Source of the DNA: Gemmatimonadaceae bacterium
Lineage (GTDB): Bacteria; Gemmatimonadota; Gemmatimonadetes; Gemmatimonadales; Gemmatimonadaceae
Length of the DNA: 33,395 nucleotides
Direction of reading: 5' to 3'
Assembly (NCBI GenBank): GCA_013697785.1
Contig: JACCWE010000041.1
Span: 1 to 33,395, forward strand
Under the pieces are notes generated by a model. That model had not been told where the DNA came from, searched no databases, and worked only from the letters and a program-made list of their open reading frames with translations. Position numbers and translations under genes: made by a program. Positions 1 to 33,395 of the stretch are shown piece by piece. Position 1 is the first letter of the stretch, and every line of letters starts with the position of its first letter.

Positions 1-204
1 CTGCGGCCGATCATGATGACGGCGCTGGTGGCGGCGTTCGGGCTCCTGCCCGCAGCGCTGTCGACCGGAGTGGGATCGGATTCGCAGCGGCCGTTCGCGA
101 TCGTGATAGTCGGCGGACTATTCTCGCGCCTGTTGATCTCGATCTTCCTGATGCCCGCGCTGTACGATGTCGTTGCGCGGGAAGGGGACAGGCTCGAGGT
201 ATAG
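1..204 (+). CDS. RND-family efflux transporter, C-terminal fragment
   Basis: The reading frame is open from the first base and ends at TAG 202-204, giving the last 67 residues of a larger protein. The segment LRPIMMTALVAAFGLLPAA, a G-rich turn and the stretch GGLFSRLLISIFLMPALY match the last two transmembrane helices of heavy-metal RND pumps (CzcA/CusA type), where 'RPI.MTA' and 'LPALY' are conserved. Such proteins are inner-membrane proton antiporters working with a periplasmic adaptor and an outer-membrane channel; neither is visible here. The family is clear, but the substrate cannot be told from this fragment. Confidence 0.85.
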   Translation: MRPIMMTALVAAFGLLPAALSTGVGSDSQRPFAIVIVGGLFSRLLISIFLMPALYDVVAREGDRLEV

Positions 205-217
205 CAGAGAAGCGCGA

Positions 218-394
218 CTAGCGGTCGCGCTTCTTCATCTCCTGGAAGATCTCCGTCGCATCGGCGGAGGCCTCGGGCCGATCGGCGCGTGTGGCGTCGA
301 GCGCGGGGTCGTACGTCGGGCGATTGGGCATCTTCTTCGCTGCGGCTTTCGCTGCGGTCTTCCTGAGCAACGCCTGCATCTCTTTCTCGTTCAT
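218..394 (-). CDS. 58-residue charged hypothetical protein
   Basis: A short reverse ORF of 58 codons, starting at ATG 392-394 and ending at TAG. A good ribosome-binding site (GGAG, 6-10 bases upstream) precedes it. The product starts MNEKEMQALLRKTAAKAAAK and is rich in Ala, Lys, Arg and Glu: a predicted basic helix followed by an acidic proline-containing part and a charged C-terminus. There is no signal peptide or membrane segment, so it should be cytoplasmic. It is divergent from the lipoprotein gene at 591 and convergent with the RND fragment, with 13 bases between stops. I do not recognise the family. The RBS and codon pattern make it a believable small gene. Confidence 0.55.
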   Translation of the reverse strand: MNEKEMQALLRKTAAKAAAKKMPNRPTYDPALDATRADRPEASADATEIFQEMKKRDR

Positions 395-590
395 CTGTGC
401 CTCCGAGCGGGAGCGGGTTCACGGTGGTGCGCGCCGGGCCTTACTGAAGTGTAAACGCGCCTGCCCCGCTTCGCGTCACCGGAGAACTGCGGCCCGCGGT
501 TGGGGGCCAAGCCGGGCGCTTGCGCGAATCTCCCGGTCGCGGCGGTGTAATCTTCTGAACAGTGGCCGGATCAACCAGGAGCCCGACTCG

Positions 591-1403
591 ATGACGAAAT
601 TCGCTGCCCGCGTGGCCGTGATTGGGGTCATTTTCGCCGCTTCGAGCTCGTGCGCGCACCAGACGCGCTCGTCGCCGGGCGATGTACCCGGCGACGCGAC
701 GCTCACGGGCACCGTCTCGTATCGCGAGCGGGTCGCGCTTCCGCCGGATGCGATCGCCGAGATCTCGCTGATCGACGCGACGATCCAGGACAAGGCGGCG
801 ATGGTCATTGCGAAGGCGACCGTGAAGTTCGAGGGAAAGCAGGTGCCACAGCCGTTCACGCTGCGCTACGATGCCGCGAGAATAGAGAAGAAGCATCTCT
901 ACACCGTGCGCGCTGTGATCAGGGGCAGCGACGAATTGCTCTGGACGACGGACATCGCGCGCGCCGTCATCACGCAGGGCAATCCGTCGGATGTGGCACT
1001 GATGCTCACGCGTGTCGATCCGGATGCGGGTCGCGGCGGCCGTGCCAGCGGCGACGCCTCGAACAGGGGCGAGCTCGCAGGATCGTCGTGGGTGCTCGAG
1101 GATCTGAACGGCGATCGCGCGATCGCCGACGCGCGCGTAACGCTCGACTTCGGCGCGCCGGGGAAGGTGACGGGCAACGGCTCGTGCAACCGCTACTTCG
1201 CGACCGTCGACATCTCCGGCGAAACGATCCGCTTCGGCGCAGTTGGCGCGACACGCATGGCGTGCGCGACCGCGGTCTCGCTGCAGGAGATCAGGTACTT
1301 CGAAGCGCTCGAAGCCGCGAACCGATTCGAGATCGAGGGGAATTCGCTCTCGATCTACGGCTCCGCGCGCCGGCCGCTTCGCTTCTCTCGCGCATCACCG
1401 TAG
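591..1403 (+). CDS. YbaY-META two-domain lipoprotein
   Basis: A 270-residue exported protein. ATG 591 is chosen because AGGAG lies 9 bases upstream and a hydrophobic signal segment follows at once; Cys21 after SSS is a plausible but weak lipobox. Residues about 35-145 match the YbaY/YscW lipoprotein domain (TLTGTVSYRERVALPPDA, later FTLRYD and the Tyr-Thr-Val-Arg-Ala strand). Residues about 160-265 match META/HslJ (SSWVLEDLNG, GNGSCNRY, and a second Cys in TRMACA that could pair with the first). META proteins of the HslJ type are linked to heat or novobiocin resistance; here the role is inferred to be envelope stress or proteostasis. A TGTAAT hexamer at 546-551 could be the -10 element. Confidence 0.82.
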   Translation: MTKFAARVAVIGVIFAASSSCAHQTRSSPGDVPGDATLTGTVSYRERVALPPDAIAEISLIDATIQDKAAMVIAKATVKFEGKQVPQPFTLRYDAARIEKKHLYTVRAVIRGSDELLWTTDIARAVITQGNPSDVALMLTRVDPDAGRGGRASGDASNRGELAGSSWVLEDLNGDRAIADARVTLDFGAPGKVTGNGSCNRYFATVDISGETIRFGAVGATRMACATAVSLQEIRYFEALEAANRFEIEGNSLSIYGSARRPLRFSRASP

Positions 1404-1427
1404 AGCTGCGCACGCGCGACTGGCATC

Positions 1428-2306
1428 ATGGGTGAGCATCGAGGGCGCATCCGCGTCGGCACCGCTGGCTGGGCGTATGCCGACTGGAACGGCGTGCTTT
1501 ATCCCAAGCCGATGACGCGCGGCGTCGACCGCCTCACGTACATGACCCGATACTTCGATGTCATCGAGGTCAACTCGACGTTCTACGCGCCGGCCGATGT
1601 GTCGAAGGTAGAGGGCTGGCTCGCGAAGACCGCGCACGCACCCGACTTCCGCTTCGCGATCAAGCTCTGGCAACGCTTCACGCACGAGCGCGACAGCGCG
1701 TGGACGCGCGCAGACGAGCACGACGTCCGGATGGCGCTCGAACCACTCCACGCCGCCGGCAAGCTCGGCGCCGTGCTCGTCCAATTCCCCTGGTCGTTCA
1801 AGCGCACCGAAGAGAACCGCAGCTGGCTAGGCGACATCGTCAGCGCGTTCGGCGAGTTTCCGCTCGTCGTGGAGATACGACACGAATCGTGGAATGTGCC
1901 GCACTTTTACGAATCGCTGGCCGAGCGCGGTGTCGGATTCGTGAACATCGACCAGCCGCTGTTCAAGAAGAGCATCAAGCCGAGTGCGGCAGTGACGTCG
2001 CCGGTGGGCTACGTGCGCGTGCACGGGCGCAACTACGCGGACTGGTTCCGCGAAGATGCCAACGTGCGCGAGCGCTACGACTACCTCTATTCGCCCAACG
2101 AGCTCGCGCCGTGGGCTGGTCGCATCGATCAGATCGCGATTCGCGCCGAGGATGTGTACGTGCTCACCAACAACCACAACCTCGGGAAGGCTGGGGTAAA
2201 CGCGCTGCAGCTCAAGTCGATGCTCGCGCACGAAAAGGTGGTGGCGCCGCCGACGCTTCTGGACGCGTATCCGGACGCGCTCGCGCCGTACGCTACGGCG
2301 GGGTAG
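1428..2306 (+). CDS. DUF72 family protein (YecE-like)
   Basis: A 292-residue cytoplasmic protein of the DUF72 TIM-barrel family. Diagnostic segments appear in order: RVGTAGWAYADW near the N-terminus, FDVIEVNSTFYA, FRFAIKLWQRFTH, LVQFPWSFK, VVEIRHESW, GYVRVHGRNY and the C-terminal VLTNNHNLGKAGVNALQL. The length fits the family. Its biochemical activity is not established; the barrel and conserved Glu/His residues suggest an enzyme. It sits 26 bases ahead of the Y-family polymerase gene, so the two are probably co-transcribed. DUF72 genes often neighbour DNA-repair genes, but I infer no functional link from that alone. Confidence 0.9.
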   Translation: MGEHRGRIRVGTAGWAYADWNGVLYPKPMTRGVDRLTYMTRYFDVIEVNSTFYAPADVSKVEGWLAKTAHAPDFRFAIKLWQRFTHERDSAWTRADEHDVRMALEPLHAAGKLGAVLVQFPWSFKRTEENRSWLGDIVSAFGEFPLVVEIRHESWNVPHFYESLAERGVGFVNIDQPLFKKSIKPSAAVTSPVGYVRVHGRNYADWFREDANVRERYDYLYSPNELAPWAGRIDQIAIRAEDVYVLTNNHNLGKAGVNALQLKSMLAHEKVVAPPTLLDAYPDALAPYATAG

Positions 2307-2332
2307 GCTCGGCGACAAGCTATCTTTCACTC

Positions 2333-3568
2333 GTGTCTGCAACCGCCCGCCGCATCCTCCTCGCCGACGCCGACGCGTTCTACGTCGCCATCGCGCGCCT
2401 CATCGATCCCGAGGGTGCGGGGAAGTCTCCGCTCCTGATCGTCGGAGGCTCGCGGGAGAGTCGCGGCGTCGTGTGCTCCGCTTCCTACGAGACGAGAAAG
2501 TTCGGCGTGCGCTCGGCCATGCCCACCGCACAGGCACTCAAACTCTGCCCGCAGGCGATGTGCGTTCCCGTGCCGCGCGGCGCGTGCTCGCGTAAGAGTG
2601 CCGAGATCCGTCGCGTGCTGCAGCGCTTCACGCCGGTCGTCGAGGGCGCGAGCATCGACGAGTGGTACCTCGACATGGGCGGCACGGAGCAGCTCTACGA
2701 GCACGAGCCGCTCGAGCGCACCGCGCACCGTATGCGCGATGCGGTGCGCGCCGAGACGCAGCTGTCGGTCTCGATCGGCGGCGGCACGAACAAGCTCGTC
2801 GCGAAGATGGCGGTGGAAGTCGCGAAGCCGAAGCCCGACAACAACGCGACTGGAGTACACATCGTTGCGCCCGGCGATGAAGCGACCTTTCTCAAACGTT
2901 TTCTGCTCGCCGAAATTCCGATGGTCGGGCCAAAGTTCGTCGTGCGACTCGAGCGTGCAGGGCTGCGCACGGTGAACGACGTGCTCGAGCACCAGTTGCC
3001 GGAGCTCATCCGCTGGTTCGGCGATCGGGAAGGACAGTGGCTCTACGACCGCGTTCGCGGCATCGACAGTGGAGTGGTCGAGGGACACGGCGAGCAGAAA
3101 AGCATGAGTCGCGAGGAGACATTCTCCACCGACGTCGCCGATGATACGACTCTCGAGCGCGAGCTGTTCGCGCTCGTGGCGCGTGTCGCATCGGATCTGC
3201 GTACCGAGCTGCTCTCCGCTCGCACGATACGCGTGAAGATCAAGGATGCGGACTTCAAGATTCGGCAGGCGGGACGCACGCTTACCGAGGCCGTCGTTTC
3301 GGATCGCGTGATCTATGGTGTGGCGCGCGAGCTGCTGCACGAGCTGCGCAAGCGCCGCCGCACCCCCGCGCGACTCATCGGTGTGGCCCTCTCGGGGCTC
3401 GCGACGAACCCCGAGCCGCCGCAGCTCGCGCTCTTCGCCGATGCGACCGCATCGCTCGAGACGGAGCGCGACCGCGCCGTCGCGCGCACGGTAGACAGCG
3501 TGCGTCGAAAGTTCGGCCAGGATGCCATAGGCGCCGCTCAGCTGAGCAAGCACGAAGACGAGCAGTAG
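2333..3568 (+). CDS. dinB: Y-family translesion DNA polymerase (Pol IV type)
   Basis: A 411-residue error-prone polymerase that copies past DNA lesions. Translation is read from GTG 2333. The catalytic centre is intact: Asp12 in LLADADAFY, and Asp109-Glu110 in SIDEWYLD. Tyr17 takes the steric-gate position usually held by Phe. SIGGGTNKLVAKMA is the finger motif, followed by the helix-hairpin-helix thumb region and a little-finger domain ending near residue 365. A segment with QLALF (about residue 365-372) resembles the beta-clamp-binding peptide of this family. I saw no LexA box upstream, so SOS control is not supported by the sequence. It lies 4 bases before the patatin gene and is probably co-transcribed with it. 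Confidence 0.92.
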   Translation: MSATARRILLADADAFYVAIARLIDPEGAGKSPLLIVGGSRESRGVVCSASYETRKFGVRSAMPTAQALKLCPQAMCVPVPRGACSRKSAEIRRVLQRFTPVVEGASIDEWYLDMGGTEQLYEHEPLERTAHRMRDAVRAETQLSVSIGGGTNKLVAKMAVEVAKPKPDNNATGVHIVAPGDEATFLKRFLLAEIPMVGPKFVVRLERAGLRTVNDVLEHQLPELIRWFGDREGQWLYDRVRGIDSGVVEGHGEQKSMSREETFSTDVADDTTLERELFALVARVASDLRTELLSARTIRVKIKDADFKIRQAGRTLTEAVVSDRVIYGVARELLHELRKRRRTPARLIGVALSGLATNPEPPQLALFADATASLETERDRAVARTVDSVRRKFGQDAIGAAQLSKHEDEQ

Positions 3569-3572
3569 TACG

Positions 3573-5639
3573 GTGCGGGCACCGAGTCGGAGCGGCGTGG
3601 CTCTCGCCATCGCGGCCGCGCTCTGCGCCCTTCTCGGCTCCGCGCGCGCGTCGGCGCAGAGCTGCACGCAGCAGGGAACCGCGCTCGTCCTCTCCGGCGG
3701 CGGCGCCAAGGGAATCGTCCACATCGGCGTCATCGAGGTGATGGACTCGCTCGGCATCCGCCCCGATCTCATCGTCGGTACGAGCATGGGCGCCATCGTC
3801 GGCGCGCTCTACGCGAGCGGATATAGCGGCAGGCAGATCGACTCGCTGGCGCGATCGCTGCCGCTCGCCGACATCTTCCGCTCCTTTCAGCCGAGCGCGC
3901 CGCGCTCGCTCGACTTCCTGCAGCCGCTCCTCTACTGGGAGCAGGGTGAGCGCGGCTTCAATCTCCAGCGCTCGGCGGCGAGCACGGCCGAGGCGAATGC
4001 GATCACGAATAATCTCGCGCTGCGAGGAAATCTCCTCGCGCGCGGCAACTTCGACTCGCTCCCCATCCCCTTCCGCGCCATCGCGACGAATCTCGCCGAT
4101 CGCAGCCTCGTCGTCATCGGGACGGGCGATCTCGCGCGCGCGCTGCGCGCGAGCTATTCGATACCGCTGATCTTCCCGCCTGAGAAGATCAACGGCCAAA
4201 CGCTCGGCGACGGCGGTCTCGTCGCCAACGTCCCGGTTGGCGTTGCACGCCGTCTTGGCGCAAAGCGCGTGATCGTCTCGGATGCAACCTCCGGCGTTGC
4301 GGACTCGGTCGGGCTCGACGCGCCGCTCACGCTCGTCTCGCACCTCGTCGCCTTCCTCTTCCATCAACCCGCAGATTCGCTCGGCAAGAGCGACGCGCTC
4401 GTGCGCGGCGATCTCACCGGCTACGCCGACTTCGAGATATCCGACAACGGCGTCGAGCGCCTCATCGAGGTCGGACGCGCCGCGGCGCGCAGGGCGCTCG
4501 TCTCGAGCGGCTGTGTCGCGGCGCCGATGGTGACGCGCGCGCTGCCGCGGCATCTCGATGGCTTCCACCTGCAGGGGCGCAGCGACGGTGCGCTCTCCGA
4601 GCTGCGCAGTCTCCTCGGTTTGGCGCATACGGACACCATACGCATCAACGAGCTCGCCGAGCGTCTGCGCCGACTGGCGAGCTCCGAGCGATTCGCCGCG
4701 GTGTGGCTAAATCCAAACGGCGCCGATGACTCCGTGTCCTTCGACCTCACCGTGCAGCGGCAGCCGTCGCGCACTGGCGGGCTCGGCCTCGCGTACGATC
4801 GGGAGCTCGGCGGACGCGCCTGGCTCGGTTACAGCGATCATCGGCTGCTCGGGATGCCGGTGGAGGGAAGTGCCGTGGTGCGCGTCGGCACCTTCCGCGA
4901 TGAGCTCAAGCTCCTGCTGCGCGGCAACCAGCTGCTCGATCGACGGCTGTTCAACCCGCTGCTCTCCGTCGATCTCGCGCACGAGGACCTCCGTCGCTTC
5001 GATTTCGATGGCAAAACGCTCGCATCGATGTCGACGCGCGAGCTCGGCGTGCTCGCGGGGTACGAGCACGAGTATCACAATCGATGGTGGTACCAGGCCG
5101 GTGGCATTGGCGCCGCATGGCACGATTCGACCCGCTCGAGCGGGAGCGCGATCGGTCTCTCCGTCGGAACGTATCAGGTGGACCGCCAGGGAACTCGGCT
5201 GGTCGACCTCAACGCCGAGTGGACATCGGTGTTCCGCAGGATCACGGCTGATGCGAGGTGGCCGCTCGCGCTCGGCGACATGCGCATCACACCGCGTGTG
5301 CGCTATGGCTGGGGCGATCGGCTTCCCTCGCAGCTCTCCTACACACTGGGCGGCGACGAGGGTTTCCCCGGGCTGCACATCGGCGAGAGGCGCGGCAATC
5401 GCGAGGCGTACGCGTCGACGCTGCTCACGTATCGGGTGCTCGGCCCTCTGCTCGCGCGTCTGGAGCTAGCCGCAGGTGCGACGGCTATGGGCGGTGACAT
5501 CGCGCCGAGCGACGGCTGGCTCGCAGGCGCGCGCGCGGGACTCGGGCTCGACACGCCGGTGGGACCGATCCGCCTGGAGTACGGCTACAACAGCGCGCAC
5601 CGAGGAGCGGTGTTCATCCGCGTGGGCCACTGGTTCTAG
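3573..5639 (+). CDS. Patatin-like phospholipase with outer-membrane barrel (type Vd, PlpD-like)
   Basis: A 688-residue protein starting at GTG 3573. Residues 1-29 form a signal peptide (cleavage near ASA-QS). Residues about 35-310 are a patatin lipase: oxyanion-hole GGGAKG at 42-47, nucleophile Ser71 in GTSMG, and catalytic Asp213 in DGG. About 315-400 looks like one POTRA-type domain, and the remaining ~290 residues are a BamA/surface-antigen-type beta-barrel ending in Phe, the usual C-terminal outer-membrane sorting residue. This order is that of type Vd autotransporters such as PlpD of Pseudomonas aeruginosa, which expose or release an A1-type phospholipase. All catalytic residues are present, so activity is expected. 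Its stop codon overlaps that of the convergent gene. Confidence 0.9.
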   Translation: MRAPSRSGVALAIAAALCALLGSARASAQSCTQQGTALVLSGGGAKGIVHIGVIEVMDSLGIRPDLIVGTSMGAIVGALYASGYSGRQIDSLARSLPLADIFRSFQPSAPRSLDFLQPLLYWEQGERGFNLQRSAASTAEANAITNNLALRGNLLARGNFDSLPIPFRAIATNLADRSLVVIGTGDLARALRASYSIPLIFPPEKINGQTLGDGGLVANVPVGVARRLGAKRVIVSDATSGVADSVGLDAPLTLVSHLVAFLFHQPADSLGKSDALVRGDLTGYADFEISDNGVERLIEVGRAAARRALVSSGCVAAPMVTRALPRHLDGFHLQGRSDGALSELRSLLGLAHTDTIRINELAERLRRLASSERFAAVWLNPNGADDSVSFDLTVQRQPSRTGGLGLAYDRELGGRAWLGYSDHRLLGMPVEGSAVVRVGTFRDELKLLLRGNQLLDRRLFNPLLSVDLAHEDLRRFDFDGKTLASMSTRELGVLAGYEHEYHNRWWYQAGGIGAAWHDSTRSSGSAIGLSVGTYQVDRQGTRLVDLNAEWTSVFRRITADARWPLALGDMRITPRVRYGWGDRLPSQLSYTLGGDEGFPGLHIGERRGNREAYASTLLTYRVLGPLLARLELAAGATAMGGDIAPSDGWLAGARAGLGLDTPVGPIRLEYGYNSAHRGAVFIRVGHWF

Positions 5640-6565
5640 CGTATTGCGGAGCGGGCATTGAGCCGCTCCGCCCGTAGCTCGATGACCGTCGAACTATTTT
5701 CGTGGCGCATCGACCCGTTCTGCAGCGCGATCGTGCGCTCGGCGATCAGCCCCTCGATCGAGAATTCCCGCGCGCGTGAGCCGTGCGCGATAGTCACGGT
5801 CACTCGCGACTCATCCTCGGACTCGCGCACCGTCACGACGACGCGCTCACCCTCCGCCGTCTGATCGATGGCCAGACCGAGCGCACTCGTGATCGCCTCC
5901 TGAACGTGCGAGAGGTCGACGAGCACCCGCGGCATAGTCGTCGGAACGCTCCACTCGTGACCGACGTTGCGCTTGTCCGCGCGCGCTGCCGCAATCGCGA
6001 GTGGTGCGCGCAGGAGCTCGGCGACTCCCACTGGCTGGATGACGAAGGGCACCGCGCCGCGCTCGAGATCGAGAAGGCGCTGAAGGCGGCGAATCTCGAT
6101 GTCCGCGGCCTCGACGGCGCCTTGGGCGGCGCCGATCAGCTCTTCCTGATTGTCGTTGAGTTCACCGAACGGACTGTCGAGCAGGATGTGGAGTGGCAGC
6201 TGCGATTCCTGGAGCTTCGCCGGAACCACGCGCAGCACTTCATCGAGCAGCCGTACGTATGTCGCAGTGCGCTCTTCGGCCAGCGCCCGCGCGTCGCGGA
6301 CGCCGAGCTCGATGTCATCCAGCTCGTCGGCGTGGGCGGAGCGGTTCTGACGTGCCTCACTCGCGAGCAGCTCGATGCGCTGCGCCACGTACCGGGTGTT
6401 GCGCCACGCGACCACGAGCGAGCCGACGGCGGCAACGATCGCCACTATGACCAGCGCCTCGGGTGCAGAGTGCGCATACTGCCCGAACCACGCGAGCGCA
6501 GCGACGGTGAAGACACCGAGCACCGCGGGAATGACGGCGAGAAAGAGGCGTTGACTGACTTTCAT
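5636..6565 (-). CDS. Membrane protein with degenerate histidine-kinase core
   Basis: A 309-residue inner-membrane protein starting at ATG 6563-6565, directly abutting the stop of the KdpD N-terminal gene, so translation is surely coupled. Two transmembrane helices (about residues 8-28 and 35-54) are followed by a charged coiled-coil linker. Then comes a HisKA-like helical hairpin (NQEELIGAAQGAVEAAD and RRLQRLLDLERG) and a weak HATPase-like fold (DLSHVQEAITSALGLAID). The phospho-acceptor His motif (SHELRTP-like), the N-box Asn residues and the G-boxes are all absent, so kinase activity is unlikely. By position I infer a regulatory partner of the split KdpD. Similarity to kinases is a pattern judgement, not a search result. 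Confidence 0.7.
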   Translation of the reverse strand: MKVSQRLFLAVIPAVLGVFTVAALAWFGQYAHSAPEALVIVAIVAAVGSLVVAWRNTRYVAQRIELLASEARQNRSAHADELDDIELGVRDARALAEERTATYVRLLDEVLRVVPAKLQESQLPLHILLDSPFGELNDNQEELIGAAQGAVEAADIEIRRLQRLLDLERGAVPFVIQPVGVAELLRAPLAIAAARADKRNVGHEWSVPTTMPRVLVDLSHVQEAITSALGLAIDQTAEGERVVVTVRESEDESRVTVTIAHGSRAREFSIEGLIAERTIALQNGSMRHENSSTVIELRAERLNARSAIR

Positions 6566-7747
6566 CTATTTGCCCTCGCGCGTATCGCCGAACGCGACGA
6601 CGAGCACATCGAGTCCCAGGTCGTTGCGCAGAAGTGCATCGACGACGGAGCCGCGCAACATCCGGTACCACCAGGGGCGCGTGCTCTGACCCACGATGAG
6701 CAGCGACACGCCGTGTTCGCGCGCGAAGTTGCAGATCGCCGGGGCGACGTTGGCATTTTCGATCTTCACGACATCCGCACCCATGGACTGTGCGAGCTGA
6801 ATGTTGTCGACGAGGCGGCGCTGGATCGTGGCATCGATGCGGTCGGCGCGCTCGTCGGGCGTTTGCACGTATACGCAGTACCAGTCCGTGTTGAGCCGGC
6901 CGGCGATGCGGCTCGCCTTCCGAAGGAGCTTCGCGGTTTGTGGAGGATCGCTCGCCATAGCGACGACGATACGATCCGCCGTGCGCGACGGTGCGGCGAC
7001 ACCGGACGCCCTGCGGACGATATCCTCGCGCGTACGATCGACGGAGCTCGCGACCTCGCGCAGCGCGAGCTCGCGCAGCGTGGTGAGATTCTCCTCGGTA
7101 AAGAAGTTCGCGAGCGCTGCGGGAATCTTGTCGCGTCCGTAGATCTTCCCGTCGATGAGTCGCTGGCGCAGGTCCTCCGCCGCGAGATCGATATTCACGA
7201 CGCGATCCGCTCGTGCGACGACCCAATCGGGCACCGTCTCGCGTACGGTGACGCCGAGCGTCTTCGCGACCACGTCGTTGAGTGACTCGAGGTGCTGGAC
7301 GTTGACCGCGGTGACGACGTCGATGCCCGCATCGAGGAGCTCGAGCACGTCCTCCCAGCGCTTGTGATGCTTCGAGCCGGGAACGTTGGTGTGAGCGAGC
7401 TCGTCGACCAGCGCAATTCCGGGATGCCGCGCGATGATCGCGTCGACGTCCATGTCCTCGAGAAGCACGCCGCGGTACGCCACCACCCGGCGCGGCACGA
7501 TATCGAGCCCGCTCACCAGCGCCGCCGTCTCGGCGCGCCCATGCGTCTCGACGAAGCCGATCACCACATCCATCTTCCGATCCACGAGCGCGTGCGCTTC
7601 CGCCAGCATCCTGTACGTCTTCCCAACCCCCGCGGCAGAGCCGATGTACACGCTGAGTCGCCCGCGCGCGCGCTGGCGCGGGAGCTGAAGAGAATCCGCT
7701 CCCGCGCCGATGCCCGGCGTGTTGTTTGAGAAGGCGGGCTCGGTCAG
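6566..7747 (-). CDS. kdpD: KdpD N-terminal sensor half (KdpD domain + Usp)
   Basis: The cytoplasmic input half of the potassium sensor KdpD, without membrane or kinase domains. Walker A GSAAGVGKT and the family signature LVDELAHTNVPGSKH mark the KdpD domain (about residues 28-240). A Usp-like domain follows (DRIVVAMASD to LDVLVVAFGD). The first ordinary start, GTG 7649-7651, would remove the conserved RGRL strand just before Walker A. I therefore prefer CTG 7745-7747, preceded by AGGAGG at 5-base spacing overlapping the porin stop; this gives 393 residues. No in-frame ATG, GTG or TTG lies between 7652 and the porin stop. Short KdpD proteins of this form are known in Anabaena and Deinococcus. 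Its kinase half is encoded at 13627-15198. Confidence 0.9.
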   Translation of the reverse strand: MTEPAFSNNTPGIGAGADSLQLPRQRARGRLSVYIGSAAGVGKTYRMLAEAHALVDRKMDVVIGFVETHGRAETAALVSGLDIVPRRVVAYRGVLLEDMDVDAIIARHPGIALVDELAHTNVPGSKHHKRWEDVLELLDAGIDVVTAVNVQHLESLNDVVAKTLGVTVRETVPDWVVARADRVVNIDLAAEDLRQRLIDGKIYGRDKIPAALANFFTEENLTTLRELALREVASSVDRTREDIVRRASGVAAPSRTADRIVVAMASDPPQTAKLLRKASRIAGRLNTDWYCVYVQTPDERADRIDATIQRRLVDNIQLAQSMGADVVKIENANVAPAICNFAREHGVSLLIVGQSTRPWWYRMLRGSVVDALLRNDLGLDVLVVAFGDTREGK

Positions 7748-7756
7748 CTCGTCCTC

Positions 7757-8881
7757 CTAGAAGGTGAATGCGAGAGAGGTGACGATTGCGACGTCGTGCT
7801 TCGAAAGCGCATCATCGCTCGACTGATCGGGGAAGAGCGGGTCGTGCGCGCCGAGGAACTTCACCTCGCTCCGCCAGAGAAGCCTGGGCATCGGCGCGAT
7901 GTCGATTCCGAGCGATGCGCCGGTTGCTTCGAGCCCGTAGGGATGGCCGGTGGTGACGATGAACTGATCCGGGTCGGAATATCCTTCGACGCGTGCGGCG
8001 AGTGCGACGCGCGGCGCGACCTGGTAGCGCGCGACGAGCGCGTAGCCGTTCCAGAAACCAGTGCCGTCGCCATCGGAGTGCTTCTGCGTGCCGACGTCGA
8101 GCGTGCCGCGCAGCTGCAGCTTGCTCGTGACACCGACGGTCGCAATCACCTCGTTGAAGGTGCGGAGGCGCGATGGCATCGAGTCCGGCTGCTCGTTGCC
8201 GACGAAGAGATCGTACGCGAACGAGAGGCCATCGTGCGGCGCGAAGTCGACGCGCGCGCCCGCTGCCTTGCTGCTGTTCGTCTCCGAGATGTTCTGCCAG
8301 CCGTTGATGACGTGGAGCTGCGCCGACCACTTCGGATTGATCGTCCATGTCGCCTTCACGCCGGCCTCGTAGTAGGGCGAGTTGTCGGCGATGAGCGAGC
8401 GCGTGTAGGTCCAGTTGTCACGCGAGATCCAATTCTCGCTGCCGAAGGGAGAGAAGAAGACTCCGCCATCCACCCACACTGCGCTCGATACCTTGTAGCC
8501 CGCCGTGGCCTCCTGAATGTACCGGCTCACATCCGGACCGCTCAGATTCCCGATCCGCGGCTCGGCCGCGTAGTTCGCCTGCACCGAAGTGCCGAATTGG
8601 GCTGCAACTCGCCCGCGCACGCGCGCGCCTGTGAGCGTCGCATCGATGTACGCGAGATTGATGTTGAACTCGTCGTGGCGCGCGGCCTGCGTGGTGAATG
8701 CTCGATCGATGTTGCGGGGACGCCCGAAGTCGTAGGCGAAGTAGCCATCGATGTAGCCGCCGAACGCGACGTGGATCGAGGAGTCGGGGGCCGCAGCCTG
8801 TGCAGCGAGCAATGCCGGCGCCGCGACACTTGAGATTGCCGCAATCAACTGCAGCGTGAGTATCATGATCCTGGCGCTCAT
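7757..8881 (-). CDS. Porin-like outer-membrane beta-barrel in the kdp operon
   Basis: A 374-residue outer-membrane protein. Residues 1-27 are a signal peptide (ends LLAAQA). The mature part is made of alternating amphipathic strands with aromatic girdles, begins HVAFGGYIDGYFAYDFG and ends LAFTF with terminal Phe. The pattern matches the BBP2 beta-barrel porin family, and the length is usual for it. The start ATG shares ATGA with the kdpC stop. The stop is followed by the kdpD N-terminal gene in the same frame. The position inside the pump operon suggests induction under potassium limitation and a role as an outer-membrane route for K+ or another small solute; this is inference. There is no Kdp component of this type in E. 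coli. Confidence 0.85.
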   Translation of the reverse strand: MSARIMILTLQLIAAISSVAAPALLAAQAAAPDSSIHVAFGGYIDGYFAYDFGRPRNIDRAFTTQAARHDEFNINLAYIDATLTGARVRGRVAAQFGTSVQANYAAEPRIGNLSGPDVSRYIQEATAGYKVSSAVWVDGGVFFSPFGSENWISRDNWTYTRSLIADNSPYYEAGVKATWTINPKWSAQLHVINGWQNISETNSSKAAGARVDFAPHDGLSFAYDLFVGNEQPDSMPSRLRTFNEVIATVGVTSKLQLRGTLDVGTQKHSDGDGTGFWNGYALVARYQVAPRVALAARVEGYSDPDQFIVTTGHPYGLEATGASLGIDIAPMPRLLWRSEVKFLGAHDPLFPDQSSDDALSKHDVAIVTSLAFTF

Positions 8882-9495
8882 TGTGCCCCACCCTTCGCGC
8901 GCGGGAATACCGTGTCGAGCGCGAGGTTGAGCTGTAGCACGTTCACCGTCGGATCGCCCAGCACGCCGAGCTGACGCGGCCTGGTGTGCGAGTCGACGAG
9001 CGCACGGACGGAGTCGGCCTGCGCTCCGCGCGCACGCGCGACGCGCGCCACCTGAAGCACGGCATTCGCCGGGGAGATGTCGGGGTCGAGCCCCGATCCC
9101 GACGATGTCACCATGTCCGATGGAATCTGCCCCTTCACTCCGCCATCGAGCTTGACCACGCTGTCGATCGCCTGCGCGACCAGCGTGTCCGCGAGCTTCG
9201 CATCCGTGGGCCCCTTGTTCGTGCCACCGGACGCCGTCGCATCATAGCCGGCGCCCGCCGCCGAGGGGCGCCCGTGAAAATATTCAGCGGAGGCGAACGA
9301 CTGACCGATGAGCGAGCTGCCGATCACTCGACCATTGGCCTTGATTATCGATCCGTTCGCCTGCCGCGGGAACACCAACTGCGCGATCGCGGTAACGACG
9401 GCCGGATACAGCGCCCCGGTGATGACGCACAACACGATCGTCAACACGATCGCCGGCCGAAGCTGCTTGCGCAGCATATTGGTCATGATACTCAT
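8878..9495 (-). CDS. kdpC: Potassium-transporting ATPase subunit C
   Basis: A 205-residue subunit of the KdpFABC K+ pump, anchored by one N-terminal helix (residues about 14-36, [18 protein letters not shown]) with a periplasmic body. Family hallmarks are [19 protein letters not shown], the conserved [11 protein letters not shown] and [17 protein letters not shown]. KdpC raises the ATP affinity and stability of the complex. The length is near the usual 190-200. The ATG overlaps the kdpB stop by four bases (ATGA), and its own stop overlaps the porin start in the same way. All conserved motifs are present and I see no damage. Confidence 0.97.
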
Positions 9496-11573
9496 ACGAG
9501 CCTCGTGAGAACCAGAAGGACGTCGAGCAGCTTGATGCCCACGAAGGGTACCACGAGCCCACCAACGCCGTAGATGAGCAGGTTGCGCCGCAGAATCACC
9601 GCCGCGCTCGCGGGGCGATAACGAACTCCGCGCAGCGCCAGCGGGATCAGCGCAATGATGATGAGCGCATTGAAGATCACGCTCGCGAGAATCGCCGACT
9701 GCGGCGAGTGCAGACGCATCACGTTGAGCGCGTTGAGCGCCGGATACGTGACCGCGAACATCGCCGGGATGATCGCGAAATACTTCGCGACGTCGTTCGC
9801 GATCGAGAACGTGGTGAGCGAGCCACGCGTCATCAGGAGCTGCTTCCCGATCTCCACGATCTCGATCAGCTTCGTCGGATTCGAGTCGAGGTCCACCATG
9901 TTGCCGGCTTCTTTGGCCGCCTGCGTGCCGCTGTTCATCGACACACCGACATCGGCCTGCGCGAGCGCAGGCGCGTCATTCGTGCCGTCGCCCGTCATCG
10001 CCACGAGCTTTCCGCCACTCTGCTCCCGGCGAATCAAAGCCATCTTGTCCTCCGGCTTCGCCTCGGCCAGGAAGTCATCGACCCCGGCTTCCTGCGCGAT
10101 CGCCGCCGCAGTGAGCGGGTTGTCACCGGTGATCATGATCGTGCGAATTCCCATCGCGCGCAGCCGGTCGAAGCGCTCGCGCATTCCGCCCTTCACGACA
10201 TCCTTGAGATAGACCACACCCAGCGTGCGCGCCTTCGCACCGACGCACTCGGCGACCACCAGAGGCGTGCCGCCGATCTTCGCGATGCGCTCGACCTGTC
10301 CCTGCAGCTCAGGCGGGATCGATCCGCCGTTCTCGCGCACCCACTTCGCGACGGAGTCACCTGCGCCCTTTCGAAGCTGGAGCCCGCCCATGTTCACGCC
10401 GCTCATTCGCGTCGACGCGCTGAACGGCACGAATTCCATTTCGTGCGGACGCTCCGGCGTGCCGCCATCGTCCGCGAGTGAGCGGCCGCGAAGACCGAAC
10501 TGCGTTTTGGCGAGCACCACGATGCTGCGTCCCTCCGGAGTCTCGTCCGGGAGCGAGGCGAGCTGCGCGCGATCGGCGAGCTCCTCGAGCGTGACGCCCG
10601 CCACGGGCACGAACTCCACTGCCTGGCGATTGCCGAGAGTGATCGTGCCCGTCTTGTCGAGCAGCAGCGTATTCACATCGCCGGCCGCCTCGACCGCGCG
10701 ACCGCTCATCGCGATCACGTTCTGCTGTATCATGCGATCCATCCCGGCGATGCCGATGGCCGAGAGCAGGCCGCCTATCGTCGTGGGGATGAGGCAGACG
10801 AGTAGGGCCACCAGCACTGGCAGGGCGACGGAGCCGCCCGAGTAGATCGCGAACGGCTGCAGCGTCGCCACCGCGAGCAGGAAGATGATCGTGAGCCCCG
10901 AGAGAAGAATCGTCAGCGCGATCTCGTTCGGCGTCTTCTGCCGCGACGCACCCTCGACGAGCGCGATCATTCGATCGATGAACGTCTCGCCGGGATTCGC
11001 GGTGATGCGGATGACGAGGAAGTCGGAGAGCACCTTCGTCCCTCCGGTCACAGCCGAGCGATCGCCGCCCGCCTCGCGGATCACCGGCGCGGACTCGCCG
11101 GTGATCGCCGACTCATCCACGCTCGCTACGCCTTCGGTCACCTCGCCATCGCCGGGGATGATGTCGCCAGGCGTGCAGATGACGAAATCGCCGCTCCGGA
11201 GCGATGTCCCCGACACGAGCTCGCTCGAGAGATGGTCCGCGGGATCCTCGAGCTTCTTCGCGTGCGTCTCGGTGCGCGCCTTTCTGAGCGAGTCCGCCTG
11301 TGCCTTGCCGCGCCCTTCGGCCATCGCCTCAGCGAAGTTCGCGAATAAAACGGTGAACCAGAGCCAGATAGCTATCTGAATGGTGAAGCCGCTGCCGCCG
11401 CGATGTGCTACGGCATCGATGATAAGCACGACCGTCGTGAGCACACTGCCGAGCAGCACTACGAACATCACCGGATTCCGCACCATGTGCCGCGGCGAGA
11501 GCTTGCCGAACGATTCGCGGATGGCGCGGAGGACGATCGGCTTGTCGAACAGGGGGCGCTTTTTGGAAGTCAT
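9492..11573 (-). CDS. kdpB: Potassium-transporting ATPase ATP-binding subunit B
   Basis: A 693-residue P-type ATPase (class IA) that hydrolyses ATP to drive K+ import through KdpA. The phosphorylated Asp306 sits in DKTGT. The actuator TGES loop is present (DESAITGES; its Ser is the site of inhibitory phosphorylation in E. coli). The nucleotide-binding loop is KGAGD, and the hinge motif is [18 protein letters not shown]. Membrane helices lie at about 35-85, 215-275 and in the last 110 residues. The ATG immediately follows the kdpA stop (TAAATG). It is intact and of normal length. Confidence 0.98.
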
Positions 11574-13289
11574 TTAGAACACCCTCCCGGCCAGCATCGA
11601 GAGGTGCTCGACAATCGGTCCGAGTGCGAGTGCCGGGAAAAAGGTGAGTGCGCCGACGATCACGATCACGCCGATGAGCAGCGTGACGAACAGCGGGCCC
11701 GTGACGGGGAAGGTCCCCGTGCTAGGCGGTGCGATCTTCTTCGCAGAGAGGAAGCCGCCCAGCGCGATCATCGGAACGACGAGCGCGAAGCGGCCAAAGA
11801 GCATCGTGATGCCAACGAGCGTGTTGTAGTAGTAGCTGCTCCCTGTAAGACCGGCGAACGCGCTACCATTGTTGCCGGCGGCAGAACTAAAGGCGTAGAG
11901 CACCTCCGAGAGCCCGTGCGGCCCCGAGTTGTTGAGCCCCTTGAGCCCGTCCGGAAGCACCACGGACGCCGCGGCGCCGAGGAGAATCAGTGCGGGGAGC
12001 GCGAGCACGTAGAGCATCGCCATCTGCACCTCGGGCGCCTGGATCTTCTTGCCGAGGTATTCGGGTGTTCGCCCGACCATGAGGCCGGCGATGAAGACGG
12101 TGAGCACCACCATGATCAACATGCCATACAGGCCGGAGCCCACTCCGCCGAAGATCAGCTCACCGAGCTGGATGTTGACGAGCGGAACCATCCCGCCGAT
12201 CGGCGTAAAGGAGTCGTGCATCGAGTTGACCGCGCCGCACGACGCATCGGTGGTGACGGTTGCGAAGAGCGCGGAGCTCGCGATGCCGAAGCGAGCTTCC
12301 TTCCCCTCCATGTTGCCGCCGTAGTTGGTCGCGCTCTCGTCGACGTCGACGCCCCGAGCGGCATGAATGGGATTTCCGCGTGCCTCGGCCCAGTACGCCG
12401 CCGTCGTGCCGACTGCGAAGAGCACGAACATCGCGGCCCACAGCGCCCAGCCGTGCTTCGCGTTCTTCACCATCCGGCCGAAGGTGTACGTGAGCGCGGC
12501 AGGGATCGCGAAGATCGCGACCATTTGCCAGAGATTCGCGAGTGGCGTGGGATTCTCGAATGGGTGCGAGGAGTTCGCGTTGAAGAAACCGCCGCCGTTC
12601 GTGCCGAGCTGCTTGATCGCCTCCTGGCTCGCGACGGGGCCCATAGCGATTACCTGCTTCGCACCCTCGAGGGTCGATGCGGTGAGGTAAGCACTGAAGT
12701 TCTGGATTGCGCCCTGCTGCACGAGCGCGAGCGCCATCACAATGGAGAGCGGCAGGAGCAGGTAGAGCATTCCGCGCACGAGATCGACCCAGAAATTGCC
12801 GAGCTTCCCGGCTGAGCGCTGTGCGATGCCGCGCGCGAGTGCGATCGCTCCACACATTCCCACCGCTGCGGAAGCGAAGTTGTGGAATGCCAGCTGCGTC
12901 ATTTGCGAGAAGTACGACATCGTCGACTCGCCGGCGTACGATTGCCAGTCCGTGTTCGACGTAAACGACGCCGCCGTCTCGAACGACTGATGGTCAGTCA
13001 CCGCTGCGAGATGCTGCGGATTGAGCGGCAGCACGTGCTGCAGGCGAAGCGCTACGTACGTCAGCAGCATCGACGCGAGGCTGAAGAACATCAGGCTCGC
13101 GGCGTAGCGCGTCCAATGCTGATTCTCCGCCGGATCGACGCCACTCGCCTTATAGATCACGCGCTCGATCGGGCGCAGCCAACCGGCCGTGCCGTCGAAG
13201 ACACGCAGGATGTAGATGCCGAGGGGCTTCGTGAGCGCGAGGACGAGCGCTGAGAAGAGCGCGATCTGAAACCAGCCATTCGCTGTCAT
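11574..13289 (-). CDS. kdpA: Potassium-transporting ATPase channel-like subunit A
   Basis: A 571-residue inner-membrane subunit that selects and binds K+. Four pore-loop segments are recognisable: WQSYAGESTMSYFSQM, TNGGGFFNANSSHPFENPT, SCGAVNSMHDSFTPIGG and AAGNNGSAFAG, matching the selectivity-filter repeats of the superfamily of K+ transporters. The GRTPEYLGKKI segment is typical of KdpA. The length is usual (about 560). The start ATG is one base after the kdpF stop, and the stop abuts kdpB. There are no broken motifs. Confidence 0.98.
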   Translation of the reverse strand: MTANGWFQIALFSALVLALTKPLGIYILRVFDGTAGWLRPIERVIYKASGVDPAENQHWTRYAASLMFFSLASMLLTYVALRLQHVLPLNPQHLAAVTDHQSFETAASFTSNTDWQSYAGESTMSYFSQMTQLAFHNFASAAVGMCGAIALARGIAQRSAGKLGNFWVDLVRGMLYLLLPLSIVMALALVQQGAIQNFSAYLTASTLEGAKQVIAMGPVASQEAIKQLGTNGGGFFNANSSHPFENPTPLANLWQMVAIFAIPAALTYTFGRMVKNAKHGWALWAAMFVLFAVGTTAAYWAEARGNPIHAARGVDVDESATNYGGNMEGKEARFGIASSALFATVTTDASCGAVNSMHDSFTPIGGMVPLVNIQLGELIFGGVGSGLYGMLIMVVLTVFIAGLMVGRTPEYLGKKIQAPEVQMAMLYVLALPALILLGAAASVVLPDGLKGLNNSGPHGLSEVLYAFSSAAGNNGSAFAGLTGSSYYYNTLVGITMLFGRFALVVPMIALGGFLSAKKIAPPSTGTFPVTGPLFVTLLIGVIVIVGALTFFPALALGPIVEHLSMLAGRVF

Positions 13290-13290
13290 C

Positions 13291-13380
13291 TCAGAAGCGC
13301 TCCGGACGCAGCAACGAGTACACGAGGTACACGAGCACTGCGGCCGCGATGATCGCAGCGGCGATCGACTCGATCGTCAT
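13291..13380 (-). CDS. kdpF: Potassium-transporting ATPase small subunit F
   Basis: A 29-residue single-helix peptide, MTIESIAAAIIAAAVLVYLV then YSLLRPERF. A hydrophobic helix ending in the L-x-x-PE(R/K)F tail is the usual KdpF signature; in E. coli KdpF stabilises the complex. The start ATG overlaps the stop of the upstream 38-codon gene (ATGA), and its TGA is one base before the kdpA start. A longer reading frame continues upstream to 13554, but that extension is arginine/histidine-rich shadow sequence from the other frame and is not likely to be translated. Confidence 0.92.
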   Translation of the reverse strand: MTIESIAAAIIAAAVLVYLVYSLLRPERF

Positions 13381-13493
13381 GCGTCCTCCGCGTCCGCGTC
13401 GGTGCCCGCGCCGAGCGATGCGCAGCCCGCTATGTAAGCGACCATGAGCGTGAAGAAGACGATGGTGCCGCAAATATAGAGCAGGTCGTACAT
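13377..13493 (-). CDS. 38-residue membrane peptide at head of kdp operon
   Basis: A short gene from ATG 13491-13493 to TGA 13377-13379, preceded by an excellent ribosome-binding site (GGAGG, 5 bases upstream). The product begins MYDLLYICGTIVFFTLMVAY, then IAGCASL, then an acidic tail (GTDADAEDA): one transmembrane helix with a small-residue/Cys end. Its stop overlaps the kdpF start (ATGA), so it is the first gene of the pump operon. From memory, similar short peptides with an A-Y-x-x-GC pattern precede kdpF in other phyla, usually unannotated. I infer an accessory subunit or assembly factor of the Kdp complex; no function is shown. Confidence 0.75.
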   Translation of the reverse strand: MYDLLYICGTIVFFTLMVAYIAGCASLGAGTDADAEDA

Positions 13494-13552
13494 GAATTCC
13501 TCCATCAAAAGCCCCATCTGGCGGGGCACGTGTGGAGGGTACGGCGATAGGC

Positions 13553-13603
13553 ATTAAGGCGGCGTGAAAATCACGCTGCCAAGGGATGAAAATTTCATGA
13601 AAA
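13553..13603 (-). promoter_or_regulatory. Candidate kdp promoter with three phased KdpE-type repeats
   Basis: Reading the reverse strand, TTTTCA occurs at 13603-13597 (TTTTCAT), 13592-13586 (TTTTCAT) and 13570-13564 (TTTTCAC). The offsets are 11 and 22 bases, so all three face one side of the helix. TTGGCA (13582-13577) and CTTAAT (13558-13553), 18 bases apart, form a plausible -35/-10 pair, putting two repeats just upstream of -35 and one in the spacer. Tandem direct repeats with 10-11 base spacing are typical of OmpR/KdpE-family response regulators. The third repeat lies in a palindrome, GCGTGA-AAA-TCACGC (13562-13576). The assignment to KdpE is inferred from location. Confidence 0.5.
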
Positions 13604-13626
13604 CGAAATTCGCGGGTGTTGCAGAG

Positions 13627-15198
13627 CTATACGCGCGCTGAACTGTCCTCGATCACCGGCGCGTCCGCTGCCGGGAGCTCGAAGGTGAACACGCTTCCGC
13701 CGCCGGAGCGCGCTGCGTAGCTCACCGATCCGCCTTGCGCCTCCGCGAGCCCGCGCGCTATCGCGAGCCCGAGTCCGGCGCCGCCTGCATCGGGACGCGT
13801 GCCGGCCGGTCGATAGAACGGCTCGTAGATGAGCGAGTCCTCCCCGTCGGGAACTCCCGGGCCTCGGTCGAGTACCTCGAACGCGAGCCGGTCGCCGCGT
13901 CGCGCAACCGAGAGCTCGACCGTCGTATCGGCCGGCGAGTACTTGAGCGCGTTCTCGATCAGGTTCACGAGCACGCGAACCGATTGCACGAGATCGAAAC
14001 GTCCGAGCAAGAGCGGCGCCCCATCGGCCACGATCACGCGGAGATCGCGATGCTCGAGGGCGCCGCCGAGCCGCTGTCGGGCTGCGGCCACGAGCTCCTC
14101 CGCTGCATTGAGCTCCGTGCGCATCGGCATCGCATTCGCGGCGATGTGCGAGAGGTCGAGGAGATCCGAGACGAAGCGCGACAGCCGGTCCGCCTCTTCC
14201 TCGATCGAGCGTGCATCTGCATCGCCGCCAGCCGCGAGCCGATGGGCGAGTGCCTTGATCGTCGTCAGCGGCGTACGCAGATCGTGCGACACGGTGGCGA
14301 TCAGCGCCGACTTGAGCGCGTCGGCCTGACGAAACGCCTCCGCTCGCTCGGCCACCGCCACGAGCCGCACGCGCTCGACGCCCAGGGCAGCATAGTACGA
14401 GAGCGCGCGCAGAAAGGCGCGCTGCTCGGCGTGAAGCTCGATCTGCTCGCGATTCATGATTCGGAGCACGCCGACCATTCGCTCTCGCGCCAGGAGCGGA
14501 ACGAGCAGCACGCGTACGTCGCCTTGCGAGAGCCACGGATCTCCTTCCGCCTCCCACCCCCTGCTGCCGACCTGCGAGGTGTGATCTCCGCGCATCACGG
14601 CTGGCAAGCCGCGCTCGGCTACCCACTCCGTCAATCCATCGGCGGTGAGATCGTTGCTCGAGGTCTCGGCGGGTGTTGCACCCGCGCGCGCGAGCAGCGC
14701 GAGCGATTCGCCTTGCTGCGCGAGGATGTCGCAGCGATCGACGGCGAGCGCTGAGCGGATCACCTCCGCGATCGCATCGAGCGCCTCAGTGGCCACGCCG
14801 GCGTTCAACGTCTCGGCGCCGAGAATCGAGAGTCGCTCGATCTCGCCGGCGCGTCGCTGCGCGGAGATCGTGCGCTCCTGCGCTCGATTCAACAGCTGCG
14901 TTGCCACGAGGCTGGTGATGAGAAAGGAGAGAAGCACCAGCCAGTCGAGCGGATTGCGGACGGCGAGCGTGCCGTAGGGCGGAAGAAAGAGTGCGTCGAA
15001 CGAGAAGAAGGCGAGGGTAGCGAGCGAGAGCCCGACTGCGCGCCCGCCCGTCGCGCTGCCTCCGAGCACCAGCACGAGGTAGAGCAGAGCGATGTGCGCC
15101 TTGTCGAGCTGATCGCGCAGCAGAGACATCGCGAGCGTCGTGATTACGAGCGCCGCGAGCCAACCGACCCACAATCCTGCCCTTGATAGCGGCCGCAC
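13627..15198 (-). CDS. KdpD C-terminal half: membrane sensor histidine kinase
   Basis: About 523 residues. Four membrane helices of the DUF4118 type (TLAFFSFDALFLPP is the KdpD hallmark) are followed by a GAF domain, HisKA with IATVSHDLRTPLTTIKAL (acceptor His), and HATPase with N-box NLIENALKYSP, DRGPGVP, YEPFYRP and GAGLGLAIARGLAEAQGG. This is the complete transmitter half of KdpD lacking the N-terminal KdpD/Usp input, which is encoded separately at 6566-7747. GTG 15198 is chosen because AGGAG lies 10 bases upstream; GTG 15222 in the same frame would add eight residues but has no ribosome-binding site. It should phosphorylate the KdpE encoded two genes upstream. Confidence 0.9.
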   Translation of the reverse strand: MRPLSRAGLWVGWLAALVITTLAMSLLRDQLDKAHIALLYLVLVLGGSATGGRAVGLSLATLAFFSFDALFLPPYGTLAVRNPLDWLVLLSFLITSLVATQLLNRAQERTISAQRRAGEIERLSILGAETLNAGVATEALDAIAEVIRSALAVDRCDILAQQGESLALLARAGATPAETSSNDLTADGLTEWVAERGLPAVMRGDHTSQVGSRGWEAEGDPWLSQGDVRVLLVPLLARERMVGVLRIMNREQIELHAEQRAFLRALSYYAALGVERVRLVAVAERAEAFRQADALKSALIATVSHDLRTPLTTIKALAHRLAAGGDADARSIEEEADRLSRFVSDLLDLSHIAANAMPMRTELNAAEELVAAARQRLGGALEHRDLRVIVADGAPLLLGRFDLVQSVRVLVNLIENALKYSPADTTVELSVARRGDRLAFEVLDRGPGVPDGEDSLIYEPFYRPAGTRPDAGGAGLGLAIARGLAEAQGGSVSYAARSGGGSVFTFELPAADAPVIEDSSARV

Positions 15199-15232
15199 CT
15201 TGATGGCTCTCCTGCCGTACACGGAAACGATC

Positions 15233-16033
15233 TTATGCGCTGAAGATCCGCGGCTCGGATAGCTGCTGCTGCACCCAATGCCAGACGCCGGCGTGAAAGG
15301 CCAGCGTCGCTATCGTCGCGACGAGGAATGTCGCGGCGATGGTCCAGCTTCCGATCGCGACGCCCACCACGATCACGAAGATGGCGAACGAGAACAACCC
15401 CTTGAGCAGTCCTCGCAGATACTGACTCACCGCCTCCACGCGCTCGTGGCGATGGATGAAGGCGACCAGAATGAGCGAGGTGATTGGAAATGGAGTGAGA
15501 AGTCCGGAGACGCGCGGTCCGGCCGCGCTCGAAATCGCGGCGAGCGCCCACACCAGCGAGGCGGCAAGCGCAATTCGCACCGGAAGCTCCCAAACCGCCG
15601 GCCGGCCGCCTCGCACGAGCGATGAAGCGGGCGGCATCAGGCGAAGGGCGATGGCGAGCGCGGCGCAGGCGACGAGAAAGGCCCAGCCAATGGACGGAAC
15701 ACGCAGCTGTTGCAGCGCCCACGAGCTCGCGAGGAATGCACCGCACGCGAGCGCGCTGCTTCCGGCCCATCCGACGCGGCGCGCCGACCAGGCGTACGCG
15801 AGGGCGAACGCGCAAAGCGAGACGACCGCCAGGAGTGCGCCGAGGCACGCCTGCGCGGCAAAGGCAGCTCCGCGCTCGAGAGCATAGGTGAGCACGATCG
15901 GGCCGGAGATGAGCGGAAGAGCAATGAACCATCCGCCCGCCGCCACTCCCCAGCGCTTCCCAATGAGGCTCGCGATAGCCACCAGCATGGGCGCCGCGAC
16001 CATTCCGATCGCCGTGTGCGAAGTGATCGTCAC
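15233..16033 (-). CDS. Eight-helix membrane protein between kdpE and kdpD
   Basis: A 266-residue very hydrophobic inner-membrane protein. Start GTG 16033 overlaps the kdpE stop (GTGA), so they are coupled; the open frame reaches 16255 but that part is kdpE shadow. About eight helices form two similar halves. The stretch ALPLISGPIVLTYALERGAA in the first half matches TPFPITSLILVAFIHRHERV in the second, each followed by a small-residue-rich helix pair (CLGALLAVVSLCAFALAY and LRGLLKGLFSFAIFVIVV). The LLTPFPITS segment with a following loop recalls GlpM/DUF3147-type membrane proteins, but I am unsure. Its place inside the two-component operon suggests a link to potassium or turgor sensing, which is inference. 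Confidence 0.75.
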   Translation of the reverse strand: MTITSHTAIGMVAAPMLVAIASLIGKRWGVAAGGWFIALPLISGPIVLTYALERGAAFAAQACLGALLAVVSLCAFALAYAWSARRVGWAGSSALACGAFLASSWALQQLRVPSIGWAFLVACAALAIALRLMPPASSLVRGGRPAVWELPVRIALAASLVWALAAISSAAGPRVSGLLTPFPITSLILVAFIHRHERVEAVSQYLRGLLKGLFSFAIFVIVVGVAIGSWTIAATFLVATIATLAFHAGVWHWVQQQLSEPRIFSA

Positions 16034-16740
16034 TCGGCCGAGGGCTCGCTGTCGAATCGATAGCCGACGCCGGCATCGGTGAGGAGGAGCCGCGGATGGT
16101 ACGGATCGTCCTCGAGCTTCCGGCGCAGATGCGCGATGTAGACGCGCAGGTAGCCCTGCGGATCGCCGTGCGCCTGTCCCCACACCTTGTGAAAGAGCTG
16201 ACGGTGCGTGAGCGTGCGACCATCGTGCGTCACGAGCTCGTGCAGCAAGTCCCATTCGGTCGGCGTGAGATGCACGGCGACGCCGCCGCGCCGCACGATC
16301 TTTCGCGCGACATCGATCTCGAGATCGGCGACGCGGATCGGCGCGTCACCACCGGGCACTGGGCGCATCCGCGTGCGGCGCAACTGCGCGCGAACGCGCG
16401 CGCGCAGCTCGGGAACGCCGAAAGGCTTGGTGACGTAATCGTCGGCGCCGGCATCGAGAAGCGTCGTCTTCTCTTCTTCCGAGTGCCGCGCGGAGAGCAC
16501 GAGGATTGGCGTGCTGGACCACTCGCGAACGGCGCGACAGACCGCGACGCCATCCATGTCGGGAAGCCCGAGGTCAAGCACGATCAGCTGCGGTCTCGCC
16601 TCGAGCGCCGCGCCGATTCCCTCGGTGCCCGTCGACGCCTCGACCACGGTTACGCCATCGGCAACGAGCGCATCGCGAAGGAGGGCGCGGATCTTCGGCT
16701 CATCGTCGATGATGAGCACCGTGTCGGCGCCGTCGTTCAC
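16030..16740 (-). CDS. kdpE: KdpE-type response regulator
   Basis: A 236-residue OmpR-family regulator. The receiver domain (residues 7-120) has the acidic pair Asp12-Asp13, phospho-acceptor Asp56 in IVLDLGLPDMDG, Ser83 in the Thr/Ser switch position and Lys105 in YVTKPF. A winged-helix DNA-binding domain follows (HLTPTEWDLLHELVTH, YLRVYIAHLRRKLEDDP, TDAGVGYRF). GTG 16740 is taken as the start because it precedes the receiver by a normal short leader and overlaps the stop of the VOC gene by one base (TAGTG). It should activate the pump operon at the phased repeats near 13564-13603 after phosphorylation by the kinase at 13627-15198. Confidence 0.95.
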   Translation of the reverse strand: MNDGADTVLIIDDEPKIRALLRDALVADGVTVVEASTGTEGIGAALEARPQLIVLDLGLPDMDGVAVCRAVREWSSTPILVLSARHSEEEKTTLLDAGADDYVTKPFGVPELRARVRAQLRRTRMRPVPGGDAPIRVADLEIDVARKIVRRGGVAVHLTPTEWDLLHELVTHDGRTLTHRQLFHKVWGQAHGDPQGYLRVYIAHLRRKLEDDPYHPRLLLTDAGVGYRFDSEPSAE

Positions 16741-17102
16741 TATGCCGTTGGTGTGACTCGATCCGATATCTGAATCGAGTTTCCTGCGGGATCCTTTACG
16801 TTGGCGAAGTGCAGCCCGCCGACCTCGTGGACGGGGCCGAACGTAAGCCCGTCCTTCGCGCATTCGAGCACGAACGCGGGCACGTCGGGAACGCCGAAGA
16901 CGATCTTGATTGCCGCGCCGCTCTTCTGCGCACGGCTCGCCTGATGCAGGGCGAGCACGCAGCCGCCGCTCTCGCTCGCGAGCTCGAGCCACGCCTTGTT
17001 GTCGGACGGCAGCGACTTCATGCCGAAGTACTTCTCGTAGAAGCGAGCTACTTTCGGAATCTCCTGCACGTACAGGATGATCCGCACAATTGATGTTGCC
17101 AC
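16740..17102 (-). CDS. VOC family (glyoxalase/bleomycin-resistance-like) protein
   Basis: A 120-residue protein with a single vicinal-oxygen-chelate fold: the beta-alpha-beta opening RIILYVQEIPKVARFYEKYFG, then LALHQ, and the closing GGLHFANVKDPAGNSIQIS. Enzymes of this family bind a metal through His/Glu/Gln residues; His94-like in GGLHF is present, but the usual final Glu (E-in-DPDGN-x-hE) is replaced by Gln (SIQIS). The substrate cannot be predicted. The start is GTG 17100-17102 without a clear ribosome-binding site. Its stop overlaps the kdpE start, so it may be the first gene of the regulatory operon, although a role in K+ control is not implied. Confidence 0.85.
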   Translation of the reverse strand: MATSIVRIILYVQEIPKVARFYEKYFGMKSLPSDNKAWLELASESGGCVLALHQASRAQKSGAAIKIVFGVPDVPAFVLECAKDGLTFGPVHEVGGLHFANVKDPAGNSIQISDRVTPTA

Positions 17103-17188
17103 TATTCGGGTAGCCCTGGTCGATGTTGTGGTTGCAGCCGTTGAATCATGCTATCGGGAATCGTCGTGCGCGACAAGCGCGCGCGGGA

Positions 17189-18919
17189 TCACCCGGGCGG
17201 TTCGATCTGCGCGAGATCCGTCCGCGCGAAAACGCGTCCGAGCCATTTGATCACGAGCCAAAGCTCGGCGAGGGCGAGCAGCGCTCCGACAGGGGCGGTG
17301 AAGACGAACGCCCAGATGTCGAGCGGCCGCGATACGAGCACGCTCAAGCCGCTCGCGAGGAAGGCGCTGACGATCAACGGAAGGAGCATCGCGAGGAACG
17401 TCGTGATCAGAGAGACGAAGACCGCGAGCACGTTCTGCCCCATCGCCTCGATCCCGGCCGCGCGCCCGTCGCCGAGTCGCACCCACCCCGGAAAGAGCAG
17501 CGCGGCGCCGTTCGCAACGGTGAGCGAGATTGCATTGAGCGTGGGGAGCGCGACGATCGCGATCAGCACCGCCGGCGCGATCGGCACCGGTGGATGCGAA
17601 TCGAACGACGCGAGCGAGGCCGCGATGGCGAGCAGCAGATACTGTATCCCCGTGAGTATCACCGTCGTGCTCGCGATCTCGGCGGCCACGATCGTCGAGC
17701 CGCGCAGCGGATAGCTGCGCAGCTGGTCGAGCTGCAGCAGATCCTGCCGAAGATCCGAGCGGACGAAGCCGGGTCCGAGGATGACGAGCATGACGATCGG
17801 GATGGCGCAGAGCGCTTCGCCGATCGACGCAAGCTCGCTCCAGTCGCCCACCTGCGAGTAAACGGCGAAGCCGATCGCGGCGATTCCGACAATGAGAATT
17901 GCAAGCGTCGTGAGGCGGAGCGCCCGAGTATAGGCGAGCACGTTCTTCCAGACGATTGCGACGGCGGGATGTCCGACGGGCGCCAGCGGAAACCACGGTT
18001 TCGGCGGTGCGCCCTCGGCCACGGCGAGCTGGCGGCGGCGAGGGTTGCGCGAGGCGGCGGTGATGCGCGCGCGCTTGGCCGCGGCATCGGCGACGGCTTC
18101 CTCGAAGGCGGCGTCGGTGTGCGTCACCCACGGATAGTGGAGCGCCATCAGCGCGAACGCGGGAAGGATCGCGTAGAGCCAGTGCTTCGCATTGTCGGCG
18201 AAGAGCGGCGCGACGAGCAGGCGAAAGGGGAAGAGAATCGCGGCGAGCGGCTGAGTCTGCGCGAGCCGCGCGAGTGCATCGCCACCCTCGCCGACGAGCA
18301 TCGCCGCGCGCACGGATGGAATCGCGCGCACGATCGTCCAGCCGACGATCGCGACCGCCGTCAGCACTACCGCGATCGGGATGAGGTTGCTCCGCATCCC
18401 GCGCGAGCCGTGCGACACCGCGCTCGTACGCACGAGCGATGCTCCGACGCGATGCAGGTACATCGTCGAGAGGATGACCCAGAGGGAGATCGCGCGCATC
18501 CAGAAGGGGAGCATCATCCCGCCGCGCCTGAGAATGATCACCCATATGAGGACGCTGAAGAGCACGATGATCTGCGCCTGCGCGACCTTGTAGCGCACGA
18601 GCGCCGCGCGCGAGAGCGGCGCGGGGAAGAGGAGCTGCACCTCCGCCTCGGAGAACACGAGGGCGGGGCGGTCGCTGCCGAGCACCCAGCCGCTGGCGAT
18701 GGTGACGAAGAGGATCGTGGTGTAGATGAGCTGACCGAACGGGCTCGATGTCGAGCCCGAGATCGGACTCGGCATCTGCGAGTTGAAGAGGAGCGTCCCG
18801 AAGTACAGCCCGCCCGCGAGAACCGCGAGCAGATAGCGCGGGCGTTTGAGTCGCGCGACCTGGCCGCGCAGGCGATTGCGTGCGCTGTGCCAAAGCAGGT
18901 AGCGAAGCGCGTCGTTCAC
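17189..18919 (-). CDS. ABC exporter membrane subunit (ABC-2-like)
   Basis: A 576-residue integral membrane protein with around 12 hydrophobic segments and a basic cytoplasmic stretch at about residues 275-305 (KRARITAASRNPRRRQLAV). The segment FSEAEVQLLFPAPLSRAALVRYK near residue 90-110 is characteristic of putative ABC exporters (ABC_tran_2-like family), as is the second-half DLLQLDQLRSYPLRGSTIV. Its ATG overlaps the stop of the ATPase gene by four bases (ATGA), so the two form a transporter pair. The substrate is unknown. The 86 bases between its stop and the VOC start hold nothing I can name. Confidence 0.87.
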   Translation of the reverse strand: MNDALRYLLWHSARNRLRGQVARLKRPRYLLAVLAGGLYFGTLLFNSQMPSPISGSTSSPFGQLIYTTILFVTIASGWVLGSDRPALVFSEAEVQLLFPAPLSRAALVRYKVAQAQIIVLFSVLIWVIILRRGGMMLPFWMRAISLWVILSTMYLHRVGASLVRTSAVSHGSRGMRSNLIPIAVVLTAVAIVGWTIVRAIPSVRAAMLVGEGGDALARLAQTQPLAAILFPFRLLVAPLFADNAKHWLYAILPAFALMALHYPWVTHTDAAFEEAVADAAAKRARITAASRNPRRRQLAVAEGAPPKPWFPLAPVGHPAVAIVWKNVLAYTRALRLTTLAILIVGIAAIGFAVYSQVGDWSELASIGEALCAIPIVMLVILGPGFVRSDLRQDLLQLDQLRSYPLRGSTIVAAEIASTTVILTGIQYLLLAIAASLASFDSHPPVPIAPAVLIAIVALPTLNAISLTVANGAALLFPGWVRLGDGRAAGIEAMGQNVLAVFVSLITTFLAMLLPLIVSAFLASGLSVLVSRPLDIWAFVFTAPVGALLALAELWLVIKWLGRVFARTDLAQIEPPG

Positions 18920-19668
18920 GCTGGCGGGCTCGCCTCGTCGCTGCGCTGTCCCTCGTCGATGAGGGCGAGAAAGACATCCTCGAGCGCGAGTCCGGCCAAA
19001 TCGGATCGTTGTGCTACTATTTCGGCGAGCGTGCCGATCGCGATCACACGGCCGCGCTGCATGACGAGGAGGCGGGTGCAGAGCTCCTCGACGAGATGGA
19101 GGAGGTGCGAGCTGAGCACGACCGCGGCGCCGGCGCGTGCGCGGGCGGCGATCGTGGACTTCATGCGGCGCATGCCGGCGGGGTCGAGGCCGGTGAGCGG
19201 CTCGTCGAGCAGAAGGGCCGAGGGCGAGTGGAGGAGCCCGCAGGCGATCGCGAGCTTCTGGCGCATCCCGCGCGAGAGCGCAGCGGGGAGCGAGGAGCGC
19301 TTCTCGAGCAGCTCCAGCTCCACGAGGAGCGGCTCGATGCGCGCGGGCGCGTCGGCGACGCCGTAGAGCCGGCCGATGAAGCGGAGATGCTCCTCGACGG
19401 TGAGATGCTCGAAGAGCTGTGGCTCATCCGGAATGAAGGCGAGCAGCGACTTCGCGCGCTCGGCCGCCGTGGCTATGTCGTGACCGCCGACGCGGACGGT
19501 ACCGCTGGTGGGGACGATGATGCCGGCGATGCTGCGCAGCGTCGTCGTCTTCCCGGCGCCGTTGGGGCCGACGAGGCCGAGCACTTCACCAGGTGCGACG
19601 GTGAAGGAGAGTCCGCGCACCGCCTCGAACGACCCGTAGCTCTTGGTGAGGTTCTCGACGTCGATCAC
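18916..19668 (-). CDS. ABC transporter ATP-binding protein
   Basis: A 250-residue cytoplasmic ATPase that powers the exporter encoded just downstream. Motifs in order: Walker A GPNGAGKTTTLR, Q-loop region FIPDEPQLFEHLT (the Q is shifted as in ABC-2 exporters), signature LSRGMRQKLAIA (LSGGQ variant), Walker B ALLLDEPLTGLDP and H-loop SSHLLHLVEE. GTG 19668 starts right before the first strand IDVENLTKSYG; no ribosome-binding site is evident, so leaderless initiation is possible. The frame stays open to 20208, but that extension overlaps copC on the other strand and is low-quality sequence. It is divergent from the copC-like gene; the ~180 bases between carry no clear paired promoter. Confidence 0.93.
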   Translation of the reverse strand: MIDVENLTKSYGSFEAVRGLSFTVAPGEVLGLVGPNGAGKTTTLRSIAGIIVPTSGTVRVGGHDIATAAERAKSLLAFIPDEPQLFEHLTVEEHLRFIGRLYGVADAPARIEPLLVELELLEKRSSLPAALSRGMRQKLAIACGLLHSPSALLLDEPLTGLDPAGMRRMKSTIAARARAGAAVVLSSHLLHLVEELCTRLLVMQRGRVIAIGTLAEIVAQRSDLAGLALEDVFLALIDEGQRSDEASPPA

Positions 19669-19848
19669 GGTCGGGGCTGAGAGCGGCGAGGGAAGCGTGG
19701 GAGCGGAGTTGCTGTTATCGGCGAAGATAGCGGCTCTCGAGGCGAAGGGTGGCGCGATCGGTATTCGTAGCCGAAAGTTGCAACGGCACATCTGGTGCGT
19801 GCGTTGGTAGAACACATCACGCTCTCGTCGTCCCTCATCACTCCGTAC

Positions 19849-20259
19849 ATGCGCCTGACTGCTTCCTACATCACGATCTCGACCATGACCGCGGCGCTGC
19901 TCTTCGGGGGCGTGACGGGCTTCGCTCCGGCGTCGGTGCGATACCACGCGCATTTGGTGAAGGCCGAGCCTGCGGTCAACGACACGATTGCGACGACGCC
20001 CAGGTCGGTGCGACTCCTGTTCTCGGAGCCGCTGGAGTTGAGCCTGAGCAGGGTAACCATAGTGCGGGTTGGTGGTGATACGGTGAAGACGGGAGGTCTC
20101 CGCCACGAGGGCTCGGAGGCGGCAACGGTGTCGCTGGACGTCACCGTGCCCGCGACGATGCCGGGCACCTATGTAGTGACGTACCATGTTGTGGCGCGTG
20201 ACGGACATCCGACCAAGGGGAGCTACAATTTCGTGTTGAGGGGCGCTGGAGCGAAGTAA
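19849..20259 (+). CDS. CopC-domain periplasmic protein
   Basis: A 136-residue exported protein. The signal peptide covers residues 1 to about 34, with likely cleavage just before HAHLVKAEPAV, giving a mature N-terminal His as in copper-binding CopC proteins. The remaining beta-sandwich shows RLLFSEPLEL, GTYVVTYHVVARDGHP and the closing GSYNFVL strand, all typical of CopC; the His in DGHP is a second copper ligand in the family. ATG 19849 is favoured over the in-frame GTG 19795 because it places the signal peptide at the terminus. No copD gene follows, so this is an orphan CopC; copper handling is inferred from the family. Confidence 0.85.
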   Translation: MRLTASYITISTMTAALLFGGVTGFAPASVRYHAHLVKAEPAVNDTIATTPRSVRLLFSEPLELSLSRVTIVRVGGDTVKTGGLRHEGSEAATVSLDVTVPATMPGTYVVTYHVVARDGHPTKGSYNFVLRGAGAK

Positions 20260-20292
20260 TAGTGGAGAACGATCGTAGTCACCACCCGGTGA

Positions 20293-20907
20293 CTATCGAC
20301 CGTTGGTGTTCAGCAACGCCCGCGTCACAGCAGACATCATCTTCTCGATTCGCCGCCAGCCGGGAGGCGAGGCTATGTCGAGCGCGCCGGGGTTTGGCCC
20401 GCTCGCATGCGCCGTACGTAGCGCGAAAACAGTCAGCGCTGCGCTGAGCAGCTCGACGAGTGCGGGCAGATCCACGTAGGCAGGCACCTGGTATTGCTCC
20501 CTGAGCGCCGCGATCATCTTCGCATGAAGCTTTGCTCTTTGCTCGGCCGTTGCGGCGCCGAGGGCCTGCCCGGTGGGCGCCAGCTCCGCCGCCGCCGACG
20601 CGAGCATCAAAGTGCTCCCCGAAAGAGCCGCCCATTCCTCGAGCAGAACCCCCTCCACCGCCTGCGCCAACGACTCCTCGCCGCCGTCAACCGACGGCAT
20701 CTCCACCCTTGGCCATACCATCCGTTCTGCGCCAAGCGCCGCCAGCACTCCGGTGAGGCCGCCGAAATAGCGGTAGATGAGCACCTTGTCGCACTGCGCC
20801 GCGCTCGCGAGGGAGTTGATTCCCAGCCCGCCTATGCCCTCTGCGGCAATAATGCCGGCAGCGCTTTCGAGTATGAGTGCGCGTGTCGCAAAACGATCCC
20901 TCGGCAT
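20293..20907 (-). CDS. TetR-family transcriptional regulator
   Basis: A 204-residue repressor. Residues about 5-52 are the TetR helix-turn-helix (RALILESAAGIIAAEGIGGL, then LASAAQCDKVLIYRYFGGL, with the conserved YRYF). The rest is a helical ligand-binding domain of unknown specificity, with MLASAAAELAPTGQ in the middle. The ATG is preceded by GAGGG at 5-base spacing. The gene is convergent with the copC-like gene (33 bases between). A double inverted repeat begins eight bases upstream of its start and covers its likely promoter, so autorepression is expected. Confidence 0.92.
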   Translation of the reverse strand: MPRDRFATRALILESAAGIIAAEGIGGLGINSLASAAQCDKVLIYRYFGGLTGVLAALGAERMVWPRVEMPSVDGGEESLAQAVEGVLLEEWAALSGSTLMLASAAAELAPTGQALGAATAEQRAKLHAKMIAALREQYQVPAYVDLPALVELLSAALTVFALRTAHASGPNPGALDIASPPGWRRIEKMMSAVTRALLNTNGR

Positions 20908-20914
20908 TAGCCCT

Positions 20915-20960
20915 CAAGTCACTAGTTGGTGACAATTTATTGTCACTGACTGGTGACTTG
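20915..20960. promoter_or_regulatory. Double-dyad operator of the TetR regulator
   Basis: A near-perfect 46-base inverted repeat: arms 20915-20936 and 20939-20960 pair with three mismatches. Within it are two 16-base palindromes of form GTCAC-N6-GTGAC (20918-20933 and 20942-20957), centres 24 bases apart, as for operators that bind two TetR dimers. On the reverse strand a -35-like TTGCAA (20962-20957 region) and an A/T-rich -10-like TAAATT lie in the same stretch, so bound repressor would block the regulator's own promoter. The BIG2 lipoprotein gene starts 208 bases away on the other strand and might also be affected. Confidence 0.8.
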
Positions 20961-21167
20961 CAAGCCCCTTTGCAGCCACGCGGATCTTTTTCACAGCAGA
21001 GGCGCTATTCAGCGAGGCCAGCGGATGGTCCATCGCTTGCACCCGATGTCCTTAAACGCCTGCTTTCCTTTCGGGTGACTGCTCCGTTATGATATAGCCC
21101 CCTGCGCTACGCGTGCGCGCACCCGTGCGCCCGCGATCGCGTTGGTCCCTGCAACAACGAGTGCTTG

Positions 21168-24100
21168 ATGCGCGTCGCTTGTCGGTCGAAATTCGGTTCG
21201 CTCCTCTCGGTGCTCGCCTGCGCTATCGTGCTCTTCTCGTGCGGCGGCGACTCGACCGGACCCGTAGGCGGCAGCGCATCCGTCACCGTCACTCCCTCCA
21301 CCGACTCCCTCGCACTCGGCGCCAGCGTCACGCTGCACGCGGCGGTCACCGACGCCGGTGGCAACGCGGTCTCCGGCGCCAGCGTCTTCTGGAGCTCCGA
21401 GAATCCCGCCACCGCCACGGTGTCGAGCGGCGGCGTCGTCACCGGAATAGCCATCGGCGTCGTGCGGATAGCGGCGAGCTCCAACGGAAAGTCGGGCTTC
21501 TCCACGATCACCGTTGTTCCGCCCGGCGTGTCCTCCGTTCGCGTGTCCCCGGCGAGCGCGGCGATCAAGGTGGGCGAGACCGTGCATCTCCAGGCCGATG
21601 CGCTCGACGCATCCGGCAACGTGCTTCCCGGTCGCACCGTGACGTGGACGTCGACCAATACCGACGTCGCCACAGTCGACAACACGGGGCTCGTCACCGG
21701 AGTAGGCGCCGGCGCAACCACCATCACCGCGACGAGTGAAGGAAAGTCGGGCACTGCAGGGATCGCGGTGGCAGCAGCGGTGGCCGCGAGCATCACCGTC
21801 GCACCGACGAACGTGACGATCACCACCGGACAGACCTCGCAGCTTACCGCGACCGTGAAGGATGCCAACGGCGTCGTGATCTCCGGCGCACTAGTCACGT
21901 GGACCGTCGATCATTCCAATATCGCCCTCGTGTCATCCACGGGTCTCGTCACCGGGCAGGCGCAGGGGAGCGCGATCGTCACCGCGACTAGTGGCGGCGT
22001 GCACGTCGACGTTCCCATCACCGTCACGCTTCCTCCGGCCAACGCGGTGATCGTCTCGCCGTCGACGGTCGCGCTCCTCGTCTCGCAGACGCAACAGCTG
22101 ACCGCAACGATCACTGATGCCGGCGGCAACACGATCCCGGGCACGGTGACGTGGTCTTCGAACAACAGTGGCGTGGCTTCCGTGAGCGCGACGGGCGTCG
22201 TGACCGCCAATGCGCCGGGCAATGCAACGATCACCGGTACCAGCGGCTCCGTCTCGGGCGTCGCGCAGGTAAGCGTATCGCTCGTACCCGTGAGACGCGT
22301 CGTCGTCACTCCCGATGCGCTGTCGTTCACCGTCGGAGATCCGGCCACGCAGTTGGTCGTGACGCTATTGGACTCGATCGGCGGCACGCTCTCACAGACT
22401 GGACGTCCGGTCACATTCGCATCGAACAACACGAGCGTAGCCACGGTCAGCGGCACTGGACTCGTGTCACCGGTCGGTCCCGGCACGGCTGTGATCACCG
22501 TAACTCAGACGGGGTCGGGTCTCACCGCGCAGGCGACGGTAACGGTGACGCGCGTGCCCGTGGCCTCGGTGACGATCGCGCCGGCGCTCGACACGCTGAT
22601 CGTCGGTCAGGCGGTGCAGCTCGCGGCCACGACGAAGGATGGAAGCGGCAACACCCTCACCGGCCGCACGATCGTATGGGATGGGAGCGACGACAACATC
22701 GCCAGCGTCTCGAGCAACGGGCGAGTCACCGCGATCGCGCCGGGCACGATAACGGTCACCGCAACGAGCGAAGGAAAGACCGGAACGGCGACGATCGTTG
22801 TGATCGCCGTTCCCGTCGCGAGTGTGACTATCTCGCCGACGAGCGCAGCGGTGCTCGTCGGCTCGAACACGGCCGCATTCACGGCGGTCGCGAAAGATGG
22901 AAGCGGCAACGTGCTCAACGGCCGCACGATCACCTTCGCGTCGAGCAACACGGCCGTCGCAACGGTCAATGCGAGCACCGGTGTCGCGACGGGGGTCGCG
23001 CCCGGCACCGCGAACATCACCGCCTCGAGCGAAGGAAAGACGAGCAATGCCGCGACGCTCACCGTGTCCGCGGTGCCGGTCGCGAGCGTCACGATCTCGC
23101 CGACCTCGGCTTCGGTGCAGGCCGGGGCAGCGACACCGGCGTTTACCGCGGTGACGAAGGATGGAAGCGGCAACGTGCTCACCGGTCGCACCGTCACGTA
23201 CTCGTCGACGAATCCAGCCGTCGCGACGGTGAACGTTTCCACCGGTGTCGCAACCGGTGTCTCCGCGGGAACGACATCGATCATCGCATCGAGCGAAGGG
23301 AAGAACAGTCCCGCGGCGACGCTCACCGTCACCACGGTTCCCGTGACGAGCGTCACGATCTCGCCGACCTCGGCATCGGTGCAGGCCGGCGCTAACACGC
23401 CCGCGTTCACCGCTGTGACGAAGGATGGAAGCGGCAACGTGCTCACCGGTCGCGTCGTCACCTTCGCGTCGAGCAACACGGCCGTCGCGACGATCGATCC
23501 GAGCACCGGCGTCGCGACGGGCGTTGCGGCCGGCACCGCCAACATCAGCGCGTCGAGCGAGGGGAAGACCAGCAACATCGCGACGCTCACCGTCACGGCC
23601 GTTCCCGTCGCGAGCGTCACGCTCTCGCCGACGTCGGCATCGGTGCAGGCCGGCGCGACGACGCCCGCGTTCACCGCTGTGACGAAGGATGGAAGCGGCA
23701 ACGTGCTCACCGGTCGCGTTGTCAACTTCGCGTCGAGCAACACGGCAGTCGCGACGATCGATCCGAGCACCGGTGTTGCGACGGGCGTTGCGGCCGGCAC
23801 TACCAATATCACCGCGTCGAGCGAAGGGAAGACCAGCAACATCGCGACGCTCACCGTCACTCCCGCGCCGGTCAGCACCGTCACGGTCTCTCCGGCGACT
23901 CAAACGATCGTCGACGGGAACTCCGCGTCGTTCACGGCCACCCTGAAGGACGCGCAGGGGAATGTGCTCACCGGTCGCATCATCACCTGGAGCTCCAGTG
24001 ACATCACCGTCGCGACGGTCGATAACGCCGGCAATGCGACATCCACCGGCCCTGGCACGACGACCATCACGGCGACCAGCGAAGGTCAGTCGGGCAGCGC

Positions 24101-24371
24101 CACTCTGCAGGTAGATCCGGTACCCGTGACCTCGATCGCCGTCACTCCGCCTCTCGCACTCATCAGCGTGGGTAACACGGTGCAGCTAACTGCGGTGGTT
24201 CAGGACAATGGCCACGGTCACGGCCACAAGGTCGACTGGAGCTCGAGCGACGATGCGATCGCTACCGTCGACAAGAAAGGAGTCGTCACGGGCCAGGCGC
24301 CGGGATTTGCGACGATCACCGCATCGGCACAGGGTCAAAGCGGTAATGCCATCGTGAACGTCCAGCCGTAG
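21168..24371 (+). CDS. Surface lipoprotein of twelve BIG2 Ig-like domains
   Basis: About 1067 residues. ATG 21168 (just after an in-frame TTG) starts a signal peptide ending in the lipobox LFSC (Cys25). The rest is twelve Ig-like BIG2 domains of 81-90 residues, each with the V-x-x-V-x-V-x-P opening, a GxxxLTA/FTA strand, the D-x-x-GN-x-(L)-x-G-R loop and the A-T-V...G-V-A-T-G...G-T-x-x-I-x-A-x-SEGK ending. Domains 7-10 are nearly identical (88 residues each). Domain 12 replaces the GN loop with NGHGHGHK. No enzymatic or anchor domain follows. It is probably an outer-membrane or surface adhesin/stalk. TATGAT at 21088-21093 could be its -10 element. Confidence 0.9.
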   Translation: MRVACRSKFGSLLSVLACAIVLFSCGGDSTGPVGGSASVTVTPSTDSLALGASVTLHAAVTDAGGNAVSGASVFWSSENPATATVSSGGVVTGIAIGVVRIAASSNGKSGFSTITVVPPGVSSVRVSPASAAIKVGETVHLQADALDASGNVLPGRTVTWTSTNTDVATVDNTGLVTGVGAGATTITATSEGKSGTAGIAVAAAVAASITVAPTNVTITTGQTSQLTATVKDANGVVISGALVTWTVDHSNIALVSSTGLVTGQAQGSAIVTATSGGVHVDVPITVTLPPANAVIVSPSTVALLVSQTQQLTATITDAGGNTIPGTVTWSSNNSGVASVSATGVVTANAPGNATITGTSGSVSGVAQVSVSLVPVRRVVVTPDALSFTVGDPATQLVVTLLDSIGGTLSQTGRPVTFASNNTSVATVSGTGLVSPVGPGTAVITVTQTGSGLTAQATVTVTRVPVASVTIAPALDTLIVGQAVQLAATTKDGSGNTLTGRTIVWDGSDDNIASVSSNGRVTAIAPGTITVTATSEGKTGTATIVVIAVPVASVTISPTSAAVLVGSNTAAFTAVAKDGSGNVLNGRTITFASSNTAVATVNASTGVATGVAPGTANITASSEGKTSNAATLTVSAVPVASVTISPTSASVQAGAATPAFTAVTKDGSGNVLTGRTVTYSSTNPAVATVNVSTGVATGVSAGTTSIIASSEGKNSPAATLTVTTVPVTSVTISPTSASVQAGANTPAFTAVTKDGSGNVLTGRVVTFASSNTAVATIDPSTGVATGVAAGTANISASSEGKTSNIATLTVTAVPVASVTLSPTSASVQAGATTPAFTAVTKDGSGNVLTGRVVNFASSNTAVATIDPSTGVATGVAAGTTNITASSEGKTSNIATLTVTPAPVSTVTVSPATQTIVDGNSASFTATLKDAQGNVLTGRIITWSSSDITVATVDNAGNATSTGPGTTTITATSEGQSGSATLQVDPVPVTSIAVTPPLALISVGNTVQLTAVVQDNGHGHGHKVDWSSSDDAIATVDKKGVVTGQAPGFATITASAQGQSGNAIVNVQP
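22815..23870 (+). repeat. Four in-register 264-bp tandem repeats (BIG2 domains 7-10)
   Basis: Units begin at 22815, 23079, 23343 and 23607, each exactly 264 bases (88 codons), inside the BIG2 lipoprotein gene. A shared core, GGATGGAAGCGGCAACGTGC, recurs at exact 264-base steps (the ATG within it at 22897, 23161, 23425 and 23689). Flanking domains have diverged in sequence and length. The pattern points to recent duplication or gene conversion and to likely copy-number variation between strains. Confidence 0.92.
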
Positions 24372-24382
24372 CCGGTAACGCC

Positions 24383-26368
24383 TCAGCGAATCGAAAAGCT
24401 GAGCGAGGCGCCGAGCCTCGGTCCGCCCTGATCGAAGCCGACGGTGGGTGTGAGGTGCGGTAGCTCGGACGTCTTCTTCGTGGACACCGCGACGCTCGAC
24501 GGCGGATACGGATCGCCGCGTGCGCTCGACGCGTGCAGCGCCGCTTCGATCGCACCGAGCAGCCAGATCCCTCCGCCCACCGCCGCACCCGTCGTCAGGT
24601 TCTTCCGCTCCGTTCCGTTCTGATAGGGATGCCCGAACGGATCCGTGAAAATTATCGGCGACGACTTAAGCGCCCACACCGCGCTCGCCGCCACGCCGCC
24701 CAGTACGATGATACCGATTACGGGCTGGTGGGTGTAGAACTGTCCACCGCCGGGAAGAATGCCGAGCGCGAAGGCCTTCCCCGGGCTGCGATCGAGCGCG
24801 CCGATGCGCGACGCGACCGCGCCGCGATCGACGGCGTTCGGGCGGAGTTGCAGATAGTGCTGGAAGTCGGCGACGGCGAGCGACGTTTTCTTCTCCGCCT
24901 GGTACACGAGCGCGCGCGTGTAGTAGACATCGGGCCACGCTGGCGCCGCGGCGGCTGCGGTGTTCAGCGAGCTTTCGGCGCTCTTCAGATTTCGCGCGGC
25001 GAAGAAGTCGATGCCCGCGCGCAATCCATTCGCAGCTTCCGCGGGATACGCCGCAGGACGCGGGCTCGCGAGCGCTGCGCTGCGATGGGGTAGCTGGCGC
25101 GGATCGAGGCGCCACAGCTCCGTGTACGCGAGCCCTGTCGCGGCGCCCGCATCGCCTGCGTCGATCTTCACCGCTTCTCTAAAGCGAGTAGCTGCGTTCG
25201 TGAGATCGCTGCGCCGCAGAGCGAGATATCCGAGTCCGGTCAATGCGCCCGCGCGATCGTCGCCGTCTCGCAACGCCGCCTCGAAGTCCTGCGACGCCGG
25301 ATCCTGTTTTCCGAGCGACGACAGGATATAGCCGCGGCCGATGAGCGCCCGCGCATTGTTCGGATCGACGGTGAGCACGCTGTCGTACGCTCGCTCCGCC
25401 GACACACTCCCCTCACTCAGCTGTCGCTCGGCCTCCAGCAGCAGCGTCGTGATCTCCGCTGCTGCAGTGACGCGCAGCGTGGCGTATGGCTTGTCGCCAA
25501 TGGTGACGACGAGCGAGTCGCCGTCCTGCAGCGTTGCGGCCTGCACGGCGAAGCGCGCGATGCCGGCGTTGTCGGTGACCTGCGTCGGCGTGCGCGCGGC
25601 GCCGCGCTGCGGATACGTTCGGAGCGCGACGGAGAGCTGCGATGCGGGATTGCCGAATGGATCGGAGACGGCGACGGTGACTTCGCGCGTGCCGCGGCCG
25701 CCCGCGCCGATGTCGAGCGTCTGCGGCGTGACCTTCACGAGCGAGGGTGCGGACGGGAGCGTCGTGAGCACGAAGTCGGCGACACCGTGCATCTCGACAC
25801 CATCGGCGTCCGCGATCCTGAGATTGTAGTTGCCTGCGGTGGAACCCGCGGGGATCGAGAATGTCGCGTGTCCGTCGCGATCGGTGTTGGCGTTGAGCTC
25901 CGCCTGCGTGCCACCGGGAATGTCGCGCGAACCATGGAGGAGGAGTCGCACGCCAGAGAGCGGCGTCGGTCCGCGGTGGATCGTGACGGTGAACTGGGCG
26001 ACGGTGCCTGCCGTCGCGCTGAAGCTGCGATACGGAAGATCGACTTCCATCGGTCGGATCGGCGCCGGCGTTTCCCGCTCTGCTCGACCCACCTTGTTGC
26101 CGTTGTCCGCGCACGTCTTCATCGCGTCGAGCACCGCGGGCGTGGCGCCGAGCTCTTTTAAATTCGCATTGTCGCGCGACGTGGGCGCGAAGGCGAGACA
26201 TGCTCGGCGAATGATCGCGGCGATCTCGGGCTTGCTGTACGTGGAACCCGTGAGAAATCGAACCAGATCTCCCTTGTGCAGCGGAGCGGCATCCTGTGCG
26301 CGCGCGGAGGTGACTGCGAGCGAGAAGCAAAGGGCGCCGGTGAGCGCTCTCGCGAGGCGAGACATCAT
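24383..26368 (-). CDS. Secreted Ig-like/TPR protein with C-terminal membrane hairpin
   Basis: A 661-residue protein with signal peptide 1-24 (TSARAQD). After an all-helical N-terminal part with two Cys (RRACLAF, KTCADNG), residues about 110-310 form two Ig-like/Big_1 modules (AGTVAQFTVTIHRGPTPLSG; EVTVAVSDPFGNPASQLSV). About 320-545 are TPR-like helical repeats (YDSVLTVDPNNARALIGRGY; YTRALVYQAEKKTSLAVADF). The end carries GILPGGGQFYTHQPVIGIIV and a second hydrophobic segment, resembling DUF5683-type membrane tails. It is convergent with the BIG2 gene (11 bases apart). The mix suggests an envelope scaffold that binds other proteins; the function is unknown. Confidence 0.82.
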   Translation of the reverse strand: MMSRLARALTGALCFSLAVTSARAQDAAPLHKGDLVRFLTGSTYSKPEIAAIIRRACLAFAPTSRDNANLKELGATPAVLDAMKTCADNGNKVGRAERETPAPIRPMEVDLPYRSFSATAGTVAQFTVTIHRGPTPLSGVRLLLHGSRDIPGGTQAELNANTDRDGHATFSIPAGSTAGNYNLRIADADGVEMHGVADFVLTTLPSAPSLVKVTPQTLDIGAGGRGTREVTVAVSDPFGNPASQLSVALRTYPQRGAARTPTQVTDNAGIARFAVQAATLQDGDSLVVTIGDKPYATLRVTAAAEITTLLLEAERQLSEGSVSAERAYDSVLTVDPNNARALIGRGYILSSLGKQDPASQDFEAALRDGDDRAGALTGLGYLALRRSDLTNAATRFREAVKIDAGDAGAATGLAYTELWRLDPRQLPHRSAALASPRPAAYPAEAANGLRAGIDFFAARNLKSAESSLNTAAAAAPAWPDVYYTRALVYQAEKKTSLAVADFQHYLQLRPNAVDRGAVASRIGALDRSPGKAFALGILPGGGQFYTHQPVIGIIVLGGVAASAVWALKSSPIIFTDPFGHPYQNGTERKNLTTGAAVGGGIWLLGAIEAALHASSARGDPYPPSSVAVSTKKTSELPHLTPTVGFDQGGPRLGASLSFSIR

Positions 26369-26459
26369 CGATTCCGTCGGTTGGTGAGCATGGGAGTGGC
26401 GTGCGCGGCGCCCGGATCGAGGGCAGCGCGCACACCGCGTTCAATAACTACTCCCTGAC

Positions 26460-26774
26460 TTAACGCTTGTTCGACTCTGAGCGCAACGATCCGTCCTTGC
26501 CGGTGCTCTCGCGCTCGTCGGAGCTCACGCGTGGCTCGCCACCCTTGCCGCCGTATCCGCTCTCGTGCTCCGTGGTGCGCTGCTCGAGCGGTTCGGAGCC
26601 GGGATGATTGATCGTGTCCGCCGAGGATTTGGCGGGCGCCGTGACGGCGTCCTCGTCGCTTCGCGTGGGTTCGCTGCCGCGCTGGCCCGATACCGCCTTC
26701 ATTCCTTCGGCGGCCTCCGCTCCCGCGCCTGTGGACGTATTGGCTTTGGGCTGGTGCTTCGGATCGTTGGTCAT
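26460..26774 (-). CDS. 104-residue hydrophilic disordered protein
   Basis: A protein with almost no hydrophobic residues, rich in Gly, Ser, Glu, Lys, Asp and Thr, starting MTNDPKHQPKANTSTGAGAE. The part HESGYGGKGGEPRVSSDERE recalls KGG-type stress proteins, but without their repeats, so this is only a resemblance. It has no signal peptide or membrane helix and should be cytoplasmic and intrinsically disordered. It is 91 bases downstream of the Ig/TPR gene start on the same strand, so it might be the first gene of that unit. The ribosome-binding site is weak. The biased composition is unlike a random GC-rich ORF, which supports a real gene. Confidence 0.7.
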   Translation of the reverse strand: MTNDPKHQPKANTSTGAGAEAAEGMKAVSGQRGSEPTRSDEDAVTAPAKSSADTINHPGSEPLEQRTTEHESGYGGKGGEPRVSSDERESTGKDGSLRSESNKR

Positions 26775-26871
26775 GATGCCGCCGGTTGAGGTGATGCCCA
26801 GAGCAAAAGCAGAGGGTGTGCCAAGGTCATCGCTCGCAGCGCGTTAGACGAGTGGCGTGATGGGCGGCTCG

Positions 26872-26883
26872 CGTCACGTGACG
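26872..26883. promoter_or_regulatory. Perfect 12-base palindrome with CACGTG core
   Basis: CGTCACGTGACG is its own reverse complement. It lies about 100 bases upstream of the small disordered protein gene and 290 bases upstream of the HEAT gene, in a non-coding stretch. A dimeric regulator site is the simplest reading, but no regulator is identified. Confidence 0.35.
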
Positions 26884-26942
26884 GCAGTATACTTCGAACA
26901 ATCTGCGAAATGGCCGTACATGCGGGTACAACCACAGGATTT

Positions 26943-26961
26943 GTCGCTATAGGGTCGCTAT
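26943..26961. promoter_or_regulatory. Direct repeat GTCGCTAT, 11-base spacing
   Basis: GTCGCTAT occurs at 26943-26950 and again at 26954-26961, three bases apart, giving an 11-base step as used by tandem-binding regulators. It sits just upstream of the AT-rich candidate promoter of the HEAT/HD-GYP cluster. The binding partner is unknown. Confidence 0.35.
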
Positions 26962-27170
26962 GTGGTCCTTTTAGTGACGTTAAATAGTCTTCGCAATTAA
27001 ACGATTAGGCGTTTTTAGCGAACTCTGCTACATATAGCATTGGATTCCGACCCACGAAACATCTCCTGAACCTCCGCGCGTGCTTCAGTGATACCGACCC
27101 TCCTCAGCGTTGCGTTTTCCCCGGGCATCTGTCACTCGCATGACCTCTTTCGCACCGTGATCTCGCTCTC

Positions 27171-29261
27171 GTGACCTACCCCTCCGCCGCACCCTCGGCG
27201 AATCCAAACTCCCCTGGCATTCCGAAGAAGCTTGCGGAGTTCCTCATGGAGTTTGCGGTCGCCGTTCAGAAGCACGCCATCTACCCGCAGGGGCATCCGC
27301 AGCTCGCCACTGCGGTCGATAAATGCGTGCGCCGTCTCGACGGGATCCTGAACGGAATCGAGCCGGTCACCTTCGCCTTCGCGCGCAACCAGGTCATCAT
27401 CGATGCCGTTGCGACGGATCCGAACAACTCGCTGATGAAGGAGCTCGCGCAGCGGCTCCATCGCCAGCGCATCGGCTCCATTCGCATCCTCCCCGGCGTA
27501 CTCCGCGACGAGCTCGCGGACTTCCTCTACGCCTCGTCGATCGAGGAAAACGAGAAGCCGCAGATCGCCATTGCCGCGCAGACCATGCGCTGGCCGCACA
27601 TCCAGGTCACGACGCTCACGTACGACAAGCTCGAGCTGATGGGAGACGAGAGTGGCCTCACCGACGACGAGAACAAGCGCGCCGGTGCGAAGCTCATCTG
27701 GATCGCCCTCGCGCGCGCGACGCTGATGCTCGGCGCCGATCCCGCCGACGAAGAGCTCCTCAGCCCTCTCGTGCTCGCGAGCGCGATCAACGAGCGCCGC
27801 GATCCCGCGTACGATCAGTCGGTCGTCGGCTTCCTCATTCAGCTCACGGAATCGCTCAAGGGCCCGCAAAGCGAAGAGTCGATCAAGGTCACGAGCCAGC
27901 TCACTGAGCTGATCAAGTCGCTGCAGCCCGCGGCGCTCGATCGCCTCATGGAAATGGGCGGCGACGCCGAGAAGCGGAAGCGCTTCGTGATGGACACGTC
28001 GCAGCATCTCGCCGCGGACGCAGTGCTCGCGCTCGTGCAGGCCGCGGCCAAGGCATCGAACCAGACGATCTCGTCATCGCTCCTCCGGCTCCTCGGCAAG
28101 CTGGCGCTGCAGGCCGAAAAGGGCGGGTCGCTGATGCGCGCGGGTGCGTCGGCGGCGATGCGCGATCAGGTCGAGCAGCTCGTCGACAACTGGGACACGC
28201 GCCGGCTGAATCCCGAGGGCTATCAGGAAGCGCTCGACCGCATGGCGCAGCGACGTGTCTTCACGCTCATGCTCCAGCGCCAGCATCCCTGCGAGCCCAA
28301 GCGCCTCGTCGCCACCGCGCTCGAGACCGACACGCTCGGTGGTCCGGTGTGGCTCGCCGTCAACCAGTTGATCTCGCACGGCGGCATCGCGATGCTGCTC
28401 GATCTGCTCGATCGCGCGCCCGCGAACAACAAGACGGCCGAGGAGCTGTGGCCGCTCGTGGCGACGCCGGACAACCTGCGCCATCTGCTGCGCGAAGAAC
28501 AGATCGATCCCGCGCTGCTCGAGCGCATCACGTCGCGCATGGGGCTCGACGTCGTCGAGCTTCTGCTCGATGGGCTCGAGACGAGCGAGACGCGCACGAT
28601 GCGCCGCAAGCTGCTCGATCTGCTCGCGCGCTTCGGCAACGACGCGGGACCGATGATCGTGCAGCGGCTCATGAACGAGGACATCCCCTGGTACGTACAG
28701 CGCAACCTGCTCACGCTCCTCGTGCTGCTCCCCAAGGTGCCGGACGGCTTCTCGCCGCAGATCTTCCTCACGCACTCCGATGAGCGCGTGCGGCGCGAGG
28801 CGCTCAAGCTGATGCTGCGCATGCCGCAGCATCGCCAGACCACGATCATCGCGGCGTTAAGCGACCGCGACGATGGCATCGTGAAGACCGCGATGGCCGC
28901 CGCGCTCGACGACTGTCCGAAGGCCGCGATCCCGCTGATCATCCGCAACGTCGAGCGCAGATCCGTGCACCCCGAGATGCGCGCGCTCGGTATCCGCGTG
29001 ATCGGCGCGTCGCGCGATCCCGAGTCGCTGGAGTGGCTGCTCAGCTATGCGGTGAAGCGCACGAAGATCCTGCGCCGCATGAAGCTGCTGCCGAAGTCGA
29101 CGGAGATGCTGGCCGCGCTCGCCGGCCTGGCGCATGGTTGGAGTGAAGATGCGAGTGTGAAGACAGTTCTCGAGCGCGCGCAGAAGTCGAAGGACGGCGA
29201 CGTGCGTTCGGCCGCCCTGCCTCGAAGGAGACCGAGTGACCGATCCAATTCGCTTCCTTAA
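27171..29261 (+). CDS. HEAT-repeat protein, cassette copy 1, with YxxxHP N-terminal domain
   Basis: A 696-residue cytoplasmic protein, GTG start without a clear ribosome-binding site; upstream in-frame alternatives are closed by stops. Residues about 19-125 are a conserved domain (FAVAVQKHAIYPQGHPQLA; FAFARNQVIID; GSIRILPGVLRDELADFLY) shared with the three following genes. A helical middle part follows, and the C-terminal ~250 residues form HEAT-like helical pairs (DERVRREALKLMLRMPQHR; DDGIVKTAMAAALDDCPKAA). It is paralogous over its length to the protein at 30620-32782 (both have WYVQRNLL and RVRREA). Its last 26 bases overlap the HD-GYP gene. It is probably a scaffold; no catalytic motif is seen. 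Confidence 0.82.
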   Translation: MTYPSAAPSANPNSPGIPKKLAEFLMEFAVAVQKHAIYPQGHPQLATAVDKCVRRLDGILNGIEPVTFAFARNQVIIDAVATDPNNSLMKELAQRLHRQRIGSIRILPGVLRDELADFLYASSIEENEKPQIAIAAQTMRWPHIQVTTLTYDKLELMGDESGLTDDENKRAGAKLIWIALARATLMLGADPADEELLSPLVLASAINERRDPAYDQSVVGFLIQLTESLKGPQSEESIKVTSQLTELIKSLQPAALDRLMEMGGDAEKRKRFVMDTSQHLAADAVLALVQAAAKASNQTISSSLLRLLGKLALQAEKGGSLMRAGASAAMRDQVEQLVDNWDTRRLNPEGYQEALDRMAQRRVFTLMLQRQHPCEPKRLVATALETDTLGGPVWLAVNQLISHGGIAMLLDLLDRAPANNKTAEELWPLVATPDNLRHLLREEQIDPALLERITSRMGLDVVELLLDGLETSETRTMRRKLLDLLARFGNDAGPMIVQRLMNEDIPWYVQRNLLTLLVLLPKVPDGFSPQIFLTHSDERVRREALKLMLRMPQHRQTTIIAALSDRDDGIVKTAMAAALDDCPKAAIPLIIRNVERRSVHPEMRALGIRVIGASRDPESLEWLLSYAVKRTKILRRMKLLPKSTEMLAALAGLAHGWSEDASVKTVLERAQKSKDGDVRSAALPRRRPSDRSNSLP

Positions 29262-30501
29262 CGCCTTCGGGAAGTCGTTGTCGGCGATGGCGCTCTATGC
29301 ACCCTCGCACCCGGCGCGCTCGAAATCGGCGCAGCTGGCATTCGAGGCTGTGCAGGAGCTCCAGCGTCAGGAGCTCGTGCTCAAGTTCTCCTTCCTCGGC
29401 GACGAGATCGTCTTTCAGAATCGCCAGCTGCGCGAGCTGAAGGATTGGGAGTGGTGCGAGCGATTCACGAAGTCCGGCATCCAGCGCATGGAGTTCGTGT
29501 CGGAGGTGATCAGGGAGGAGTTCGACGATTTCCTCTATACGATCATGGCCGAGGTGACGCCGGGATGGAGAGATCCGCGTCATACGCAGAGGAAGGAAGG
29601 GACCGAGTACATCAGCATCAAGTACGGCGCGATTGGTGTGCGCGGCGATGCCGACCAGTTCATGACGGATCCGCTGCCGACGATCGGAATGAACTTTCCG
29701 CTGGATGAGGAAGTGGAAACGATCGAGATGATCTACGGGGAGGTGGAGGCAGGACGTCCGCTTCCGGCTGGCGAGATCGAGACCGTCGTGGCGTCGCTGT
29801 CGGTGGCGATGCACGGCGACAGCGAGATCCTGATGCCGCTGCTGCAGCTCAAGGAGTTCGACCAGTACACCACGGCGCACGCGCTCAACGTGAGTGTGCT
29901 CGTGATGGGGCTGTCGGAGTTTCTGGGTTTGGGCGGGCGCGACACGCGCGCGATCGGAGTGGCGGGGCTGCTGCGCGACGTCGGGATGACGAAGGTGCCG
30001 AAGGACATCGTGTCGAAGGCAGGTCCGCCGACGGATGACGAGTGGGACATCATCCGGAGACATCCGATCGAGGGCGCGCGCATCATCCTCATGAGCGAGC
30101 CGCAACTCGACGTGGCCGCGGTAGTCGCGTACGAGCATCACATGCTGCCGGGCGGGCAGGGATATCCGCGTCCGCACTTCGAGCGTGAGTGCCACTACGC
30201 GAGCAAGCTGGTGCAGGTGTGCGACTGCTACGACGCGTTGCGCACCCGTCGCTTCCATCGGGGCGCGTGGACGCCGGAGAGCGCGCTCAGATATGTGGAG
30301 GACAAGGCGGGAACCGTCTTCGACGCCGAGATCGCGAAGGCGTTCGTGCAGATGATGCGGCGGTGGGAGCGGCGGATCATTCCGCTCGAGGAGGGGCAGC
30401 CGCTCCAGGCGCGCGCCGCCGATGACGTGTTGGAGAGCGCCTCCGTTCCGGCGCACGCGTCGCTGATGACCCCCAAGGGAACGCCCATCGTCCGGACCTG
30501 A
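29236..30501 (+). CDS. HD-GYP-type protein with degenerate HD motif, cassette copy 1
   Basis: A 421-residue protein starting at GTG 29236 with AAGGAG 5 bases upstream, overlapping the HEAT gene. Residues 5-103 are the shared domain (MALYAPSHPAR; FSFLGDEIVF; VIREEFDDFLY). Residues about 205-375 align with HD-GYP domains, which hydrolyse cyclic di-GMP: FDQYTTAH with His215, GLLRDVGMTKVP, RRHP with His276, EHHMLPGGQGYP with His301, His302 and GYP 309-311, then CDCYDAL with Asp330. The HD pair is R247-D248, and the lysine of the usual HD-x-GK is Met251. Loss of a metal-ligand His and the catalytic Lys suggests reduced or no hydrolysis, perhaps a sensor role. Confidence 0.85.
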   Translation: MTDPIRFLNAFGKSLSAMALYAPSHPARSKSAQLAFEAVQELQRQELVLKFSFLGDEIVFQNRQLRELKDWEWCERFTKSGIQRMEFVSEVIREEFDDFLYTIMAEVTPGWRDPRHTQRKEGTEYISIKYGAIGVRGDADQFMTDPLPTIGMNFPLDEEVETIEMIYGEVEAGRPLPAGEIETVVASLSVAMHGDSEILMPLLQLKEFDQYTTAHALNVSVLVMGLSEFLGLGGRDTRAIGVAGLLRDVGMTKVPKDIVSKAGPPTDDEWDIIRRHPIEGARIILMSEPQLDVAAVVAYEHHMLPGGQGYPRPHFERECHYASKLVQVCDCYDALRTRRFHRGAWTPESALRYVEDKAGTVFDAEIAKAFVQMMRRWERRIIPLEEGQPLQARAADDVLESASVPAHASLMTPKGTPIVRT

Positions 30502-30522
30502 TCGGGCATTTGGGGCAGATTC

Positions 30523-30594
30523 CGGGCGTTTCGCCCGTGACGATGGCGGGGGGTAGACGGTCGTATCCTGAGGGGCTGGCGACGGCCAGTCCCC
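30523..30594 (+). other. Two hairpins between the two HEAT/HD-GYP cassettes
   Basis: CGGGCG-TTT-CGCCCG (30523-30537) is a perfect six-pair stem with a three-base loop. A second stem pairs GGGGCTGGC (30572-30580) with GCCAG-T-CCCC (30585-30594), with one bulged base, and is followed by ATTCTT. They lie in the 118-base gap between the first HD-GYP gene and the second HEAT gene. Neither has a strong T-run, so they may attenuate transcription or stabilise mRNA rather than terminate it. Confidence 0.4.
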
Positions 30595-30619
30595 ATTCTT
30601 CGATCACCCGCCGACGCCC

Positions 30620-32782
30620 GTGCCTCCCCCGCACGCCAGCACCACCGCGAACACGCCCACGGAATCGCTGACCCGCGAGATGGCCGACCTCATGGTTGAG
30701 CTGTCTGTCGGGCTGCACAAGTATTCCATGTATCCGGACGGGCATCCGCTGCTCGAGTCGGCCGTCAGCGGCATCACGAGGCGTTTGCAGCTCCTGCTCG
30801 CGGAACGGCAGATGATCGCGATCGCGGTCGCGCGCAATCATCTCGTCGTCGACGGTGTGCCGACCGATCCCTCGCACACGGTGACGCGCGATCTCGCGCT
30901 CAAACTGTTCCGGAAGGAGATCGGTGCGATCCGCTTGTATGAGGGGGTGCAGGATCTCGAGCTGCAGGAGATGCTGAAGGCGATCGCGCGCGAGACGCCG
31001 AAGGTGGAGGGGGAGCTCGAGACCGCGCGCGAGTGGGAGCACGTGCGGCTGTTCCCGCTCACGTACGATCAGCTCGAGCTGCAGCAGGACGCGGCGGACC
31101 AGACGACGGAGGAGCGCGCCGGATGGGCGTCGAATCTGTGGGGGAAGCTCGCGTCGGCGTCGCTTGGAATCGGACTTGGCGGCGGCGGTGGGAACGGCGG
31201 TGGCGGCACGGGTGACGGGAGCGGCGGTGGTGACGGGAGCGGTGGCGGCAATGGGCCGGGCGGCGGCGGCGATGGGTCGCTGACGCCGGACACGCCGATG
31301 GATCCGCTCGCGCTGGCGAGTGAAATCGAGCGGCGGCCTCGCGATGCGGACTACGACAAGGGAATTCTCGCCTTCTTCGGCCAGTTCATGGACGAGATGA
31401 AGGTGAAGGGCGGGCATGCGTCGCATCAGCTGAAGCGGAAGGTGTCGACGCTGGTGAGTGCGCTGTCGCCGGAGACGCTGCAGCAGATTTTGAAGCGGTC
31501 GAACTCGGGCGCGCAGCGGCGGCAGTTCATGCTCAACGCGTCGCACACGCTCGCGGCGGACACCGTGCTCGATCTCGCGAAGGCGGTGGCGGGAGCGTCG
31601 GAGCACACGATGTCGGAGGCGCTCCTGCTCCTGTTGACGAAGCTCGCCAAGCACAGTGAGAAGGGATCATCCGGGCGGCGCGACAAGGCGGATACCGCGC
31701 TGCGGCAGAACATGCGGCAGCTCATCGATGACTGGGATGGTGCGGCGGCGCTGCCGGAGGAGAGCTACTGGCAGACGCTGGAGCAGCTGATTGCGGAGCC
31801 GGCCAATGATGCGCCGGCGAGCTCGGGGCAGTACGACGTGAACAACGAGTACATCCTGCAGATGTCGCTCGAGGTCGAGCTGTTCAGCGCGACGGCGAAG
31901 CACGCGGTAGCGGAGATGGTGAAGCAGGGGCGGATAGCTGCGCTCCTGGCGATGGTCGATCAGACGCCGGAGACGAACGCGGTGGTGTGGACACTGCGGC
32001 GGCATCTCGACAACACCGGAACGATCCGGCGGCTGCTGCGCGACCGGCCGATTGACTTCGAGGTGTTGTACAGGCTCGTGGCGCGTGTGGGTTTTCCGGC
32101 GGCTGGTGCGCTGCTGGATGCGCTGGAGCTCGAGGATGACAGAACGGCGCGGTGGCGGCTGTTCGAGATGCTCGCGCAGCTCGGGCCCGATGTCGGCAAC
32201 GCGGTCATGGCCCGGCTTCCGGGATCGCCGTGGTATGTGCAGCGAAATCTGCTGTTGCTCATGGCGCGGCTCGAGAGCTGGCCGAAGAGCTTCACGCCTC
32301 TGCCCTATGCGAAGCACCCCGATCCGCGGGTGCGGCGCGAGGCCTACGCGCTGCTGCTCCGCGATCCGTCCACGCGGGGCGAGGCGATCGCGCTCGCGGT
32401 GGCGGACAGCGATGAGCGGATCGTGCGCGCGGCGCTCAATGCGGCGCTCGAGGGCGGCTGTCCGCGCGAGGCGATCGCGGTGCTGACGGAGCGGCTGAGC
32501 GAGCGCACGCTCGACGGGATGATGGCGGTGCTGGCGATTCGCGTGATCGCGCCGATTCGGCTGCCGATCGTGCTCGAGGTACTCGTGCAGTCCGTGCTGT
32601 CGAAGAAGCGGCGTTGGTTCTTCGGGCGGAAGCTCGCGCCGAAGAGTCAGCCCATGCTCGCTGCGCTGACGGCGCTCGCGGCGACGTGGTCGAAGGAGCC
32701 GATGGCGCAGAAGGTTCTCACGCTGGCGGAACGCGATACGGATCCGGCGGTGCAGAACGCGATTCGCGGGCGGCCGCAGTGA
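30620..32782 (+). CDS. HEAT-repeat protein, cassette copy 2, with Gly-rich linker
   Basis: A 720-residue paralogue of the protein at 27171-29261. GTG 30620 has no clear ribosome-binding site; ATG 30680 in frame is an alternative that would trim the domain edge. Residues about 18-125 are the shared domain (LSVGLHKYSMYPDGHPLLES; VARNHLVVDGVPTDP). A linker of about 35 residues near 190-225, almost only Gly with Asn, Asp and Ser, is missing in copy 1 and separates this domain from the HEAT part. The C-terminal half has WYVQRNLLLLMARL, DPRVRREAYALLLRDP and DERIVRAALNAALEGG. It is followed after 10 bases by the second HD-GYP-type gene. It is probably cytoplasmic, with no enzymatic motif. Confidence 0.82.
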   Translation: MPPPHASTTANTPTESLTREMADLMVELSVGLHKYSMYPDGHPLLESAVSGITRRLQLLLAERQMIAIAVARNHLVVDGVPTDPSHTVTRDLALKLFRKEIGAIRLYEGVQDLELQEMLKAIARETPKVEGELETAREWEHVRLFPLTYDQLELQQDAADQTTEERAGWASNLWGKLASASLGIGLGGGGGNGGGGTGDGSGGGDGSGGGNGPGGGGDGSLTPDTPMDPLALASEIERRPRDADYDKGILAFFGQFMDEMKVKGGHASHQLKRKVSTLVSALSPETLQQILKRSNSGAQRRQFMLNASHTLAADTVLDLAKAVAGASEHTMSEALLLLLTKLAKHSEKGSSGRRDKADTALRQNMRQLIDDWDGAAALPEESYWQTLEQLIAEPANDAPASSGQYDVNNEYILQMSLEVELFSATAKHAVAEMVKQGRIAALLAMVDQTPETNAVVWTLRRHLDNTGTIRRLLRDRPIDFEVLYRLVARVGFPAAGALLDALELEDDRTARWRLFEMLAQLGPDVGNAVMARLPGSPWYVQRNLLLLMARLESWPKSFTPLPYAKHPDPRVRREAYALLLRDPSTRGEAIALAVADSDERIVRAALNAALEGGCPREAIAVLTERLSERTLDGMMAVLAIRVIAPIRLPIVLEVLVQSVLSKKRRWFFGRKLAPKSQPMLAALTALAATWSKEPMAQKVLTLAERDTDPAVQNAIRGRPQ

Positions 32783-32792
32783 GGATCTTCCA

Positions 32793-33395
32793 GTGAGCAG
32801 CGTGCTGAGCGCACAGGTGAAGTTCCTGTCGTCGCTGGCGCAGAGCCTGTCGACGATGATGCTCTATCCTCGTGAGCATCCGACGTGGGCGCGCGCGGTC
32901 GACGGATCGTTCGCGCATCTCGTCGAGCTGCAGAAGGAGAATCCCAATCCGCAGTTTTCGTTCATCGGCACCGATGTGATTTACGGGCAGACGCCGATGC
33001 ACGACATGAAGGATTGGCCGTGGGCGGAGAAGCTCGCGGGTGTGGGCGTGCAGCGGCTCGAGTTCACGGGAACCGTGATGCGCGAGGAGTACGAGGAATT
33101 TCTCGCGGACGTGCTGACGCGCATCGTGCAGAGTGGCGCGGGCGGAGGCGTGGCGAATCGTTCGGCGCACACGTCGCGGCTGCGCAGCATCAAGTTCGGG
33201 GCGGTGATGGTGAGGGATGAGGAGGAGTGGGATGGCGGGGAGTTCGTGGAGGGTGGAGTCGAGGGTGGAGTCGAGGGTGGAGTCGAGGGTGGAGAGGGAG
33301 GCGGCGGGGCCGGCGGCGGTGGCGGCGGCGGCGGGTATAGCTACGGCGGCGAGGGCGCAGGCGGGCCCGGGACCGGCTCCGGCGGCGGCGCTGGT
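32793..33395 (+). CDS. Second HD-GYP-partner protein, N-terminal part, truncated by window end
   Basis: An open frame of 201 codons from GTG 32793 to the window edge, with GAGGA about 7 bases upstream overlapping the preceding stop. Residues about 8-110 match the N-terminal domain of the HD-GYP protein at 29236: LAQSLSTMMLYPREHPTWAR, FSFIGTDVIYGQTPMHDMKD, VQRLEFTGTVMREEYEEFL. The RSIKFGAVMV segment aligns with ISIKYGAIGV there. From about residue 149 the sequence becomes a low-complexity Gly/Glu/Val then Gly/Ser linker. An HD-GYP domain probably follows beyond the window, by analogy with copy 1, but cannot be seen. Confidence 0.75.
   Translation, partial: MSSVLSAQVKFLSSLAQSLSTMMLYPREHPTWARAVDGSFAHLVELQKENPNPQFSFIGTDVIYGQTPMHDMKDWPWAEKLAGVGVQRLEFTGTVMREEYEEFLADVLTRIVQSGAGGGVANRSAHTSRLRSIKFGAVMVRDEEEWDGGEFVEGGVEGGVEGGVEGGEGGGGAGGGGGGGGYSYGGEGAGGPGTGSGGGAG
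33249..33293 (+). repeat. 12-base tandem repeat encoding EGGV
   Basis: GAGGGTGGAGTC is repeated exactly at 33249-33260, 33261-33272 and 33273-33284, with a partial fourth copy to 33293. It is in frame in the last gene and encodes (Glu-Gly-Gly-Val)3, opening its Gly-rich linker. Exact copies suggest slippage and length variation between strains. Confidence 0.9.

Follow-up and report, generated by a model that had tools for sequence, protein, structure and literature searches.

The right-hand end of the window (the whole stretch of DNA analyzed, 33,395 bases) raises the question of why two kinds of protein, one with a HEAT-type alpha-solenoid and one with an HD-GYP signaling domain, are encoded there in alternation and begin with the same N-terminal domain; our best explanation is that the four genes represent a widespread module of two proteins, present here in two tandem copies. 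The four ORFs are codirectional, lie on the plus strand, and were each called with a GTG start. H1 (27171..29261; 696 aa) encodes the shared domain followed by an alpha-solenoid of the HEAT type, D1 (29236..30501; 421 aa) the shared domain followed by an HD-GYP domain, and H2 (30620..32782; 720 aa) a second protein with the shared domain and a HEAT-type part; the N-terminal part of D2 (32793..33395) comprises the shared domain, until about position 33212, and the start of a Gly-rich linker. The reading frames of H1 and D1 share 26 nt. Pfam HEAT_2 was detected in H1 (E, 1.9e-7; 31.7 bits, cut-off 27.7) and, under that cut-off, in H2 (E, 7.5e-4; 20.2 bits), and the AlphaFold model of H1 has an alpha-solenoid starting at about residue 165. 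D1 carries HD_5 (E, 7.1e-18), and the Pfam scan of the truncated D2 part gave no match. Identities between H1 and H2 and between D1 and D2 are 30 to 35%, with BLASTP E values of 5e-102 for H1 against H2 (34% identity) and 1.5e-26 for D1 against D2. D2 is truncated because the window is an entire contig (C146), the end of which severs the gene inside the Gly-rich linker. The HD-GYP half that it lacks here probably corresponds to an open frame of 300 aa located at the end of contig C126 (G000:C126:42001-42762), which likewise opens with a Gly-rich run; in the sister genome G001, D2 is intact and 470 aa long. A simple hydropathy scan found no clear transmembrane helix in the four proteins, the highest-scoring stretch being borderline and located within the solenoid part of H2.

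H1, D1, H2, and D2 share one homologous N-terminal domain of about 145 residues, somewhat longer than the roughly 100 residues that the initial annotation had allotted to it. The sequence features by which it was recognized are present as claimed: the motif Y-x-x-x-HP, read as YPQGHP in H1 (27219..27644, about residues 17 to 158), YAPSHP in D1 (29236..29640, about residues 1 to 135), YPDGHP in H2 (30668..31072), and YPREHP in D2, and a G-(I/V)...E...FL segment. The boundaries in H1 and D1 follow from hhalign and the model elements, and those in H2 from alignments A4 and A5 and a profile match in its own genome. BLASTP of N terminus against N terminus gave E values of 2e-4 for H1-D1 and 1e-3 for H1-D2, with z scores of 9.8 and 7.9 against composition shuffles; the pairwise z scores were only 3.1 for H2-D1 and 2.6 for H2-D2, neither of which was significant in BLASTP alone. 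When 30 N termini from the HD-GYP side were compared by hhalign with 28 from the HEAT side, the probability was 96.6% and the E value 5.1e-10 over 132 columns, which rules out a chance resemblance of the four N termini. The AlphaFold models of H1 and D1, made with family alignments, have a common order of elements, helix-helix-strand-strand-helix-strand-helix-helix-strand, with pLDDT mostly 75 to 95 in this region. In H1, these are helices 19-37 and 43-60, strands 66-70 and 75-77, helix 87-98, strand 101-106, helices 112-123 and 131-138, and strand 144-148; in D1, they are helices 3-20 and 26-45, strands 49-54 and 57-60, helix 72-79, strand 84-87, helices 93-107 and 114-119, and strand 128-131. 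The steadiest positions of the domain come after its first helix: a Tyr, followed by His-Pro or Asn-Pro. The relationship between the two sides is also visible in another phylum, where the N terminus of the first HD-GYP protein of locus L155 matches that of the first HEAT protein of locus L154 (E, 5.7e-4).

Searches of Pfam and NCBIfam returned no family above its curated cut-off for the shared domain, and PDB sequences contained no credible relative; matches to the cytochrome c555 trimer, octarellin, and Glr2806 were judged spurious, since they were partial or weak. Fold searches used the whole models of H1 and D1 and returned HD-GYP and HEAT folds only. The open-access papers searched did not describe the domain, the two-gene unit, or the fusions to GGDEF and PilZ discussed below. 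The HD-GYP and HEAT parts are of known kinds, and the domain and the two-gene unit are apparently undescribed.

In relatives from the same family and order, genes of the H1 and D1 types adjoin, mostly as a single pair. The two successive cassettes reported in the initial annotation are therefore real in the window but not general: relatives typically have one such pair and, elsewhere, a divergent second type. A recent duplication at the level of the genus is one candidate origin of the two cassettes; in the trees, which have long branches and leave the backbone open, D2 groups, on a long branch, with G040 (98/95 support). This genome has the second type on contig C11, where a HEAT gene (569 aa) is followed by an HD-GYP gene (492 aa), and each of 20 additional genomes that were sampled has these two genes side by side, again with the HEAT gene first, and has the domain in both. 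Matches to the domain profile were found in 98 of the 149 genomes of the class, with a typical spacing of about 2 kb. The alternating order of HEAT and HD-GYP that had been read from the window likewise stands for the genes, though the HD-GYP half of D2 lies outside it. In all, the pairing and the order are kept in many other genomes, and the N-terminal regions are homologous, the two outcomes on which the idea of a paired system had been staked.

The arrangement with the HEAT gene first and the HD-GYP gene next is conserved in at least eight phyla, where the paired ORFs often overlap or abut. A scan of a genome collection with the C11-type HD-GYP protein yielded 80 loci from many phyla. The domain, detected with a profile built solely from this genome and its relatives, was present on the HD-GYP protein in 7 of the 80 loci: L152 (Gemmatimonadetes), L153 (Deltaproteobacteria), L154 (Acidobacteria), L155 (labeled Cyanobacteria), L164 and L177 (Omnitrophota), and L167 (Phycisphaerales). 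All seven have a domain-bearing ORF immediately upstream; the remaining 73 had no domain match anywhere and no such upstream partner. A split of 7/7 versus 0/73 would arise by chance once in C(80,7) cases, about 3e-10, if phylogeny is ignored. L154 and L155 have the same HEAT, HD-GYP, HEAT, HD-GYP order as the window, and each cassette of one locus has its counterpart in the other; that tandem therefore predates their split, with the reservation that the Cyanobacteria label of L155 is doubtful, as its locus is closest to the one from Acidobacteria. Whole-genome searches added pairs from Corallococcus (Myxococcota), Geobacteraceae, Aminicenantes (two pairs), Zixibacteria, and Hydrogenedentota. 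The eight phyla, counted by record labels and leaving out the Cyanobacteria label, are Gemmatimonadota, Desulfobacterota, Acidobacteriota, Omnitrophota, Planctomycetota, Myxococcota, Zixibacteria, and Hydrogenedentota; the genomes tried from Bacillota, Chloroflexi, Gamma- and Betaproteobacteria, Spirochaetes, Thermotogota, Synergistota, Fibrobacter, and Armatimonadota gave no match.

Two groups were surveyed for adjacency, a match being counted as paired if its partner lay 1 to 3 kb away on the same strand. The domain was found in 43 of 58 Myxococcia genomes, where 96 of 99 matches were paired, on the same strand and 1.6 to 2.2 kb apart, and in 47 of 99 genomes of Desulfobacterota, the phylum of Geobacteraceae, where 90 of 123 were paired; profile A9, used for these counts, held one pair per group, which aids detection but not adjacency. 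Solitary domain proteins of about 740 aa also occur in Desulfobacterota. Over all loci fetched, an upstream domain-bearing partner was present for 90 of 90 domain-bearing HD-GYP ORFs and for none of the 77 HD-GYP ORFs without the domain (one of the latter being the severed half of D2), but many of these loci were chosen by domain match and many come from close relatives, so that the unbiased comparison is the 7/7 versus 0/73 given above. The partner was identified as a HEAT protein by our profiles in 81 of the 90 cases. Pfam finds no HEAT repeats in some of the partners, for example those in L164, L177, and L167; that such partners are solenoids is our guess.

From this we infer that the HEAT and HD-GYP proteins interact through the shared domain. 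We propose that their homologous N-terminal domains would pair with each other, that the HD-GYP protein would thereby be held on the solenoid scaffold, and that the scaffold would bind some client or target. The HD-GYP protein of most lineages would work locally, as an active phosphodiesterase for c-di-GMP; in this genus, both copies would be non-hydrolyzing, c-di-GMP-responsive partners that alter what is bound by the scaffold, because each has lost different active-site residues. We put the probability of this combination (domains that pair, a solenoid that scaffolds a client, c-di-GMP as the nucleotide, and D1 and D2 binding it without cleavage) at about 0.5. A wider version, which we advance only tentatively, would have an undescribed domain hetero-pairing a scaffold with an HD-GYP protein across many bacterial phyla, this protein having become, in this genus and Myxococcia at least, a non-catalytic c-di-GMP receptor that the scaffold still holds, and the same domain bringing scaffolds to diguanylate cyclases.

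Gene fusions bear on both the pairing of the domains and the nucleotide. Some genomes have the domain-HEAT unit fused to GGDEF plus AAA or to cNMP plus PilZ, a feature in common with the GGDEF and PilZ proteins of c-di-GMP signaling. The domain and HEAT part stand behind GGDEF and AAA_16 in seven proteins, one from Gemmatimonadota and six from Desulfobacterota (L270, L333, L334, L336, L337, L338, and L357, the AAA_16 match of L357 being under its cut-off), and two proteins (L335 and L361) have the domain, HEAT, cNMP_binding, and PilZ in that order. Three of the seven GGDEF fusions carry two copies of the domain in tandem, which would count for domain-domain pairing. In each of the other four, a single domain was detected and the neighborhood showed no HD-GYP partner; domain-domain pairing is therefore not obligatory. 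Such proteins lacking a neighboring HD-GYP gene are compatible with a different role for the shared domain, as a sensor or binder of a common ligand or of a third protein, with no direct binding between the HEAT and HD-GYP proteins, and the conserved Tyr and His-Pro could form a binding site. We regard this role as possible but rather unlikely, since the near-strict adjacency and order across phyla, as well as the tandem copies of the domain that some fusions carry, fit pairing better.

PilZ and GGDEF are c-di-GMP domains. The HD-GYP partners and the fusions to GGDEF and PilZ thus support the link to a cyclic dinucleotide that had been suspected for this locus, and specifically a cyclic-di-GMP link of the module; we infer that its nucleotide is c-di-GMP. 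HD-GYP and HD proteins can also act on other nucleotides, and it is conceivable that the HD-GYP protein acts on one of these (for example cGAMP, a linear nucleotide, or a guanosine nucleotide) in another signaling pathway. V-cGAP3 and further HD phosphohydrolases appear in the list of structural matches, and the family departs from the canonical HHE..DG.GYP motifs. The fusions argue against another nucleotide, as does the fact that the best structural matches are c-di-GMP HD-GYP proteins, including c-di-GMP-bound DvhD, and we consider it distinctly improbable.

The HD-GYP fold of D1 was confirmed by VIA Z scores of 18 to 22 to HD-GYP structures, with 21.6 to Bd1817 and 19.7 to 4mcw for the HD part. 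The pair members have this fold in common with the HD-GYP phosphodiesterases (PmGH, 4mcw; PA4781, 4r8z; DvhD, 9rbz; and the RpfG type), and most of them retain the GYP motif and every metal ligand; they differ in having an N-terminal domain that matches no solved sequence and in always adjoining a HEAT-type protein with the same domain, and D1 and D2 differ further in having lost catalytic residues. The best match of the HD-GYP part of D1 is Bd1817, an unconventional HD-GYP protein from Bdellovibrio (3tm8/3tmb; Z, 21.6; 3.5 A over 219 residues); this fold comparison spanned only about residues 147 to 383 of D1, and profile A9 of the shared domain did not match Bd1817 at an E value of 10. DUF3391-HD-GYP proteins are alike in the HD-GYP domain and linker. 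They include many plasmid-borne relatives of the C11-type HD-GYP protein, and the plasmid matches listed for that protein align only from about residue 143, without the N-terminal domain; the same search with the C11-type HEAT protein gave no match. DUF3391 itself differs from the shared domain, touching with its C-terminal end the linker of one relative (E, 0.013; 16.5 bits against a cut-off of 27.8), and Pfam found no match to it in the proteins of the four ORFs. On the HEAT side, repeats are shared with HEAT_2 proteins and with NblB and the phycobilin lyases CpcE/F, but the domain-HEAT proteins score far under the cut-offs of the latter families, for which we know of no shared N-terminal domain or HD-GYP partner.

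Both HD-GYP copies have lost catalytic residues, a feature absent from the initial annotation. The full set of seven metal ligands under comparison (H, HD, H, HH, D) is kept in 74 of the 90 domain-bearing HD-GYP ORFs, and the K and GYP are also kept in 72 of those 74. Compared by column with these ORFs and with single-pair orthologues, the HD-GYP domain of D1 (29818..30375) is degenerate: where the orthologues read LLHDxGK and CDVYDAL, D1 reads LLRDVGM (H247R and K251M) in each of the four congeneric genomes from which it was read, so that it is without the HDxGK metal-binding pair and the lysine of an active HD-GYP phosphodiesterase. D2 reads LLHDLGM and VCSVYNAL (K to M and the last Asp to Ser) in G001 and in the C126 half, the reading for this genome depending on the probable assignment of that half, and is without the HDxGK lysine and the last Asp ligand. 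The losses thus differ between the two copies. G040 has a loss resembling that of D2. Most of the Myxococcia pairs examined are without a single histidine ligand (the second His of HH) and without GYP.

Losses that differ between copies might also be expected of functionless paralogues decaying after the duplication of a once active pair, and H2 and the N-terminal part of D2 evolve faster (dN/dS, 0.22 and 0.23, respectively) than H1 (0.08 and 0.09) and D1. Decay is nevertheless very improbable given the dN/dS values of 0.06 and 0.10 for D1 against two sister species and 0.09 for the C-terminal part of D2, the loss of the same residues in sister genomes, and the retention of a mostly degenerate pair in most of the Myxococcia genomes surveyed. 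Arg339 and Arg342 of D1 are invariant across the family alignment and lie in a stretch that we take to be where HD-GYP proteins bind nucleotide. The degeneration of D1 and D2 under purifying selection points to a maintained, presumably non-hydrolytic role. Such roles are described for degenerate GGDEF and EAL proteins in PMC4877007, whose passages on M. xanthus HD-GYP proteins make no mention of a HEAT/HD-GYP pair. Mere hitch-hiking of two functionally unlinked proteins in one operon, for which the location of the C11-type pair within a trp gene cluster in Gemmatimonadota might speak, as operons can include unrelated genes, is the least probable account of all, since the pair persists across phyla though its other neighbors change and both proteins bear a homologous domain.

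It is a standing question how single c-di-GMP enzymes achieve local, specific action when a cell contains dozens of them, and a two-gene unit in which an HD-GYP protein would be joined to a solenoid scaffold via a shared domain offers a direct way to test it; Myxococcia and Geobacteraceae, both of which have the pair, include genetically tractable species. Our results also point to a domain family missing from the curated libraries searched (Pfam and NCBIfam) and to two lineages of degenerate HD-GYP proteins retained under selection.

The shared N-terminal domain of about 145 residues, common to the HEAT-type and HD-GYP proteins of the pair, was also found in large proteins of other genomes that combine GGDEF, AAA_16, one or two copies of the shared domain and HEAT, as at L270:2423-7060 and at loci L333, L334, L336, L337, L338 and L357 (AAA_16 below the cut-off in L357); a second fusion architecture links the shared domain and HEAT to cNMP_binding and PilZ (L335 and L361). 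Solitary shared-domain proteins of ~740 aa occur in Desulfobacterota (L346, L359, L360, L362, L364, L365 and L366). No Pfam domain scored above the cut-off in the four scanned (L346, L359, L360 and L362), and the L359 protein gave a sub-threshold GGDEF-like match close to its C-terminus (E 0.0043).

In Myxococcia, the HD-GYP of the pair is usually degenerate (L262, L315, L317, L319, L321, L323, L324, L326 and L327), with HD-GM or a similar motif and loss of HH and GYP; the HEAT/HD-GYP pair itself is nevertheless retained in most Myxococcia genomes surveyed. The divergent second pair of the Gemmatimonadaceae genome (G000:C11:1488-5869) sits, like its counterparts in 20 relatives (L071 and L090-L109 for the type), inside a tryptophan gene cluster in which open reading frames frequently overlap. 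Judged by our reading of the sequences, the gene order would be trpF, trpB, HEAT, HD-GYP, trpA, with a putative trpB at 18 of the 21 loci. The tandem cassettes of L274 (the same place as L155), a record labeled Cyanobacteria, are closest to those of an Acidobacteria record, with 53-60% between their HD-GYPs; the metagenome assembly may have been given an incorrect taxon label.

Within the window, the assembly break in D2, the second HD-GYP protein, falls in a Gly-rich linker (window:33210-33395), and Gly-rich runs are encoded both there and at the probable partner contig end (G000:C126:42600-42876). By eye, an apparent kdpABC cluster is accompanied by a KdpD-like sensor part and a separate histidine kinase in what seem to be two different genes (window:6566-7651 and window:13627-15222), a possible split KdpD. 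Inspection by eye likewise picked out a 1068-aa protein (window:21165-24371) built from near-identical Ig-like (Big_2-like) repeats.
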